Positions 1 through 64,000 of a stretch of 64,000 nt of DNA are shown piece by piece. Within the stretch, counting starts at the first letter, position 1, and every line of letters begins with the position of its first letter. The stretch spans positions 1 through 64,000 of the IMG/VR virus record IMGVR_UViG_3300002835_000147; one strand, written 5' to 3'. Made by a program: the position numbers and the translations under genes. The notes beneath the pieces are model-generated. The model ran no database searches, was not told the origin of the DNA, and saw only the letters and a list, made by a program, of their open reading frames with translations. The DNA comes from a virus.

Positions 1-1019
1 AGTGCACCGTTAGTTGTTTCTCTAACATTAAATCTCGCTTGATCTGGTATTGGTCCATTAGCAGTTACATTTGCCATCCAAGCACCATCATTTGGATTTA
101 CATCAGCATTAAATCTTACCTGAACCATTTGAGTAGAAGCATCTTGTTGTGGAAATGGTCTTAAATCCCAAGCAATATCTAAACTTGTTCCAGTAGTTGA
201 ATATGTAATTCCAGTTCCTGTACTCCAAGTAGTCCAGTCCCATCCAGCAATAGATACTGAAGGTGCGCCTGGAGTTGTATGATAAACCCATCCTTCATTT
301 GTTCCAAATGTTATTGTTGCATTTGATCCAACAAATACATTATTGTAAACAGTTCCACCCATTTGCATTCCGAATGGAAGATTCATTTGAACACCAGCAT
401 CATCTACTCCAGAAAGAACATTTGTTGTTGATCCGATAGTTGCCTGTAAATTATTGACTGCAGTTTGAGCATTATCAATTGCTATATTTGCTTGAGTAAG
501 TTCAGTTTGTGCAGTGGCTTGCGCTGTCGCTGCTGCTGTTTTTGCTAAAGAAACTTGTGATACTTCAACCTGTGCAGTGGCTGTATCAATATTATTTATA
601 GAGTTTTGGGCTGTAACAATAGTATCTTTAGCATCTTGAACCACTTGCGAACTTTGATCTACTGGTGTAACAGATAAATCTATTGCACCAATTGTAGCGG
701 TTGCTGTGTCTACTAAGACTACATTTGATTGTGCTACTGATACTGTGGCTGTTAATGTATCCACCGCTGCCTGAGCCTCTACCCTTTCAGCAACTGCTAC
801 TGCTATAGTGGCAGTGGCTGTGTCTGTGGCTGCTATGGCTTGCTGAACCTGCACAGTAGCCGTTTCAAGGGCTGAATTAACTGCTTGTTGGGCAGGGCTG
901 ACAATGACCTGCTCTTGATTATCTGTAGCCCCAGCATGATCTGGTGCCATAATTCCAAAAACTGTTAAAAATAATCCCACCCCAAACGCTAAAGTTATTT
1001 TTTGTTTGAGATTAATCAA
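1..1019 (-). CDS. Secreted Ala/Thr-rich coiled-coil protein with C-terminal beta domain (3' end cut by window edge)
   Basis: A minus-strand frame stays open from a TTG codon at 1019 to the window edge (339 codons, C-terminus missing). TAG lies in frame just upstream, no in-frame ATG is near, and GGAG precedes the TTG. The N-terminus (INLKQKITLAFGVGLFLTVF) is a Sec-type signal peptide, so the product is probably exported. Residues of about 40-200 are a long Ala/Thr/Val/Gln-rich segment that looks coiled-coil. After it comes a beta-rich, Gly/aromatic part containing LPFGMQMGGTVYNNVFVGSN, similar in style to extracellular beta-sandwich domains. It has its own promoter and follows a terminator, so it is an independent unit. 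It may be a host-derived surface protein or a virion protein; the function is unknown. Confidence 0.7.
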   Translation of the reverse strand, partial: MINLKQKITLAFGVGLFLTVFGIMAPDHAGATDNQEQVIVSPAQQAVNSALETATVQVQQAIAATDTATATIAVAVAERVEAQAAVDTLTATVSVAQSNVVLVDTATATIGAIDLSVTPVDQSSQVVQDAKDTIVTAQNSINNIDTATAQVEVSQVSLAKTAAATAQATAQTELTQANIAIDNAQTAVNNLQATIGSTTNVLSGVDDAGVQMNLPFGMQMGGTVYNNVFVGSNATITFGTNEGWVYHTTPGAPSVSIAGWDWTTWSTGTGITYSTTGTSLDIAWDLRPFPQQDASTQMVQVRFNADVNPNDGAWMANVTANGPIPDQARFNVRETTNGA

Positions 1020-1055
1020 TTGAGTGGTGATCTCCTATGGTTAACTATATTAGTA

Positions 1056-1065
1056 ATTATACCAT
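1056..1065 (-). promoter_or_regulatory. Extended -10 promoter for the leftmost secreted-protein gene
   Basis: The minus strand reads ATGGTATAAT, a consensus extended -10 element (TGnTATAAT). It lies 37 bases before the TTG start and directly after the terminator of the preceding gene. No clear -35 box is visible. Confidence 0.6.
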
Positions 1066-1076
1066 TTTTATTAAAT

Positions 1077-1107
1077 AAAAAAGAGGGCTAGCACTTGGCT
1101 AACCCTC
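1077..1107 (-). terminator. Intrinsic terminator after the 560-aa secreted protein gene
   Basis: On the minus strand GAGGGTTAGC and GCTAGCCCTC form a 10-bp stem with one G-U pair and a 5-base loop, followed by TTTTTT. It isolates the left-edge gene from the unit upstream. Confidence 0.85.
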
Positions 1108-1121
1108 TAATTTATAAAGTT

Positions 1122-2804
1122 TTACTTAGTTAAAAGTTTTACTTTAGCCTTTGGATTTTTCTTGTTCCACTTTGTAGCAAGTGCATTATATTGCTTTACA
1201 AAAGCAGCACGATCAGCAATTGCCTTAGCCTTTTCTGCAGCAAGTTCTGCTTTAAGACTATCAAAAATTCCTTGCAATGCTGTTACTTGTGCAACTAATG
1301 CTGCAAGAGTAGCGTTTGTGCTAGAAGAAGAATTTGATACCTTTGCTGTTGCAGATACTGCTACCTGTCCAGCCAAAGGAAGTGAAGTTCCACCAGTTGC
1401 TGAAATAGTTACAGTGTTTTCTGTCAATGGCATAAATACCTTGTATGACTTAACTGTATCTGTATCAGTTGTAACTGATGTTGCTGTAATAACATCTGAT
1501 CCTGAACCAAATGCGTAGGTTGAAGTAATTCCACCTGTTGCAAATAGAGCAGAATGTGCTTTTCCAGATACTGGAAGACCTGCTGCATCAAGAACCTGTA
1601 CCTTGATAATTGCTGCTTCTCCTGGAAGGTATGTATCCTTATCAAATGACAACTTAACTGTTGCTGCTGGTGACTCTACACGAGTAGATACTGGAGCAGA
1701 CTTAATAGTTCCCGTTGCATTTCTAATTGTAACTGCAGCACCACCAGCCTTAACGCCAGTAATTGTAAATAGTGCTTCACCATTTGAAATTGCCACTGCT
1801 GTACCTGAATCAGATACTATAGATAAATCTGATGAATTAGCATAAAGTGTTCCCGCACCAACTGTTACACCTGATGCATCCTTAGCAACTGCCTTTACAG
1901 TAGTTGTATTTGCACCAACTGCAATGACAGACTTAATTGGAGTAGCAACAATTGTTGCGATATCTCCATAGAATGTTACAGTCTCTGTTGCAAGAACTGT
2001 TCCTGTAAGGGTTGTAATTGTAACTGTTCCAACTCCTGCTGTACCGTCAGCAAAAACACCAATGTAGTTGCCTGATGGAATTACAAGTGAACGACCTGCT
2101 GATCCAATTGTTGTAGCATTTGTACCATAACCAACAAGACCTGCTCCAGTTACTGTAGCAAGAAGTGATTCTGATGTTGCTCTACCTGCTGCATTCTTTT
2201 GTGAAAGAACAATTACCGCTGCTGCATCTGATGATGCTACCTTTGGCGCAAATACTGAATCATCTGTTGTAGCAGTAATTACTTCACCTCTATTAAGAAT
2301 TGAAGTTGTTGTTGATGCTGAAGGAACTGTATCTCCTGCACCTACTGTTACTGTCCAAGATACAGAAGGACCACTTGATGGACGTGTTGTAAGAATTGTT
2401 GCAACATATGTTCCAGCAACTGTTGGAGCAGCCAAAGTAACTGTAAACTTTGCTGTTACGTATCCTGCTGTATTAACTGTTGAGTTAACATTTGCAGTTA
2501 AACTATCTCCTGCAATTGCCACTGTTGCTGTATTTGTTTCAAGCAATGTAAGTGTTGCAGACTTGTTAGCCGTAGAAGGCTGTGTAAACATGGCAGATAG
2601 AACTGTTGCTGTATCTGCTGATGTTTCTGAAATATATGACAATGAAACTACTGCTGTTGCAGTCTCACCTACGATAATTGAATCTGTAGCAGAATCAATT
2701 GTCAAGGTTGGTGCAATAACAGCAGCACTTGTCGGAAGTGCTGACATTACGCCAAAGGACATGGCTGCAGCGAGTCCTAGGGCAATTTTCTTAAATGAAT
2801 TCAT
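1122..2804 (-). CDS. Secreted surface-layer-like protein with Ig-like repeats and C-terminal coiled coil
   Basis: The product is 560 aa. An N-terminal signal peptide (MNSFKKIALGLAAAMSFGVM, then ...PTSAA) has Lys residues, a hydrophobic core and an AxA-type cleavage site. The mature chain is Thr/Ala/Val-rich and beta-like, with possible tandem bacterial Ig-like domains, one beginning near LSFDKDTYLPGEAAI (about residue 385). The last 65 residues form an Ala/Leu heptad-like coiled coil ending in a basic tail (NKKNPKAKVKLLTK). AAGGAG precedes the ATG. This looks more like a bacterial S-layer or cell-surface protein than a virion protein. A host-derived gene that alters the infected cell surface, or a virion decoration, are both possible. 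By eye its base composition is less AT-rich than its neighbours. Confidence 0.75.
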   Translation of the reverse strand: MNSFKKIALGLAAAMSFGVMSALPTSAAVIAPTLTIDSATDSIIVGETATAVVSLSYISETSADTATVLSAMFTQPSTANKSATLTLLETNTATVAIAGDSLTANVNSTVNTAGYVTAKFTVTLAAPTVAGTYVATILTTRPSSGPSVSWTVTVGAGDTVPSASTTTSILNRGEVITATTDDSVFAPKVASSDAAAVIVLSQKNAAGRATSESLLATVTGAGLVGYGTNATTIGSAGRSLVIPSGNYIGVFADGTAGVGTVTITTLTGTVLATETVTFYGDIATIVATPIKSVIAVGANTTTVKAVAKDASGVTVGAGTLYANSSDLSIVSDSGTAVAISNGEALFTITGVKAGGAAVTIRNATGTIKSAPVSTRVESPAATVKLSFDKDTYLPGEAAIIKVQVLDAAGLPVSGKAHSALFATGGITSTYAFGSGSDVITATSVTTDTDTVKSYKVFMPLTENTVTISATGGTSLPLAGQVAVSATAKVSNSSSSTNATLAALVAQVTALQGIFDSLKAELAAEKAKAIADRAAFVKQYNALATKWNKKNPKAKVKLLTK

Positions 2805-2821
2805 TATTCTCCTTGTTATTT

Positions 2822-4597
2822 TTATATTAAGTTGAGTTTATCTAGAAAATCCTTAACATCGTTAGGCATTTCCCGATTATCCAATTCTACCATACGTTGC
2901 TGCTTTTCTGCAAGTCGTGTAGAAGAACTCCATGTGTGAATTTCTATCTCTGTATTATTAGTCTTTTGTGTATGGGATATTGCTCCAAATACCGCCCCAC
3001 AAACTGCATCAGCCAAGTCTTTTGACTTTTTACGAGGGTGATCAACCCTATTGCCTTTCATTATTTTTAATTCTGACATTTCTTCTAGCAAAATTGGAAT
3101 CATTGGAATAGCAACACGCTCTTCATAAATCATCATAGCCAAATCTTCATAGTGTTTTTTAGCAACTGAAACAGTCTCTGTTTTAATTCCAACAGCCTGT
3201 AATTCATTCTGAATATCAAAAGACTGCCATCGGTCAAAAGAAACCATACCAATATTAAATCCTTGTCTACGCAAATTCATAATCCATTGTTTTACCTCAG
3301 ATAAATTGACTGGTCCTTCTGCTCTTGGCTCCCACCAGGCAACGGCATCAACAACAACAATAGGAGCAACCTGCTCATAATCTTTAATAACTTGAATGTT
3401 AACCCATTTATCAACATGTGCAATAGCAACAGCACATTTGTCATGTTTTTGTGCAAGGTCGGCATGTATGTAATAAACTTTATTCTCATCTGGTTTAAAG
3501 GTTTCATCAAACCTTCTAAACTGATCTAATGGATTTCTAGTGTTCATACATTTTTCTAATTTATCTTTTTGTTTAAAGAAAGCATCTGATGCATATGTAG
3601 GCATGCATGCAAAACGCATCATTGCATCTCCTAAATCTGTGTAAAAGGCTAGTTTAAAATCTTCTATTTTACGAGTAGGGTTAACTTCCCAAGTTGGTCG
3701 TTTAAATGCATACACCCTTGGAATTTTGTATGACAGTATTGTGTCTTCTTCCCATGAAATTTCAAATTGATTTCCTGGATCATCATGTGGCAAATCTTCA
3801 TTCATAATAAATGTGTGTGTGCGTTCAACAGTTTCTTTTTCTGCAATTACTGATTCATATCGCTGAGAAATAAAATCACCTTGATAGCGTGGGAATGAAA
3901 GCAAAACAACTTTACCAAGATCAGGGAAACGAGAATCTACAGTACCACGAAATGCTTTATATATATTGTCAGCAGTCTTACCCTGTTCATTGCCAGTATT
4001 AACCTCTGTTGCAAAACCAGAAATCTCATCAAGCACTGCCATAAGAAGGTTTAATCCCTCATGCGATTCTCTTTCTGAATGACCAGAATAAACAGTAATT
4101 GCCTTATCAAATTCTACAGAGTCTGCTTTAGCATTATACTTTCCAGCAAACCATGGTGACTTTTCAATTTTTGTTTTAAAACCTTTAAAGAAAACATTCT
4201 TAGCCTGTTGAGCGTTAACAGCAACGTTAATAATATCAATAGCATCTCCTGCAGGCTTGCCAAAATATATTGCTGGATCTTTGAGACAAAGCAGTTTATA
4301 TACTACATATGCACATGCTACGGTAGATATAAAGTCTTTTCCAGATCCCTTGCCAAGTTGTAGAATTAGTTCATTTTTAGTGTATTTATTAAAATGATTT
4401 AATCCTTCGGCATCACCCATCAACTCCATAAGATCTTCTTTACGATAAATTTGGCTCATGGCCTCTACTATTTCATATTGAATATCGGACAATATTGGTT
4501 GTCCAAGATAATCTGGTGACTGCACAAATGTTTTTACGTCAACTGGTTTTTCAATAAAATGGTTTTCTTTTAATACTTCAAGAAAATCATTGAACAT
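2822..4597 (-). CDS. terL: Terminase large subunit (ATPase and nuclease)
   Basis: The DNA-packaging motor has an N-terminal ATPase with Walker A GKGSGKD (residues 82-88) and Walker B LLMAVLDE (about 184-191). The C-terminal RNase H-like headful nuclease has candidate metal ligands D380 (YYIHADLA), D455 (VSFDRW) and D530 (DLADAV). At 591 aa it has normal length. I chose ATG 4597, since the in-frame TTG at 4606 has no better ribosome-binding site; both overlap the end of the small-subunit gene, so translation is probably coupled. The gene is about 40 kb from the portal gene, which is unusual because packaging and head genes normally adjoin. Confidence 0.95.
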   Translation of the reverse strand: MFNDFLEVLKENHFIEKPVDVKTFVQSPDYLGQPILSDIQYEIVEAMSQIYRKEDLMELMGDAEGLNHFNKYTKNELILQLGKGSGKDFISTVACAYVVYKLLCLKDPAIYFGKPAGDAIDIINVAVNAQQAKNVFFKGFKTKIEKSPWFAGKYNAKADSVEFDKAITVYSGHSERESHEGLNLLMAVLDEISGFATEVNTGNEQGKTADNIYKAFRGTVDSRFPDLGKVVLLSFPRYQGDFISQRYESVIAEKETVERTHTFIMNEDLPHDDPGNQFEISWEEDTILSYKIPRVYAFKRPTWEVNPTRKIEDFKLAFYTDLGDAMMRFACMPTYASDAFFKQKDKLEKCMNTRNPLDQFRRFDETFKPDENKVYYIHADLAQKHDKCAVAIAHVDKWVNIQVIKDYEQVAPIVVVDAVAWWEPRAEGPVNLSEVKQWIMNLRRQGFNIGMVSFDRWQSFDIQNELQAVGIKTETVSVAKKHYEDLAMMIYEERVAIPMIPILLEEMSELKIMKGNRVDHPRKKSKDLADAVCGAVFGAISHTQKTNNTEIEIHTWSSSTRLAEKQQRMVELDNREMPNDVKDFLDKLNLI

Positions 4598-5123
4598 CGT
4601 GGACAATTGTAATCACTTCGCCTTCTTTTGCAATAGATGAAAGTCTATGCATAATTAAATCACGAACTTCAGGATGTTCTGACGCAATGTCTCTAAGAAT
4701 GCCAACAAGAACTTCTTGACGACGTTCAATCTCAACCATCTCTTCTGCAAGTTCTTTGTTCTCAAGTAGACCAGCCTTTTGAAGCATTTCAATTCTAGAT
4801 TTTTCAATGTCTACAACTAACTTAATTGCTTGTGTTTTTGCACTAAGATTATTTGTCATTGATGCCTCATCAATAACCTCATAAGATTTTGTAATTAATT
4901 TACTATAATGTGCATCTGCTCCAGCAAGTGCTTCTTTTGCACGAGCACGAATTGCTTCATTAGCGGAAGCCATGACTTTCCACTCATTAATTAATGCAAC
5001 AACACGAGTTCTTGGCATGTTCAAGTCTTTAGAAATTTTTGTTGGATCTTGACCTTTAAGATATTCCGCAACAACTTTATTTACTTCATCAAGATGCTCT
5101 ATTAATTCTGTTTCAGTTGACAT
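4587..5123 (-). CDS. terS: Probable terminase small subunit
   Basis: The 178-aa helical protein sits directly upstream of the terminase large subunit and overlaps it. The N-terminal part holds a helix-turn-helix (KGQDPTKISKDLNMPRTRVV, about residues 23-42), as expected for the subunit that recognises viral DNA. The rest is amphipathic helix (IEKSRIEMLQKAGLLENKEL) suited to ring oligomerisation. AAAGGA precedes the ATG. The assignment rests on position, size and HTH architecture, because small terminases share little sequence. Confidence 0.75.
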   Translation of the reverse strand: MSTETELIEHLDEVNKVVAEYLKGQDPTKISKDLNMPRTRVVALINEWKVMASANEAIRARAKEALAGADAHYSKLITKSYEVIDEASMTNNLSAKTQAIKLVVDIEKSRIEMLQKAGLLENKELAEEMVEIERRQEVLVGILRDIASEHPEVRDLIMHRLSSIAKEGEVITIVHDVQ

Positions 5124-5328
5124 TTTTTTCCTTTGCTATTTTAAGCAATACCAAATATCCAATAAGATCATCTATATCGTTGTCTCCAACATAGTCTGTA
5201 CCCTTCATAAGTCTGCTTAACTTATCATCAATTCTTACCCTAAGTTGTTCTACTGGATCTGCCTTGCTAAAAATTCTAACGGGATCTAAAGCAGAATCTC
5301 CGTATGCAATATTTTTATCAACAAGCAT
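5113..5328 (-). CDS. Nmad1-like (DUF1599) nucleotide-modification-associated protein, start uncertain
   Basis: The 71-aa product contains the block ALDPVRIFSKADPVEQLRVR followed by IDDKLSRL and DLIGYLVLLKIAK. I recognise this as the Nmad1/DUF1599 signature of phage proteins associated with modified nucleotides. The first standard start is ATG 5328, but it has no ribosome-binding site. The same frame is open and protein-like back to 5475, where TAA lies at 5476-5478, adding about 40-49 residues that include KLNPVFKDVKNF. An ATT codon at 5448 has AGAGG seven bases upstream, so the true start may be ATT. The 3' end overlaps the small terminase start. The biochemical role is unknown. Confidence 0.65.
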   Translation of the reverse strand: MLVDKNIAYGDSALDPVRIFSKADPVEQLRVRIDDKLSRLMKGTDYVGDNDIDDLIGYLVLLKIAKEKNVN

Positions 5329-5479
5329 TTGTGCAATTCCGTGGCATGTTAACCAAATATCTTTCCCAGATGGAGCACCAATAGAATGAAGATATAAATC
5401 TTCACAACTAAAATTTTTTACATCTTTAAATACTGGATTTAATTTAATCTTAATACCTCTATCTATTTTTAAAATTTAA

Positions 5480-6142
5480 TTATTCTGAATCTATATCCCA
5501 AGAATTTTCTGTTTTTTGAATAGATCCAGGAGAAAAATAATTATAATTTTTTTCTATCATATTAAAATTATTTTTAATAAAAACTGATGTGCATGCTTCT
5601 TCAACTTCCATAAATCTTAATCCCCAAAGTGGAATTTCTAAATAACCGTTATCATATAAAAACTTACATGTATTTTTGTATTCGTTACTATTATCTAATA
5701 TTAAAATATTTGGAGATTCAGTCTTTAAAATATTCTTAGTTAATAAAAATCTATTAGATGCAGAATCAATAAAAACAATTGTTTTATCGTTAATTTCTAT
5801 ATCTGGAATTTTATTTTCTAAATCATATTTTTGAATAAACCTGTAGTCAACATTTTCTGATAGTGATGATTTAAAATTATTATAAAAATTTATATCAGTT
5901 TCAAACGAAACAACAGTTTCTACTTTGTCAGCAAAATAATTTGTTGAGTTTCCAGAACCAAATTCAATTAAATTAAAGTCACTAAAATCATAAGACTCAA
6001 ACCAATCTAGAAATGGTAAAGACAGCATTGGTTTATTTTGATATAAACCTTTTGCTCTTAAAATTGTCATTATTGATGCTATTTTAAAATAATCGTAATC
6101 TAAAATTATACCGCCAGTAGTATAGATTGGTTGTTCTTTCAT
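5480..6142 (-). CDS. Class I SAM-dependent methyltransferase-like protein
   Basis: The 220-aa protein has motif I LIEFGSGNST (about residues 58-67) and an acidic motif II (VSFETD), matching a Rossmann-like SAM-binding fold. VFIDSAS and NILILDNS follow in the core strands. The substrate cannot be read from sequence, and small-molecule, peptide or glycan substrates are possible. The start overlaps the stop of the upstream HTH gene (ATGA), so they form one translational unit. It is one of three unrelated-looking methyltransferase genes in the window. Confidence 0.65.
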   Translation of the reverse strand: MKEQPIYTTGGIILDYDYFKIASIMTILRAKGLYQNKPMLSLPFLDWFESYDFSDFNLIEFGSGNSTNYFADKVETVVSFETDINFYNNFKSSLSENVDYRFIQKYDLENKIPDIEINDKTIVFIDSASNRFLLTKNILKTESPNILILDNSNEYKNTCKFLYDNGYLEIPLWGLRFMEVEEACTSVFIKNNFNMIEKNYNYFSPGSIQKTENSWDIDSE

Positions 6143-6294
6143 CGCTTTGATCTCCTTAGTTTAAATTTTGCAAGATATACGTAAACAGTTTCTACACTAG
6201 TCCCGCATTCTTTTGCAATGTCTTGCGGAGATTTTTTATCTATAAGATATCTCTTACGGAGCCAAACCTCACTTGTATACAGTTTACCACTCAT
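6139..6294 (-). CDS. Small helix-turn-helix DNA-binding protein
   Basis: The 51-aa product is almost entirely a homeodomain-like HTH: SPQDIAKECGTSVETVYVYL (residues 22-41), followed by a basic tail (KFKLRRSKR). I chose ATG 6294 because the longer frame up to 6396 runs inside the end of the upstream gene. GAGGT lies upstream, and the ATG begins 5 bases after that gene's stop. It could be a small repressor, an activator or a nuclease accessory. Basic charge and size support DNA binding, but the target is unknown. Confidence 0.65.
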   Translation of the reverse strand: MSGKLYTSEVWLRKRYLIDKKSPQDIAKECGTSVETVYVYLAKFKLRRSKR

Positions 6295-6298
6295 AGTG

Positions 6299-6943
6299 TT
6301 ATTTGTCAACCTCTTTTGTATTAATATCATAATAAAATTTATCAGAGTCTTCCAGCATCCATTTATTTTGATTTTCAACATCCCATTTATAATCATTAAT
6401 TATTCTTTCAATAACATAATCTTTTTTCAGGGTAAAGGAAGGTTCATAAATACGAACTCTATTATTGGGCTGAACAGCAAAGTTGCCATCATCTCGCTGT
6501 ATGACGTGTCCACATTTGTGCTCAGAAGGACTTTCTGAATACCCGTCATCCATAACGTTTGCATCTGGATTATGCCAGTCAAGAGTAAAGAGATATGTTC
6601 CATCATGTCTTGTCTTTGTTCTATCAATATATGACATTCTAAGGTTTGTAAGATTTTCAAATTTAGTCACAGATATGTGATGGCTAAAGGAGTTCCATAA
6701 AACTAAATTGTGTAAGTCTACTTCAGGAACTCCAGGTTTTGTACAAAATGCACTAATTGGCAATCTCCACCATAGCCCACCGTCTTCCATCATTATGTGA
6801 AATAAAGGACTTCTGCTTTTTATACTAGCAACACCAAATATAACACATGGGAAATACTTGTCATGACTATCTTTTTGATTTCTTAAATAATTACCACGAA
6901 CATAACATTCAATTGGTGGAATATTGGCATTTAATTCTGGCAT
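6299..6943 (-). CDS. Conserved phage-type protein of unknown function next to the halogenase
   Basis: The 214-aa soluble protein has no signal peptide or membrane segment. It is rich in Trp and His, with motifs such as MEDGGLWWRLPISAF and LVLWNSFSHHIS in the first half and a charged C-terminus (WKWxxENQNKW-like). The overall feel is of conserved proteins in aquatic phages, but I cannot assign a family. It begins three bases after the halogenase stop and precedes the small HTH gene, so it is probably co-expressed with both. No catalytic motif is recognised. Confidence 0.6.
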   Translation of the reverse strand: MPELNANIPPIECYVRGNYLRNQKDSHDKYFPCVIFGVASIKSRSPLFHIMMEDGGLWWRLPISAFCTKPGVPEVDLHNLVLWNSFSHHISVTKFENLTNLRMSYIDRTKTRHDGTYLFTLDWHNPDANVMDDGYSESPSEHKCGHVIQRDDGNFAVQPNNRVRIYEPSFTLKKDYVIERIINDYKWDVENQNKWMLEDSDKFYYDINTKEVDK

Positions 6944-6946
6944 ATT

Positions 6947-8404
6947 TTAGTTTACATCCCTAATAATTTGAATTATTTTTTTATGTTCTATTGATTTTGT
7001 TACTTCACTTTCAAGCCAAGCAGAAGCAGTTATGTTTTCTGTATATCTTTTTAGATTATTTGATAAAAAATTATATTCTTGTAAAATTGCATCATTATCA
7101 AATAAATTAAGACCAGCCATAACAACAGCAAAGTTGGCTGCAGAAAACATAGCGTAGGTAGAATAATTCATAAAATCTTCAGCGATTGGAAGTTTTGTTT
7201 TCCATCTTTCTAAATTATATTTTAAAGACTCTGGAATTTCTACACTTAAAATATTTTTCCAAAATTCAGTGTCATTTCTTTTTGTTAAATAATGCAACAC
7301 AATAAAGTCTCTAATATTTTCTGTTATTTTTTCAAATGATTCATTATAATCTTTTATAACTCTTTCATCATAGTTTTGAATTTTATGCATTAACAAAAAA
7401 CTTTGTTGAATTGTTAATCCAATTGAGGTTGCTTCTAATGGTTCAAAGAAACATCCGCTTAATCCCATTGCAACACAGTTTTTACTCCAGACATTTTCTA
7501 AAGCGCCAGGATCAAACTCAAAAGTTTTTCCAATCTCTACTTCATGTCCAAGTTCTTTTTCTACCTCTAATTTTGCTTCGTCAGCAGTTATAAAGTTTTT
7601 GTCGTATATGTATCCATTTCCGTGACGGCCCCAAGTTGGTATCTTAAATCTCCAGCCTGCATCCATTGCTTTTGCCAATGTCCAATAATTGTAATTGTCT
7701 TCATCTCCTGTTGGAAATGTAATTGCAGAGTTTAATTTTAAATATTTGCTAAAAGATTTCCATTTAACGTCTAATTTATTCATTAAAATTCTATTGAATC
7801 CTGTTGCATCTATATAAAAATCACTTTTATATTTTGATTTTTCTCCAACTATAAAATCAATAAAACCCGTTTCGTCTAGTTGAACTTCAACTATATCATC
7901 ATCAAAAACATTAATGCCTGTTGCAACGGCTTTCTTTTTTAAAAAATCATTTAATTTAAAAGTATTAAAATGATACTGGTTTGTTGGTGCCGAAGAGTCT
8001 ATATTTATTGCACTTGGAGGAACTAAATTATTTACAATACTTTCTGGATAAAGATTTAAATTTTCAGGTATTTGTTTTCCATATACGTTAAGGTATTGTC
8101 CAGACTTTGATGCGTATGGATGATAAACAGAATGTAAATATTTTTTATCTTTTATCCAATTATCAAACATAACACCTATTTTAAATGTTGCATCGCACTC
8201 TAAAATAATTTCACTATCTTTAATTCCAAGAAAATTCATAAATTCTTTAAAATGTTCTGTTGATCCTTCACCTACACCGACAATGCCAATATTTGAAGAA
8301 TAAATTAAATTTACATCTAGGTTGCTGCGATTTTTTAAAATAAGTGCAGAAACTAAACCAGCGGTCCCACCGCCAACAACGGTCAAACTTTTTACGTTTT
8401 TCAT
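6947..8404 (-). CDS. Flavin-dependent (tryptophan-type) halogenase
   Basis: The 485-aa protein carries family hallmarks. The FAD-binding GGGTAG (residues 11-16) is followed by GVGEGS. The catalytic lysine lies in DATFKIGVMF (K75), WRFKIP (251-256) matches the WxWxIP signature, and the catalytic glutamate lies in FEPLEATS (E324). Such enzymes use FADH2, O2 and halide to make hypohalous acid, relayed by the Lys to an electron-rich substrate. The substrate is not predictable, and no flavin reductase gene is visible, so the host would have to supply FADH2. The gene overlaps the resolvase stop by one base (TAATG). Halogenases of this family are known from cyanophages. Confidence 0.88.
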   Translation of the reverse strand: MKNVKSLTVVGGGTAGLVSALILKNRSNLDVNLIYSSNIGIVGVGEGSTEHFKEFMNFLGIKDSEIILECDATFKIGVMFDNWIKDKKYLHSVYHPYASKSGQYLNVYGKQIPENLNLYPESIVNNLVPPSAINIDSSAPTNQYHFNTFKLNDFLKKKAVATGINVFDDDIVEVQLDETGFIDFIVGEKSKYKSDFYIDATGFNRILMNKLDVKWKSFSKYLKLNSAITFPTGDEDNYNYWTLAKAMDAGWRFKIPTWGRHGNGYIYDKNFITADEAKLEVEKELGHEVEIGKTFEFDPGALENVWSKNCVAMGLSGCFFEPLEATSIGLTIQQSFLLMHKIQNYDERVIKDYNESFEKITENIRDFIVLHYLTKRNDTEFWKNILSVEIPESLKYNLERWKTKLPIAEDFMNYSTYAMFSAANFAVVMAGLNLFDNDAILQEYNFLSNNLKRYTENITASAWLESEVTKSIEHKKIIQIIRDVN

Positions 8405-8979
8405 TATTTATTTACCCCTATCGCTTTATCCCAATTATTAATAGCCCAATGCCCGATACCACAAGCGTCAGCAACGTCGTTGTCGCTAATAATTTTATCA
8501 TAATTAATTTCAATTATTTTTATAGTCCTTTCTTTTCTAATTTGCCTCTCGTATGCCTTATACCAAGATTCTGATTTTCCAGGGGATTTTAGCCTAATTG
8601 TAATCTGTTCTTCTTTTGTTAATTTTTTGTTTCCTAAATAATTTTGCCAAGTTATGGGTGCTACTGTTCCTATAGTTTTTGTTCCAGTTAACCCTGCTGC
8701 ACCCAAAAGTGCGCCTTGAACCAATGCTAGATCTGCAGCAGTTTTAGGACTATTCATAAATACAGTATGTTCAATTATAACTGCTTCAAATCCTCCACAA
8801 TATTCAAAAAATGCTTTTGTTTTAGCGCAAGCATCCATAACCTTTTCGTAATTTGTTTTTCCTTCAAAATTAATTTTACCAATATCTCCCAAAGTCTTAT
8901 CATTAAAAATAGCAAAAGCAAGACTATTGGTACTTGCATCAATAGCACAAATTGTTTTGGGATTACCATTGTTGTTCAT
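8404..8979 (-). CDS. RuvC-like Holliday junction resolvase
   Basis: The 191-aa protein has an RNase H fold with acidic residues spaced as in RuvC: D14 (CAIDASTNSLAF), E70 (VIIEHTVF) and the C-terminal pair D168/D171 (DNDVADACGIGHW). It would cut branched DNA produced during replication and recombination before packaging. ATG 8979 was preferred over the in-frame TTG 8985 because AAGGA lies ten bases upstream. The start overlaps the end of the zinc-finger gene. No RuvA or RuvB is present, as is usual for phage resolvases. Confidence 0.82.
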   Translation of the reverse strand: MNNNGNPKTICAIDASTNSLAFAIFNDKTLGDIGKINFEGKTNYEKVMDACAKTKAFFEYCGGFEAVIIEHTVFMNSPKTAADLALVQGALLGAAGLTGTKTIGTVAPITWQNYLGNKKLTKEEQITIRLKSPGKSESWYKAYERQIRKERTIKIIEINYDKIISDNDVADACGIGHWAINNWDKAIGVNK

Positions 8980-9256
8980 AGTCAATAAATCCTTTTATTT
9001 GTTTTAACATTTTATCTACTTCTTTTTTATTTACATTGCAATTAGAACAAAACCCAGAATCATTGTATATTGAAAGTTGTTCTTTACAACCACCAAGACA
9101 AAGCCTTTTCTTTCCTTTTCTTTTTTGTCTGCGAGTTATTTGATACCTTTCGGCTATCTTCGCTTTTGTTGCTTCTTCTCTGCAAAAGTTTCCACAATAA
9201 ATTTGATAACTTACTTTAGGTTTAAACGGGGTCTCGCATCTTTCACACAATTTCAC
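8963..9256 (-). CDS. Small zinc-finger protein
   Basis: The 97-aa basic protein has two cysteine clusters. The N-terminal one is CxxC (CERC) with a later CGNFC pair, and the second is CLGGC with CSNC. These are consistent with two zinc ribbons. The centre is very basic (RRQKRKGKKR), suggesting nucleic-acid binding. It starts with GTG, preceded by AGAGGG nine bases upstream. It lies between the Cas4-like nuclease and the RuvC-like resolvase, so a role in recombination or end processing is plausible but unproven. Confidence 0.6.
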   Translation of the reverse strand: MKLCERCETPFKPKVSYQIYCGNFCREEATKAKIAERYQITRRQKRKGKKRLCLGGCKEQLSIYNDSGFCSNCNVNKKEVDKMLKQIKGFIDYEQQW

Positions 9257-9261
9257 ATTAA

Positions 9262-10122
9262 TTAACCCTCTTCATCCTTTAATAATACCAAAGGTTTAAT
9301 CTTTATTGTGCCTGGCCCTGCCTCAGCACATGCTTTTTGAATTGGACAGACTTTACAAATTTTTGAATTTGAGCGATATGGAATTTCTGGCAAATTTTGA
9401 TCTTGCCAATTTTTATAAACTATTCTCATCCACTCAAAAGCCTGCTCTACCCAATTACGATAATGTTCATTTACTACTACAGGCAATGTAAGTAACTCGT
9501 GATTATTTTTATTTTCATAAATCATAACACCTTTACGAATTTTTAAAACTTTCATATACATTAATAATTGCATTAGGTGACCCATCTTAGGTCGTCTACT
9601 TATTTTTTTGTATTGAAATCCATCATTAGGCATTGTCTTTATTTCACCAATAAGTCTTTCACCTTTATAGTCAAGCATTACATCGCCATATCCGTCAAAT
9701 GGTGGATCATCAGTTTTAACTCTAAATTCCATTGCTGGATGAGTTTGCTTGTTATATTTTCTTGGAAGTGGATCAAACTCCATATCTTCTGCAAGCAATC
9801 CAGATGCTGCTATTGCTTCTTGAATTCTTTCATGCCCAAGACTTCCCTGTGTTCTATTTGCTACACCAAAAGCATCTGCATTGTCATAAAATATTTGACC
9901 TTCAAATGCTAAATGCCAATATCTTGGGCACTCTCCAGAGCCGTAGGTTAAATTAGATGCAGAAAAATTATTTTTCTTTGTAAATTTTGGTTTTGTTTTA
10001 GCAAGGTATCCAGAGTTAATTGCGTCTACTAAACCTTCAACAAAACCTTCGTCTTCTTCAGTATTTGTAACCTTACTTTTGGTATCTTTAATCATAACTT
10101 GTTTTAATAAATTTTTAGCCAT
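9262..10122 (-). CDS. Cas4/RecB-like PD-(D/E)XK exonuclease with probable Fe-S cluster
   Basis: The 286-aa product carries the RecB-family nuclease motifs in order: H98 (LGHERI), D147 (GYGDVML), E160-x-K162 (LIGEIKT) and Q185 (LMQLLMYM). Four cysteines flank the core, C65 (GECPRYW) and C256, C259 and C265 (CKVCPIQKAC). This is the Cas4/AddB pattern that ligates a 4Fe-4S cluster. It probably resects DNA ends for phage recombination. RuvC-like and RecA genes are nearby, and no CRISPR array or other cas gene is present. Confidence 0.8.
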   Translation of the reverse strand: MAKNLLKQVMIKDTKSKVTNTEEDEGFVEGLVDAINSGYLAKTKPKFTKKNNFSASNLTYGSGECPRYWHLAFEGQIFYDNADAFGVANRTQGSLGHERIQEAIAASGLLAEDMEFDPLPRKYNKQTHPAMEFRVKTDDPPFDGYGDVMLDYKGERLIGEIKTMPNDGFQYKKISRRPKMGHLMQLLMYMKVLKIRKGVMIYENKNNHELLTLPVVVNEHYRNWVEQAFEWMRIVYKNWQDQNLPEIPYRSNSKICKVCPIQKACAEAGPGTIKIKPLVLLKDEEG

Positions 10123-10143
10123 TTTTATCCTTTGTTTGTATTA

Positions 10144-10152
10144 AGTATAGCA
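10144..10152 (-). promoter_or_regulatory. Candidate extended -10 promoter for the nuclease/halogenase/terminase run
   Basis: The minus strand reads TGCTATACT in the 32-base gap before the Cas4-like gene, giving a leader of roughly 15 bases with AAAGGA. No -35 box is evident. Confidence 0.45.
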
Positions 10153-10154
10153 GG

Positions 10155-10460
10155 TTAGCGCATTATATATTTAAGCGCTGACACCAAGTTGTTTATAGAT
10201 TCTGCTGCTGTGTAATATATGTTCTTTTTGGCACGATCATTTTTGTCTACATTGGCCATCCAGGTAGCCCTGAAAGCCATCTTTGCTGCTATTGCTTGAA
10301 GCCTTACTATCTCAATACTTGCTACTTGAGCAGGAATGTCTGGCTTAATTATTACCTTGGCAATAAATGTTAGGGCAGCAGTAAGTTCTTCATCTTGCAT
10401 ATAGTCTGCAATTTCTACAAGCCCATTAACCATCTCTAGTGTTGTTTTTTCTGTTGTCAT
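10155..10460 (-). CDS. Small all-helical hypothetical protein
   Basis: The 101-aa protein appears entirely alpha-helical, with hydrophobic heptad-like stretches (LTAALTFIAKVI and SINNLVSALKYIMR) and no signal peptide. Its start overlaps the stop of the antiporter gene (ATGA), so it is co-translated with it. I do not recognise a family or motif. It may be a small virus-specific regulator or a partner protein. Confidence 0.55.
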   Translation of the reverse strand: MTTEKTTLEMVNGLVEIADYMQDEELTAALTFIAKVIIKPDIPAQVASIEIVRLQAIAAKMAFRATWMANVDKNDRAKKNIYYTAAESINNLVSALKYIMR

Positions 10461-11641
10461 TTTTTAACTAACCTCCTTGTTATTGGCATAGTGCTGATTG
10501 TGCTTAATATTGCCATTATTAGTAATGCAGTAAACATTTGAGATGTAATTATTCCCTTATCTAATAAAACTGTACAAAAAATAATTTCAATTAAAGCCTT
10601 TGTTTGAAGTAGTACCCCAATAACAAAAGCATCTGTTTTTTTCCATTTCAGAATTTTTCCAGCAATCAAAACTCCTAAAATCTTTGACATAAATTGTACA
10701 ATTAACAGAATAATAGCAACAAGTATTACAAATGTACCAGATACAGACCAACCAGTTTTTAAACCAGTAATAAGAAAAAACACTGGCATAAGAATTAAAA
10801 GTATATTATCTCTAAACATTTTCATTTCATTTTTATTAAACCATTCAGACTTCATTGTTACTCCAGCAAGGAATGCACCAACCATATAATGTAATCCAGA
10901 CCAATCTGCTGCAAATCCAACCACAATAATCCAAAGCATTGCTATTGCCCAGCGATCACGAGATTCTGGAACTTTTGCAATAAGTTTGTTTAATAAATAA
11001 GAAAATAATACAAATATTGGTAAGAAAATTATTTGTCTAATAACTCTTTGCCAATCCATAATAATAATAGCAAGTACTGCCCAAATAAAAATATCATCTA
11101 GGCTTGCATATCTTAATGTTCTTTTACCTAATTCTTTATTAAAAATTCCAAGTTTTTCCATAAGGAGAATTAAAATTGGTAATGCAGTTACTGCTGTAGC
11201 CATTCCAACTCCAAAAGTAAATTGCCATGTACTAGCATTATTACCTTCCCATCCAGGATAATTTGAAATAATTAATGCAAGAATAGAACCAAAACATAGA
11301 GGAGTTAAAAGAGCAAATGCAGATGTTACCAGTGTGTCTTTCTTTTTAGTAATTGCCTCTTTTAAATTTAATTCAACGCCAGCGGTCCAAACGAATAACA
11401 TTACACCCCACCAGGCTATTCCGCTTAAAACCTTAATATTATCTTCTGTAAATATTGTATTATAAAATTCTGGAAACTGTTTTCCAAGTATTCCTGGTCC
11501 AAGAATAATTCCAGAAACAATTTGAACCACTGCTAATGGCATATAGTTGTCTGTTTTAAAAAATTTCCAAAAAAGATATGGGAGTAAAAAAATAACAAGC
11601 AAACTAACTAGAAATATTTCTGTTGGATTTCTTAATATCAT
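10457..11641 (-). CDS. Monovalent cation:proton antiporter (CPA2 / KefB-NhaP-like)
   Basis: The 394-aa integral membrane protein has about 11-12 hydrophobic helices. Family features are SGIILGPGILG near residue 43, LFVWTAGVELNLKEA after the third helix, SLDDIFIWAVLAI with the buried Asp pair of the ion-binding site, and LLQTKALIEIIF near the C-terminus. It lacks the cytoplasmic TrkA-N (NAD-binding) domain of Kef channels, so a bare transporter module is present. It would exchange Na+ or K+ for protons across the host membrane. It overlaps the next gene and abuts the previous one, so it is embedded in the replication operon. Such genes are very rare in phages. Confidence 0.85.
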   Translation of the reverse strand: MILRNPTEIFLVSLLVIFLLPYLFWKFFKTDNYMPLAVVQIVSGIILGPGILGKQFPEFYNTIFTEDNIKVLSGIAWWGVMLFVWTAGVELNLKEAITKKKDTLVTSAFALLTPLCFGSILALIISNYPGWEGNNASTWQFTFGVGMATAVTALPILILLMEKLGIFNKELGKRTLRYASLDDIFIWAVLAIIIMDWQRVIRQIIFLPIFVLFSYLLNKLIAKVPESRDRWAIAMLWIIVVGFAADWSGLHYMVGAFLAGVTMKSEWFNKNEMKMFRDNILLILMPVFFLITGLKTGWSVSGTFVILVAIILLIVQFMSKILGVLIAGKILKWKKTDAFVIGVLLQTKALIEIIFCTVLLDKGIITSQMFTALLIMAILSTISTMPITRRLVKK

Positions 11642-11944
11642 CTATTTCTCCTCTGTTAATTGCTCTAGCATGTTCATTTCAATTATAGCAAGCCTTACCT
11701 TTGTATTACCTTCTCCAAGAATTACAACAATTGCTGGAGATTTATCTCTACCCGCCTGAATAGAATCAGTAACAGCCTTGGCCCAAATATCTTTATTTAA
11801 TGTAAAAGATTTTTTGCTTTCTTTAAAGTCAACAACAAATCCTCTCCAAGTAGCATCACCCTTTTTAGTGTTACGACCAGAGTTTTTATGTTGTTTTGCT
11901 CCTATTCTTTTTGATTCATTTTTTTCTGTCACTTTTTTATCCAT
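11642..11944 (-). CDS. Small protein with possible PD-(D/E)XK nuclease core
   Basis: The 100-aa basic N-terminal protein contains GFVVDFKESKKSF (D...ExK pattern) after the motif SGRNTKKGDATW. A hydrophobic strand, PAIVVILGEG, and RLAIIEM follow. This layout resembles minimal archaeal-type or VRR-NUC resolvase-like folds of phages, where K-D-E/K residues cluster at a metal site. ATG 11944 is used; the longer frame starts at TTG 11950. It overlaps the end of the methyltransferase gene. The nuclease assignment is tentative, and DNA binding without catalysis is possible. Confidence 0.5.
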   Translation of the reverse strand: MDKKVTEKNESKRIGAKQHKNSGRNTKKGDATWRGFVVDFKESKKSFTLNKDIWAKAVTDSIQAGRDKSPAIVVILGEGNTKVRLAIIEMNMLEQLTEEK

Positions 11945-12507
11945 GCCCAAACATTATCATGAATACTTAAAATATTATCTTCACCTATATTATTTTTAAA
12001 ATTTAAAATTGCATCTTGTAAAATATTCCAACAGTGACCAGAAATAATTCCACCTATTTTTATTTTTTTATACCAATTACTAATATCTTTATGTGTCATT
12101 TCTAAACTTTGTGTTGCATCATAAAAAAGTAAATCTATAGATTCTTTATCAAACATTGATAAGGCTAGGTCAGATTCTAAATTTATTAACTCTATTTTTT
12201 CTTGAAATCCACTAAATTTAATATTATGCTCTGCAAGAATTTTTAAATTATCAACTTCTTTTTTACCAAAATGATCATTATTTTCTACCCATGTTGTAGT
12301 ATAAGGTATATATGGATCTATTGTATATATTTTTTTAATATTGGGGCAGTGCTGAGCAAGCATACATACTGTTGTACCAGCACCAGTTCCTACTTCTACG
12401 ATAGTAGAATTTTTAGGTAAATATAGATTAATTAAATGAATTAAACTTTGTCCATAAATATTTTTATCTAAAAAATTATAAAATCCTGTATCAATTTTAT
12501 TATTCAC
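11929..12507 (-). CDS. Class I SAM-dependent methyltransferase (Methyltransf_24-like)
   Basis: The 192-aa protein has motif I IVEVGTGAGTTVCML (about residues 36-50), an acidic residue after strand 2 (YTIDPY), and LLFYDATQSLEMTHKDISNW followed by KIGGIISGHCW. This is typical of small methyltransferases related to O- or sugar-methyltransferases. It starts at GTG and overlaps the stop of the upstream zinc-ribbon gene (GTGA). The substrate is unknown. It is embedded in the replication region between RecA and the antiporter, so a DNA or nucleotide substrate is conceivable but not shown. Confidence 0.7.
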   Translation of the reverse strand: MNNKIDTGFYNFLDKNIYGQSLIHLINLYLPKNSTIVEVGTGAGTTVCMLAQHCPNIKKIYTIDPYIPYTTTWVENNDHFGKKEVDNLKILAEHNIKFSGFQEKIELINLESDLALSMFDKESIDLLFYDATQSLEMTHKDISNWYKKIKIGGIISGHCWNILQDAILNFKNNIGEDNILSIHDNVWAWIKK

Positions 12508-12686
12508 TTTAAATAGTCTCTTTTCTTTTTTTTAATAGGAATTAAGTTAACTTTTGAAATATGTTTTTGCGAACACATCCAAGTAGCATCTCCAGTTTTT
12601 GCATAAAACCTTAACACTTTTACAATTTCTTGACAAGTTTTACAAGGCCATTTACCTTCATATGTAGAAAAATTTTGTTCAGACAT
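12504..12686 (-). CDS. Small zinc-ribbon protein
   Basis: The 60-aa protein has CKTC near residue 16 and a single later Cys-His pair (CSQKH), then a basic tail (KKKKRD). This is consistent with a zinc ribbon or a degenerate one. It overlaps the end of recA and the start of the methyltransferase. Small Zn proteins of this kind are common in phage replication operons, but no specific role can be given. Confidence 0.55.
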   Translation of the reverse strand: MSEQNFSTYEGKWPCKTCQEIVKVLRFYAKTGDATWMCSQKHISKVNLIPIKKKKRDYLK

Positions 12687-13692
12687 TAATTATTTTTGTC
12701 CTAAGTGTTTCTTGTAAATCTAAATCTTCTTTAACACGATTAATTAAACCATCACGACCTTGTACTTTTGTTCCATCATCTAATTGATACCATGCGCCAG
12801 TTCTATTAAGTAAGCCAATTGACTCTGCAGTATCAACTAAATCTCCAATTGCATCAATGCCAATATTATCACCTCTAAAATAAAAATCATATTCGCCAGA
12901 TTGAAATCCTGGAGAAGTTTTGGAGAATTGAAGTTCCCAGCGAATCTTTCTACCAATTTTTTCTTCAATTAGTTTGTCACCAATTTTAATTTTTCCTTTA
13001 AGTGCTTGGTTATCAGATTCTGAAGAAAATAATTTAATTACACAAGAAGAATAAAACTTGGTGGCCTGACCACCAGATGGTTGCTGACTTGTGTACATTG
13101 CATTAATATTATTTCTAGACTGAGAAATAAGAACAAGAAGTGTAGGCTTTACTTTATTATTTGCATAATTAAGCATCTTCCAGGCATTACTAAAATCTCT
13201 AGACTCAGCGCCAATCTGTTTTGTATTTTCAAGTGCTTTCATTTCATCCGAATCTTTTTCAAAATATATAGCAGGAAGCATTGAGGTAATTGAGTCAATT
13301 ACGATTAGATCAACACCAGCATTTATTAGTCCTACACCAACATCTACCATATCGCTAATAGTACGTGCTTGTGAATAAATCAGTTTTGTTGGATCTACCC
13401 CTAATTGTTTTGCCCAATCTTCTGAGTACGACATTTCAGAATCAATCCAGGCGCATACCTTACCTTCTTTTTGTGCTAAAGCAATCATTTGCAAACACAT
13501 AGAAGATTTAGCAGAAGACTTGCTGCCCCAAATTAGTACCTGCCTACCGTAAGGTAAGCCTCCTCCTAATGCACGATTTAAACCAAAACTTGGCGTTGGC
13601 TGATATTCAAAATTAATTCCCTCTCCAGTTCCAAGTCGCTTTCTAATTTTTGGGTCTAACTGAGATAATACATCTTCTACACTAACCGACAT
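12679..13692 (-). CDS. recA: RecA-like recombinase
   Basis: The 337-aa ATP-dependent strand-exchange protein has P-loop GSKSSAKSS at residues 56-64, Walker B VDLIVIDSI (127-135), and a RecA-like second loop around SQSRNNINAMYTSQQPSGGQ. The usual GxxxxGK(S/T) is changed: the Gly before the Lys is Ala61. The Lys and Ser are kept, so ATP binding is still likely. It lacks the long C-terminal domain of some bacterial RecA proteins. It lies directly after the DNA polymerase gene, overlapping it, which fits recombination-coupled replication. Confidence 0.9.
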   Translation of the reverse strand: MSVSVEDVLSQLDPKIRKRLGTGEGINFEYQPTPSFGLNRALGGGLPYGRQVLIWGSKSSAKSSMCLQMIALAQKEGKVCAWIDSEMSYSEDWAKQLGVDPTKLIYSQARTISDMVDVGVGLINAGVDLIVIDSITSMLPAIYFEKDSDEMKALENTKQIGAESRDFSNAWKMLNYANNKVKPTLLVLISQSRNNINAMYTSQQPSGGQATKFYSSCVIKLFSSESDNQALKGKIKIGDKLIEEKIGRKIRWELQFSKTSPGFQSGEYDFYFRGDNIGIDAIGDLVDTAESIGLLNRTGAWYQLDDGTKVQGRDGLINRVKEDLDLQETLRTKIINV

Positions 13693-16600
13693 TTACATCC
13701 TCCATTATAACGGTTCCATCTTTGGTTTTACCAAAACTAAATTTATATGCATTGCCTTCTTGAACATGCATGTAGGCTTTTGGAAATGCTGTTGGGAATA
13801 CTGTAACAGAGTGTAAGTCTCGTGCAGTATCTGCTAATGTAAGTGAAGCCATTTTTTTTCCAGCCTTTGTAATTCTTGGTTTAAAAGAAACAACAAACAT
13901 TTCGTCTTCTTTATAAGGCAGTTGCTTATAACTTAAGAATTTAATTAATGCATTTGAAGATTCTTTTATTTCATCTACAGGAATTGCAGAAACGATCCTG
14001 TTATCGCTAGCAAGAATTAAATAGGTACGACCTGTCTCAATAGTCGTTGATTCTTCATCAAATATACCAACAGAGCCTGTCTTATCAAGAACTTCAACTC
14101 GTGACCACCCAGTTCCTCTTTTAATTGTTTTAACCATTCCCATTAATATGAAAGAACCCTTTTCTTCAAAATCTTCCACATCATTAATAAATGCATAGTA
14201 GTGGGATGGAATTGTAATATTAAACTCTGGAAGGTTTAGATAATCATACAGGTTCTCTTTAATCTCATCATCATTTCTTGGATTATCTGGAAATGTAGCA
14301 GCACCAATTGATCTTAATGCCTGTAATGCACGACTATTAACCCCATTCCCTTTAGTAAAAGTAAATTCCTCAAGTTCTTTATAAGATTTAAATGGTCTTG
14401 CTGCAATGTACCTTTCTGCAATTGTGTCAGATATGTACTTAATAGCACTAAGCCCAAAACGAATACCCTTACCCTCAATCTTAAAATCTGTATCTGAATC
14501 ATTAATATGAGGTAGTTTAATTGAAATACCCATGCGCTTAGCCTCAATTAGATATTCTGTGCGACCATCTTTATCTTTTTCATTTTTAAGAAGTGCAAAC
14601 ATAAATTCAAGAGGATAATAATACTTTAACCACGCCGTCCAATACGAGACTGTAGAGTAAGCAACCGCATGACTCTTGTTGAATGAGTAGCCCGCATGCG
14701 CTTCAAAGTCATGCCATAAATCAAGAGCCTGATTGGGACTAATATAGGCAGAAGCACCTTTAACGAACTTGTCTTTGAATACATCAAACTCTTTAGCATC
14801 TTTTTTCTTGCCAATGATTTTTCTAACTTTATCTGCTTCCGACATGGACATGCCTCCAAGGTATACGCATGCTTGCATAACCTGTTCCTGGTATAAAACA
14901 CAGCCATAAGTGTCCTCCGTAAATGGTTTCATTACCTGATGACTATATGATACCGACTGTTTTCCATGCTTACGAGCAATATAGTCTTTACCAATAGTGT
15001 TCATAGCACCTGGACGAACAAGAGCATTAGATGCAGCAAGTTCGTTTAAGTTTTTTACACCCATCTTAACGAGAAGGTTTGTGTAAGGAGTTGCCTCACA
15101 TTGAAACACTCCTTTAGTAAATCCGCTTGATAACATTTCATATACATTAGCATCTTCAAGATTAATTTCTAATAAATTAATATCTTTAAAGTGATTTGTT
15201 TTAATCATATCAATAGTATCTTTAATAACGCTAAGAGTCTTTAGGCCTAGTGCATCAATCTTAACTAAGCCAATTCTTTCTGCCTCTTCCATGTCAACTC
15301 CAACAACTGGTATACGTTCATCGCTGCCAGTAGAAGATCTTGTTTCCATAGGGGCATGCCTAAATATTGGTTCTTTTGCAGTTACAACACCAGCAGCATG
15401 AATTCCTGTACCACGAATACGACCACGAAGTTGTTCTCCGTATATCTCTACTTCTGGATATTTATTGCGAAAGTCTAGCGTTGATTTAGAACTACAAAAA
15501 TCATCCCATGTATCTACGGTTTTTAACACTTTGTTTACATCTGAAAGAGGAATGTTTAATACTCTTGATACATCACGAACAATGCCTTTACCAGTAAACT
15601 GTAAGAAGGTAGCAATAGATGCAACATGCCTATATTGTCTAACAAGATAATCTTTTACTTCTTCACGACGAGAATCCTGAATGTCGGTGTCAATATCTGG
15701 AAAGTCATTACGCTCTGGATTAATAAAGCGGAAGAACAATAGGCCATACTTGATAGGGTCAATATCTGTAATACCAAGTGCATAACAAACTAAAGATCCC
15801 GCAGAAGATCCACGACCTGGACCAACCATAATTTTTTCTTTTTTAGCCCAAGCAATCATACTCTGAACAACAAGAAAATATGAATCAAAGTTTTTTGATT
15901 TAATAATTTCCAACTCTTCATCTAGTCTATCTAGATAAACTTTGTCTAAATCTAAACCACGATCCTTTAAACCTTGTATAGCAATAGACCTAAGTTCTTT
16001 GGCAGGATTTTTATACTGGACTGGTAATAAATTTAAACCATCCTTAATATCATAATCTTCAATCTTATCTGCAATGGCTATAGAGTTGATATACATATCT
16101 TCTCTCACTATACCCTGCAATTCCATGGCAACCTTCATCTCATCATAAGATAAAAGGTGAATGTCAAACTTATTGAATGACATTTGTCGGTCTTCGCCAT
16201 ACAAGTAGTCTAGGCGTTGCAGCATATTGCCTTTCTTTTTTGATTTTTCATATGTTGCATCTTTTTGCACCTTTGCGTGAGAGTTCATAAGTAACTTAAA
16301 CTCTTGTATTTCCTTTTGTGAATCGTCAACATGGTGACAGTCTGGTGTTACTACAACTTCAACCTTAAACTCATCTGCAAGATCTGATAACTGCTTATTA
16401 ACTTCTGCACCATTGTGTGGCATTAACTCCATATAGAAGTCATCTTTAAATACTTTTTTAAACCATTCAATATGCTTCTTTGCCTGAGCATACTCTCCAT
16501 GCTCAATAGCCTTTGCAATGATACCGCTTAGACATCCAGATAAAACAATAATGCCTTCGCTGTACTTCTCAAGAACTTCAAAGTCAAAGCGTGGCTTACT

Positions 16601-16957
16601 GAAATATCCTTCAGTCCAAGCAATTTCATTAATCTTGTTTAGATTCTCTAAACCAAGTTGGTTCTTAGCGAGAAGGATAATGTGGTTATAGACCATATCA
16701 GTTGGCTCAGTGCGTTCTGCTTTTGCCCTCTTATCAAATCTATCAGCACAAAAATATCCTTCTACGCCAAGAATAGGCTTTACACCTTTTGCTTTTGCAA
16801 TTCGGTACAGTTCCCGATGCCCAGATAAAGTTCCGTGATCTGTGATAGCCAATGCTGGCATACCAAGTTCAACTGCTCGGTCAATATATTCTTCTGGAGT
16901 AGCAACACCATCAAATAATGAATAGTGTGTGTGTACGTGTAAGCCTACGTAACTCAT
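13682..16957 (-). CDS. dnaE: DNA polymerase III alpha subunit (DnaE-type replicative polymerase)
   Basis: The 1,091-aa protein has an N-terminal PHP domain, then the C-family polymerase core with PDIDTDIQDSRREEV (about residues 417-431) holding two catalytic aspartates. A C-terminal OB-like region follows (KTIKRGTGWSRVEVLDKTG). The PHP ligands HxH (H7, H9), D16, H41, the Glu in GVEGY, LSGC and PDCHH are all present, so the domain may be a working Mn-dependent proofreading nuclease. Length is typical of DnaE. No separate epsilon or beta subunit is visible, so host clamp and loader would be used. It overlaps recA. Confidence 0.93.
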   Translation of the reverse strand: MSYVGLHVHTHYSLFDGVATPEEYIDRAVELGMPALAITDHGTLSGHRELYRIAKAKGVKPILGVEGYFCADRFDKRAKAERTEPTDMVYNHIILLAKNQLGLENLNKINEIAWTEGYFSKPRFDFEVLEKYSEGIIVLSGCLSGIIAKAIEHGEYAQAKKHIEWFKKVFKDDFYMELMPHNGAEVNKQLSDLADEFKVEVVVTPDCHHVDDSQKEIQEFKLLMNSHAKVQKDATYEKSKKKGNMLQRLDYLYGEDRQMSFNKFDIHLLSYDEMKVAMELQGIVREDMYINSIAIADKIEDYDIKDGLNLLPVQYKNPAKELRSIAIQGLKDRGLDLDKVYLDRLDEELEIIKSKNFDSYFLVVQSMIAWAKKEKIMVGPGRGSSAGSLVCYALGITDIDPIKYGLLFFRFINPERNDFPDIDTDIQDSRREEVKDYLVRQYRHVASIATFLQFTGKGIVRDVSRVLNIPLSDVNKVLKTVDTWDDFCSSKSTLDFRNKYPEVEIYGEQLRGRIRGTGIHAAGVVTAKEPIFRHAPMETRSSTGSDERIPVVGVDMEEAERIGLVKIDALGLKTLSVIKDTIDMIKTNHFKDINLLEINLEDANVYEMLSSGFTKGVFQCEATPYTNLLVKMGVKNLNELAASNALVRPGAMNTIGKDYIARKHGKQSVSYSHQVMKPFTEDTYGCVLYQEQVMQACVYLGGMSMSEADKVRKIIGKKKDAKEFDVFKDKFVKGASAYISPNQALDLWHDFEAHAGYSFNKSHAVAYSTVSYWTAWLKYYYPLEFMFALLKNEKDKDGRTEYLIEAKRMGISIKLPHINDSDTDFKIEGKGIRFGLSAIKYISDTIAERYIAARPFKSYKELEEFTFTKGNGVNSRALQALRSIGAATFPDNPRNDDEIKENLYDYLNLPEFNITIPSHYYAFINDVEDFEEKGSFILMGMVKTIKRGTGWSRVEVLDKTGSVGIFDEESTTIETGRTYLILASDNRIVSAIPVDEIKESSNALIKFLSYKQLPYKEDEMFVVSFKPRITKAGKKMASLTLADTARDLHSVTVFPTAFPKAYMHVQEGNAYKFSFGKTKDGTVIMEDVNVG

Positions 16958-16958
16958 C

Positions 16959-17615
16959 TTACCAATCTACGTTGGTTGCAGATGAAGTTGTTGGGCCATC
17001 AAAGCCCAAATAGAATGCTTCTTGCTCGGCATAAGGAATTTTCTTTAGTGCCAACTCAAGAGGATATGGCTTAACTTCGGACCAATCAAATGGTTCCTTG
17101 TCTGGTGCACCTGGAATAGTTGTATAAGATGTTTCAGTTCCCTGACCATTACGCTTTACTTTCCATAGTACGTTAGAGATGCTTCCTGTTTCAAGAGCAT
17201 ACTCACGAATTGTATTAAATGCTGATTGCTTGCTAACACCCATTGACCAAATAGCCACATAAGGTGGTTCAATGCCATCGTCAACTAGAACATTGCAATA
17301 GAAACGAAGACGTGCTCTCCAGCCAGCCTTTGGATCTTTACGGTGCATTTCTTCTGCCCAGTCACGACCTTCTGACTCCATTGTATCTACAGCCTTGCGC
17401 TTGTAGTCTTTTGGATTTGTGTGTTCCTTTACAACTAGTGCAAGACCACGTTCTGCATTGTAGTTTGCAGAGTCCTCATCTAGTTCTTCAATGAAACGAA
17501 TTTTTGCTGATTGACCATCGGCAAGTTTTAACCATCTTACCTTTGGTGAATTTTCATCATATTTTGGTTTGTCAACTAGGGCGTTAATGTTTTTTAGTCC
17601 CTTTACTATAGTCAT
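16959..17615 (-). CDS. Probable single-stranded DNA-binding protein
   Basis: The 218-aa protein begins with a basic segment and a beta-rich core (KVRWLKLADGQSAKIRFI, RARLRFYCNVLV, ETSYTTIPGAPDKEP) that resembles an OB-fold. Its C-terminus is acidic-to-polar and unstructured (DGPTTSSATNVDW), as in phage SSB proteins. It sits between primase and DnaE in a replication operon, where an SSB is expected. No SSB family motif is secure, so the call rests on fold style and position. Confidence 0.55.
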   Translation of the reverse strand: MTIVKGLKNINALVDKPKYDENSPKVRWLKLADGQSAKIRFIEELDEDSANYNAERGLALVVKEHTNPKDYKRKAVDTMESEGRDWAEEMHRKDPKAGWRARLRFYCNVLVDDGIEPPYVAIWSMGVSKQSAFNTIREYALETGSISNVLWKVKRNGQGTETSYTTIPGAPDKEPFDWSEVKPYPLELALKKIPYAEQEAFYLGFDGPTTSSATNVDW

Positions 17616-17644
17616 ATTATTTTTTTCTCCTTGTATGCTTTTAT

Positions 17645-18571
17645 CTATTTTAACATGCCGATAATAGAATTGTCAAACTGGAACTCCAGTTTTTTAATTG
17701 AATCATCATCCATATCGCCTATATCTTTATATTTTTTATCTATATAAACAGAAGTGACAACTGGTCCAAGTTTTTCAATTAACTTATCTCTCATTATCAT
17801 TCCTGCATCATCGTTATCTGCAATTAAGACAATGCTATTAAAATATTTTTCTAATAGTTTTATCTGTGCTGCAGAAACATTAGCCCCTAACGTAGCAACG
17901 GCAGGGAAACCTACTTGATCTAGTCTAATTGCATCAAAAGATGATTCTACTACATAAACTATATTTGATGTTTTTATTCTATGCAAATTAAAAAGAATCT
18001 TTCCTTTTGGTAAACCTGGAGTATTTTTAAATTCTTTACCCTCAATGGTTCTTGCAACAAATCCTATACACATGCCGTCAGGGGAGTGTACTGGTATAGT
18101 TACAGAATCTTGTTTGTCGGAATATCCAAGATTAAACTTAATTACAGAGTCTTTTGTTATTTTTCTTCCTTCAAAATATCTTATTGCTCTTGGAGATTCA
18201 AGTGCTTGATTATTTAATCTTTTAATAAGTAGTTCATCATATTGCACAAAGTCTGGCTTATCTATTAACGCTTTGTTTATAGAATCCTCAATACTTGTTT
18301 CTTGCTCTTTACTTTTAATATATCTAACAGACTCAAAATATGTTCTATTTGATATATGCATTACAAACTCAATTAAAGTTCGTGTAGTTTGACATCCAAA
18401 ACAAAAAAACATTCCATGATCTTTTGATACTTCTCCAGCAGGAGTTCTATTATTATTATGGTAAGGACAAAAAATTATATAGTCGGTTCCATATTCTGCC
18501 TCAATGTCAACACCTGCCCCAATTAAAACACGACGAACTTGGTCTGCAGTATAAGAATCTTTACTTGCCAT
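17645..18571 (-). CDS. dnaG: DnaG-like DNA primase
   Basis: The 308-aa primase has a CHC2-type zinc finger with C35, H38, C57 and C60, and a Toprim domain with VVESSFDA (E209) and the acidic cluster ADNDDAG (251-257). It synthesises RNA primers for the phage polymerase. I start at ATG 18571 with AAGGA upstream, rather than 36 bases earlier. The C-terminal helicase-interaction domain of bacterial DnaG is absent, so it is a short primase. It overlaps the end of the helicase gene. Confidence 0.9.
   Translation of the reverse strand: MASKDSYTADQVRRVLIGAGVDIEAEYGTDYIIFCPYHNNNRTPAGEVSKDHGMFFCFGCQTTRTLIEFVMHISNRTYFESVRYIKSKEQETSIEDSINKALIDKPDFVQYDELLIKRLNNQALESPRAIRYFEGRKITKDSVIKFNLGYSDKQDSVTIPVHSPDGMCIGFVARTIEGKEFKNTPGLPKGKILFNLHRIKTSNIVYVVESSFDAIRLDQVGFPAVATLGANVSAAQIKLLEKYFNSIVLIADNDDAGMIMRDKLIEKLGPVVTSVYIDKKYKDIGDMDDDSIKKLEFQFDNSIIGMLK
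17647..17655 (-). promoter_or_regulatory. Weak candidate extended -10 before the SSB-DnaE-RecA genes
   Basis: The minus strand reads TGTTAAAAT at the very end of the primase coding region, 32 bases before the SSB-like start. One base differs from consensus and no -35 is clear. Confidence 0.3.
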
Positions 18572-19784
18572 CTTCAAAATCCTTATAACGATAATACCCT
18601 TTATCAAAATCTACTTGCACTAAAAAATCACCCATAAAACCATTACGATTTTTTCTAAATACACATTCAATAATATCACTATTGGTAGCACGACCAAGGG
18701 CCATTACCCAGTCAGCATCATAAGCAATCTGTCTAGACCATGCTGTTTGACCCAAAGTTGGTGCACTACTGAGATCTTTTACATCATCTGGAGTGGCAGA
18801 TGAGATGGCAATGATCGGAACTTCTTCACTAATAGCCATAAGTTTAAGTTCTCGTGAAAGGTTCTTCATTCGTACCGTTTCATTATCTGACTTTTGATTT
18901 GGACTCATAAGTTGTAAATAGTCTACAACAACAAAGTCTGGTCTATATTGGTCAATCTTTCCACGAATAACTGATGGGGTAACTTCCCCACCATTATCAT
19001 TAGAAATAATATGAAACTCTGGTCTGCCCGCAACTTTATTAGCATGCCAATTTTTAAGCATGTCAAGTTCTACCTCACCATTGCTTAGTTTACGATGAGA
19101 CCAAACACCTTCGCCCATAATTGCAAACACACGATTACGAACTTCTGTTTCAGACATTTCAAGAGAAATAATTAAAGGAGACTTGCCTTGTTTCCAAGCC
19201 TGTACAGCAAAGTATAGAGCCATCCACGACTTACCAATACCAGGGTAGGCTAGGAATACTCCCAATTGACCTGGCATAATTCCAGAAGGCAAATAATTAT
19301 CAAATCCTGGAAGATTAGTTTTAATACCAATCTGACCAGTCTCTTTTTGTTTTTGTACATTTTCATAATATGCAAGTGCAGACTCTAGATCTGTTGCATC
19401 AATATCACGAATAGCAGATGTATTCTTTTTTAACTCTGATGTTTTTGTGATTAACTGTTCAAGTGCATTAGAGCCATTTCCTACTTGAACTTCTGATGCT
19501 GCGTTACGTAAAATATCTTTTAAACTATCATTTAAATATTCTGTTTGTAATTCTTCAAGGTGATGTTTTGTTGATCCAACTCCATCTATTGTGGTAAAGT
19601 CTCTAAATTTTTCTATTACTAAAGATGCTGGAGGAACTGACTGATTGTTTTCTGAATACAACCTAATAAAATTCCATACATCGTTATGTGTTCTTAAAAG
19701 ATTTTCAACATTAGCCTGTAATAAAACATGAATTTGTTTATCATTGAGTACTGCTGTGATTAATTTTGCTTCTGTATTATTCAC
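18561..19784 (-). CDS. dnaB: DnaB-like replicative helicase
   Basis: The 407-aa RecA-fold hexameric helicase has Walker A AYPGIGKSW (179-187), Walker B FVVVDYLQLM (284-293), and an H4-like region (LSRELKLMAISEEVPIIAIS). A short N-terminal helical domain precedes the motor. The start is GTG, and its ribosome-binding site AGGAG is seven bases upstream. It is coupled to the upstream 102-aa gene and overlaps the primase gene downstream. It is expected to unwind the fork together with the primase. Confidence 0.92.
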   Translation of the reverse strand: MNNTEAKLITAVLNDKQIHVLLQANVENLLRTHNDVWNFIRLYSENNQSVPPASLVIEKFRDFTTIDGVGSTKHHLEELQTEYLNDSLKDILRNAASEVQVGNGSNALEQLITKTSELKKNTSAIRDIDATDLESALAYYENVQKQKETGQIGIKTNLPGFDNYLPSGIMPGQLGVFLAYPGIGKSWMALYFAVQAWKQGKSPLIISLEMSETEVRNRVFAIMGEGVWSHRKLSNGEVELDMLKNWHANKVAGRPEFHIISNDNGGEVTPSVIRGKIDQYRPDFVVVDYLQLMSPNQKSDNETVRMKNLSRELKLMAISEEVPIIAISSATPDDVKDLSSAPTLGQTAWSRQIAYDADWVMALGRATNSDIIECVFRKNRNGFMGDFLVQVDFDKGYYRYKDFEDGK

Positions 19785-20085
19785 TCAGCCACTCCTTTGC
19801 TTTTTGTCTTAATGCTGCTCTTTGTTTAATATCTTCTTCTACTTCTAGTTTACCATTAAGAATTTTTTCTGCATTGTATGCAAAATAATTCCATGTAGGT
19901 TCTTGTGCAATATTAAAATAATATTCTAATAAATCATAACATTGTGATATACCATAAGACTCAATAAGTGCATCGGCAGCCCATTGCTCTACGTTAAGGT
20001 TCATGTTAGACTTTTGCTCGTACCTTTGCAGGTAAAACTTATTAAATCTACTGAGCAAAGCCATTCGGTCTTTGCGTTCAGCCAT
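19777..20085 (-). CDS. Small helical protein, possible helicase loader
   Basis: The 102-aa helical protein has the pattern YYFNIAQEPTWNYFAYNAEK in its second half, reminiscent of small proteins found before replicative helicases. It overlaps the helicase start by eight bases, so it is co-translated. A loader or replication-accessory function is inferred only from context. There is no ATPase motif or zinc finger. Confidence 0.5.
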   Translation of the reverse strand: MAERKDRMALLSRFNKFYLQRYEQKSNMNLNVEQWAADALIESYGISQCYDLLEYYFNIAQEPTWNYFAYNAEKILNGKLEVEEDIKQRAALRQKAKEWLSE

Positions 20086-20297
20086 TAGTCTTTACTGTCA
20101 GACTCTGCTTCTGCTTCTTTAACCTTTTCTGTTAATTTGTCTTCAACAAATTTATACATTCTTTCAAAGGCCTGATCTGTATTTTCGCCATCACGCTTTG
20201 AGTCAACTACACCAAAGTCAAACCTTAGTGATTGAAAATTACCCAAGTTGAGGGTATATCCTAGCGCTACTGATATCTTTGTGTTTTCGTTTTCCAT
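20085..20297 (-). CDS. Small conserved phage hypothetical protein
   Basis: The 70-aa product from ATG 20297 has an N-terminal beta-like part (KISVALGYTLNLGNFQSLRF) and a helical acidic tail (EKVKEAEAESDSKD). A longer version could start at ATG 20336, inside the preceding gene; GGTGGGG lies before the internal ATG. It ends with a TAATG-like junction to the next gene. Function unknown; the replication-operon position suggests an early role. Confidence 0.5.
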   Translation of the reverse strand: MENENTKISVALGYTLNLGNFQSLRFDFGVVDSKRDGENTDQAFERMYKFVEDKLTEKVKEAEAESDSKD

Positions 20298-20317
20298 TGT
20301 CCCCACCATTTCTATTG

Positions 20318-20860
20318 TTAAATATTTTCTGCCCAAACAGGAATAAATCTGCCATCTTCTGTCTTTGTATATGTAAGTATACCGTCTCCCATTCGCCGTG
20401 TCAATTCTTGGCTTGTGGGTGTCATATTATTTGTTATAAGTCCATCTTTTCTTGGTTGTCCTATATGTATAGTAGCCAGTATAGCACGAATATCCCTAAC
20501 CATGCTTTCTGAATAATAAGATCTTATTCTAAATCCACGTTCACCATTTAACTTTGCACCAACTGGTGGAGGAATCATTCCAGTTTTAATTAACTTAGGC
20601 ATATACTTTCTATGACGATTAATTAACTTAGCAGTCTCTGCAACAGTATAGGCTCTTTCTCTATTTTTCCTAAAATCTGAACGCAAACAAGTTTCAATTC
20701 TATCCTTAGTTATATTATAAAAAGAAACCATTCCAGTAGATCGTGAACTATGGTGAATTCTTACCAGGTCATTATTTAGAAACCATATTTTTTGATTTCC
20801 CTTTATTACAGTTTCGTTATTGTAAATTTCGCCCTGTATAATTCCTTTGCCAGTAACCAT
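20318..20860 (-). CDS. MerR/excisionase-like DNA-binding protein
   Basis: The 180-aa basic protein has a winged-helix-type segment, AYTVAETAKLINRHRKYMPK (about residues 70-89), followed by FRIRSYYSESMVRDI, which is typical of MerR-like recognition and wing regions. The remainder is beta-like. It may recognise a phage site for replication initiation or transcription. It overlaps the next upstream gene by about 55 bases and is followed by the small protein gene. No dimerisation coiled coil is obvious. Confidence 0.6.
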   Translation of the reverse strand: MVTGKGIIQGEIYNNETVIKGNQKIWFLNNDLVRIHHSSRSTGMVSFYNITKDRIETCLRSDFRKNRERAYTVAETAKLINRHRKYMPKLIKTGMIPPPVGAKLNGERGFRIRSYYSESMVRDIRAILATIHIGQPRKDGLITNNMTPTSQELTRRMGDGILTYTKTEDGRFIPVWAENI

Positions 20861-20997
20861 CTTCCCTCTTCACTTTCTGCTGGTGGATGAAAAAACTTTC
20901 TCAAGCCACACACGATGCAATAAGTTTCTATGTGCTGAATACTACTATATTGTCTATCAACAAAGGTTCTACCCTTGCATTTTATGCAAGCAATCAT
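20806..20997 (-). CDS. Small zinc-ribbon protein
   Basis: The 63-aa protein has two CxxC pairs, CIKC (residues 4-7) and CIVC (27-30), giving a classical zinc ribbon, followed by a charged helix (SEEGRWLLAKELYR). It is one of three small Zn-binding proteins in the replication half of the window. The role is unknown. The gene overlaps the MerR-like gene and begins the replication run. Confidence 0.6.
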   Translation of the reverse strand: MIACIKCKGRTFVDRQYSSIQHIETYCIVCGLRKFFHPPAESEEGRWLLAKELYRAKFTITKL

Positions 20998-21008
20998 AAA
21001 ATTATCCT

Positions 21009-21449
21009 TTAGTTTGGAATTCCAACAATAATCAAATGTACTGCTAAAGATAGATCACCAGAAGCCCCAAATCTTACAACACCTTCAACCCTTGTTTCTG
21101 TAACACTTTTTAAAATAACATTTACATTTTGTCCCGCTGGAGTTTGTCCAATATTTACTGGTGTAGCAGAAACAATTGGAGGGTATTTAAAATCTTTAAA
21201 ATCGTAAGTAAATGTTCTTTCATTTCCAGCAGAAACTGTTGAGTTGTTGGCAACTTCAACATAACCACCAATTATTCTTGAATTAGAAGTTTTAATTTCT
21301 TGTTTACCCGCACTTACAGTATCTATAACTGTTTTATTAGTAGTTGTAGATGCAACCTGTGTAGAAAGATCGTTTACAGCATCAACCAAACTGTATAAAT
21401 ATGTGACATCAAGAGGCTGCCCTCTTTCTGGTAGTGGTACTTTTGCCAT
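21009..21449 (-). CDS. Small virion or baseplate-associated protein
   Basis: The 146-aa protein has a helical N-terminus (DVTYLYSLVDAVNDLSTQVA) and a beta-rich C-terminal part (NSTVSAGNERTFTYDFKDF). It is the last of the tail-tip run before the replication genes. AGGAGG precedes the start. The beta-sandwich-like C-terminus resembles small fibre proteins. A structural role is inferred from neighbours. Confidence 0.5.
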   Translation of the reverse strand: MAKVPLPERGQPLDVTYLYSLVDAVNDLSTQVASTTTNKTVIDTVSAGKQEIKTSNSRIIGGYVEVANNSTVSAGNERTFTYDFKDFKYPPIVSATPVNIGQTPAGQNVNVILKSVTETRVEGVVRFGASGDLSLAVHLIIVGIPN

Positions 21450-21465
21450 TATTTCCTCCTATTAA

Positions 21466-21474
21466 AGTATATCA
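21466..21474 (-). promoter_or_regulatory. Candidate extended -10 promoter before the 146-aa gene
   Basis: The minus strand reads TGATATACT in the 25-base gap after the 166-aa gene, followed by AGGAGG and ATG. It could also drive the replication genes downstream. Confidence 0.45.
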
Positions 21475-21975
21475 TTAAACGGTGTGTGGACCATCTTCAT
21501 AAACTAATAATAAAGCAGACTCTCTAGTAATTGGAGTTCCTTTTAAATATATTTCTGCTGAAAGTTTGTTAGGTGCAGACCCTTGAACTACCCCGCCTAT
21601 TGTGTATGTGCTGGGAATTGGAAAAGAAATGTTTGCACCATCAATTCTTTGTTTATAAATCCAATCTCCATTATCATTTCTATCCCATTTTAACCAAATA
21701 TCAAACTCGTGTGCTTTTCTAATTTCAACTCCATCTTTTTGTATTGAAACAGAGTCCCAGGCTAGGGTTGCAACTTGTCCTGATTTATTAAAAGATATAT
21801 CTCCAGAAACGTAAGTATAGTTTGGTTGAACAATTGATGTTGGTGACCATTGTGATGTTCTGTTTTTATCTTCAGAAACTACCCTATACTTTAAAATATA
21901 ACCTTCTTCATTTACGTCTATTGTGGGAAGGTTCTTTTGTCTTATTCTTATTTTTTTAATTCCTGAATCAGGCAT
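21475..21975 (-). CDS. Baseplate/tail-tip beta-sandwich protein
   Basis: The 166-aa protein is beta-rich, with a fibronectin-like region (EGYILKYRVVSEDKNRTSQW) and a central strand run ending AEIYLKGTPITRESALLLVY. It has no signal peptide. The gene is coupled to the large tail protein upstream by a TAATG junction, so a tail-tip role is likely. No specific family is assigned. Confidence 0.5.
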   Translation of the reverse strand: MPDSGIKKIRIRQKNLPTIDVNEEGYILKYRVVSEDKNRTSQWSPTSIVQPNYTYVSGDISFNKSGQVATLAWDSVSIQKDGVEIRKAHEFDIWLKWDRNDNGDWIYKQRIDGANISFPIPSTYTIGGVVQGSAPNKLSAEIYLKGTPITRESALLLVYEDGPHTV

Positions 21976-23120
21976 TATGTTACACCAACTGAAAATCTAA
22001 ATTCAATATAATTGCTAGTATTAGGACTTTTTACAATAGTTGATGCATCTACATTTTGAATTACTGAATATCCAGTTAAACCATAAAGTGGATTTACTGT
22101 AGAAATATTTTCTAATCTCATTGCATCTAATGCTACGTAATAATTATTAGACGGAATACCTGCATCAATAACACAAGCATATATTTTTATAACAGTAACT
22201 GCATTCCATGTAAAGTTTGCACTAGTATATAATTCTTGAAGTTGTTTTGTTACAACAAAATATCGTTCTGTAGAAAAATCATATGCTCCACCACTGCTAT
22301 CATCAATAACTTCTGCTTCAAATCTAGCATATTCTGCAGTTTCTGTTTCTGTTGATGCAAACTCAACCATAATTCTTACATTTTCTGGAGTTGTTACAGA
22401 TGCACCATCTTTACTTATTAATGAAAAGGCTAAACGTAATTCATCTGTTGGAGAGTTTCTTGTAAAATCAATATTAGCGCCAGTTAAATGTATATGGTTT
22501 GATCCAGGCTCTATTACAAAATGATCCTGCGCCGCTCCACTTTCTTCATTAATTGTAATATCAGAGTCATCGCCTTGTATTAAAATAACATTGTTTAAAA
22601 ATCTTGGTCTTTCATATCTTTCAACTCTTGGAGATTTAAAAAATATTGGATTATCCCCGCTTGTTTGAAATACACTATCTGCAACTGCAATAACATTATC
22701 ATATTCTGGTGCGTCTAATGCAGTAGAAAATGTATTAATTGCTACTGCTGCTTCTGCCGTATGATGTTGCCAATTTTCAGTTTGTGTAAAAGCAAATACA
22801 GTCTTACTATCATAAGCACCAGCAGAAGGGTTTGATCCAGCAGAATAGATTCCAATTTCAGAAATTTCGTATCTTTCTTCTGTTGGTAATTCTGCAGTTA
22901 AAACAATTTTATCTAATCCATTTTCATTTACAAAACCTCTTGAAGATATTGGGACACGAAACATTTCAAAATCTAAATTTTGTTTTGCTGAATAGTTTCC
23001 AAGTGGATCTCCAGTAGTCAATGGTGTAGCACCGCAACCAATAGCAAGATATGATGCATATGCTGGCGCTTGTCCAAGCAAATATTTTGCAATAATTGTT
23101 TTACCAGTATTAGTTATCAT
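21975..23120 (-). CDS. Tail tip / fibre-connector protein
   Basis: The 381-aa protein begins MITNTGKTIIAKYLLGQAPA then YASYLAIGCG, a start I associate with phage tail-fibre or baseplate proteins. The middle holds a beta-rich jelly-roll-like segment with LAFSLISKDGASV and ERYFVVTKQLQELY. No enzyme motif is seen. It overlaps the previous gene by ATGA and the next by TAATG, so the tail-tip genes are translated as a coupled set. Confidence 0.6.
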   Translation of the reverse strand: MITNTGKTIIAKYLLGQAPAYASYLAIGCGATPLTTGDPLGNYSAKQNLDFEMFRVPISSRGFVNENGLDKIVLTAELPTEERYEISEIGIYSAGSNPSAGAYDSKTVFAFTQTENWQHHTAEAAVAINTFSTALDAPEYDNVIAVADSVFQTSGDNPIFFKSPRVERYERPRFLNNVILIQGDDSDITINEESGAAQDHFVIEPGSNHIHLTGANIDFTRNSPTDELRLAFSLISKDGASVTTPENVRIMVEFASTETETAEYARFEAEVIDDSSGGAYDFSTERYFVVTKQLQELYTSANFTWNAVTVIKIYACVIDAGIPSNNYYVALDAMRLENISTVNPLYGLTGYSVIQNVDASTIVKSPNTSNYIEFRFSVGVT

Positions 23121-23962
23121 GAGTTTATTTCTCCAAGATCCGCTTCATATATTGTACCATCTGAGGTAATTTGTACCTCAATTTGCTCATCATTGTTTAT
23201 ATTAATAAACTCAATGATTAAATCGCCAGTACCCTCTTCAATATAGACATTTTCTCCATTTGCTCCATTACCCTCGTTTGGAATTTTATCTTCTAGTTTT
23301 ATTGAAAAACCAGCAAAATATTTATCTGCGGTTTGTTGAAGACTAAGAATATTATTTGGATTATATCTTTGTTGTATAGATGATAAATTTTTAATTGGTT
23401 GATAAGATATTTTTTGACCATTAATAATGTCAGATCTTGTAATATTGATTAATTCTTGTCCGCCAATATTTTCAAATATTAGATCTGCCATAGTGTCTAC
23501 CGTTGTTGCTTCGTCATCAAATAAAATAATATCAAGAGTTGCAGTTTTAACTGGTGGGGGTGGAGGAGCCATAACGGTTGCAGATATTGGAGATGGAGTA
23601 AGTGGTGTTGGAGTTACGGCTGGTATAAAGTTATTTGATACAAGCGAAGCCCCACCTATATTTTGTGATGAGTAAAAAGGTTCATTAGATTTTTCTTCTG
23701 CTTTTCTAAAATCTCCTGGAGAATATTTTGAAGTTGATGTTACTTCTGGTACATATCCAGTTTCTGTACGGACCGTTCCCATTGGAATTGGCCCAACAAA
23801 TAATCCATTTGATGTTGATGGCTTGTAAGCAGGCAAAACTGTTGGTGTAAAATTTTTAACAGGAGTAGTTGGAACAAAAGGACTATACTTTGCAGGACCA
23901 GTAAACTCTGGTTCTTTTTTAGATGTTGTTTTTACCCTACTTTCTCTTTCATTGGCTTTCAC
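23117..23962 (-). CDS. Proline-rich tail-tip hypothetical protein
   Basis: The 281-aa product has a low-complexity Pro/Thr/Ser-rich first half (TPTPLTPSPISATVMAPPPP), then a folded beta-rich C-terminal half (TLDIILFDDEATTVDTMADL; VYIEEGTGDLIIEFI). GTG start with GGAGG seven bases upstream. Flanking tail-tip genes imply a virion linker or adaptor role. It may tether baseplate parts. Confidence 0.5.
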   Translation of the reverse strand: MKANERESRVKTTSKKEPEFTGPAKYSPFVPTTPVKNFTPTVLPAYKPSTSNGLFVGPIPMGTVRTETGYVPEVTSTSKYSPGDFRKAEEKSNEPFYSSQNIGGASLVSNNFIPAVTPTPLTPSPISATVMAPPPPPVKTATLDIILFDDEATTVDTMADLIFENIGGQELINITRSDIINGQKISYQPIKNLSSIQQRYNPNNILSLQQTADKYFAGFSIKLEDKIPNEGNGANGENVYIEEGTGDLIIEFININNDEQIEVQITSDGTIYEADLGEINS

Positions 23963-23963
23963 A

Positions 23964-26900
23964 TTACACCTCCGCCAAGTAAATAGTCATTTCTGGCCCA
24001 CTTATTCTTCTTGTATAATCAATATTATATACTATAAACCTAGAAGTATTTTTTGTTACTAAATCTAAATTATTAGAATCTTTATAATCAATTGTAACAA
24101 TATCTCCAAGTTGAATAGTTGGAGTTGTAAAAATTTTTACTCCAATAGATTTTTTTGGAACCATTAATTTATCTATAAGCCATCCCATTAAATTTTCAGC
24201 ATCATCGTGTGTTTGAATATATGGTGTGTCTAAAGTAAACTCGTTATTGCCATATATCATTCTGCTTAACTTTATATTATCAAATTTTTCTTTTTCAATA
24301 AGTGGAGAAATAATTTGAGAAGAACTGGTTAGTTGTGGATTAGAAAAATTACTACGCTTTTTAAAATATTCATCAACCGTTAATTCGTGAGTTGTATCTT
24401 GAGTAAATGTAATACCTTGAATTCTTAAATAATTTCCACTAGTTTCATCAAGATTAATTGCTGTATCTGTAGCATTAAAAATTAAAAATTCAGCACCATA
24501 AGAATCAGCATAAAATCCAGATGTTGTATAACCTTTTATTTTATTAAATGTTGGGGATATCTGAGCATAAAGAGCAGGATATGCACGATCATATTTTATA
24601 TCAAAATAAGAACATTCTCTCATAATTGAGCCAAATTCTTCAAAATATAAATTATATTTAGGTGATTCTTGAGAACTAATTCCAGACAGATAGGTTGACT
24701 GAATAATTCCGCTCATAGCATACCTTCTAAAAGATTCACTAGCATTTATTTCTTTATTCCCAAATGCTGATGAAAGAGTTTCTCCAACTGTAAAAACACT
24801 ATTTTGAGAATAATTTTCAGATAATGCATAAATATTTTCAAACATAACCCTAGAAGATCCACGAACAAATGGGGCCATATTATTATATATTGGAAGTGGA
24901 TCTGGATCATCCACAACCTGAATTAATTGATTATTGATATACAAAAAGAACCTTCTAACCTTTCCTATATCCTGATACTCTACAGCCAAATCATAAACCG
25001 TTGGGTTTTCTTCGCCAGTCATCCTATATTGTCCTGTAAATCTACCGTCATCAACTATAATTTTTGATAATCCGCCCCAAAGTTTTACAGGTATTGCTTC
25101 ACTGTTTGAAGAATTTTTTTTGATTTTATAAAATACTACGTTATTAACCGAAATACTAGATTTATTATTATTGTCTAAATTCAAATATGATTCTACATTT
25201 TGTTCTGTTAAAGCAACAATTTCAAAATAATATCCATTATTTGTTTCTGGATTAAGCAATACCGCTAAACCACCAGAGCCTCCACCTATGTTTACGTTTT
25301 GATCTGGTTTTACTCCAGCAACCTGGTAATATGTAGTGCTTCCTATTGGAGTTTGGCTACGAATTTCATTGTTTTCAATTTTTCCAATAATTCTTACCCT
25401 AGCACCAAAATGTTTATATGCATTGTTTAAATTTTTATAAACATACGAAACTAAGTCAATAGGTTTTTCTGTTGTTGCAAAAGATGGACCATTCATAACT
25501 AATGCAGAAGATTGTATTGTTCCAGACTGTGTTGATAAAGTATTATTAACCGATGTCTCATTTGAATAACTTGAAGACATAAAGTTTTTTATGGTTCCAT
25601 TTCTTGATGTCTGTCTTGCTTTTGTATTATTAATTCCTGCTGCACCAATTGTTGTTGATGGTACAGATATATCTTCAAGTAGTTTAGTTGTAAATAAATA
25701 TTCTGTCTTCATTTCGCATCCCTTAACATAGTCATTATTAGACCAATAAGAATTTATGCCTGCAGAATGTGTTGTAACTGGTGTTCCGAATTGTGCACGT
25801 CCATGCTCATAAACTGGACCATCTTGTAAACGAGTAATTCCATCAACTGTTTCATAAAATGGAATAGTATATATTCTAACTAATCCTGTAGGATATATTT
25901 TTCCATTAAATGGTAGTGATTTAAAATAATTTTGATATTCTTGATTACTTGTAATCCAAACATTGCTACTACCCTGTCTATGTGAAGTTCTCCATGCCTG
26001 AATTTCTTGACCTTTTTGCGCTTCTGTGATTTCTCCATTGGCAACTTTTTTATCTAAATTATCAATAATACTAACTGGGGCTAGCCTTCCAGGCAAAACA
26101 ACCTGTGGTGAAGATTCTAGCAATGACCCATCTGATTGAATAGGATACCAAATTGCAAGAGTAACATTAAACTGAGCAGCATCATATCTAATAATTTCTC
26201 CATTAGAATAAAAATATCCTTGGTATCTAGTAAGCCAATAAACGTTTTCTCCAAGATCTATTACATTGTTTTGAATTTTATGATTAGATACTGTTGGAAC
26301 ATTATTGGATAAGTCTGAATTTATTGGCATTGCTCCAAGAACATATTTTGATTGCTTAGATGCAACTTCATTAATTGTTTTTGTTGAATCAGTTCCAGAT
26401 GCTTCCCAAAGTAATGCTGGCTTGTATATCCAAGTTTTTTCTTGGTCAATCATACTTGCTTGACGAATATTTCCATAAGATCTTTGAATATATCTAGTTG
26501 TATAGTTAATTTTTCCATTATTATAAATTCTTTTATCTTCAGATGCTATTGATAAAATATTAGGTAATATTCCTGATGTTTGGTTTTCAATTATTCCGCT
26601 AATAGACTGATTATTTGATCCAGACAAAATAAGGTTAGTTGTTCTGTCATTTTCTTTTGGCAACATATAATTTTTGCTCATTACAACAAAATTATTATAT
26701 TCATCAAAAAACATTGCACTCTGTGTTGCTACCGCCAATTGATTTAAAACTTCTGCCACAGTTTGGTCTGGCGCAATAAAGAAATATGGAATTACTGCTT
26801 CTGGCTCATCCGTATTTCTATAAAAAACATAATTGCTAAATCCGATGTAATCAAGAATTAAGGTAATGGCATAACTAAGTGATACTTCTGTAACCAACAT

Positions 26901-28469
26901 TCTTGGCGCTGGCATAGACTCTAAAAAGAAATAAAAATCTCTTAATGGCAAATCTAGTGTTCCAGCAGTTACGTTTGCCTGTGGAAAACCATCTGAGTAC
27001 AAAGTTTTAATGGGTACCCAATAATCATACCCACTTACGTTTAATATTTTTTCATAAAAATTAAATTTTATATTTTTGCGAATATAGTCACTAACAATAC
27101 TATTATCATTATTATCATTAAATGCTTGATCATCATCAAATAAAGACAAGTTTCCAGTTGAAGCCAACAACTGCCCTACTGGTAAAGAAGAATTTCCCAA
27201 ATCTGAAAGCATTTTTTTTACGTTATATTCTATAACTTTGTCAGAGATATTAGCAACAAGTCTTGGGGACATTTCAATTAAATCAAAAGTAGAATCAAAC
27301 TTGTTCATTTTTTCTACTACAATTCTTAAACCACGAATATTTTGAAACTCTCTATAAACTATTTTTCCGTTTACCGTTTCTGTAAAAAATAATGGTGATG
27401 TCAGATCTGTTACAAAACTTGTTTTATTATCAATTTTTTCATTTCCTAAAATCCATCCATAAGATGGTACAAAAGTTTCATAATCTTGTGTGGTTGAATT
27501 CCAAACATAAAATGTTCCAACACTACCTTCATTCTCAATAACCAAATATGCATATCCATCAATTGATTCTGTTGGCAATAATGTTGAAGAAGAAAATGTT
27601 TCTGCTATAACAAAATTATTTTTAAATTTATCTGGAATGTTTTTTAGTGCATACTGTAACTCAACATATCCATTATTAGAAATAATTGGAAACCCATCTT
27701 CTCGTAAATCATTTTCATTAAAATTATACGCATCAATCCAATTATTTTCTTCAAGATATTGAATTTTCCACCTTGTTGGGGTTGTTTTATTTGCATCACC
27801 ATATAATGGATCTGAAAATGTTTTAGAGATATCTGTAAAATCTCCTAAATCCACGTCTCCAACATTTGTTTGCATCTTTACAATAATTCTATTTGTTGGA
27901 ACATTTTTTTTATATACAACAAATGGTACAGTATCATCTATGTAATAACTCCCATTAACTATTGTTTTAGCAATACCTCTTTCAATTCCTGATTCAGTTC
28001 TAAAAGAACTCCAATATTTAAATTGGTCATACCTTGATGCCATATAATATCTTGGTCGTCTTGCAATGTCTTTTCCAGAGTTTGCTAAATATTTGCCATT
28101 AAAAAATGTTGCCTTATTAATTCCAGATCTTGGTCTAAATGGCTTTATGCAATCTTCTAAAGAATATAGTAATTTATTTTTTTCTTTTGTTGAAGTAAAT
28201 ATTTGAGGTGTTCCATTGTTTTCAAATCCACCATCAACAACAATGTCTGCATCTGTTGCGCCCGTATAAAATAAACCAACGTCTGCTGGATCAAAAACAT
28301 TTGCTAATGTTAAAAATTGAGAACTTTGTTCTTGTGGTCTATATCTATAATTACCAAGTTTAGATATATTGTCTGGCATATTCATATTCCATTCAACCAG
28401 AACCAAAGACTCTGTCTGTATTGTTGCAGATGTTTCAAAGTGATTTTTTAATTCAGTACTTTCAAACAT
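23964..28469 (-). CDS. Large minor tail protein (tail hub/baseplate)
   Basis: The 1,501-aa acidic to neutral protein is beta-rich with no signal peptide. It lies downstream of the tape measure and distal-tail gene, where tail-hub or tail-associated proteins are encoded. Visible segments include an N-terminal domain with WNMNMPDNISKLGNYRYRPQ and a C-terminal strand-rich region ending RRISGPEMTIYLAEV. Size suggests a multidomain hub carrying receptor contacts. No peptidase motif is apparent, so host-wall digestion may rest elsewhere. Confidence 0.65.
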   Translation of the reverse strand: MFESTELKNHFETSATIQTESLVLVEWNMNMPDNISKLGNYRYRPQEQSSQFLTLANVFDPADVGLFYTGATDADIVVDGGFENNGTPQIFTSTKEKNKLLYSLEDCIKPFRPRSGINKATFFNGKYLANSGKDIARRPRYYMASRYDQFKYWSSFRTESGIERGIAKTIVNGSYYIDDTVPFVVYKKNVPTNRIIVKMQTNVGDVDLGDFTDISKTFSDPLYGDANKTTPTRWKIQYLEENNWIDAYNFNENDLREDGFPIISNNGYVELQYALKNIPDKFKNNFVIAETFSSSTLLPTESIDGYAYLVIENEGSVGTFYVWNSTTQDYETFVPSYGWILGNEKIDNKTSFVTDLTSPLFFTETVNGKIVYREFQNIRGLRIVVEKMNKFDSTFDLIEMSPRLVANISDKVIEYNVKKMLSDLGNSSLPVGQLLASTGNLSLFDDDQAFNDNNDNSIVSDYIRKNIKFNFYEKILNVSGYDYWVPIKTLYSDGFPQANVTAGTLDLPLRDFYFFLESMPAPRMLVTEVSLSYAITLILDYIGFSNYVFYRNTDEPEAVIPYFFIAPDQTVAEVLNQLAVATQSAMFFDEYNNFVVMSKNYMLPKENDRTTNLILSGSNNQSISGIIENQTSGILPNILSIASEDKRIYNNGKINYTTRYIQRSYGNIRQASMIDQEKTWIYKPALLWEASGTDSTKTINEVASKQSKYVLGAMPINSDLSNNVPTVSNHKIQNNVIDLGENVYWLTRYQGYFYSNGEIIRYDAAQFNVTLAIWYPIQSDGSLLESSPQVVLPGRLAPVSIIDNLDKKVANGEITEAQKGQEIQAWRTSHRQGSSNVWITSNQEYQNYFKSLPFNGKIYPTGLVRIYTIPFYETVDGITRLQDGPVYEHGRAQFGTPVTTHSAGINSYWSNNDYVKGCEMKTEYLFTTKLLEDISVPSTTIGAAGINNTKARQTSRNGTIKNFMSSSYSNETSVNNTLSTQSGTIQSSALVMNGPSFATTEKPIDLVSYVYKNLNNAYKHFGARVRIIGKIENNEIRSQTPIGSTTYYQVAGVKPDQNVNIGGGSGGLAVLLNPETNNGYYFEIVALTEQNVESYLNLDNNNKSSISVNNVVFYKIKKNSSNSEAIPVKLWGGLSKIIVDDGRFTGQYRMTGEENPTVYDLAVEYQDIGKVRRFFLYINNQLIQVVDDPDPLPIYNNMAPFVRGSSRVMFENIYALSENYSQNSVFTVGETLSSAFGNKEINASESFRRYAMSGIIQSTYLSGISSQESPKYNLYFEEFGSIMRECSYFDIKYDRAYPALYAQISPTFNKIKGYTTSGFYADSYGAEFLIFNATDTAINLDETSGNYLRIQGITFTQDTTHELTVDEYFKKRSNFSNPQLTSSSQIISPLIEKEKFDNIKLSRMIYGNNEFTLDTPYIQTHDDAENLMGWLIDKLMVPKKSIGVKIFTTPTIQLGDIVTIDYKDSNNLDLVTKNTSRFIVYNIDYTRRISGPEMTIYLAEV

Positions 28470-29105
28470 TTAGACTTCTTCCAGTGTTACCGATATGTTC
28501 CAAAGATCATGATTTGTTGCACCACGTTTTACTACGGAATAATTAAAGTCTGCAAAATAAACTTGAATGATTTGATTATATCTGTTCAAACCATCATACT
28601 TGTATCCCTGTCCTTCTAAGTTTGTGTACTTGTCATAGGCAAGATACATCCAAAAAGGCCCTTGATGAGTTTCATACCAATCAAGAATTTCTACTCCACC
28701 AGCACCACCATCTGCTGTATATTCAGATGTAGATCCTTCGTTTGGTGCTATACCTGTTGTTTCATTAAAATTAGCCAATCCTGCATACCCTCTTGAAGGA
28801 ATCATGCTCCATGATACAGACATACTTAGTTTATCTGCAATATGATATGAACGCATACGACCATTAATTGTTCTTGTTCGTTGCTCAATTCTTTGAGTAT
28901 TGAACTGCATTTCTCCCCTATTATGATCAGACAGAATAATAAACTGATCCAATAGGTTGACATCTGTTTCTTCTGTATCTGCTCCTACCTCTATGCCATT
29001 AGGCACATATAAGCCATTAGAGAGGGTTCCAGGGTTGTTTGCCCATAATATACCCTGTGGTCTTGTATACCTGCGTCTACCTGTCAAATAAGCACTAGTA
29101 GCCAT
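28470..29105 (-). CDS. Distal tail (Dit-like) protein
   Basis: The 211-aa protein follows the tape measure and precedes the large tail protein, the classical Dit location. It is beta-rich, with motifs FYxADFNYSVV-like near the end and RSYHIADKLSMSVSWSMIP in the middle, fitting a Dit-like ring fold. Starts and stops abut or overlap both neighbours by a few bases. Assignment by position and size. Confidence 0.55.
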   Translation of the reverse strand: MATSAYLTGRRRYTRPQGILWANNPGTLSNGLYVPNGIEVGADTEETDVNLLDQFIILSDHNRGEMQFNTQRIEQRTRTINGRMRSYHIADKLSMSVSWSMIPSRGYAGLANFNETTGIAPNEGSTSEYTADGGAGGVEILDWYETHQGPFWMYLAYDKYTNLEGQGYKYDGLNRYNQIIQVYFADFNYSVVKRGATNHDLWNISVTLEEV

Positions 29106-32100
29106 TAGACTCTTTGCCCCCTAACTCTTTGTGAATCAACATTTTTAATTTCTCTCATTACTACTCTAGCAATATCATTTGCATTTACATTGTTTCCGTT
29201 AATGCTAAAGCCCAAATTATAATTATACACTGCCGTTGAGTTGTCACTTACAGATGTTGAAACATTATTAATTGGAGTTTGTGTGCCAAATCCACTACCT
29301 ATCATTGATGGATATTTTGACTCATTTAACATTGATAGCATTGGGCCAAATTCTGCACTTGCCCTCTTGTTCATTACGAACTCTCCAGGGGTTAGCATTG
29401 TTGGTACACTATCCGAACCTATACGTCCACCATTAGCAAGGTATTTAGGAACCATTCCACCCATACTCATTGGCTTAACCATACCGCCATACATTTTTCC
29501 TGGTATCTTGATTACTTGTCCTGGTCTAATTAAATTCGGATTTGAAATTTGTGGATTAGCCTTAATTACATCTGAAAGGCTAACTCCTGCTGCTTTTGCA
29601 ATTCCACTTAATGTATTGCCAGACTTTACTGTAACAGTTGATCCAGTTGATTTAGTTGCTGTTCCTGTTGCTGTGGCTGTGGCTGATCCTGCCTGACCAA
29701 AAGGAGTTCCACTGCCTGCTGCACCTGCTCCTGGAACACTGAATGATGAAGCAGCCTTCATTGATTCAAGAATGCTTGCCCAGGCACCTGCTGCCGTAGT
29801 AGAAGAAGTTGCAATTCCGTCTATATTAATTTTAAGACTATTTGACTCTTTATTAGATGCTTCTACATATTGTTGAATAAAGTTCCACTCTTGTCTTGTC
29901 ATTCCATTAATCTGTAAAGATTTTTGTTCTCGGTCAATTTGAAATGCAAGGTCTGATAAAATTTGTCGCTTTACATCTGCTTGTTTTTGTAAAGGCTCTA
30001 ATTGTAAAATTTCAATATTATAAATTTGATCACTTAGTGTTGTAATTTCTGTTTCAATTTGTTTTCTAGTTAATTTTTGACCATTAACAACTGCTGTAAT
30101 TGAAGATAATTCTCTTTGTTTTTGTACTTCTAAATTATTTGCTGCAGTTTCTAAACCAGTACCCATTCTGTTTAAAGATTCTTGTGCAGCCTCTGCTCTC
30201 ATTTCTTGTGCTGCTGCTGCTGCTGCAGAAATATCGCCTTGTGTTAATGCATTGGCAATACCCAATTGTTTCTGTTGTTGTGAAATCAAAAATGAATTAA
30301 TTGACTTTATTGATTCTAAGGCATCTCTTTGTTTATTTAAAGAATCAATCTTTTGATCATATGTTTCGGTGATTGCAGTTTCTTGTCTACCAATCAAATC
30401 AAGAGTACGATTATAAGATTTAATCTTTGAATTAATATCACCAATCGTATTTTGTATTTTATCAATTGATCTTTCATCTAGAGCAACGCTTAACTCCATT
30501 TCTTCTGGAGTCATTTTATTTATTGATTTAAATGCTGCTCTTGCTTTTCTTTCAATTTCAAGAAAACCAAAATCAAATCTTTCACTTAACTGTTCTGCTG
30601 CACCCTCTGCTAATTCATCTGCCTCAAATTGAACAGCCTTAAGTGCTGCTTCAAATTTTCTAGCCTCAGCAGTTGCTTTTTTTGTTTCCTCAGCCATTTT
30701 AGTAAATGCTTCAGGAGTTATTTTTCCAGTTGCAATTGCTGCTGCTGTTGCTGGGTCTTCAAGCATCTTTAAAGCGGTGGCTGCATCAACACCTTTTTTC
30801 TTAAGAGTATCTAATGCTTTAATTTGTATATTGTTTTCATTTTTTATTTTTTCTTGTGCTCTTAAATAAGTTCCAGCCTGAATTGTAGGGAATAATTGAT
30901 TAAGTGCTTTACCGTATTGATTTAAAACTAATTTTCCATTTTTAGCCTTATCCGTAATTTTATTAAAGAATTTTGCAGCATTTTCTGCATCTAGTCCTTC
31001 TGCAAATTGTAAAACACTTTCGTTAACTTTTAACCTTGATAATTTGTTAACAACACCATCAAAGTTATCTATTGTTTTACCTTTGCCAAGTTGCTTTAAT
31101 AACTCGTTCCAGCCACCCATAGCATTTACGGATTCTTTTCTAAATAATTTTAACTTTATTAATAAATCATCAAGGAATGTATCTCTATTTTTATTTTTGT
31201 TGTCAACTGGATCTGGGCCTGTTGGAACAGGGCCTGGCAATATGCCACCTTTTGCAATAATATCTGCAACAGATTTGCCAGCAGAAGAACCAAACCCTTT
31301 AAAGTTTGGATCATTAGAAACAACGTCAAAAGCCACTTTTATATTTTTATTTACAAAATCTTTTCCTTCAGATAAAATGCTCCACTGATCATAAAATGCC
31401 TTCCATTCTCCAGGCTTTTCTTCAGCAAGTTTTGCAACAACTTCTTTAGTTAATTGAGGATCTAACCCTTCAACTTGTTTTAAAGCATTTGTTGCAGTTG
31501 CTATTTGTTGTATTCCATTGGCCTTAAGGTCAAGAGTAATTCCATATGTAGGATTTATTTGATTTAAGAAAGCCAATGCTTCCATATCTGTTTTAAAGTC
31601 TTCTTCATTATTATTAATATATGACATCATAAGAGTTCTAGTTGTATCGTCAGCGCCTCCTGATGGCAATAATTCTGATATTAGTGAGGCATCTGCAAGA
31701 CCTTGCTTGTCAACCAAAATTTTAAATGCTGTTTCAAATCCTTTATTTCCTGCTGCAGTTGAAAGAATTTTTGTAATTACTGTTGGACTAACCTGACCAG
31801 ATGCAAGACCTACCTGCAATTCTGTTTTAAATTTTGAATCTTTTAATTTATTTAATGCTTCTATTGCCTGATCTTTAAAGACTGCCATAGGGCCTTCTTT
31901 ATACATTGCATCTGCTGCAGCCTTAATACCTTTAGTAAACCCATCTACGCCCAACTGATCTTTTTGTTTAATTAATAAGTTTAAAGCATTTGCATTATTG
32001 GCATTCAACTGATTAAGAGCATCTTTTCGTTGTCCTTGAATTGTATTTATTTCTTGTTCAGTTTTTGCAGATTTTAATTTTATGTCGTATTGTCTGTTTA

Positions 32101-35100
32101 ATGAATCTACAAGTCCTTGATTTTGTGCTACTTCTTGTAAGCCTAATTGAACTGCTGCTGATGTAAGTTTTGCAGATTGTTTTCTTTCTCCAAAATAATC
32201 AAAAAGTGTTGTAGGGTCAAATAAATTTTTAAATCTATCAAAAATACTTGTTGGAGCCATGTCTAATTTTGCACCAGCAAATGTATTTTTATTTTCTAGC
32301 ACTCCTTTTATTGCAGTTTGAAATGCTTGCGCCTGCTTGTCCATTGAGGATCTTTGTATTTCTAATGTTACCTGCAAAGGATCCGTAGTGAGGTTTTCTC
32401 CATTAGGACCAAGAAGTGATACAAGTTTGCCGCTAACAAGCGCTGGTATTTCATAACTTCCAAGTTCTTCTCCAAGGGCTGCAGCAATACTTCTTGCTTG
32501 GCTTGTTGTTACTGCACCTTGAGCAACTGCTACTGCTAAGTTATTGGCTAAATTTTGAGATATTTGCTTAATAGATTGACCATTTTTAGATTGAATTTCT
32601 ATATCTGCAAGTATTTGTTTTCCAAATTCACTACCCAATACATTTTGTCCAAATTGCCTTTGTCCCTCAACTGTTCCAGAAACGATATTCTTTCTTCTTC
32701 TAGCAGCCTCTTCACTTGCGCTAACAGTTCCAGATATTACAGATAGATCAACAATTTTCTTTGAAGTCATACTCATTGCATTAGAAAGATTAATTCCTTC
32801 TTGCCTTGCTTTTTCCATGTCTTTTGACATCTTATATAATGTTCCACCAACCAAAGCAATTGCTGCTACTGCTGCAACCCATGGATTTGCAAGCATTGGA
32901 AGTAATGCAACTATACCTTGTAATCCAAAAACAAATGGCATTATTGTTTGAGCCATTTCTCCTAATTTACCGCCAGCAAAAGATGCTGCAATTGTAAGTC
33001 CAGAAACTGCACCTATACCAAGACTTGCCTTTGAACTAAACTCTGATAACTTTTGCTTTGTTGTCTTTTGAGCCTCTGTAGACTCATTCATTGCATTTGT
33101 TAGTTTGCCTTCTGCTGCTATACGTCTTTTGGCTTCTTTTAAACTTATTTTTTCTACCGCTGCCAACAACTGTGCACGAGATAGTCTTGCTGATTGGGAT
33201 ACTTCTCCCATTGTTGTGCTTCCAGTTTTTGGATCAACTTGTGGTGCATTTGCAAACCCACGAAGTCTTCGGATTCTTTGAACTACAGTTTCGTTTGGAT
33301 TAAGTGTTGTTGTTCTATTGTCTGAAACATTTCTACTTGTTGTTTGAATGGATGCTGGTTTTCTTTCGGTGTTTTGTCCAGTTAGTGGGGTTAAATTACC
33401 CTTTGCGTCAACCTTGTACTCTCCTCTTGCTCTAACAGCAACAGTTTCTTTTTGAGGTTGTTTACCAATTAATCTATCAAAACGATCATTCATTGATTTA
33501 GTAATTTTAAGAACTTGTCTTCCTCCACCAAGGAACTCTCTTTGTGATTTAAACTTACCATCAATTAGTCCATTAATTACGTTATTCTTTGTAATTTTTC
33601 CACCTGTTATTTCAGGTCTGCGGTAAGCAACAATTTCACCTTTATCATTTAAACTGGTTGGAATTAATAGTTTTGGATCAATTGCTTTCAATTCATTTAA
33701 TTTTTTAACTAATATTGGATTTGAATTAGTTTTTTGTACAGCCTTAATAACATCATCAATTGATTTTAATTTATCTGTTTTAATGCTTGATCCACCAACA
33801 GCACTTGTAGATGCTGCACCAAGCAAGGTTCTTGCTGATCTAGATACAATTGGGTCTGCAGATTTTGCAAGAGCACCCATGATTCCAGACCTTTCATTAC
33901 CCATTCTAGAATAAATCATCTTGTCATTAATTAAAGCATTATCTGGTAAAGAATTTAAAGATTTTAATAAATTAGTTCTAATTTCTTTTGCAACTCTAAG
34001 CGCATCTGTATCTGGAATTCCCTGCTTAGAAAGACTTATTGTCATTGTTCTTAAAGAGTTATCATCAAGAATTGCTCGTCTATATTCTCCAGCAGTAACT
34101 GTTGAATTTTTTCTATTTAGTTGCCCATTCATTTCTTTAGGAATATCAAACCCAACAGCAGTGTATAGGTTTTCTCTTCCAAAACCAAGTTTTCTAAACT
34201 GCTCTGAAACCTTTGTTCCAGAAATCTGTTTATGATCTACAGCATGTCCAAATACTAGGTTTGATTTTGTTTGAGATTTTGCCCCTTGCATTCTTGCGAG
34301 AAGTGCTGCGTTTCTTGCAGCAAAGGCTTCGTTGGTTTCTGTAAATGCTGATTTGCCCAAAAGAAGACTATTTATTTGGCTTGGGTTAGTATTAAGAACT
34401 TGTGCTGAAGGCCCACTAAGATCCATCTTTGGTTGGAACTTTGGAGAGTTAGCAAATGGTTGTGCATCTCCAGTTCCAGTTCCAAATGCCTGAAGTTTAC
34501 CGCCAAGCAATGCTTCAATAATTGGCTGGACTTGTGGATTTTGTGCAATGTCTGTTGGAATTACCGCTTCTCCAGGCATAAGCACTGCAGGAACATTATC
34601 TTTGTTACCTCTTCCTGGTACAGATGCAGTTCCTCTTGCAAATTTCTTTGGTGCCCCGCCTCTGCCAGGCATCATCATTCCTGGATTTGTTCTTGCAAAG
34701 TTGGCTGCAGCGACTGTTGCATCAATATATGCTTGACGAAGTGCTCTTACAGCAGATGCCTCAATATTAAATTGTTGTGTGAGTCTATTATGTGCTTGGT
34801 TTAATGATGCTGCTACTGTTGCAGCCTCTAGTTGCTCTACCGATAAATAGTTTGTTTGTTCTGCAAGAATTTTGCTATTTCCACCAAGTTTTAAAAATCC
34901 TGTACGCATTATTGCAAATAGTTTTATTCCGTTTGCTACTGCGTTCATTAATAAACCAAAAGTCATTAATAATACTGGACCAATAATTCCAACCAGCGTT
35001 GTTGCAACTACAATAAACTTCTTTGTGCCATCTCCAAGATTATTAAACTTATCTAGCAAACCTGCAACTGATTGTGCAATTGGTGTTACTGCCTCTAAAA

Positions 35101-36643
35101 ATGTTTTGCCAACTGGTTCAAGTGTTAATCTAAGATCCTCAATTGCTTTTTTAAACTTAGTTCCAACTGCATCCTCTAAAACTCCAAGTTCTCTTTCAGA
35201 CATAATTGCAAGTTGTTCAACAGAATTTGTTGTTAATCCAAGAACTTTTGCAGCCTGTGTTCCGTCTTTTGTTACGTTTTGAAACAATGTTGATAAACGT
35301 GAGAACTGAAACTTACCAAATAACTGCTCAATTGCACGAGCACGATTAAGTGGGTCTAGAGTATCCAGCGCTCTTGAAAAGTCAATAACTGTACTCTTAA
35401 TATCACCCTGATTACCTTCAACAATTGCTTTGATATTAATTCCCATATCTGCAAGCATTTCAGATGCTTTTTTAGTTGGATTAATGAGTGATGCTAAACC
35501 AGACTTAAGTGCGTTAGCACCTTCTGATGCATTGATTCCGCCTTCTTTCATTGCTGTTAAAAAGAATGCTAAATCTTCAACATCTCCACCAAGTTGTTTT
35601 ACAACTGGACCTGCTTTAGGAATTGCAATAGTTAAATCTTCAATAGATACGACTGTTTGGTTTTCAACTGCGTTAAGGAAGTTAATCTTTTTTGCCAAAT
35701 CTTCTGCTGCTGTACCAAATGCGTTTGTAATAGATATAGTTGTTTCTAGAGCCTGTCCTTGCTCTACACCACCAAGAACTGCAAGTCTTGTTGCTTGGGC
35801 TACCTGCGCTGTAAGTTCTGCACCAGTCTTACCCATTGCTGCAGCATCTGCTGCCATCTTCATCGTATCTACAACTGCAATTCCATACTTAGTAAATGAT
35901 TCTGCAAGTTGTCTTACATTTTCAAGAGCCTCATTTGTTTGTTCTGTTGTTGTAAATATATCTCCATATACACGCTTAAACCTGATGGCTTGTGCTTCAA
36001 GATCCATAAAAGTTTTTCCAGCAACAGTTCCAAGATAGGCAAGAGGAATTGTAAAACCAACCATAAGTTGGCGACCTGCCCACTGTGTATTTTTACCAAA
36101 GTTTAAAAGATTTGTAGATCCTTGTTTTACTAACTGATTGAATAATGCTTGCTTTTGTGCTGCTAATGCAACCTGTGTTCCGTAGTCTTTCATATTTAGG
36201 CTAGTTGGAGTAACAGAGATAGCCTTCATTGCACCGCTTGCATCACGGCCTAACTTAATATATTGTGTTTGTAATCTTTTTACACGATCTTGTGCTACTT
36301 TGCCAATTGTGTCAAATTCTGATTTAAATAATCTTCCAAATGTTTTTGTAGATCCGCCAGCATAACGGAAATATTCCCGCATTGAAAGTTTGTTTTTTTC
36401 AAGAGCATTTGTGAAAGATTCTGTGGATGTTCTAACGACACCCATCTGTGCTGAGAATTTACCAGTAGCATTTATTGAGTTCAGCAGATTCTGCTGCATG
36501 TTTCTTTGTTGAGCAGCAGCAGAAGCACTACCCTTTGATACCGAAGTATGGAATAGTGCTAACTGTCGCTGTAAACTTTTAAGTTCCGCTAACGCCTGCG
36601 ACGTATCAATTTGTACGCCAATTTTGGCATTAACATCACTCAT
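29105..36643 (-). CDS. Tape measure protein with LysM domain
   Basis: The 2,512-aa protein is the longest in the window. The start (AKIGVQIDTSQALAELKSLQ) and helical coiled-coil rich body are typical of tape measures. At 0.15 nm per residue it predicts a tail near 375 nm. A PGEAVI-type motif (VPAVLMPGEAVIPTDI) near residue 670 and a second (VPTMLTPGEFVMNKR) near 2410 are conserved tape-measure features. Between them about residues 700-1100 hold an extra domain. A LysM peptidoglycan-binding segment (SGNTLSGIAKAAGVSLSDVI) lies near residues 2300-2350. TM-like segments occur around LVGIIGPVLLMTFGLL and LPMLANPWVAAVAAIALV. Confidence 0.93.
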   Translation of the reverse strand: MSDVNAKIGVQIDTSQALAELKSLQRQLALFHTSVSKGSASAAAQQRNMQQNLLNSINATGKFSAQMGVVRTSTESFTNALEKNKLSMREYFRYAGGSTKTFGRLFKSEFDTIGKVAQDRVKRLQTQYIKLGRDASGAMKAISVTPTSLNMKDYGTQVALAAQKQALFNQLVKQGSTNLLNFGKNTQWAGRQLMVGFTIPLAYLGTVAGKTFMDLEAQAIRFKRVYGDIFTTTEQTNEALENVRQLAESFTKYGIAVVDTMKMAADAAAMGKTGAELTAQVAQATRLAVLGGVEQGQALETTISITNAFGTAAEDLAKKINFLNAVENQTVVSIEDLTIAIPKAGPVVKQLGGDVEDLAFFLTAMKEGGINASEGANALKSGLASLINPTKKASEMLADMGINIKAIVEGNQGDIKSTVIDFSRALDTLDPLNRARAIEQLFGKFQFSRLSTLFQNVTKDGTQAAKVLGLTTNSVEQLAIMSERELGVLEDAVGTKFKKAIEDLRLTLEPVGKTFLEAVTPIAQSVAGLLDKFNNLGDGTKKFIVVATTLVGIIGPVLLMTFGLLMNAVANGIKLFAIMRTGFLKLGGNSKILAEQTNYLSVEQLEAATVAASLNQAHNRLTQQFNIEASAVRALRQAYIDATVAAANFARTNPGMMMPGRGGAPKKFARGTASVPGRGNKDNVPAVLMPGEAVIPTDIAQNPQVQPIIEALLGGKLQAFGTGTGDAQPFANSPKFQPKMDLSGPSAQVLNTNPSQINSLLLGKSAFTETNEAFAARNAALLARMQGAKSQTKSNLVFGHAVDHKQISGTKVSEQFRKLGFGRENLYTAVGFDIPKEMNGQLNRKNSTVTAGEYRRAILDDNSLRTMTISLSKQGIPDTDALRVAKEIRTNLLKSLNSLPDNALINDKMIYSRMGNERSGIMGALAKSADPIVSRSARTLLGAASTSAVGGSSIKTDKLKSIDDVIKAVQKTNSNPILVKKLNELKAIDPKLLIPTSLNDKGEIVAYRRPEITGGKITKNNVINGLIDGKFKSQREFLGGGRQVLKITKSMNDRFDRLIGKQPQKETVAVRARGEYKVDAKGNLTPLTGQNTERKPASIQTTSRNVSDNRTTTLNPNETVVQRIRRLRGFANAPQVDPKTGSTTMGEVSQSARLSRAQLLAAVEKISLKEAKRRIAAEGKLTNAMNESTEAQKTTKQKLSEFSSKASLGIGAVSGLTIAASFAGGKLGEMAQTIMPFVFGLQGIVALLPMLANPWVAAVAAIALVGGTLYKMSKDMEKARQEGINLSNAMSMTSKKIVDLSVISGTVSASEEAARRRKNIVSGTVEGQRQFGQNVLGSEFGKQILADIEIQSKNGQSIKQISQNLANNLAVAVAQGAVTTSQARSIAAALGEELGSYEIPALVSGKLVSLLGPNGENLTTDPLQVTLEIQRSSMDKQAQAFQTAIKGVLENKNTFAGAKLDMAPTSIFDRFKNLFDPTTLFDYFGERKQSAKLTSAAVQLGLQEVAQNQGLVDSLNRQYDIKLKSAKTEQEINTIQGQRKDALNQLNANNANALNLLIKQKDQLGVDGFTKGIKAAADAMYKEGPMAVFKDQAIEALNKLKDSKFKTELQVGLASGQVSPTVITKILSTAAGNKGFETAFKILVDKQGLADASLISELLPSGGADDTTRTLMMSYINNNEEDFKTDMEALAFLNQINPTYGITLDLKANGIQQIATATNALKQVEGLDPQLTKEVVAKLAEEKPGEWKAFYDQWSILSEGKDFVNKNIKVAFDVVSNDPNFKGFGSSAGKSVADIIAKGGILPGPVPTGPDPVDNKNKNRDTFLDDLLIKLKLFRKESVNAMGGWNELLKQLGKGKTIDNFDGVVNKLSRLKVNESVLQFAEGLDAENAAKFFNKITDKAKNGKLVLNQYGKALNQLFPTIQAGTYLRAQEKIKNENNIQIKALDTLKKKGVDAATALKMLEDPATAAAIATGKITPEAFTKMAEETKKATAEARKFEAALKAVQFEADELAEGAAEQLSERFDFGFLEIERKARAAFKSINKMTPEEMELSVALDERSIDKIQNTIGDINSKIKSYNRTLDLIGRQETAITETYDQKIDSLNKQRDALESIKSINSFLISQQQKQLGIANALTQGDISAAAAAAQEMRAEAAQESLNRMGTGLETAANNLEVQKQRELSSITAVVNGQKLTRKQIETEITTLSDQIYNIEILQLEPLQKQADVKRQILSDLAFQIDREQKSLQINGMTRQEWNFIQQYVEASNKESNSLKINIDGIATSSTTAAGAWASILESMKAASSFSVPGAGAAGSGTPFGQAGSATATATGTATKSTGSTVTVKSGNTLSGIAKAAGVSLSDVIKANPQISNPNLIRPGQVIKIPGKMYGGMVKPMSMGGMVPKYLANGGRIGSDSVPTMLTPGEFVMNKRASAEFGPMLSMLNESKYPSMIGSGFGTQTPINNVSTSVSDNSTAVYNYNLGFSINGNNVNANDIARVVMREIKNVDSQRVRGQRV

Positions 36644-36658
36644 TTGTCACCTCATTGT

Positions 36659-36991
36659 TTAATTGTTTGCAAGAACTGTGTTCAAGAGTGCATTTGCATC
36701 TTGAAGTTTTACCCCTGAAGCAGATTCAATAATCTTATAAACAGTTGGAAGATCAATATTCTCTTCTAACTTTTTAGCATCATCTGCAATTTCTGGCTTA
36801 TATTGCTTCATAGCAATTTGAACACAATCAATAAGGACAGTCGTTGACTTGTCATTATCTTCTGCCACCTCTGCTAGTTCTGAAAACTTCTTCATAAATG
36901 GACGAAGTAATGAGATTTTAAGCGGTCTTGCCTTAATCTTTGTACCGTCCAAAAGAACTAGTTCTACCTCTTCATACGTGCTTGTTGCCAT
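36659..36991 (-). CDS. Tail assembly chaperone, G-only paralogue
   Basis: The 110-aa helical protein starts MATSTYEEVELVLLDGTKIK and contains CVQIAMKQYKPEI, matching the first half of the 231-aa chaperone encoded upstream. It lies 15 bases before the tape measure, the normal site of chaperones, but has no T-like extension after its stop. It is preceded by AGGAGG and an extended -10 element. It is probably the short G-type partner of the longer fused protein. Confidence 0.75.
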   Translation of the reverse strand: MATSTYEEVELVLLDGTKIKARPLKISLLRPFMKKFSELAEVAEDNDKSTTVLIDCVQIAMKQYKPEIADDAKKLEENIDLPTVYKIIESASGVKLQDANALLNTVLANN

Positions 36992-37018
36992 TGATTTTTC
37001 CTCCTATAGGCTATGTTA

Positions 37019-37027
37019 ATTATATCA
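37019..37027 (-). promoter_or_regulatory. Extended -10 promoter before the short chaperone and tape measure
   Basis: The minus strand reads TGATATAAT, 28 bases before the ATG of the short chaperone, with AGGAGG in between. A 105-base gap lies upstream of it. Confidence 0.55.
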
Positions 37028-37096
37028 TGTAAGGGCCTTATTTTTACAAGTATTTTTAATGCCTTAAATGCCTAAAAAACTAAATATGGGAGGTAA

Positions 37097-37744
37097 TTAA
37101 ATAAAGGGGTCTATTTTTTCTAAAACAAAAAACCAGCCTAGGCAGTTTTCATAATTCTTGTTTAGTTCGTGCACTATTTCTTTTACATATTTTATATGAA
37201 ATAAGCCAGAGGATGGTAATTCTACTGCTGAGATGTTTATGGCATCTGGTGTGGTATATCTGTTATTTTTATTATTTAGATTACCAGAAATTAAAATTGC
37301 CTTTCCACCAGGCTTTAGCCTTGAGTACAAAATTTTAAAATAAGTATTTATTATATCTAAATTATTATGAAAACAACCCCTATCATATATAAGATCATAT
37401 TTTTTGTCTGGCAAATCAAAGTGTAAATCTCCCACAATAAATTCTACGTTATTTCTACCGACATTATTTTCCTTAGCAATATTTATTGCAACCTCAGATA
37501 CATCTATGGCAGTTACGCTTTTTGCTTTTTTTGATAAGAATAATGTATCATTTCCAGACCCACATCCAAGTTCAAGAACATCATATTCTTCAATATTATT
37601 TTGATTTACAAATTCTTCCAAATTTTTATCATAGGTATACGTTTCCCATGGCAATTCTTTTGTACTATTTTTACTAACATATGAATGGTTTCCAGCCCAA
37701 ACTGAATCCCAAAAGCCTTTTTTCATTTTTTTAGTTTTTTCCAT
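37097..37744 (-). CDS. Class I SAM-dependent methyltransferase inserted between tail chaperones
   Basis: The 215-aa protein has motif I VLELGCGSGNDTLFLSK (about residues 55-71), motif II VTAIDVSEVA, and YDLIYDRGCFHN with LKPGGKAILISG, the post-motifs of small methyltransferases related to thiopurine/tellurite types. Two Met codons (1 and 7) could be the start. It lies between two paralogous tail-assembly chaperones in an otherwise structural operon and is thus an accessory insertion. The substrate is unknown. Confidence 0.75.
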   Translation of the reverse strand: MEKTKKMKKGFWDSVWAGNHSYVSKNSTKELPWETYTYDKNLEEFVNQNNIEEYDVLELGCGSGNDTLFLSKKAKSVTAIDVSEVAINIAKENNVGRNNVEFIVGDLHFDLPDKKYDLIYDRGCFHNNLDIINTYFKILYSRLKPGGKAILISGNLNNKNNRYTTPDAINISAVELPSSGLFHIKYVKEIVHELNKNYENCLGWFFVLEKIDPFI

Positions 37745-37772
37745 TCTTATAGTTTATCACATACCTATTATT

Positions 37773-38468
37773 TTATTTTGTCAAATCTTCATACTCTAAT
37801 CCCATGCCAATACCAAACCCTGCTTTTTTAGCATTTTGTCCTTGGAGTGCCAAGATGTCTTTACTATCATTTGTTGCACCTTTGCTAAATACTCTAGCCT
37901 TCATATCTTCCCACTCCTTTTGGCCTCGTGACGATCCAGACTGTTTGTCTAAATCTACCCCTTGAATTGCAGCAAGAAATTTTTTTTCTTCGTAATCAAG
38001 TTCTCTACGACTAGAAAGTGTAGCCATTAACTCTGGCATAGATAAAGACTCTTCTAACTCCTTATAATCTTTCCAAATACCCAATAAAAATGCTTCAGCC
38101 TCAATTTTTGCTAAGTCTAAATCAGACCAGGTTGATCCACTCTCTGTTGCCTGAGTTTTAACAGTTTCCTCTGATCCCCTGTTTATTTTTATTCCTGCTG
38201 AAACATCTAAAATTGTATATATTGTGGGCATATCAAAACTATCTTCTATGTCATCTTTTTTTAACGCTATTCCTGGATAATATTGCTTCATAGCAATCCT
38301 AACACATTCCATTAAGCAATCTATTGCTTGGTCATCGTCCTCGGCCTTTTTTACATTTTCAAAAGCCTCCATAAACTCACGAAGATATTTTATTTTTAAT
38401 GGAATAATCTCTAGTTCTGTTCCATCAATAAGATTTATTACTTTATTTTGATAAACTGTTGTTGCCAT
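37773..38468 (-). CDS. Tail assembly chaperone, fused G-T form
   Basis: The 231-aa protein has an N-terminal half homologous to the 110-aa chaperone (LIDGTELEIIPLKIKYLREF; CVRIAMKQYYPGI) and a C-terminal half with WKDYKELEESLSMPELMATL and FLAAIQGVDL, the T-type segment. In lambda-like phages the GT product arises by frameshifting, while here one uninterrupted frame encodes it. It follows the major tail protein. It probably coats the tape measure during tail assembly. Confidence 0.8.
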   Translation of the reverse strand: MATTVYQNKVINLIDGTELEIIPLKIKYLREFMEAFENVKKAEDDDQAIDCLMECVRIAMKQYYPGIALKKDDIEDSFDMPTIYTILDVSAGIKINRGSEETVKTQATESGSTWSDLDLAKIEAEAFLLGIWKDYKELEESLSMPELMATLSSRRELDYEEKKFLAAIQGVDLDKQSGSSRGQKEWEDMKARVFSKGATNDSKDILALQGQNAKKAGFGIGMGLEYEDLTK

Positions 38469-38495
38469 GATTTATCTATTCTATCATAGGCAAAA

Positions 38496-38522
38496 GAAAA
38501 AACCCACCTCATAAGAGATGGG
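38496..38522 (-). terminator. Intrinsic terminator after the major tail protein gene
   Basis: The minus strand has CCCATCTC and GAGGTGGG pairing in an 8-bp stem with one G-U pair and a 4-base loop, then TTTTTT. It would limit read-through from the highly expressed tail gene into chaperones. Confidence 0.85.
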
Positions 38523-38546
38523 CTTTTGCTTTAATCTAAAATTAGA

Positions 38547-39179
38547 TTATGATTGACCAAATGTACGATCTACGATCTTACCGTATGATCCTGACGCATC
38601 TTCTGGAAGAAGACGGAATGAAACTTCAAACATTGACGCTTCGTCACGCTTTGCGGATACAGTTACGTTCTCAATTGATAGAGCACGATATGCTGTGTAA
38701 ACACGCTCAACAGAGTCAGAGTTGTCGCAATCTCCAGTTCCTGGTCCAACAGCAACGATTCCTCGTTCTACTGGACATTCTCCAAGTTCACCTGCAGATA
38801 GATTAAGTGTCTGACCTGTAGATGCTGCCTTGTTTCCTGTAAGTTGTGCATCAGAAAATGCTAATGCAAGAAGCAAGTTTTCTAGTGTTGCTTCAGCAAA
38901 AGCGGTAGCAAGATTAACCTGCATACCTTGCTTATATAGTTTTGCAACGTCAAGAATTTGGTCTACCTGGACTTCACCGAAGTCTGGTTGGAACTGCAAT
39001 TCTAGACCGTTCATGGTGTAACCTATGTTAGTGTAATCTGCTTCATCTGAAAGTGTATCTTTAAAAGACTCACTTGCGTCAAAAGCCTCCAGTGTACCTG
39101 GAGTTAGAGTTGTATCAGCAACGAAAAGTGCTGCTGCACCAACGATAATGTTGTTTGACGTACCACGGCTATATGGCAT
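38547..39179 (-). CDS. Major tail protein
   Basis: The 210-aa protein is beta-rich with no hydrophobic segment (GLELQFQPDFGEVQVDQILD; SVERVYTAYRALSIENVTVS). Size and location between neck genes and the tail assembly chaperones match the tail-tube monomer. A dedicated promoter-like element and a strong downstream terminator imply high-level, separately tuned expression, as expected for a protein needed in hundreds of copies. Confidence 0.8.
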   Translation of the reverse strand: MPYSRGTSNNIIVGAAALFVADTTLTPGTLEAFDASESFKDTLSDEADYTNIGYTMNGLELQFQPDFGEVQVDQILDVAKLYKQGMQVNLATAFAEATLENLLLALAFSDAQLTGNKAASTGQTLNLSAGELGECPVERGIVAVGPGTGDCDNSDSVERVYTAYRALSIENVTVSAKRDEASMFEVSFRLLPEDASGSYGKIVDRTFGQS

Positions 39180-39237
39180 ATTATTTCACCTCTTTCATAA
39201 AGTATATTAAGTTGTTTGGCGTGTTTCCTCAAAACCT

Positions 39238-39246
39238 ATTATACCG
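39238..39246 (-). promoter_or_regulatory. -10 promoter element for the major tail protein
   Basis: The minus strand reads CGGTATAAT about 59 bases before the major tail start. It is close to consensus apart from C in place of T in the TG position. Together with the terminator it makes the gene an individual transcription unit. Confidence 0.5.
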
Positions 39247-39250
39247 CTGT

Positions 39251-39829
39251 TTATGTATATCTAGAATCTGGCTCAGTCTTGATGTGATAGTCATACTCAA
39301 TAATTAGTTTGTTAACAAAAAGGGTTCTTGCGGATGCCAACTCTGCTACGTCCCTACTTTCGTCCGCCTGATATACCCTGGTATTGTGAAAATAAATGTT
39401 ATATGGGATAGATACTTCTCCAGCGGAGTTTAGTATTGGATTTGAAAGACTGTAGGAGTTGATGTCTTGGGCTGAGGCGTCTTCACGATCAAGGGCATTT
39501 GAAATAACACGAACTGAGTCTATTAATTTACCAACATCCGTAGAGTATATAAAATAGATCAACTGTTCTCTTTTATGAGCATAAAAAGGGGTAGGTCTAA
39601 ATCTCATCAATCTATCATAGACAATTAATACTGGGCTTTCTGTTTGCCTAATTTGAATACTATCATTATATAAATCTTCAATATTGGTTGGAATTTGTGC
39701 TGGAACCATAGGATTTACACCTGGAGATAATAAATCTGATTCTGCTACAAGTTCATAAAATGCTAACTCAGACAAAACATATCTATTTAAAAATGTGGGT
39801 GGAAAACCAGTGTCCGTTAATATACTCAT
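39251..39829 (-). CDS. Probable tail terminator/completion protein
   Basis: The 192-aa protein contains ESPVLIVYDRLMRFRPTPFY and REQLIYFIYSTDVGKL, motifs in the style of tail-terminator folds. It precedes the major tail protein and follows the neck genes, the usual slot for tail terminators. No signal peptide or enzyme motif. Assignment by position and size. Confidence 0.6.
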   Translation of the reverse strand: MSILTDTGFPPTFLNRYVLSELAFYELVAESDLLSPGVNPMVPAQIPTNIEDLYNDSIQIRQTESPVLIVYDRLMRFRPTPFYAHKREQLIYFIYSTDVGKLIDSVRVISNALDREDASAQDINSYSLSNPILNSAGEVSIPYNIYFHNTRVYQADESRDVAELASARTLFVNKLIIEYDYHIKTEPDSRYT

Positions 39830-39833
39830 AGTC

Positions 39834-40511
39834 TTATTCTACCCCAATTGTTGCATTAGCAATCCATTTAAACCCTGTATCAATACCCTTGCTTCTACCC
39901 ATTCTTGATCCAGCCTTCATGTTTGCCTTATAAAGTTTTGGCTTTTTAATATAATCATAAATACCAGAAGCCTTTAAAAATGATTGCTTAAAATATCTTA
40001 AGATAAACTCATCTACTGTTTTTTCAAAACTTCCATAAACCATATCTCCCCCAGGATTGTCTACGGTAATTGGCTTACTTGTAAAAACTTCTCCACTTGG
40101 TCCATCAAATTTTAACACCCTAGATTTAGTTGGCGCAATTGTAACTGGAACACCATTTTCCATAATCTTTGCTTTATTATAAAATGGCACAGTCATTTTT
40201 TCAGACACCGTTCTTGACTGTCTAAATGAAGAATTAATAGACAATCCAAGATTACTAACAGTATATTTTAAATCAAACAATCTTGCATTTGGGCTACCAG
40301 TTTGATTCCACTCATAAATATGGTGCAATGCTTTTGGATTTGATCTTGCTTCAACATCAACATATTGTGCAAGAGCCTGAATCACTCCGAGGCCTAACCT
40401 ATCTAAAAATACTTTTTTACCTTTATGAATACCATCTAAAAATCCAACAGAATAGTCAATAATATTTTTCATTTGTTTATCAAAAAGTTTTGTATTCATT
40501 GTAACTATCAT
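39834..40511 (-). CDS. Neck/tail completion protein (HK97 gp10-like)
   Basis: The 225-aa basic protein lies between the head-closure and tail-terminator genes. It contains IYEWNQTGSPNARLFDLKYT and YKANMKAGSRMGRSKGID. HK97 gp10-like neck proteins have this size and position. The ATG at 40511 overlaps the upstream stop by one base (TAATG), with GGTGA upstream. Not certain at the sequence level. Confidence 0.55.
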   Translation of the reverse strand: MIVTMNTKLFDKQMKNIIDYSVGFLDGIHKGKKVFLDRLGLGVIQALAQYVDVEARSNPKALHHIYEWNQTGSPNARLFDLKYTVSNLGLSINSSFRQSRTVSEKMTVPFYNKAKIMENGVPVTIAPTKSRVLKFDGPSGEVFTSKPITVDNPGGDMVYGSFEKTVDEFILRYFKQSFLKASGIYDYIKKPKLYKANMKAGSRMGRSKGIDTGFKWIANATIGVE

Positions 40512-40960
40512 TAGTCACCTACAGTCTGATTTTCAGTTCTACGCCATAGCATTTTATAATATTCTATAGATCCAAATGGTCCAGTAAATGGCTCAACTGT
40601 TGCTATCTCATAAATAGTTCCTCTGCCAGATCTTGGCCCAGCAGTTTCTTTATAAATTGTGTTATCACTTGCATCTCTAACATTTGTTACAAGTATATTT
40701 GTTGTTGCATTGTTAGCATTATTTGAAGAAAGTCTGGGGTCATTTTGGGTCCTTGCAATAAGTTTATTTTCATATTGTAAAAATGCTTCTGGTTTAATAT
40801 CTTCTGTTCCTAAACCACCTACTGGTGTTGCATTGCAGATTATAGTTCTATCATAAACCCAATCCTTTTTAGGTTGACCATATTCCCCTTGTGTAAGAAT
40901 TGGAAAATATACATCAGCCTTCATTGGATACATAAAGTCTGTAACTTCACATGAGTTCAT
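40511..40960 (-). CDS. Head closure / head-tail connector protein
   Basis: The 149-aa beta-rich protein follows the connector adaptor gene in the canonical order adaptor, head closure, neck, tail terminator. Segments YGQPKKDWVYDRTIICNATP and GRGTIYEIATVEPFTGPFG are typical of stopper-type barrels. TAATG junctions link it to both neighbours. Confidence 0.55.
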   Translation of the reverse strand: MNSCEVTDFMYPMKADVYFPILTQGEYGQPKKDWVYDRTIICNATPVGGLGTEDIKPEAFLQYENKLIARTQNDPRLSSNNANNATTNILVTNVRDASDNTIYKETAGPRSGRGTIYEIATVEPFTGPFGSIEYYKMLWRRTENQTVGD

Positions 40961-41961
40961 TATAAAACTCCAGGACGAACAATATTATCAACATACTTAG
41001 ACAAAATTTTGTCTACAATAATATTTCCAGTACCCTCAATCATTCTCTTGTCATACTCAATTTTAAATTGATCAGTGCTGTAGTTTTTTACATATCTCTT
41101 ATAATAATCTAATTTGCCACATTTAATATCATTAATCAATAACTTTGTAGCATCTTGAATATCAATAGGAACCACCTTATATCCTGTTTCTACTAAGAAA
41201 ATATAATCTGTTCCATTTGGAAATCCTACGCCAGCGGTGATGGTCTGAACATTTCCACTATCCTCTGTATCAAATATTGCAAATGAATCTGAAGAGGCTA
41301 CTGGAATTCTTGCTGGACGTCTTTCTGCCCTATTTAAAGAATCTGTTGCTTGTACTGGGTCTTTTGTAATTGCAGTTTTATCTTTAGTAATTAAATAATT
41401 AAAATCGCCTAATGCTGGTCCATCTGAATCATTAATATCGTAAACCAGTTCTGCATTTTCATATGCCTTTAAAATTTTATGTGTTCTATCCCAAAGTGGA
41501 ATATAGTCTGTTTCTTGTCCAACTACCTCAAGATATTTGCGTTTATAATAAAATCCGTCAACTATAGTATCAATAATTGCTCGTGCTAACGATTCATATT
41601 CTTTATACTTGGCAATATCTGTTGCAGAGGTTTCATTGTTTGCAATTGCCAGTTCTGTTGGATCTACGTATGGGCGCTCAATCTGTAGGTTATCTTCAAC
41701 TACAATGTCACCACGCTCTCCATTAATGTCTTCATAAATAGTAACTGCATAAGATTTGTCATATTTTACAAAATCTCCATTTAACTCATATGTAATTGTT
41801 CCTTCTGAAGAAGATGTTAATCCAGATTCTCCACTAATGAATTCTTCAATTTCTGTTTGCTCTGGAACATCTTCAATGACAAGTATATAGTCTGCTGTTT
41901 CGTCTGGAACCTTATAGGTTACGGAAAGCGGGTATGGTGGTAAGCGAAGTACTGTTGACAT
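40960..41961 (-). CDS. Head-tail connector/adaptor protein
   Basis: The 333-aa protein is longer than the usual adaptor. Its N-terminal ~110 residues are beta-rich (YPLSVTYKVPDETADYILVI), and the central part is helical (KEYESLARAIIDTIVDGFYY), as in adaptor proteins that dock onto the portal. Position directly after the capsid region and before head closure supports this role. The extra N-terminal domain may be an Ig-like fold. Confidence 0.6.
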   Translation of the reverse strand: MSTVLRLPPYPLSVTYKVPDETADYILVIEDVPEQTEIEEFISGESGLTSSSEGTITYELNGDFVKYDKSYAVTIYEDINGERGDIVVEDNLQIERPYVDPTELAIANNETSATDIAKYKEYESLARAIIDTIVDGFYYKRKYLEVVGQETDYIPLWDRTHKILKAYENAELVYDINDSDGPALGDFNYLITKDKTAITKDPVQATDSLNRAERRPARIPVASSDSFAIFDTEDSGNVQTITAGVGFPNGTDYIFLVETGYKVVPIDIQDATKLLINDIKCGKLDYYKRYVKNYSTDQFKIEYDKRMIEGTGNIIVDKILSKYVDNIVRPGVL

Positions 41962-42317
41962 TAATCTTTACGGTAATAAGATGCTACTTCTTCAGGCGAC
42001 GCTATACGTACTAGCCTATGAGTTAGCCACTTTTCCGATGCCTCCTTTGATACTATGTTGTACCCCACTTTTAATGCACCTAAATTATCCATGTGAAGAT
42101 TTTTATCTGAATATAAGGCTACTTTGTTTGTTATGTTTTCAGCCTTATCCACTTCTTCTACACGCTCTTCTTTATTTTCTGGTGGAAACCAACTAGCAAT
42201 GATTTCTAAAATTTCAAGTTTGGTAGTTGCTTCAAAAAGTTCTATATTATTTTTTTTAGCATATGACTTTAATGCTAAGACACTTTTAGTTGATAGTTCT
42301 TCCATTGTTGTATTCAT
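41961..42317 (-). CDS. Small conserved capsid-adjacent protein with SAP/Rho-N-like N-terminus
   Basis: The 118-aa product has an N-terminal segment LSTKSVLALKSYAKKNNIEL followed by ATTKLEILEIIASW, which resembles a SAP/Rho-N-like nucleic-acid-binding helix pair. The C-terminal domain (VALYSDKNLHMDNLGALKVG) resembles conserved proteins after actinophage capsid genes. AGGAG and an extended -10 element precede it. Function unknown; possibly a head-neck factor. Confidence 0.6.
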   Translation of the reverse strand: MNTTMEELSTKSVLALKSYAKKNNIELFEATTKLEILEIIASWFPPENKEERVEEVDKAENITNKVALYSDKNLHMDNLGALKVGYNIVSKEASEKWLTHRLVRIASPEEVASYYRKD

Positions 42318-42339
42318 AATTCTCCTGTACTCATTTGTA

Positions 42340-42349
42340 ATTATACCAG
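42340..42349 (-). promoter_or_regulatory. Extended -10 promoter before the neck gene run
   Basis: The minus strand reads CTGGTATAAT (TGG-TATAAT) 23 bases upstream of the 118-aa gene, directly after the capsid hairpin. It restarts transcription for the connector genes. Confidence 0.6.
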
Positions 42350-42360
42350 AATAACAATAA

Positions 42361-42386
42361 GGAGGACGGTTTTTATACCGCCCTCC
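42361..42386 (-). terminator. Stem-loop terminator after the major capsid gene
   Basis: The minus strand has GGAGGGCGGT and ACCGTCCTCC, a 10-bp stem with one G-U pair and a 6-base loop, followed by a weak T-rich tail (TTATTGTTATT). It may be a partial terminator or a 3' stabilising hairpin for the capsid mRNA. Confidence 0.7.
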
Positions 42387-42407
42387 CTAGTACGTGATTG
42401 TTATATT

Positions 42408-43559
42408 TTAGGAATCAGCGCTATCTGAGTCAACATAAGCGACTGCATCTAGTTCTTCCCATTGAATACCAAAGCGTACGAATACTGTGTATTCAATTGT
42501 GTCTTTCTTTGGCTTGTATTCACGGTTTACAGTGATATCTCTCTGGAAGCCCCATACACGGTTCTGAGGGAATGTTAAATCAACATAACCTGCAGGGTAG
42601 TAAGGAACCTCAAGAACATCTACACCAAGTACACGAGTTGTACGTGCATTACCAAGTGTTTGTGCAGTTCCATCAAGGAATTCTTGACGGTTTGCTTGTG
42701 TGCTACCAGTGCGATCTGAGAACGCTGCTGAGATAGCATCTGCAAGAGTACCGTTATTACGAACGATACCAGCAAAAGCATCAGTACCAGCATAGAACTT
42801 AAGGTTTGACTTAAGTGCACGATACTTGCGTGGCATTGCTAGAAGCAAGCCCTGCATTACTGATGTAGTGTAGTTGTTATCTGAAACTGTTGCAGCATAT
42901 TCGTGAGCAGCATTTCCTACTGTTCCACGGGTCTGCTTTACGAATCCTGCCATAATTGAAAGGAATGCGTCTGCGCCTGTTCCAAGACCATTGATAGCAA
43001 GATCTTCAATATCATTTGCGAAAGCATTGGTCATTAAGCGAACTAAATGATCTTCAAGTGCTCCACCTTCAATATTGTCTTCAAGTGCTTCAGTTGATAC
43101 TTCCCAATCAAGACGAATCTTTTTGGTTGTAAGTTCTACCTTTGAGAATGTTGCACCGATGTTTGTATAATCTGGTGCGCCTTGAGCAGCAGCACGAATT
43201 ACACGTTCACCAACGTTTACCTTCTCAATTTCCATGGTGTTTGCTCTCATGGTGACACGACGGCCATCTTTAGCGAGGACAGTTGCATCCCATACGTAGT
43301 CAATAAAACGACGTGCTTGCTCTGGTGCTAAAATACCACCTGCAACACCTGTTGGGTTTACTGCGTTTGCTCCAGTTGTTGCACCGAATGCTGCAGTAGC
43401 AGTGTTACCAAGTTGTGATCCTACAGACTGTGCTGCAGAGTCCAAACCAGTTGCACTACCTACACCACCAGAAACGAATGAGCCTTGAGAGTTAATCTCT
43501 GCGCCTGCTCCGCCTGATCCTGGATAGTTTTTTTCTAGGTCTTTATTTTGTTCCGACAT
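42408..43559 (-). CDS. Major capsid protein (HK97 fold)
   Basis: The 383-aa protein has a flexible Gly/Ser/Ala-rich N-terminal arm and the HK97-like segments ILAPEQARRFIDYVWDATVL and IRLDWEVSTEALEDNIEGGA, then RTTRVLGVDVLEVPYYPAGY and NRVWGFQRDITVNREYKPKK near the C-terminus. It follows the protease-scaffold gene, as expected for a capsid matured by proteolysis. An AGGAGG site precedes the ATG and a hairpin follows the gene. Confidence 0.92.
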   Translation of the reverse strand: MSEQNKDLEKNYPGSGGAGAEINSQGSFVSGGVGSATGLDSAAQSVGSQLGNTATAAFGATTGANAVNPTGVAGGILAPEQARRFIDYVWDATVLAKDGRRVTMRANTMEIEKVNVGERVIRAAAQGAPDYTNIGATFSKVELTTKKIRLDWEVSTEALEDNIEGGALEDHLVRLMTNAFANDIEDLAINGLGTGADAFLSIMAGFVKQTRGTVGNAAHEYAATVSDNNYTTSVMQGLLLAMPRKYRALKSNLKFYAGTDAFAGIVRNNGTLADAISAAFSDRTGSTQANRQEFLDGTAQTLGNARTTRVLGVDVLEVPYYPAGYVDLTFPQNRVWGFQRDITVNREYKPKKDTIEYTVFVRFGIQWEELDAVAYVDSDSADS

Positions 43560-43586
43560 TATTTTTCACCTCCTAGTGATTTTACC

Positions 43587-44921
43587 TTAGTTAAATAGGT
43601 CGGTTGATGTGAGGAAACGACCGCCCCATAGGGATTTTTGAACCACTTGTGGTGATTCCTGTACGATCTCGCCTAGATCGCCAGACTTGCGGAAAGCGGT
43701 ATCTTGCTCTACAAGATCTACTCGCTTGCCAAACTCGTTAAAGTTATTCTTGATACCGTTAACATCTGATGTTACTGCATCAAGAGATTTTGTTACTGCT
43801 GTTACCTTCTCATTAAGAGATTTGATAGTTGCAGCAAGATCGCCAAAGGCATTAGTAAGAGAAGTATTAATTTCTGAAACTGCCTTGGCAACTTCTTCTT
43901 TAACATCTGCAATAGATTTTTCCACTACATTCTCTACTTCAACTGCTGCTTTTGCAGCAGAAGATTCTGCACCACCATCATCCGATTTAGCAACAGCAAG
44001 TTCTTCAACTACTGGTGCTTCTTCAGCGACTGCAGGAGTTTCTGCTGTTTCTGCAACAACCTCTGTTGTTACGTCTGCTGCTACTTCTGCTGGCTGTGCC
44101 TCTGGAGCAATCTCTGCATTTTCAACTGCAGTTTCTACAACTGCTTCTGTTGATTCTGTCATTTGATTTACCTCCTTAGTAATCTTAATTGTATTAATGC
44201 CTTTAGCACTATCAACTAAGAATTTTATCATTTCTGCATTATCTTTATCATTCTTTTCTATAAAACCAATATTTTGCATTTTGTTTCCAGTTACTGGACT
44301 TGTTACTGAGTCAGAATCTGAAACCATAACAATACCGTTTTCTGAATCCCAAAATACATTTTCAATTTCTGTTTTTGATAAGTATCCATCTACTACGTTT
44401 TGTCCATTTACCTTTTCAATAGATAAAATATTTGCAAATTGGTTTGCTGGATTATCTACAAGAGATAACTCATGTAGTTCATATGTTTTGATTACACGAA
44501 TTGTTTTATCAATTTTTTCATCATAAGCATCATCCCAAGTCTTTATGTTGCCACCAATTGAAAATCCAGTGTATGTTCCATCTAAAACTTTTTCCCAAGC
44601 ATCTTGTGCACCTTTAGAAACATACGCAGATACGTAAACTCCACTATAAAACTTTTTGTCATTTGGATCAAAATATTTATCTTCTTTAAAAGAAACAATC
44701 TTTCCTACTGCGCTGGGCTGATGCATTTCACGAAGATTGCCACGGAAGTTTTTAAAAGCCTCTACACTAGATTCTGTTGTAACTATGTCGCCTTGACGAT
44801 CAACATTATCAAGCGTAGCAAAGCCAGACACCATACGGCGTTCAACATCCACTTTTCCAATGGGCATTGAAAGGCGAACATTGTCACCTTTAGTTTCCCA
44901 ATGAGCCTTGTTTATTAACAT
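43587..44921 (-). CDS. Prohead maturation protease with C-terminal scaffold-like region
   Basis: The 444-aa protein has an N-terminal U35-type (HK97) protease domain with catalytic H67 (LREMHQP), S121 (TGFSIGG) and the ELSLVDNPAN block near residue 155. Residues 255-420 are Ala/Glu/Val-rich coiled coil, consistent with a built-in scaffold domain (delta-like). No ribosome-binding site precedes the ATG, and a -10 element lies only nine bases upstream, so translation may be leaderless. It precedes the capsid gene. Confidence 0.88.
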   Translation of the reverse strand: MLINKAHWETKGDNVRLSMPIGKVDVERRMVSGFATLDNVDRQGDIVTTESSVEAFKNFRGNLREMHQPSAVGKIVSFKEDKYFDPNDKKFYSGVYVSAYVSKGAQDAWEKVLDGTYTGFSIGGNIKTWDDAYDEKIDKTIRVIKTYELHELSLVDNPANQFANILSIEKVNGQNVVDGYLSKTEIENVFWDSENGIVMVSDSDSVTSPVTGNKMQNIGFIEKNDKDNAEMIKFLVDSAKGINTIKITKEVNQMTESTEAVVETAVENAEIAPEAQPAEVAADVTTEVVAETAETPAVAEEAPVVEELAVAKSDDGGAESSAAKAAVEVENVVEKSIADVKEEVAKAVSEINTSLTNAFGDLAATIKSLNEKVTAVTKSLDAVTSDVNGIKNNFNEFGKRVDLVEQDTAFRKSGDLGEIVQESPQVVQKSLWGGRFLTSTDLFN

Positions 44922-44930
44922 AACGTTATA

Positions 44931-44939
44931 ATTATAGCA
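44931..44939 (-). promoter_or_regulatory. Extended -10 element next to the protease start (possible leaderless mRNA)
   Basis: The minus strand reads TGCTATAAT, its last base nine bases before the protease A of ATG. The predicted transcript would start only about three bases upstream, with no Shine-Dalgarno. Confidence 0.45.
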
Positions 44940-44961
44940 CTGCTTTATACAGTTTTCTCAA

Positions 44962-46566
44962 CTATTGAGACGATCTGCCTTCGCCTTGGGGATTGCGTCC
45001 AGATATTGTAGTTGGTGAATCAGAATTATTATTTGTTCTTTCTGAATCTCTTTGGCGAGTACCCGCCAAATTTGCTCTAGAGTCAGTTGCTTGTCTTGGC
45101 GACATAACAAAAGGATCATCCCCATCTGCTCTTTGTGGCAAGTCTAATTTTTCACGAGCCTCATTTGGAGTCATAACCTGAGTCTTAACATAACGCTCAA
45201 TAATCTGAGATTGAGCAATTTCATCAGTAAGGGTAAGTTCATTAAATTTAAGTTCAAGGATATCTGTTTTTTCCTTAATAATTTTATTAACTACTTTTTC
45301 AAGATGTTTTTGTGCTGGTCTAGCCACCTGCTCTTTAAATGTGCGATCTTGTGAAAGTGCTGCTGCAATGCCTGAATCAGCACCGCCAAGTTTAGAAATT
45401 GGAACCTGATGTGCAATTAAAATATCATCACGGTTTTGTTTGCGGTACTCCTTAAATGAGCCGTCCTGAATACCGTTTTCAATTGGTTCCATCTTAAACT
45501 CAACCTTATTACCGTCCGTATCTCCAGGAAGTGGGATATAAAGAGTTCTATGGGATTGAGCCTTAAGTCCAGTCTGTAAAAATCTAAACATTTTATCTTC
45601 GGCATCGCCAGATAATTTTGCACCCTTTAATGTTACTACATATCTTGGAACCGCCTTGTTTTCAAAGTAGTCAATATTGTATTGAGATGCCAACTGGTCT
45701 CCAATTAAAGACGGCATTGCTGCAACAATATCTGGAATTCCATAGAATGTATTTAAAGGAGAGTATTCTTTAAGATGAATAATCTCATTTGGTCTTGGAT
45801 CTGTGCCCATAGGGTTTGCATTTCTTGCTCCAAAGTTTCTAAAATAAACTACCTTTTGACCAATAATTTGAATAAAACCATCACGTAAACGACGTACACG
45901 AACAGTAGTTGCTGGAATATGTCCAACATATCCAATATCTCCAGCCACTGTTCTACCTACTTCAATAAAACCATTACCAGTTGCTTGAAGATCTGTATAA
46001 ACCTTTTCCATAGTTTTTGTAAAACTGTCATCATCATTTAAACTTTCTAACCAATCACGCAACTGTATCTTTGCTCTTTCAATACGATTACGAGCACGAT
46101 CTACCGCTGCTTGATCTTCGTTCATTTCAAACCTTAACATGGTTCTGTCTGAAATATCAAAGCGATATCCAAGACCGACTACGTTTTCTACCTTAGCGTC
46201 AATAGCAGCATGGTTAGCAAATGATGTGTCATAAAAGTTGGCTAATTCGTACATGTTATATGGAGGAGTGATTACATCAAATAGTCCGTAACCATTTCTA
46301 TATACCGTGCCAGGATTGATTTGCTTTGAACTTGCATCTACTCCTGAAGGTGTAACATTTGCTGCATTTAAATATGCTTGGTTTGTTTCTGGACTAATAT
46401 ATTTTGATAAATTGCGGGTTGTTCTACGACGAAAATTTTGATCTAGTCCAGAATAATCTTTTAAATCATCCCAACTTTTATTAAAGGGATCTTGATGCCT
46501 AAAAGGATTTTCTTCTTTGTTCTGTGTATTAAGACCTACACGAATGTATTCTTGCTCATCACTCAT
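44962..46566 (-). CDS. Portal protein
   Basis: The 534-aa protein has portal-type features: an N-terminal arm, ATGNGFIEVGRTVAGDIGYV, GIPDIVAAMPSLIGDQLASQ (the wing-stem region) and HQVPISKLGGADSGIAAALS, then a Ser/Asn/Gln-rich tail. It forms the dodecameric channel for DNA. It precedes the protease gene and overlaps the small 131-aa gene. The terminase is not adjacent. Confidence 0.9.
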   Translation of the reverse strand: MSDEQEYIRVGLNTQNKEENPFRHQDPFNKSWDDLKDYSGLDQNFRRRTTRNLSKYISPETNQAYLNAANVTPSGVDASSKQINPGTVYRNGYGLFDVITPPYNMYELANFYDTSFANHAAIDAKVENVVGLGYRFDISDRTMLRFEMNEDQAAVDRARNRIERAKIQLRDWLESLNDDDSFTKTMEKVYTDLQATGNGFIEVGRTVAGDIGYVGHIPATTVRVRRLRDGFIQIIGQKVVYFRNFGARNANPMGTDPRPNEIIHLKEYSPLNTFYGIPDIVAAMPSLIGDQLASQYNIDYFENKAVPRYVVTLKGAKLSGDAEDKMFRFLQTGLKAQSHRTLYIPLPGDTDGNKVEFKMEPIENGIQDGSFKEYRKQNRDDILIAHQVPISKLGGADSGIAAALSQDRTFKEQVARPAQKHLEKVVNKIIKEKTDILELKFNELTLTDEIAQSQIIERYVKTQVMTPNEAREKLDLPQRADGDDPFVMSPRQATDSRANLAGTRQRDSERTNNNSDSPTTISGRNPQGEGRSSQ

Positions 46567-46954
46567 TTACAGCATCCTTTCCATATTTATCTAATGTCTG
46601 TTGTGCTGCATGCCAAGCACCTAAGTCATTCATTGAAGGAATTAGTCCTTCTCTCATTCTTTCTTTTTGTTCAGAATATTCTTCTTCACTAATTCTTGTA
46701 AGGCCAGGAACAAAAACTGCTTTGCCTTCACCGTCATCTCCATAATGCATGGCAGCCTTTCGTAGTTCTGCAATCTTGGATAAATCACCACGATCTGAAG
46801 GGATGTTTAAGATTGATCCAGTGTCGTCTGTAAACCACTTTCCATCAGACTTCTTATATACGTAAAGTCCCCAGTCATAGTGCTTATCTATTACTTTGCG
46901 ACGAACATTTTGTACATACGGTTTACCAGTTTTTGGGTTAATTAGTGATTCCAT
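46559..46954 (-). CDS. Small hypothetical protein upstream of portal
   Basis: The 131-aa protein (from ATG 46954; a GTG two codons earlier is possible) has a basic N-terminal half (NPKTGKPYVQNVRRKVIDKH) and a helical acidic region ending GKDAVNE. The absence of a ribosome-binding site near either start is notable. The gene overlaps the portal start by eight bases, so it is coupled to it. Function unknown. Confidence 0.5.
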   Translation of the reverse strand: MESLINPKTGKPYVQNVRRKVIDKHYDWGLYVYKKSDGKWFTDDTGSILNIPSDRGDLSKIAELRKAAMHYGDDGEGKAVFVPGLTRISEEEYSEQKERMREGLIPSMNDLGAWHAAQQTLDKYGKDAVNE

Positions 46955-46971
46955 AACCACAAGTATATCAG

Positions 46972-46977
46972 ATTATA
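46972..46977 (-). promoter_or_regulatory. Candidate -10 element before the portal gene run
   Basis: The minus strand reads AGTATAAT overlapping the stop of the large adhesin gene; the 131-aa and portal genes follow. No TG extension and no clear -35. Confidence 0.35.
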
Positions 46978-49900
46978 CTGGTGTGGCGACAGTGCTTAAC
47001 CATTCTACTTCGGAGTATATTTTTAACTTTTCAGGCTGATAAATTAGCCCTTCTCCGTCATCAACTATAATTTTATTCGTTCCGATGTATGTTTTATAAA
47101 TGTCTAATGGACTAATTCCATAAAACTCAGATGAGCCTATGACCAACATACCGTCCCAAGTAAAGTTATTATTCCAAAATTGCCAATCAAAGGTTGTAAT
47201 TCCATCCGTTAAAACCTTATACCAAGGCCTGAAGGTTCTGCTTTCAACCTCTTGCAAACTATTTGCTTGATAGTATGCAATATTATTAAATAGTGCTGGG
47301 CCTGTAAGATTTATACTTCCTAAATATGAATTATATACCAGGGATGTTAAAAATGAAACACCAATAGATGACCACTCCTTAAGCGACAAGACTGGCTCTC
47401 TTACAAGATTGCCATTTAAATAAAAAGCAACTCCATTATATTCAACGCCATTTTCATTCAAAACGAATATTTTTGCCCTATTCATGCTAGAACTATTTGC
47501 CTGAATATAAAACTTTAATGTACCATCTTTGTGATTAATTTCAAATATTTCTGTTGCTGTTTCTGGAAAGGTGTCCTGATCATATCTTAGCCAGAGTTGC
47601 ATAGCACTTACCTTATAAGATGTTGCAAGTTCTTTATTAATTGGAAGAGAAAGCCCACGATTTTCTAAAACATTAAGTTCTCCACGCACTTCTAGCCCAG
47701 AAGTTTTGGTTAAATATAGATATGGTGTGCTTTCTTTGTATATGCTAAACGGATTTTTTGATTTATAATCAAAATATATTCCATTTTTCTTATATGGGAA
47801 CAAGTCTACACCAAATCTTGTTCCAACAGGATTTGAAGAATTGTTGTTAAATGCTTGAGAAGCCAACTGCAACTTATTCAACAATATGGGTTTGGTCAAA
47901 ATACCACGGCTATTAAATTCAAGACTATAAACAATTGCAAGACTATTAAAGTCTTTTGTTTTAATAGGATATATTAATGTATTATTTAAAACTTCAAACC
48001 TTGTGGTCTCCCAATCTTCATAATCATTTATATCAACAACTTTATATTGATTTAACGTTTGCTCATTTGCAAAAGGTGTTACAAGATTTGCTCCCTCAGA
48101 AACATATTGAAAAGTAATATAACTTTTTATTTGTGCTCCACTTGTATCATAATAGTATCCACCATTACCAGATTCTTCGGCTAAAGTTGTAGTAGTAGGG
48201 TATGCCAAGTTAAACTGTAAAAAATCTAAATCATAGTATTCTTCGCTATCTTTATTTTTTACAAATTGCCCAAAATAAGAAAGTGGTAAATAATCTTGCC
48301 AATATCCAGCAACACCTATATCTAAAAAATATCTTTCATATGCTTCAGAAGGCAGAAGTGTATAACTTGCTGTGTGAGAAATTAATGATGAACCATGACT
48401 TAAAATAACAATTCCATTTTCATCAAAATTATTTGATATCTTAGAAGCGTTAGTTGTGCTACAAACACCAACAGAATAAATTCTTCCAGTAAAAGCATAT
48501 TCTCCAGAATCGTCACCACCAACATACATTTTTAAAGAATTTTGATTTCCTAAAAATGAATTAACACCTCCACCAAAATTATCAGATAAACTTCTTAAAT
48601 TAAACCCAACTGCAAAAGTAGTGTTTGCTGTTATCGGATCAGAGGTAAATAATAATTCAGTACCTTCACTATTGGTCAAAGAATATTTAATTTCATCGCC
48701 ATCTTTAATAATAGAAAAATAGTTGCCATTGACAGGATTATATATTTTAAACAATATTTCTTCAGAAACCAAATCATGGGAACTAAAAACACCATAAAAA
48801 GCATCAACCTGATTTGCTAAAACATTAAACTTATCAAAATTAATGTAGGTATTTTTAGAATTCCAAGTGTTGTTTGGCCTAAATGACAAAAACCTATTTT
48901 CAATAAATGGACCAGATTCGTTATCTTGTATGGCTTGATTGTCTTCATATAAATCTTCCAATGTTTTATCATCTAAAAATATTTCAGGTAACAAATATTC
49001 TGGAGTTCTTAAACTTGTTGTGGTTGTTGTTAAATTATCAAAACTTCCTTGGTTCCATCCTGCAAAGTCTGGGTAATTGTAGTTTGCAGTATAGTTAGCA
49101 AATGGATAGTCTACGAATGCAGTTATTCCTCCATATGCTGAGTTAATTCCTTCTGGAGATATAACTCCTTGTCCATATACCCATCTGCGTTTTGCTACTG
49201 TAACTGGAACTTGATATGAATAAATTGCAACACAGTCAATTTCAAAAGGATATACGCTGGCATCTGAATAAAAGCCAAGCCAATCCTGGCTATCCCCGTT
49301 AGCATCAAGTTCTTCTGGTAAAGAAAGGGTAGATGTATCAAAAGACAGTGATAAAACCTCTTCTCCATTTATTAATAAAGATGCTGAGTTCCTAATTAAA
49401 CGAATATGAATTAAAATTGGCCTAAACCATTCACCAATAAAGTGAGAAGCAAACTGATTTCCAACAACTAATGTTAAAAATCCATCTTCAACATATAAGC
49501 CATCGTTAGATGCAATTGGTCCAAAAATTTTAAATGGTGTTAGTGTATTTGCTGCTATCCTTGCCCAAAATTCAATTGTGTAATCGTTATACTGTCCTTT
49601 TTTATTTAAAAAACCTTTTCCTGGAATTATTAAAGATGCATCTGTATAAGGCTCTAACCTTGTTGCACCGCTTGCGCCATAAACCAAAGGTATGCCTGCA
49701 TTTTTGCTTTTTAATCCGCCTTCGGTAATGTAGTACCCAGAATCTTCTGCAATACCGTATGCTTGGGCCTCCACTGCATCCAAACCACCATAAATGCTTA
49801 CTGTTGATGGAACTGTAGTTTCTGTTATTCCATTTAAAGAATATGTGTTAAATTCTTCATTCCATTGACCTAAAGTAATACCATTAAAATAAAATTGATT

Positions 49901-50437
49901 TTCTGTTGTAAGTCCAGACCCTTCAAATATTTTTATTTTAAAAACAATTCTTAATTGTGCAGAGACATTTGGAATTGCAAAAGTTTCAGAGATAAAGCCC
50001 CATTTTTGATAAAGCGTACTTGTAAAAGTTTTTAATTCTTGAACTATTTGAGAAGTGCTTGGATCTGTATATTCATATCCTATAGAAACACTTTGCAAAT
50101 AAACACTATTTGAATAAAAATATGAACCTATTGTAAATGTTTCAAGATCTTCAAGAACATTAAAGTTTAATATATTTGGGCTAATTATTGATGCTTCAAG
50201 AGTTTCAGTAACTGGCACATCAACTTCAACTAATGTCAAAGCACTATTTAAAAATGGCTGCTTAAGAGATTCTGACTCTAATGTTGCTGTTGCATCTGAT
50301 ATAGTCCAAGAATCAGAGATATCACGCTGTGCTTCAGAAATTAAACTTTTATAATTAAGGGTATCGTCTAGTGCCCATAAAACTAATGGGTGCTCAGAAT
50401 ATATTTTTTCTGCATATAAATTTGATGGGGTAGACAT
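46973..50437 (-). CDS. LamG/concanavalin-like tail adhesin (minor tail protein)
   Basis: The 1,154-aa protein is almost all beta-strand. The start YAEKIYSEHPLVLWALDDTL is a recurring opening of LamG-type minor tail proteins. Repeating jelly-roll patterns such as YTIEFWARIAA and WFRPILIHIRLIRNSASLLI, with GxLTLVVGN, support several laminin-G-like or concanavalin-like domains. It is probably a receptor-binding spike. It sits apart from the tail genes, between the reductase and portal genes. Confidence 0.75.
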   Translation of the reverse strand: MSTPSNLYAEKIYSEHPLVLWALDDTLNYKSLISEAQRDISDSWTISDATATLESESLKQPFLNSALTLVEVDVPVTETLEASIISPNILNFNVLEDLETFTIGSYFYSNSVYLQSVSIGYEYTDPSTSQIVQELKTFTSTLYQKWGFISETFAIPNVSAQLRIVFKIKIFEGSGLTTENQFYFNGITLGQWNEEFNTYSLNGITETTVPSTVSIYGGLDAVEAQAYGIAEDSGYYITEGGLKSKNAGIPLVYGASGATRLEPYTDASLIIPGKGFLNKKGQYNDYTIEFWARIAANTLTPFKIFGPIASNDGLYVEDGFLTLVVGNQFASHFIGEWFRPILIHIRLIRNSASLLINGEEVLSLSFDTSTLSLPEELDANGDSQDWLGFYSDASVYPFEIDCVAIYSYQVPVTVAKRRWVYGQGVISPEGINSAYGGITAFVDYPFANYTANYNYPDFAGWNQGSFDNLTTTTTSLRTPEYLLPEIFLDDKTLEDLYEDNQAIQDNESGPFIENRFLSFRPNNTWNSKNTYINFDKFNVLANQVDAFYGVFSSHDLVSEEILFKIYNPVNGNYFSIIKDGDEIKYSLTNSEGTELLFTSDPITANTTFAVGFNLRSLSDNFGGGVNSFLGNQNSLKMYVGGDDSGEYAFTGRIYSVGVCSTTNASKISNNFDENGIVILSHGSSLISHTASYTLLPSEAYERYFLDIGVAGYWQDYLPLSYFGQFVKNKDSEEYYDLDFLQFNLAYPTTTTLAEESGNGGYYYDTSGAQIKSYITFQYVSEGANLVTPFANEQTLNQYKVVDINDYEDWETTRFEVLNNTLIYPIKTKDFNSLAIVYSLEFNSRGILTKPILLNKLQLASQAFNNNSSNPVGTRFGVDLFPYKKNGIYFDYKSKNPFSIYKESTPYLYLTKTSGLEVRGELNVLENRGLSLPINKELATSYKVSAMQLWLRYDQDTFPETATEIFEINHKDGTLKFYIQANSSSMNRAKIFVLNENGVEYNGVAFYLNGNLVREPVLSLKEWSSIGVSFLTSLVYNSYLGSINLTGPALFNNIAYYQANSLQEVESRTFRPWYKVLTDGITTFDWQFWNNNFTWDGMLVIGSSEFYGISPLDIYKTYIGTNKIIVDDGEGLIYQPEKLKIYSEVEWLSTVATPV

Positions 50438-50454
50438 ATTTCTCCTATCCCCTT

Positions 50455-50463
50455 ATTATAGCA
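50455..50463 (-). promoter_or_regulatory. Extended -10 promoter before the adhesin gene
   Basis: The minus strand reads TGCTATAAT, 18 bases before the adhesin ATG, with AGGAG between. It overlaps the gap after the reductase gene. Confidence 0.55.
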
Positions 50464-50472
50464 GGATGAAGA

Positions 50473-52503
50473 CTAATATAATTTAATCTCACATGCATCT
50501 GTAGAACAATATTTTTCAGACTCTGCATCAAGATTATCCTTGCCATCATAAATAGCAGACCAATCAATTTTACCAATTTTACCAACATAAGAGTTATATT
50601 CTTCTCTTGTAATATTTGTATATGGTTGTTGAGGATAAGTTTTATTACCCATAGGCAAAAATGAAACTGCCTTTAATTGACCTTCATGCATGTGTAATGC
50701 TGGAGCAATGTGCTTGGTTTCAGATTCCTTGTCAAATGACAAAGTTACAGATACTCCATTATCAGACCAATATTTTTGAGCGGTAGCAGCCAAACCAATC
50801 TTTTCAAAAAGACTTACATCTTTTTCAGAACGAGGATGTCCAGATGCTACTGGGAAATATACTACTGAAGTGTTTGCTGATACTACGTCATCTTCAATTC
50901 TATACCCTGCTGCTTTAAATAAATGCATCATTGGGTCTGTATTTCCAAACCTTATAGCACGAAGATAGAACTCTCCTCCTGGACCCCAATGAACTCCTGG
51001 TGTTGCACCAGATAACAATGAAACAGAGCCTGAAGGTTTGACGGTAGTTACACGAATTGATTCACGTACACATAGCCATTCTGAGTATGTGTGATCATAT
51101 GAACGAATCTTTTTATACCCTTCGTCCATCCACTCACGAATAATTGGCATACCCTTTTTATCTGCAAAAGATGCAATGCCAGTAAGTGATGTTCCAATAC
51201 GACGATTACGTTGCATGATTCCATTTGTAGTTTGCCAATGTGTTGGCATAAGCGTAACAGTCTTGCCGTATAAGTAAGCAAACTTTAATGTACGTAAAAA
51301 GTCTTCTTTATTTTCATGACGATTTAGATGAACTTCTACAAGTGTGCATAATTCATAACTTTCCAATGGTTGTTCAGCGCATGGATTGAATCCCATAACA
51401 CGAGAATCTTTATAATCTGGAGCGTCTGCTAATCTTCCATAATCTCTAGCAACATCTAGCCAAATAAATCCTGGCTCCCCATTGTCTGCAATTAAGTCAA
51501 CATAGTCTTCATACTTTGTTCCAACCTCTGCAGAAATAGAATTATTAGACATCCAAGCCCATCCTGGATTCTCTGAATCAAATGAATTTCTATCTGGAAA
51601 AACCTCTGCATTTTTTAAATTAATAAAATCTTTGTCTTCAGCATTTCCTAAAGCCAAGGTAGCAGAACGACGAACATTACCAGAAACAACGCATGTACCA
51701 ATAAGGTTTACAATGTCTACTATTGCACGAGAATCAAGAGTTTCTCCTGATCTACCGCCAATTACTTTGTCTATCTTACTGTGTAATGCAATCAGTGGTG
51801 CTGGACCGCTAGCCACCCCACCAAAGCCTTTTATTGGGGCTCCTAGAGGACGGATAAGGTCATAGTTAAACTTTTGTATAGCCTGATTAGGTCGTAGGTA
51901 TGAATTTAAAAGCATTCTTACTGAGTCAACCCAACCTTCACGAGTGTCTGGGATTTCCCATACATTTTCTGGCTCTGTTGGAGCATAGATAGGCATTTCT
52001 TTGTCTTGACCGACGGTATCAAACCCTACACCAATACCCAGCATTAATGCATCCATTACCCATGCAAATAAGGCTCCTGGATCATTGCGATCAAGGTCAC
52101 GAGTTGATACCATTGCACAATTTTGAAGGGATGCTGAGTTACGCTTCTCCATAGTCATAGGAGTTCCAAATGCCCAGAGACCACGACCTGGTGGTGTCCA
52201 CTTTAGTTCAAACATTCTCTGAAAGGCTTCTTGTGCAGACTTCTGTGCTTTGTTGTCGTTCCATGGAAGTCTATTATCTTTAGCGTGGTTCTTTTGTACT
52301 GAGTACATTCCTTCAATTACCCGCTTGCAAACCTCATGCCATCTTTCCTTTGTTCCATCTTCTTTCATCCGAGAGTAGGTACGTATAAAGGTAATTTCTC
52401 CTAAAGAGTTTGATCCAGCATCTGAAAAGCCAAACGGGGCTGGTACCTCAGTATATTTATTTACAAACTCATCTGACAAACGAAAAGAAAAGATATCTGA
52501 CAT
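50473..52503 (-). CDS. nrdJ: Class II (adenosylcobalamin-dependent) ribonucleoside-triphosphate reductase
   Basis: The 676-aa enzyme reduces ribonucleotides to deoxyribonucleotides using adenosylcobalamin. Active-site residues are present: C129 (LQNCAMVS), the radical Cys C375 with E377 (GFNPCAEQPLES), C386 (YELCTL) and a C-terminal redox pair C666/C671 (YCSTDAC). Length fits the monomeric RTPR type. It is oxygen-independent but needs cobalamin from the host or environment. The gene sits among virion genes rather than with replication, with its own leader. Confidence 0.93.
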   Translation of the reverse strand: MSDIFSFRLSDEFVNKYTEVPAPFGFSDAGSNSLGEITFIRTYSRMKEDGTKERWHEVCKRVIEGMYSVQKNHAKDNRLPWNDNKAQKSAQEAFQRMFELKWTPPGRGLWAFGTPMTMEKRNSASLQNCAMVSTRDLDRNDPGALFAWVMDALMLGIGVGFDTVGQDKEMPIYAPTEPENVWEIPDTREGWVDSVRMLLNSYLRPNQAIQKFNYDLIRPLGAPIKGFGGVASGPAPLIALHSKIDKVIGGRSGETLDSRAIVDIVNLIGTCVVSGNVRRSATLALGNAEDKDFINLKNAEVFPDRNSFDSENPGWAWMSNNSISAEVGTKYEDYVDLIADNGEPGFIWLDVARDYGRLADAPDYKDSRVMGFNPCAEQPLESYELCTLVEVHLNRHENKEDFLRTLKFAYLYGKTVTLMPTHWQTTNGIMQRNRRIGTSLTGIASFADKKGMPIIREWMDEGYKKIRSYDHTYSEWLCVRESIRVTTVKPSGSVSLLSGATPGVHWGPGGEFYLRAIRFGNTDPMMHLFKAAGYRIEDDVVSANTSVVYFPVASGHPRSEKDVSLFEKIGLAATAQKYWSDNGVSVTLSFDKESETKHIAPALHMHEGQLKAVSFLPMGNKTYPQQPYTNITREEYNSYVGKIGKIDWSAIYDGKDNLDAESEKYCSTDACEIKLY

Positions 52504-52561
52504 TTACGTTCCAACTTTCTATTAATATTATAAGTACTTTGCAGAATCCAAAGTAGTGTTA

Positions 52562-52570
52562 AGTATATCA
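52562..52570 (-). promoter_or_regulatory. Extended -10 promoter for the ribonucleotide reductase
   Basis: The minus strand reads TGATATACT, about 60 bases before the reductase ATG, directly downstream of the fibre-gene terminator. No clear -35. A TATAAT at 52527-52532 is an alternative. Confidence 0.45.
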
Positions 52571-52579
52571 TAGAATTAA

Positions 52580-52609
52580 AAAGAAAAACACGCTTGTTTA
52601 AGGCGTGTT
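52580..52609 (-). terminator. Intrinsic terminator after the 543-aa tail fibre gene
   Basis: The minus strand has AACACGC and GCGTGTT pairing around a 9-base loop, followed by a T-rich tail (TTTTC TTTTT). It separates fibre genes from the reductase. The rest of the 147-base gap holds the reductase promoter and leader. Confidence 0.7.
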
Positions 52610-52650
52610 AATCTCTAGTTAAGAGTTAGTGCTTTGTATTTTATAAAGTA

Positions 52651-54282
52651 CTATGCACCAATCAACATTAATTCGCTAAATGCTGCACCTGCTGCAGGAG
52701 TAGAGAAAGAAAATACTCCAGAACCATTTGTTGTCAATACTTGTCCTGCTGCTCCGTCTGCTGCTGGAAGTGTCCAAATTCTGTTTGTAGTAACAGTTTC
52801 TGGAGCCTTAAAACCAACATAGTGAGTTGAGTCTGTATCTGCTAATCTAAGTTCTGCTGTAGCATTAAGTGTAAGTGCTGTTGTTGCTACTGCGCTTGAC
52901 AATGTTTTGTTTGTTAGTGTGTCAGTTGTAGCACGACCAACCAATGTATCTGTGTCAGTTGGTAGTGTAAGAGTTCCAGTATTGGAAATACTTGCAATAA
53001 CTGGAGTTGTTAAAGTTTTGTTTGTTAAAGTTTCAGATACATCCTTAAGCAAGGTTCCATTCATGTAGTATGACTTACCAGAAGCAAGATTAATATGCTC
53101 TGAAGATGTCCATGAGTCTGTGGCGTCTACCCAGTTAAAGGTTTTATCGCTTGCACCTTTTAATGTTATTCCGCCACCATCTGCTGTTGAGTCTGAAGGT
53201 GTAGCAACATCGGCAAGAACAATATTTTTATCCTCAACAACAAGATTAGTTGAGTTAATATTTGTAGTTGTACCATTAACTGTTAGGTTACCAGAAAGGG
53301 TTAGGTCTGTTCCTGACACCGCTCCAGTAAATGTTGCGCCTGAAAGTGCTGCTACGTTTGCTTCTAAAGCAAGAGTTCCTGTAGCATCTGGTAGAGTGAT
53401 TGTTCTATCTGCTGTTGGGTCTGCAACTGTTAAAACTGTTTCAAACTCATTGTTTGTTGCACCTTCATATGTAATAAAGTGTGAATCTGGAAGATAAATA
53501 CCATGAATACGTGGAGTTCCACCAGTTGCAGTAATTTCTCCTCCATTAATTGTTGGAGTTGTAAGAGTTTTGTTACTAAGTGTGTCTGTTGTATCCCTAC
53601 CTACAAGGGTTGTAGTCGCATCAGGAAGGGTAATCGTACGGTCTGCCGTAGGGTCTGTTACAGTTAAAGTTGTTTCAAACTCATTTGCTGTTGCACCTTC
53701 AAATACAATTGAGCCATCATTAAATACTGCTCCAGTAATTACTGGGCTTGTTAAAGTTTTATTTGTAAGAGTTTGAGTTCCAGTTTCAGTTACTGTTCCC
53801 GCTGCAATATCGGTTGTAAGGGCTACAGTACCAGTTGCATCTGGAAACGTAATTGTACGATCAGCGGTTGGGTTTCCTGCTGAAAGGGTAAGTTCAAAGT
53901 CATCTGCTGAAGAACCTTCCATTGTAATTGTTGAAGTAAACACTCCAATGTTAGTAATGTCTGAAAGGTTACCAGTTGTAATAACTGTACCATCAACATT
54001 TGGAAGAGTAATAGTTCTATCGGCAGTTGGGTCTGTTACCTGAAGGGTAGTCTCATAAGAATCAGCGGTAGCACCTTCAAAAACAATGCTTGTACCAAAA
54101 GCAGGATTAACTGTAGAGTTAATGTCGGCAAAGTAATCTAGGTTTGCCCAGTGATTTGTTCCATCACCAATTTTAAACTTATTAGTGTCTGATTCCCATC
54201 CCATTTCTCCAGCATTTAATATTGGATTGGCAGTAGTCCACTGTGAAGCAGTTCCTCTGCGCTGTTGCATTCTAGTTGCCAT
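52651..54282 (-). CDS. Tail fibre with Mtd-like N-terminus and tandem TADRTITLPDATG repeats
   Basis: The 543-aa protein opens with RRGTASQWTTANPILNAGEM then GWESDTNKFKIGDGTNHW, resembling the N-terminal (Mtd-like) domain of fibre and tropism proteins. Four copies of a block containing DPTADRTITLPDATGT, linked by TLTNKTLTTP motifs, follow. These beta-prism-like repeats build trimeric fibre shafts. It shares repeat types with the adjacent 653-aa fibre. The C-terminus (FSTPAAGAAFSELMLIGA) is short and hydrophobic. Confidence 0.75.
   Translation of the reverse strand: MATRMQQRRGTASQWTTANPILNAGEMGWESDTNKFKIGDGTNHWANLDYFADINSTVNPAFGTSIVFEGATADSYETTLQVTDPTADRTITLPNVDGTVITTGNLSDITNIGVFTSTITMEGSSADDFELTLSAGNPTADRTITFPDATGTVALTTDIAAGTVTETGTQTLTNKTLTSPVITGAVFNDGSIVFEGATANEFETTLTVTDPTADRTITLPDATTTLVGRDTTDTLSNKTLTTPTINGGEITATGGTPRIHGIYLPDSHFITYEGATNNEFETVLTVADPTADRTITLPDATGTLALEANVAALSGATFTGAVSGTDLTLSGNLTVNGTTTNINSTNLVVEDKNIVLADVATPSDSTADGGGITLKGASDKTFNWVDATDSWTSSEHINLASGKSYYMNGTLLKDVSETLTNKTLTTPVIASISNTGTLTLPTDTDTLVGRATTDTLTNKTLSSAVATTALTLNATAELRLADTDSTHYVGFKAPETVTTNRIWTLPAADGAAGQVLTTNGSGVFSFSTPAAGAAFSELMLIGA
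53395..54085 (-). repeat. Tandem fibre repeats (four DPTADRTIT units)
   Basis: Four copies of a unit encoding TADRTITLPDATGT-like sequence occur at about 53,400, 53,640, 53,850 and 54,020. Spacing is about 160-240 bases. Related units occur twice in the neighbouring fibre (about 56,140 and 56,440). Repeats of this length can recombine. Confidence 0.7.
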
Positions 54283-54306
54283 TTATTGCTCCTTATACTT
54301 AGTTAT

Positions 54307-54315
54307 ATTATAACA
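54307..54315 (-). promoter_or_regulatory. Extended -10 promoter before the 543-aa fibre gene
   Basis: The minus strand reads TGTTATAAT in the 38-base gap after the 152-aa gene, with AGGAG before the ATG. Confidence 0.5.
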
Positions 54316-54320
54316 GATAA

Positions 54321-54779
54321 TTAATTAAAATTATCAACTGCTATTCCGCCATCCCAGGTTTCATCCCAAGAGGCTGTATTGTAAACACCAGCACTTACTA
54401 ATTCTCCTGCTTGATAATAGTATCCAGCGTCTTTAAAAATACTAACAATTAATCCATTGCCATCAATTGATGTATCATGAATGTGGTCTTGTAGTGTTTC
54501 TGCATCTTCAAGTGTTGCAATTGCAACCCATTCAGAACTATAATAAACATGTACACGCTCTGTTAATGTATCAAACCACAAATCTCCATTTTCTGGAGAT
54601 GCTGGTGGAGTAGCGCCAACTGGAAGTTGTGGAGATCCTACTGCAGTATCTACATACAGTTTTGTTGCAGCATGTGAATTTTGAGTAGGAGTGGCAACTG
54701 TGACTGTTGATCCAAAGATTCCGCCTTCGGCTACGTTGATGCCGTGCTTTACTCTGAAGTCTTTATTTACGGTTGCCAT
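54321..54779 (-). CDS. Small tail fibre protein (shares N-terminal anchor with 653-aa fibre)
   Basis: The 152-aa protein starts MATVNKDFRVKHGINVAEGG, nearly the same as the start of the adjacent 653-aa fibre. A central PPASPENGDLWFDTLTERVH resembles short fibre modules seen in aquatic phages. It appears to be a truncated or separate fibre that uses the common attachment module. Confidence 0.65.
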   Translation of the reverse strand: MATVNKDFRVKHGINVAEGGIFGSTVTVATPTQNSHAATKLYVDTAVGSPQLPVGATPPASPENGDLWFDTLTERVHVYYSSEWVAIATLEDAETLQDHIHDTSIDGNGLIVSIFKDAGYYYQAGELVSAGVYNTASWDETWDGGIAVDNFN

Positions 54780-54801
54780 CTCCGACCTCTATTCTATCTA
54801 A

Positions 54802-56763
54802 TTATGCTTCAATATATGTTTTGTGTACTTTAACAGAAGTATCTGATGTTGTACCAGTAACTAGGAGACGAACATTTCCACCGTTATAATCGGCATCTGT
54901 TGTTCCCAATACTGCGTTACTAATTACATCTGCATATTCTGTTAGGTAAACGTTATTTGATCCATCTACTGTTACAAGAACTTCAATTACTTCAATATCG
55001 CTACCCTTTTTCATCTGAACAATATATTTTGCAGATGAATAAGTTGATGTTGACCATGAGTCAATAACTGTTGCTGAGTCAGAAGCAGTTGCAGCAGCGG
55101 TACCAAGTAAAGCATCTGTAAGTGTTACAGAGCCTACTGTTACACCGCTAAATGTTGGTGTTGCTGTTGAGTGAAGATCTTGTGGACCAGATAATGTAAT
55201 TGCGCCAGTTGATGCACTTGCAGTAATCTGATTTGCTGTGCCAGTAATTGAAAGTACACCATCGTTTGTAACTGCATCACCAGTAATACTAATACCAGTT
55301 CCAGCAGTTACATTAAGTGTGTTTCCAGTCTTTGAAAGACCATCTCCAGCAACTACTTGTCCAAGACCAGTAAATTGTGTAAATGTTAATGCTGTAGTTC
55401 CTACAGTAACTGTACCGTTATTTGTTAATGTATATCCAGAATCAGCATTTGTAGTTCCTTCTTCTACGAATACCGCAAATGATGCTGTAAGTTCTGCAGC
55501 AGTATCGCAGTCAGTTGAACGAGATGCTGCACCTGAAGCGGCTACTACATAAATACCGTTTTGTGAGCCAGTTGATTGATTCTTTACAAGAACACGATCA
55601 CCAGTTGCAAGAGTTACTCCATCAACTGTGTCTCCATTTTCAAGATCTGAAGAAATATCTAAGTTTGCAGTAGTTGCTGCACGAACTGATGCTTTCCAGT
55701 CAATACCTACAACTGCATTATCAACATAACCTTTTGTTGCTGCATCTGTTGCATCTGTTGGTGTTCCAAGACCTGTAATCTTGTATGTTGCCATGCTTAC
55801 TGCACCAGTTGGTGCTCCTACAGCGCTTAGTGCAAATTCTGAAGGGTCTACAGAAATTGCTCCTGTGTCATCATCGTAGTCAAGACCATTACCAACTACA
55901 GTTCCTATAGCATCTTGTGCTCTTTCATCTGTAAAGTATTTATTTGTTGAACCTTCTGCAATGTCATCAGAACCTAATGTACGTGAACCTCCAAGAGAAG
56001 TTGATGTACCATTAATAGTAATTGCTGAGTTTGTAAGTTTATCATTTGCAATTGATCCTGCAAGCATTGAGTTTGTTACAGTTGATGAATCTCCAGTTGT
56101 AATAATTGTACCTGTTACGTCAGGAATTGTAATGGTACGATCTGCAGTTGGATCAGTTACTGACAAAGTTGTTTCATGATCATTTGCAGTTGCACCTTCA
56201 AATACTATTGAAGAATCTGAAAGGGACAAACCTGAAACAGTTGGTGAGGTAAGAGTCTTGTTAGCAAGAGTTTCTGTACCTGATAATGTTGCAAAATCTG
56301 CATCGGTTAATGCAGTATTGAAATCAGAAATTGTTCCTGTTATAGTGTTTGATCCAAAAGCAATTGATTTATTTGATAATGTGTCTGTTGTGTCACGAAG
56401 AACTACAGTTCCAGTTGCATCTGGAAGTGTGATAGTTCTATCTGCGGTTGGATCGGTTACTTGAAGTGTTGTCTCGTGATCATTTGCGGTTGCACCTTCA
56501 AATGAAATGCTTGAATCAAAAACTCCAACTGCCTGTGGTGCTTTCCATGCAATACCATTTGTTGCATTTGAGTCTGCAGTAAGAATATAGTTGTCTGTTC
56601 CTGCTGCAAGACGAGTTACTGCGTCTGGACCAGATGCTACTAGTAAATCACCTTTTGTGTCTACTAATGCTTCTGTTAATATGTCGTGGCCGTTTACAGT
56701 TGCGGTTGATCCCTCAACTACCAGCCCCGCTTTTACTCTAAAGTCTTTTGTTACGGTTGCCAT
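54802..56763 (-). CDS. Tail fibre with shared N- and C-terminal modules
   Basis: The 653-aa protein begins MATVTKDFRVKAGLVVEGST. Two DPTADRTIT repeats and ANKTLTSPTVSG linkers lie in the middle. The C-terminal ~85 residues (AKYIVQMKKGSDIEVIEVLV; VYLTEYADVISN) form a module similar to the one in the adjacent 148-aa protein, as seen in T4-like cyanophage fibres. It is likely a fibre shaft with receptor-contacting tip. Confidence 0.75.
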   Translation of the reverse strand: MATVTKDFRVKAGLVVEGSTATVNGHDILTEALVDTKGDLLVASGPDAVTRLAAGTDNYILTADSNATNGIAWKAPQAVGVFDSSISFEGATANDHETTLQVTDPTADRTITLPDATGTVVLRDTTDTLSNKSIAFGSNTITGTISDFNTALTDADFATLSGTETLANKTLTSPTVSGLSLSDSSIVFEGATANDHETTLSVTDPTADRTITIPDVTGTIITTGDSSTVTNSMLAGSIANDKLTNSAITINGTSTSLGGSRTLGSDDIAEGSTNKYFTDERAQDAIGTVVGNGLDYDDDTGAISVDPSEFALSAVGAPTGAVSMATYKITGLGTPTDATDAATKGYVDNAVVGIDWKASVRAATTANLDISSDLENGDTVDGVTLATGDRVLVKNQSTGSQNGIYVVAASGAASRSTDCDTAAELTASFAVFVEEGTTNADSGYTLTNNGTVTVGTTALTFTQFTGLGQVVAGDGLSKTGNTLNVTAGTGISITGDAVTNDGVLSITGTANQITASASTGAITLSGPQDLHSTATPTFSGVTVGSVTLTDALLGTAAATASDSATVIDSWSTSTYSSAKYIVQMKKGSDIEVIEVLVTVDGSNNVYLTEYADVISNAVLGTTDADYNGGNVRLLVTGTTSDTSVKVHKTYIEA

Positions 56764-56778
56764 CTTTTATCTCCTTGG

Positions 56779-57225
56779 TTAGGCCTTTAACCCCATACGC
56801 ATGTAGCGCAAGGTTATCGGTGTAATTCCCCCTACTGGAACAACAGTTAGTGAAACTGTGTCTCCAGCCCTTGAAACAGAGATGGTGCCAATATTCCCAT
56901 CATTTTCAATTGTTGCATATTCGCTAACAGATACCCCTGATCCATCAACCAATATGTTCATTTCTGTAGAGTAGTACTTGTTTGCACCACCTGCTACATG
57001 CTTAATAGAGATCATATATTTCATTGATCGCCATTCACTTGCGGAAAAGTTATCAAAAATTGTTGAGTTTTCAATACCATTAATGGTTAACTCATTGTTA
57101 CCGTCTGAACCAAGATCTGTAGATCTAGCAGAAGCACTATCAATTAAATCTATATAGTCTTCTTGTGTTGGGCGGTCGCCAGTCTGAAACTTAGTCTTAA
57201 CATTTGAAATTGATACCTTTGCCAT
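56779..57225 (-). CDS. Small fibre/virion protein sharing C-terminal module
   Basis: The 148-aa protein has an N-terminal helix (SNVKTKFQTGDRPTQEDYID) and a C-terminal module (SMKYMISIKHVAGGANKYYS; MNILVDGSGVSVSEYA) homologous in pattern to the C-terminus of the neighbouring 653-aa fibre. A -10 element ends only six bases before the ATG, with no ribosome-binding site, suggesting a leaderless message. Likely a virion or fibre accessory. Confidence 0.6.
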   Translation of the reverse strand: MAKVSISNVKTKFQTGDRPTQEDYIDLIDSASARSTDLGSDGNNELTINGIENSTIFDNFSASEWRSMKYMISIKHVAGGANKYYSTEMNILVDGSGVSVSEYATIENDGNIGTISVSRAGDTVSLTVVPVGGITPITLRYMRMGLKA

Positions 57226-57231
57226 GCCTAT

Positions 57232-57240
57232 ATTATATCA
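57232..57240 (-). promoter_or_regulatory. Extended -10 element next to the 148-aa fibre start (possible leaderless mRNA)
   Basis: The minus strand reads TGATATAAT, ending six bases before the ATG. Transcription would start at the ATG itself, and no Shine-Dalgarno exists. Confidence 0.45.
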
Positions 57241-57247
57241 TTATATG

Positions 57248-57469
57248 TTAAAGAATATAGTTATTAATTCCAATAATTTGAAGACCAATTCCAGGCACAC
57301 CTGCATATGCTGGACCAATTCCAATAGTAGTAAATTTAACTCTAAAAGGCAAAACCTCATTAATTTTTACTGCTCTTGCCTTGTAAATTATTTCAGATAT
57401 TGGGTAGCCAACAGAGTTTATCTTTTTTGCTTTATGGCTATCGGTATCAATTATGATAGCGGATGCCAT
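57248..57469 (-). CDS. Small hypothetical virion-region protein
   Basis: The 73-aa protein is mainly beta-like (IIYKARAVKINEVLPFRVKF), with a Gly/Ile-rich end (AYAGVPGIGLQIIGINNYIL). TAATG overlaps the preceding BppU-like gene. I do not recognise it; a small fibre or baseplate part is likely from neighbours. Confidence 0.5.
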   Translation of the reverse strand: MASAIIIDTDSHKAKKINSVGYPISEIIYKARAVKINEVLPFRVKFTTIGIGPAYAGVPGIGLQIIGINNYIL

Positions 57470-57879
57470 TAGGACTCACTATTTGTTACGTCTTCAATTA
57501 CTTTCATAGTGCCTCTGGCTACCGTCCAAACACGACTTTCATCACTTAGTTCAATATCAAAAATATCGCCAGTTTCTAACAACACAGATTCATTTGCTGT
57601 AAGAGAAACTGTAAACTCTCCAGCATCATCTATTTCTGTTGGAACTGGTTCAAGTTCAACGATTAATTCTGCATCATCTGTAAAATCACCAGGCTTTGTA
57701 TTTGGACGTTTAATTTCCATTGCAATAGTCCAATCAGCAATAACTAGTGGATCTTTATTATCATCTGTAACATAAACACGAAATGAGGCAGTATCGCCAC
57801 GAACAACTGTCCACAATACATTTGGTGGTGTCAAACCAACTGAATAAGAATCTGAACCTTGATTTCTAAATGTAGCCAT
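57469..57879 (-). CDS. BppU-like baseplate/fibre protein
   Basis: The 136-aa beta protein includes VVRGDTASFRVYVTDDNKDP, resembling the N-terminal domain of BppU-type receptor-binding baseplate proteins, and ends with DIFDIELSDESRVWTVARGT. A second protein of the same type is encoded at 62660-63010, so a duplicated baseplate module is present. It starts in the divergent promoter region and is the first minus-strand gene left of the lysozyme. Confidence 0.6.
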   Translation of the reverse strand: MATFRNQGSDSYSVGLTPPNVLWTVVRGDTASFRVYVTDDNKDPLVIADWTIAMEIKRPNTKPGDFTDDAELIVELEPVPTEIDDAGEFTVSLTANESVLLETGDIFDIELSDESRVWTVARGTMKVIEDVTNSES

Positions 57880-57888
57880 AATCTTATC

Positions 57889-57898
57889 ATTATACCAT
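57889..57898 (-). promoter_or_regulatory. Extended -10 promoter for the minus-strand fibre genes
   Basis: The minus strand reads ATGGTATAAT, identical to the core of the plus-strand promoter 66 bases away. The intergenic region is therefore divergent. Confidence 0.6.
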
Positions 57899-57944
57899 TA
57901 ACTAATAACAATATTATAAATATTTTGTTATTTAGTAAAAGTAT

Positions 57945-57974
57945 TTGACTCAAAAGGTCAAACAATGGTATAAT
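57945..57974 (+). promoter_or_regulatory. Consensus sigma-70-type promoter for the lysozyme gene
   Basis: TTGACT (57945-57950) and TATAAT (57969-57974) are separated by 18 bases, with a TG extension (ATGGTATAAT). It is the best -35/-10 pair in the window. Confidence 0.85.
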
Positions 57975-57980
57975 TAATAT

Positions 57981-58000
57981 ATGCTACCAATAGGTAGCAT
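57981..58000 (+). promoter_or_regulatory. Perfect inverted repeat at the predicted transcription start of the lysozyme gene
   Basis: ATGCTACC-AATA-GGTAGCAT is an 8-bp perfect inverted repeat beginning about seven bases after the -10 box, at the predicted +1. It could be an operator for a dimeric regulator or a 5' mRNA-stabilising hairpin. AGGAGG (58010-58015) follows. Confidence 0.6.
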
Positions 58001-58024
58001 TTGTTCTCTAGGAGGTATTTTACA

Positions 58025-58567
58025 ATGAGAGAGTCAAATGTTTGGCTAGGGGTATTAACGTTGGTTATTTGTAGTACCGTTTTTTCGGCTTCTGCAAATG
58101 CAACAAATGAAAATAATCTATTGATTAAAGAGTCTGTGAAATCTGCCACCCAACAGGTGGCTTTTTTGGTTTCTAAGGACAAAAAATTACAAAAATATGA
58201 AAATGCTCATAATTTAACCGATGAGGAACTGGTTGATATGTTGCGTCATGTAGGGTTTCAGGGAAAGGCTTTAAGGTCTGCTTGTGCAATTGCCAAGGCA
58301 GAGTCAAATGGTCGCCCTCTTGCCTTTAATGGCAATGTAAAGACTGGGGATAGTTCTTATGGCGTATTTCAAATTAATATGCTTGGAGAACTTGGACCAG
58401 ATCGTAGAGAAAAATTTGAGTTAGATTCAAACGCTGAATTATTAAATCCAGTAGTAAATGCACAAATTGCTCTACATATGACTAAGGGTGGAAAAGATTG
58501 GTCTTCCTGGAGTTCTGTAAATGGAACACGGTACAAGGAGTGGTATAACAAATATCCGTGTAAATAA
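58025..58567 (+). CDS. Secreted lysozyme/transglycosylase-like enzyme (probable endolysin with signal peptide)
   Basis: The 180-aa protein is the only plus-strand gene. The first 26 residues are a Sec signal peptide (LGVLTLVICSTVFSASANA), with AxA cleavage. The mature part has a lysozyme-like/SLT core: catalytic Glu in AKAESNGRP (E93), SSYGVFQIN (about 110-118) and NAQIALHMTKGGKDWSSWS. It would cleave peptidoglycan from outside the membrane without a holin. AGGAGG lies nine bases before ATG 58025. It could be the phage endolysin or a moron-type wall hydrolase. Confidence 0.82.
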   Translation: MRESNVWLGVLTLVICSTVFSASANATNENNLLIKESVKSATQQVAFLVSKDKKLQKYENAHNLTDEELVDMLRHVGFQGKALRSACAIAKAESNGRPLAFNGNVKTGDSSYGVFQINMLGELGPDRREKFELDSNAELLNPVVNAQIALHMTKGGKDWSSWSSVNGTRYKEWYNKYPCK

Positions 58568-58581
58568 AAATAATATAAAAT

Positions 58582-58619
58582 AAAAATCTCCTTTAGAGTT
58601 TTTCTTTAGGAGGTTTTTT
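58582..58619 (+). terminator. Bidirectional intrinsic terminator between lysozyme and the 229-aa gene
   Basis: AAAAATCTCCT and AGGAGGTTTTT form an 11-bp stem (one G-U) flanked by A-rich and T-rich arms. It serves the plus-strand lysozyme and the convergent minus-strand gene, whose stop overlaps it. Confidence 0.85.
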
Positions 58620-59307
58620 ATTTATATTGCTTTTTTTGCCTAAACATTGTTTTATAACTATCAAAAAATAAAGTTCTAAGATTTTTTACTGTATTTTCTT
58701 GTTCTTTAAATTCTTTTTCTTTCCCAAACTCCATATACCAATCATCTCGTTTAAAAGGAATAACTTGAGCAATTGGGGTTCCTTTAGGAATTAAGCCTTC
58801 AAAGTTAGTGTCATTTAAAACAAAAGGAAAGTTAACTGGGCCAACATAGGTATCTGTATCTACAATTCCTGGCATAATTGTAAAAATGGACTCTCTGTGA
58901 AATGGTTGAACAAATAAAGTTGAGTACCCTTTTGGTGTTTTAATTGACCAAAAATTATTCCATTTTGGGTAAGCATCTCCATTATAATACGGATGATTTG
59001 GTGCTTGTGAAGGTGGATGAAAAAGAATTGGATTCATAGAAGGCCATTCAAAATGCGACATATTGTTTTTTATTGATACAAAAACGTCAGTAGGGGATTT
59101 AATTAAGTATCCTGAAACCATTGAATCAAATACAGGCATGCATTTTTTTATAGTTGACGTTGTTTCTCCATCACCATCTGGTTTTTTTTTACCACCTAGA
59201 TATGAGTCTAAACTTGCATACCAACTAGGTATCTCTTTTGATGCAGGTATTGGTTTTTCTAAATCAGGAAACAAAGAGGCATTTGTAAAAATTATTTTTT
59301 GCTCCAT
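58618..59307 (-). CDS. Conserved aquatic-phage protein (DUF6065-like)
   Basis: The 229-aa soluble protein contains IKKCMPVFDSMVSGYLIKSP, TPKGYSTLFVQPFHRESIF and GIVDTDTYVGPVNFPF, then KGTPIAQVIPFKRDDW. I recall these blocks from T4-like cyanophage proteins of the DUF6065 type. Biological role unknown; the last motif is loosely reminiscent of dUTPase-like beta folds. It ends within the bidirectional terminator and has a -10-like element upstream. Confidence 0.6.
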   Translation of the reverse strand: MEQKIIFTNASLFPDLEKPIPASKEIPSWYASLDSYLGGKKKPDGDGETTSTIKKCMPVFDSMVSGYLIKSPTDVFVSIKNNMSHFEWPSMNPILFHPPSQAPNHPYYNGDAYPKWNNFWSIKTPKGYSTLFVQPFHRESIFTIMPGIVDTDTYVGPVNFPFVLNDTNFEGLIPKGTPIAQVIPFKRDDWYMEFGKEKEFKEQENTVKNLRTLFFDSYKTMFRQKKQYK

Positions 59308-59334
59308 AAACCCTCCAATAAAAAATATAACAAA

Positions 59335-59343
59335 ATTATACTA
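59335..59343 (-). promoter_or_regulatory. Candidate -10 element before the 229-aa gene
   Basis: The minus strand reads TAGTATAAT, 28 bases before the ATG, with GGAGGG between. It lies in a 148-base gap that otherwise shows only weak AT-rich symmetry. Confidence 0.4.
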
Positions 59344-59455
59344 AAATTTTGTTAACTATTTATTAAGTATACACCAAAACTTTGCTATTGCGTTCTTTTT
59401 AAACCATATTATTTTTATAGTATTGTAATTAAACTATTTTTTATTACTATTAGTT

Positions 59456-59767
59456 TTATGGTCGTTCGTTATATTGTTCTGGAAATGCTGCTTGATGGGC
59501 TGCTAATTGCTCTGGCGTAGGGGGTGTAACTTCATTAACAATGTCTGGATTAAATTCATCAAGAAGTAAGGCTTTTTTACCTTCTTCTCTATAGAACTCT
59601 GATCCAATATATAAGAATCCAATATTAATATTGTATTCAGTACACTCTGCAAATTCGTCATAAGAGTAATCATCTGCAACCTGTTGAAGCAATTCAATAC
59701 TAGCATCGTCTTCAAACACTAGTAGGTCTTGTACAACACCATCTTTAATGTATGCGTATTTTTTCAT
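59456..59767 (-). CDS. Small tail-fibre accessory/assembly protein
   Basis: The 103-aa acidic protein (MKKYAYIKDGVVQDLLVFED) looks like small phage proteins found after fibre or adhesin genes; tail-fibre assembly is inferred. The first Met overlaps the stop of the glycine-rich adhesin gene upstream, so the two are co-translated. The C-terminus is Pro/Gln-rich. Confidence 0.5.
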   Translation of the reverse strand: MKKYAYIKDGVVQDLLVFEDDASIELLQQVADDYSYDEFAECTEYNINIGFLYIGSEFYREEGKKALLLDEFNPDIVNEVTPPTPEQLAAHQAAFPEQYNERP

Positions 59768-60783
59768 TATATTGACTTCTTTTCAATAATTCTAACTGTA
59801 CCAGGGAAACCAGAGCCTCCACCGCCAGGGCCATTTCTACCGCCAGATGGACAATGGTATCCACCACCGCCTCCGCCTCCACCTGCTGGACCATTACCAG
59901 TAGCACCGCCACCTGCGCTACCCCAGTAAGAACCACCGCCTCCGCCTGCACCGCCGTATGGACTAGAAGGAGCATTTCCAGGACCTGTTTGGTTTTCGCT
60001 AGCACCCCAGCCACCTTGGCCACCTCTACCACCGTATTCATAGTTTTGTACAGTAAATAAGCCTGATCCAACCTGGACGTTTCCACCTGTACCTGTGCTT
60101 GCCTGAACGTTTCCTTGAGCCTTAGAGGTTGCGTTTCCAGCACCGCTACTATTTAAAAAACTTCCAACTGATGTAGTTCCTAAACCGCCTGCTCCTACTG
60201 TTATAAGAACTGTTGAACCACCTGTTCCATATCCTGGACATGAAGCAACTCCAGACCAAGCATTTCCACCAGTACCACCAGTACCACCGTTACCAACACC
60301 ATTGCCTGTACTTCCACCGTTTCCATTGCCACCGCCACTAAAAACAACCATAGCAATGTCAGAAACCATTGTATCAACAGCGTAGTTTTGTGTGCTATTA
60401 AATGTTAAAATATTACCTGTCTGCCAAGTAGGAGTTGCTACTGTAGTTACAGAGCCAGAGGCACTAGATTGTGGGCTATTTCCTCTAACATTTTCTGCTC
60501 TAACAGTAAATGTGTATGCTGTACTAGGAGTTAATCCAAATATATCAATGGGAGAAGTATTTCCAGTTGCTGTTACACCACCTGGGGAAGATGTTACTGT
60601 ATATGCGGTAGGTATACCACCTCTTGATGCTGCGTTAAATGATACTCTTGCTCCAGAACCGCTAGTATTAGCAGCATTAACTGTTGGTTGATCTGGAACG
60701 TCAACAATCTTTGTTGTTCCTGCCGAAGCATCTTTAAATCTAGATCCTGCTAGTCCAGATGCACTTGCTTTTGTAATTGCCAC
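59767..60783 (-). CDS. Glycine-rich adhesin with fibronectin III domain
   Basis: The 338-aa protein starts at GTG, with AGGAG upstream. Residues of about 27-115 form a fibronectin III domain (PTAYTVTSSPGGVTATG, ENVRGNSPQSSASG). The C-terminal 200 residues are Gly/Ser/Asn-rich with tandem GGxGG runs, reminiscent of polyglycine adhesins at phage fibre tips (T4-like gp38). It may contact the receptor and be a site of rapid change. Confidence 0.7.
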   Translation of the reverse strand: MAITKASASGLAGSRFKDASAGTTKIVDVPDQPTVNAANTSGSGARVSFNAASRGGIPTAYTVTSSPGGVTATGNTSPIDIFGLTPSTAYTFTVRAENVRGNSPQSSASGSVTTVATPTWQTGNILTFNSTQNYAVDTMVSDIAMVVFSGGGNGNGGSTGNGVGNGGTGGTGGNAWSGVASCPGYGTGGSTVLITVGAGGLGTTSVGSFLNSSGAGNATSKAQGNVQASTGTGGNVQVGSGLFTVQNYEYGGRGGQGGWGASENQTGPGNAPSSPYGGAGGGGGSYWGSAGGGATGNGPAGGGGGGGGYHCPSGGRNGPGGGGSGFPGTVRIIEKKSI

Positions 60784-60805
60784 AAGAGTACTCCTTTTTT
60801 GTTAA

Positions 60806-61138
60806 TTAGTTAATTTCTGAACCAAATACTGAAAACGACATGTCTGCAGATGAAGCAAACACACGGATTAAGTCACCTGCTGCAAGAGTTAGTCCAAGAG
60901 TCAGCATAATTGAATCTGATGCTCCTACTGTTGCTCCATAAACAATCCAGTGCTTCTGTGATGTTGATGCATCTGCTGCTGGACGTACCGCAATGCGGTA
61001 TGTTCCTGAAGAGCCTGCTTGATTAGCAACTGCAATAGTAGAGACTACTGCGGAGTACCCGCTTGGTACTGTATAAAGTGTTGATTCTGTGGTAGCACTT
61101 GGTGCTGCTTGGGCCAAAACCTTGTAAGTTGATGCCAT
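60806..61138 (-). CDS. Small beta-sandwich virion protein
   Basis: The 110-aa protein (STLYTVPSGYSAVVSTIAVA, YRIAVRPAADAST) has a repeated strand pattern common in small fibre and head-fibre proteins of aquatic phages. No signal peptide. It is in the fibre operon, separated from the adhesin by 22 bases with an AGGAG site. Confidence 0.55.
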   Translation of the reverse strand: MASTYKVLAQAAPSATTESTLYTVPSGYSAVVSTIAVANQAGSSGTYRIAVRPAADASTSQKHWIVYGATVGASDSIMLTLGLTLAAGDLIRVFASSADMSFSVFGSEIN

Positions 61139-61141
61139 TTG

Positions 61142-61570
61142 TTATCCTCCCATTAGTAAGAATACTTCTGGCAATCCGCTTGCGTCTTGCCATGATGTTA
61201 TTATACCATCTGTTTGTAATACTTTTCCAGCATTCCCTGCTTGTGCAGGAATAAAAGGAACCCATCCTGATCCATTGTAATACTGAAGTTGGTGAATAGT
61301 ATTTCCGCTGCCATCTTGTCTTATCACACATATTGATCCTGCAACTGGTGAGGTAATTGATGCATCTCTTGCTGATGGATTAAGGTAATTGTTTATACCC
61401 TTTTTTCCAACAAGATGATCTATAACGGTAACTGACGATAGATGTGTATGTGGTCCAGCCCATTCAAAAGTTCCAGATGTATCTGTCTTTCCAGATAGTT
61501 CATACCAAGTATCATCTGCTGCATTATAAATGTACCCTGGTTTTCCGTCGTAATTAAATGATGTTGGCAT
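61142..61570 (-). CDS. Small virion/fibre protein
   Basis: The 142-aa product has a beta-rich start (MPTSFNYDGKPGYIYNAADD) and ICVIRQDGSGNTIHQLQYYN, then SGWVPFIPAQAGNAGKVLQT, which resembles the linker seen in fibre tips. It abuts both neighbours (TAATG). No enzymatic motif. Confidence 0.5.
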   Translation of the reverse strand: MPTSFNYDGKPGYIYNAADDTWYELSGKTDTSGTFEWAGPHTHLSSVTVIDHLVGKKGINNYLNPSARDASITSPVAGSICVIRQDGSGNTIHQLQYYNGSGWVPFIPAQAGNAGKVLQTDGIITSWQDASGLPEVFLLMGG

Positions 61571-62049
61571 TAAATCACCTGATCAAAACTACTAGTATCT
61601 CCATTATAAACATACATTTCTATAGGAGATGATCCCTTTTTAATCCAAATTACACCATTGGCTAATCCAGTTGTTGGTTGTGTTGCTGTATAGATTGATG
61701 TTGCTGATAAATATCCAACTGGAGCAGGCGCATCTTTGTCCACCCAAATATAACCATTTGGTATTGTGGCAGAAAATGTTGAAAAGTTTGCTGCTACTGG
61801 CGCAGAGTTTTGTGCTGAAGATATATTTCTTGCTGCTAGTTCTAAGGCAACCTGATCATCTATTTGTTCCTGTAGGTCATTAATTGTATGTGCCATTGAT
61901 GGCACTAAAAGTTCTGCTGGATCATTTTCTGCAGGATCAAAATCATACGATCCATAATGATATGCTCTTAAAGCATCTTGAATATTAGCATCATCAATTA
62001 ATGCTGGAATTTTAGTTGGTACTAAGTTTCCTATATTTTCTACAGCCAT
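61570..62049 (-). CDS. Small virion/fibre protein with helical N-terminus
   Basis: The 159-aa product has a helical region (DDANIQDALRAYHYGSYDFD; MAHTINDLQEQIDDQVALEL), likely a trimeric coiled coil, then beta segments with two GYIWVDKDAP/GVIWIKKGSS-like motifs. It is a fibre subunit candidate. AGAGGT precedes the ATG. Confidence 0.5.
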   Translation of the reverse strand: MAVENIGNLVPTKIPALIDDANIQDALRAYHYGSYDFDPAENDPAELLVPSMAHTINDLQEQIDDQVALELAARNISSAQNSAPVAANFSTFSATIPNGYIWVDKDAPAPVGYLSATSIYTATQPTTGLANGVIWIKKGSSPIEMYVYNGDTSSFDQVI

Positions 62050-62067
62050 TGGGTCACCTCTTTAAAG

Positions 62068-62077
62068 ATTATACCAT
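62068..62077 (-). promoter_or_regulatory. Extended -10 promoter before the 159-aa gene
   Basis: The minus strand reads ATGGTATAAT, 19 bases before the ATG, identical to the elements at 1056 and 57889. Confidence 0.6.
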
Positions 62078-62084
62078 TTTTATA

Positions 62085-62660
62085 TCAAACTATAGATATA
62101 AATAAATGTACAGTTTTGCTTCCAGTTAATGCAGACCAACTGCCCCCACTATATTGAACTGCGTCAAAATTTATTACTAGGTTTGTTCCAGCCCCTGCCA
62201 AAGCGGGAATCTCCATTGATGCTGCAATTGGGTTTGCCCCTTCAATTTGAAACTGAACGTTAAAATTTGAAGCAGTAAGTGGTGATCCAGTTACAGTAAC
62301 TATATTTGATATTGGAATAGTTGTAGATGCAGATCCAGAAGAAAAAGAAAGTGTCTGTATTGTAGAATAAATTGCGGGGCTTATATTTAAAACTTCTACC
62401 CAGGTATTTCCTCCAGGTTGAGAAACATACTGATACATATATCCATAGTCTGCTCCAGGATCGGTTTGTATGTATATGTCATTTAATATTAAAGTTGTTC
62501 CAAGTAATACTCCACTAGATGTTTGTGCGTTTGGTTCTCCAGAGCCAACAATAATTTTGCTACCACGAGTTCCTTGTGGACCAATATCTACTAAGACATC
62601 AACTGAGTCTGGTGGTCCTAAAACAACAACATCTTCAGTATTAAGTAATACATCTACCAT
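62085..62660 (-). CDS. Fibre protein with vestigial collagen-like segment
   Basis: The 191-aa product has an N-terminal beta strand and DIGPQGTRGSKIIVGSGEPN, a short G-x-y run like the much longer collagen-like repeat in the 239-aa protein upstream. The rest is beta-sandwich (ILNDIYIQTDPGADYGYMYQ). It belongs with the fibre set. Confidence 0.5.
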   Translation of the reverse strand: MVDVLLNTEDVVVLGPPDSVDVLVDIGPQGTRGSKIIVGSGEPNAQTSSGVLLGTTLILNDIYIQTDPGADYGYMYQYVSQPGGNTWVEVLNISPAIYSTIQTLSFSSGSASTTIPISNIVTVTGSPLTASNFNVQFQIEGANPIAASMEIPALAGAGTNLVINFDAVQYSGGSWSALTGSKTVHLFISIV

Positions 62661-63010
62661 TATGATTCATCTGCTCCAGAAATATCATCTGTCACTGTAA
62701 TGCTTCCAGTCAGAACGGTATAAATTTCAGAAGCGCTTGCATCTATTTGAACATCATAAACATAAGTTCCAGCAGTTAAATTTCTACCTAATCCAGGAAG
62801 AATAGTGCAGGTAATGGTATCTGCTGAGCCGTCAACTACTGCTTGGCCTTCATACTGTGTTTGACCTTCACCTCTTGCTGTTGCAATAAAAAAGTCTGCA
62901 CTAAAACCTGTTAAGTCAAAGGCATCACCATTTGCTGTTTTTGGACGTATCACAAATTCAGCGGTGTCGCCACGGTAGTAATTAAAATTATAAGAACCTG
63001 GAAATGCCAT
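62660..63010 (-). CDS. BppU-like baseplate/fibre protein (second copy)
   Basis: The 116-aa product shares the RGDTAEFVIRPKTANGDAFD opening with the 136-aa protein at 57469-57879. BppU-like N-terminal domains are known baseplate receptor-binding parts. It starts after an extended -10 element and an AGGAGG ribosome-binding site. Confidence 0.6.
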   Translation of the reverse strand: MAFPGSYNFNYYRGDTAEFVIRPKTANGDAFDLTGFSADFFIATARGEGQTQYEGQAVVDGSADTITCTILPGLGRNLTAGTYVYDVQIDASASEIYTVLTGSITVTDDISGADES

Positions 63011-63025
63011 TATTCCTCCTAGAAC

Positions 63026-63035
63026 ATTATACCAT
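63026..63035 (-). promoter_or_regulatory. Extended -10 promoter before the second BppU-like gene
   Basis: The minus strand reads ATGGTATAAT within the 24-base gap, partly overlapping the stop codon of the collagen-like gene. Confidence 0.6.
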
Positions 63036-63754
63036 TATGATACTGCTATATATATGCCTTTTAAAATAAAAGATCCCTCATTGTCTGTTCTTATTTGAGG
63101 GATACCACCATAGTTTTTTATTTTGTCACTATTTATAAAAAAGGTTTGAGAATAGGATAGGTCATATTCATATTGATATTTTAGTAGTCCCACATATCCT
63201 ATTGGAGATAAATCTTCATCCTTTAAGAGAGTTCTTATCCAAACCTCTGTATTGTTTGAGTATGTTTCTAAAGAAAAGTCATATCTGATTTCTAGTTTTG
63301 ATCCTACTTTGAGTGTTTTAAGATTAATATTTTTTGCCACCTGATTTATTAAAGAAACTGATTTGTTTGGAAGATAGGTTTCAACAGTTTGACCTTCATT
63401 TATATTTAGAAAAAAAGAAACCCACCCATCCTCTCCTCTTTCTGGACCAACCCTATATACACCTGTATTATTTCCAGCATAGTATGCCCATCCAGGATAC
63501 TGTCCAGATGGGCTATCGTATCCCTCTGCACCTTTTCCTGGATCACCTTTTTCTCCCTTTGGCCCTTGAGGTCCCTGTGGACCTTTTTCACCCCTATCAC
63601 CTTTTTGTCCTTGTGGTCCCTCTTTACCTTGTGGACCCGTTTCGCCCTTTTCGCCTTGAATTCCAGGAACAGCAATATATTCAACAGACCTTGTCTGTTC
63701 TACAGTTTCGTTGTATTTTTTTTTCTTACTAGGAAAATCCATATTTGTAGCCAT
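63035..63754 (-). CDS. Collagen-like repeat virion protein
   Basis: The 239-aa protein has 15 G-x-y triplets (residues 31-75, GIQGEKGETGPQGKEG...), which would form a trimeric collagen-like helix. A globular C-terminal domain (KNINLKTLKVGSKLEIRYDF) follows. Such proteins form phage fibres or head decorations. GGGAGG precedes the ATG. It is the first complete long gene at the right edge. Confidence 0.75.
   Translation of the reverse strand: MATNMDFPSKKKKYNETVEQTRSVEYIAVPGIQGEKGETGPQGKEGPQGQKGDRGEKGPQGPQGPKGEKGDPGKGAEGYDSPSGQYPGWAYYAGNNTGVYRVGPERGEDGWVSFFLNINEGQTVETYLPNKSVSLINQVAKNINLKTLKVGSKLEIRYDFSLETYSNNTEVWIRTLLKDEDLSPIGYVGLLKYQYEYDLSYSQTFFINSDKIKNYGGIPQIRTDNEGSFILKGIYIAVS
63530..63664 (-). 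repeat. Collagen-like G-x-y repeat coding region
   Basis: Fifteen consecutive Gly-X-Y codons of the 239-aa gene. The DNA repeat consists mostly of GGx CCx/AAR triplets on the minus strand. Length variation through slippage is likely. Confidence 0.7.
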
Positions 63755-63763
63755 AAGACCTCC

Positions 63764-63853
63764 CTATTTTATTTTTGTTTTAAAAACCTTTTTGCCAATT
63801 TTTATAATTGGAGGAATATTTATATTAGGAGTAGAAACTTTTACAACTGGCAT
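63764..63853 (-). CDS. Small hypothetical basic peptide
   Basis: A 29-aa frame (MPVVKVSTPNINIPPIIKIG, then KKVFKTKIK) lies between the right-edge gene and the collagen-like gene. The start overlaps the upstream stop (TAATG) and GGAGG precedes it by nine bases. Basic and Ile/Pro-rich. It may be a genuine small gene or translational-coupling leader. Confidence 0.45.
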   Translation of the reverse strand: MPVVKVSTPNINIPPIIKIGKKVFKTKIK

Positions 63854-64000
63854 TATAAACTGCCTCCAGGGGTAACATTACCAAGTACACAAATTGTTCC
63901 AACTACTGGAGTCCAAACCGTATCTTGTTCTCCACTACCGCCAGGAATTGTAACTTGTAGATCAAACGGTAACTCTGATACAACTGACCTATATTGATTT
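63853..64000 (-). CDS. C-terminal part of a further virion-region protein (truncated by window edge)
   Basis: The last 49 codons of a minus-strand frame running beyond the right edge read ...SVVSELPFDLQVTIPGGSG and end GNVTPGGSL. The Gly/Pro/Thr composition fits the fibre cluster. The N-terminus lies outside the window, so no function can be assigned. Confidence 0.5.
   Translation of the reverse strand, partial: NQYRSVVSELPFDLQVTIPGGSGEQDTVWTPVVGTICVLGNVTPGGSL

Follow-up and report, generated by a model that had tools for sequence, protein, structure and literature searches.

Most long-tailed phages make a short and a long tail-assembly protein from one gene by ribosomal frameshifting, and few recoding events in tailed phages are as conserved as the frameshift at the tail chaperone locus. 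In phage lambda, the short product G coats the tape-measure protein and the T part of the long product GT recruits the tail tube protein, with a G:GT ratio of about 30:1 that is set by the slip rate (PMC5009743). Two-gene chaperones are not unprecedented, as a short gene together with a fused long gene has been reported for some T4-like phages (Vladimirov, Gautam and Davidson 2022, as described in PMC10885494). Here we describe a locus in which G and GT very probably come from two genes, in place of the single -1-frameshifted gene of its relatives. The locus was analyzed in a 64,000-nucleotide stretch of viral DNA (positions 1 to 64,000 of IMG/VR record IMGVR_UViG_3300002835_000147), hereafter the window.

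All genes of the locus lie on the minus strand, with open reading frames exactly at the positions given in a first-pass annotation of the window, and in the direction of transcription their order is major tail protein, GT, methyltransferase, G and tape measure. The major tail (tube) protein gene (210 aa; 38547..39179; phrog_2175, 4.6e-34), whose Streptomyces phage homologues are annotated as major tail protein, lies 5' of the chaperone genes. It is followed by GT (231 aa; 37773..38468), which encodes an N-domain and a T-domain in one frame, by the methyltransferase gene (215 aa; 37097..37744) and by G (110 aa; 36659..36991), which encodes an N-domain and a short tail; directly 3' of G lies the tape-measure gene (2512 aa; 29105..36643; PhageMin_Tail, 1.1e-26). 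Close to the C-terminal end of the tape-measure protein is a LysM domain (residues 2338-2381, 6e-14), and elsewhere on the minus strand of the window a collagen-repeat protein is encoded at 63035..63754 (PF01391, 3.3e-8). The Pfam matches of ten other window ORFs gave nothing useful as to the host.

Pairwise alignment identifies G and GT as paralogues, with a highly significant similarity that is beyond chance (43% identity and 71% similarity over residues 1-96, E = 9e-27), as the first-pass annotation had proposed; a lack of such similarity was one of the two outcomes that it had named as speaking against its reading. The motif quoted there was found as CVQIAMKQYKPEI in G and CVRIAMKQYYPGI in GT, and the segment SLSMPELMATL is confined to GT as claimed. 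That annotation had also described the shared region as the N-terminal half of both proteins; a shared N-terminal region is present, but G is essentially the entire N-domain with a short tail rather than a protein half of which is shared. Both proteins match PHROG 10504 with the N-domain (2.5e-22 and 4.9e-22), and GT alone matches PHROG 10474 (residues 131-222, 3.4e-14); the existence of two separate families is a hint that G and T are distinct ORFs in relatives. Comparison with known chaperone families gave a weak match to PHROG 1932 (0.0051). One profile comparison was discarded as evidence because its two alignments have members in common.

The pair has the characteristics of tail assembly chaperones in that it comprises short and long isoforms with a common N-terminal domain, has its genes between those of the major tail protein and the tape measure, and has homologues that carry the annotation tail assembly chaperone. 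Structural matches of the models to known chaperones are moderate, as is the confidence of the GT and G models themselves (mean pLDDT about 71): among viral predicted structures, the G model matched a tail assembly chaperone at a Foldseek E of 2.9e-6, and the GT model matched tail assembly chaperones, with an E of 8.7e-5, and N15 GT weakly at 0.026. No relatives of G or GT were found in the PDB, either by sequence or by fold. The locus resembles lambda G/GT in its common N-domain, its place in the gene order and the likeness of the GT model to N15 GT, but unlike in lambda GT is fused in frame without a frameshift, and G has a gene and a control region of its own.

We classified 294 loci with domain profiles, most of which came from four scans of viral contigs with profiles or proteins; some loci are the same contig at different flanks, and later counts are therefore given on distinct sequences. 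An in-frame fused N-T gene followed by a separate N copy before the tape measure was present in 275 of 275 fused loci with enough downstream sequence, an association that rests on one evolutionary change however many loci are counted. The GT reading frame is single in all 275, without the slip heptamer and -1 T frame of the frameshift type. Conversely, a second G was absent from all 14 loci in which T is read in another frame (-1) than G, and a search with a profile including free G found no second, diverged G in these frameshift-type phages. The comparison with related phages that the first-pass annotation had suggested as a check thus separates -1 relatives without a second G from fused relatives with one. 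In each of the five candidates for a fused GT without G, the contig breaks off inside GT or shortly after it. The sole irregular G among the 275 (L046, about 5753-6081) is broken by a one-base frame change, possibly a sequencing error. Taken as a group, the fused-GT phages are a large, widespread clade of uncultivated phages, present in hundreds of metagenome contigs. A single genome-collection scan for prophage or host copies returned one locus, L162 (CAINGU010000031.1), which is of the frameshift type and lies on a phage-like 110-kb contig binned in a cyanobacterium MAG, a bin assignment that may be wrong.

A tblastn search for relatives yielded 127 Streptomyces phage records, and in the four Streptomyces phages examined (Circinus, Patelgo, Targaryen and Braelyn; Stanwilliamsviridae) the T ORF is in the -1 frame, overlaps G by about 55-60 nt and is accompanied by no second G; L162 and four similar viral contigs have the same layout. 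CCCAAAT or CCCAAAC (CCCAAAY) stands in slip register at a homologous LND-P-N site in 12 of the 14 frameshift-type loci, the two without it being Samistivirus loci (L084 and L086; Targaryen and Braelyn). In the G/T overlap of these two, T is again in the -1 frame, there is no XXXYYYZ heptamer, and the homologous site reads CCCGGAA. A -1 overlap, with GGGAAAA, is also present in the outgroup Rhodococcus phages Dorin and Trina, and Dorin, like Patelgo, has a joined-gene annotation for the long product. That the relatives frameshift is a prediction based on their sequences and annotations. When the two parts are joined at the slip site, the Streptomyces products can be aligned with the window GT over their whole length (41% identity for Circinus). 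These and the L162-type phages are homologous to it over the whole of GT and share its gene order; they differ in having one gene with T in the -1 frame, CCCAAAY in most, a Shine-Dalgarno start and no second G. In Circinus (gene 35, L083 3390-3659) and several other Streptomyces phages, the annotation lists the T part as a hypothetical protein in its own right, although it most likely represents the portion of GT that is reached by frameshifting.

If GT itself still frameshifted or terminated early to give its own short product, the second G would be only an extra dose, and frameshifting within the longer gene had been named in the first-pass annotation as grounds for abandoning its proposal. 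Some GT genes do contain scattered heptamers and A/T runs near the junction, including CCCAAAT in L123 and L124. We nevertheless consider this explanation improbable, because no slip heptamer recurs at one position in more than 3 of the 180 distinct GT genes, leaving GT with no conserved slip site, and because CCCAAAY is absent from the junction of all fused GT genes except those of L123 and L124. Nor did a search for a known RNA element between the two genes give any Rfam match. The CCCAAAT of L123 and L124, in slip register at nt 284 of the GT gene, could be due to chance or be a relic of the ancestral site.

The direction of the change was read from trees. In a tree of N-domains, those of frameshift G, free G and GT are each set apart from the rest by a branch (99/97, 99/96 and 93/88), a partition that implies a single duplication older than the sampled fused clade. 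In a tree of tail tube proteins with the Rhodococcus phages as root, the fused clade is recovered at 100/99 and joins the L162-type frameshifters at 98/93, a join that involves long branches, and the Streptomyces frameshifters fall outside fused and L162-type phages together. Since the fused clade is nested inside frameshifting lineages, frameshifting is likely the ancestral state and was likely replaced once. Together, the layouts and trees show one duplication of an ancestral frameshift-type gene at the base of the clade, which gave an in-frame GT without a slip site and a copy with the G domain only, both of them retained. The earlier proposal that duplication plus fusion replaced the frameshift is borne out by the layouts of the relatives and by the rooted tree.

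Both copies are maintained by purifying selection, given median dN/dS values of 0.19 for G and 0.13 for GT in moderately diverged pairs. They have also diverged considerably: the N-domains of G and GT are strongly separated, with a stem branch of 1.19 for G and an identity of only about 43%, as might be seen if the free G had taken another role (e.g., tape-measure holdase or regulator) and left GT alone as the chaperone. We regard such a change of role as unlikely, although less so than residual frameshifting, since G keeps its domain, its place directly 5' of the tape measure and an ancestral-like tail, and is never missing beside a fused GT; moreover, lambda requires both isoforms in a balanced ratio, according to work cited in PMC5009743. 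The tail of the free G, which is similar to D-x-x-(L/I)(L/I), resembles the 0-frame tail beyond the slip site (permutation p 0.0055; the similarity is short, relatedness is not fully handled, and the comparison with GT involves only the 7 linkers caught by the anchor). A descent of G from the unshifted product would lead one to expect such a tail.

We found that the two genes differ in their predicted control regions. Between the tail tube gene and GT in the window lies an intrinsic-terminator-like hairpin with a 13-pair stem and a T tract (38498..38527, minus strand), followed by an extended -10 element, TGA-TAGAAT (38478..38486), which ends 9 nt 5' of the GT start codon and is predicted to serve as a GT promoter giving a leaderless or near-leaderless mRNA; GT has no Shine-Dalgarno site (pairing energy of +0.2 kcal/mol). 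Upstream of G, a consensus extended -10 element, TGA-TATAAT (37019..37027), forms the predicted promoter and is followed by a Shine-Dalgarno site, AGGAGG (37000..37005), with a duplex energy of -10.2 kcal/mol. Across relatives, G is predicted to have the stronger Shine-Dalgarno pairing in 183 of 183 distinct GT/G pairs (means of -9.9 for G and -1.5 kcal/mol for GT), and TANNNT occurs 4-9 nt 5' of the start in 182 of 183 distinct relatives for GT versus 29 of 183 for G. The element TGnTATAAT is present in the G gap of 172 of 177 distinct loci, a score reached by 0.3% of shuffled gaps. A terminator-like hairpin lies 5' of GT in 178 of 179 distinct loci, as it does 5' of the chaperone gene in most Stanwilliamsviridae and L162-type phages, and none was found in 166 distinct GT-G gaps.

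As a control within loci, the -10 elements of GT, G, tail tube and tape-measure genes were compared in 153 loci. TGnTANNNT at 4-9 nt was found for 144 of 153 GT genes and for 0 of 153 each of the G, tail tube and tape-measure genes, and TGnTATAAT at 14-36 nt was found for 149 G, 4 tail tube, 0 GT and 0 tape-measure genes. These comparisons show two conserved sets of predicted signals: for G, a consensus extended -10 element, a leader and a strong Shine-Dalgarno site; for GT, an upstream terminator together with an extended -10 element 4-9 nt 5' of the ATG and no Shine-Dalgarno site. One GT gene is an exception (L140, 5001), with a Shine-Dalgarno-like GGGGG and a TTG start. By eye, the leaders and promoter of the L162-type frameshift genes look like those of free G, a likeness which suggests that G retained the ancestral control region and that GT lost its leader.

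In bacteria, a TANNNT whose first T lies about 12 nt 5' of the start is a mark of leaderless genes (PMC3160421), and such genes are common in Actinobacteria (PMC3898074). GT resembles these genes, with its -10 element at about the same distance and no Shine-Dalgarno site, and its mRNA is accordingly predicted to be leaderless or near-leaderless; unlike them, GT is a phage gene paired with a Shine-Dalgarno-led paralogue. In the window, the genes at 43587..44921, 56779..57225 and 57469..57879 (minus strand) also have no Shine-Dalgarno site and a TGn-TATAAT 6-9 nt 5' of the start; these genes, starting at 44921, 57225 and 57879, are further leaderless candidates, of which the window holds few.

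The gene between the two copies encodes a SAM-dependent methyltransferase with a generic family profile (Methyltransf_25, 4.7e-17). The first-pass annotation had placed a methyltransferase between the copies; its position is correct, but the gene does not belong to the arrangement: it is a late insertion found in only two lineages. It occurs only in near-identical phages and, in the same slot, in L049 and L299, and nearly all relatives are without it and have a GT-G gap of about 20-70 nt. It was inserted 5' of the intact G promoter together with its own -10 element, TGA-TAAACT (37751..37759, minus strand), 6 nt 5' of its start, which would be a promoter of its own judging from the sequence. 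A function in the arrangement, e.g., in modifying a tail protein or tuning the ratio, could be argued from its location exactly between the copies and from the gene of 90% identity in the same slot of the second lineage, L049, but given its absence from almost all relatives, its own predicted promoter, the intact G promoter and the generic profile, we find such a function highly improbable, and its restriction to near-identical phages and L049/L299 rules it out as a component of the system. We regard the methyltransferase as cargo that was inserted late and is incidental to the chaperone arrangement. The methyltransferases of L049 (5739-6359) and the window (37097..37744) are 90% identical and the GT proteins of the same two phages about 81%, so the gene probably moved between them.

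With the methyltransferase set aside, we propose that the two chaperone genes would be expressed from nested transcripts. GT would be translated from an mRNA without a leader; the transcript starting at the GT promoter would span GT and G and could also give G, with no terminator between the two, and additional G-only transcripts would start at the stronger-looking G promoter. The sum of GT-G and extra G-only transcripts would put G in excess of GT, and the G:GT ratio would be set by promoter strength and initiation mode rather than by slip frequency. As in lambda, the tape measure would be coated by G, and recruitment of the tail tube protein would fall to the T part of GT. The separate conserved control regions are consistent with the earlier suggestion of a different way of setting the G:GT ratio. 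Leaderless mRNAs of M. tuberculosis have no overall deficit in protein per mRNA (PMC3898074), so the missing Shine-Dalgarno site need not mean low GT, and since Actinobacteria can translate leaderless mRNAs efficiently, sequence does not give the absolute ratio.

The described arrangement of T4-like phages is similar in having a separate short gene and a fused long gene without a frameshift. T4-like phages are contractile-tailed, whereas the window clade has visible frameshift-type relatives that give a direction of change, and its two genes differ from each other in their predicted promoters and initiation modes. An origin separate from the T4-like two-gene chaperones is likely because the nearest relatives are of the frameshift type. 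In the open-licence literature, we found no report of such a locus with visible frameshift-type relatives, nor of paired leaderless and Shine-Dalgarno control.

The above analyses describe a clade that abandoned the frameshift and whose close frameshift-type relatives indicate which way the change went. Whether frameshifting is needed for the ratio alone or for the coupling of the two products is now testable. For annotation, a second 'hypothetical' gene 5' of the tape measure may be the main chaperone. We judge it an even chance that control of the isoform ratio moved from frameshifting to gene duplication, with a leaderless GT and a Shine-Dalgarno-led G expressed from a nested, stronger promoter. 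If true, the ratio would respond to promoter use and to the capacity of the host for leaderless translation, unlike a fixed slip rate.
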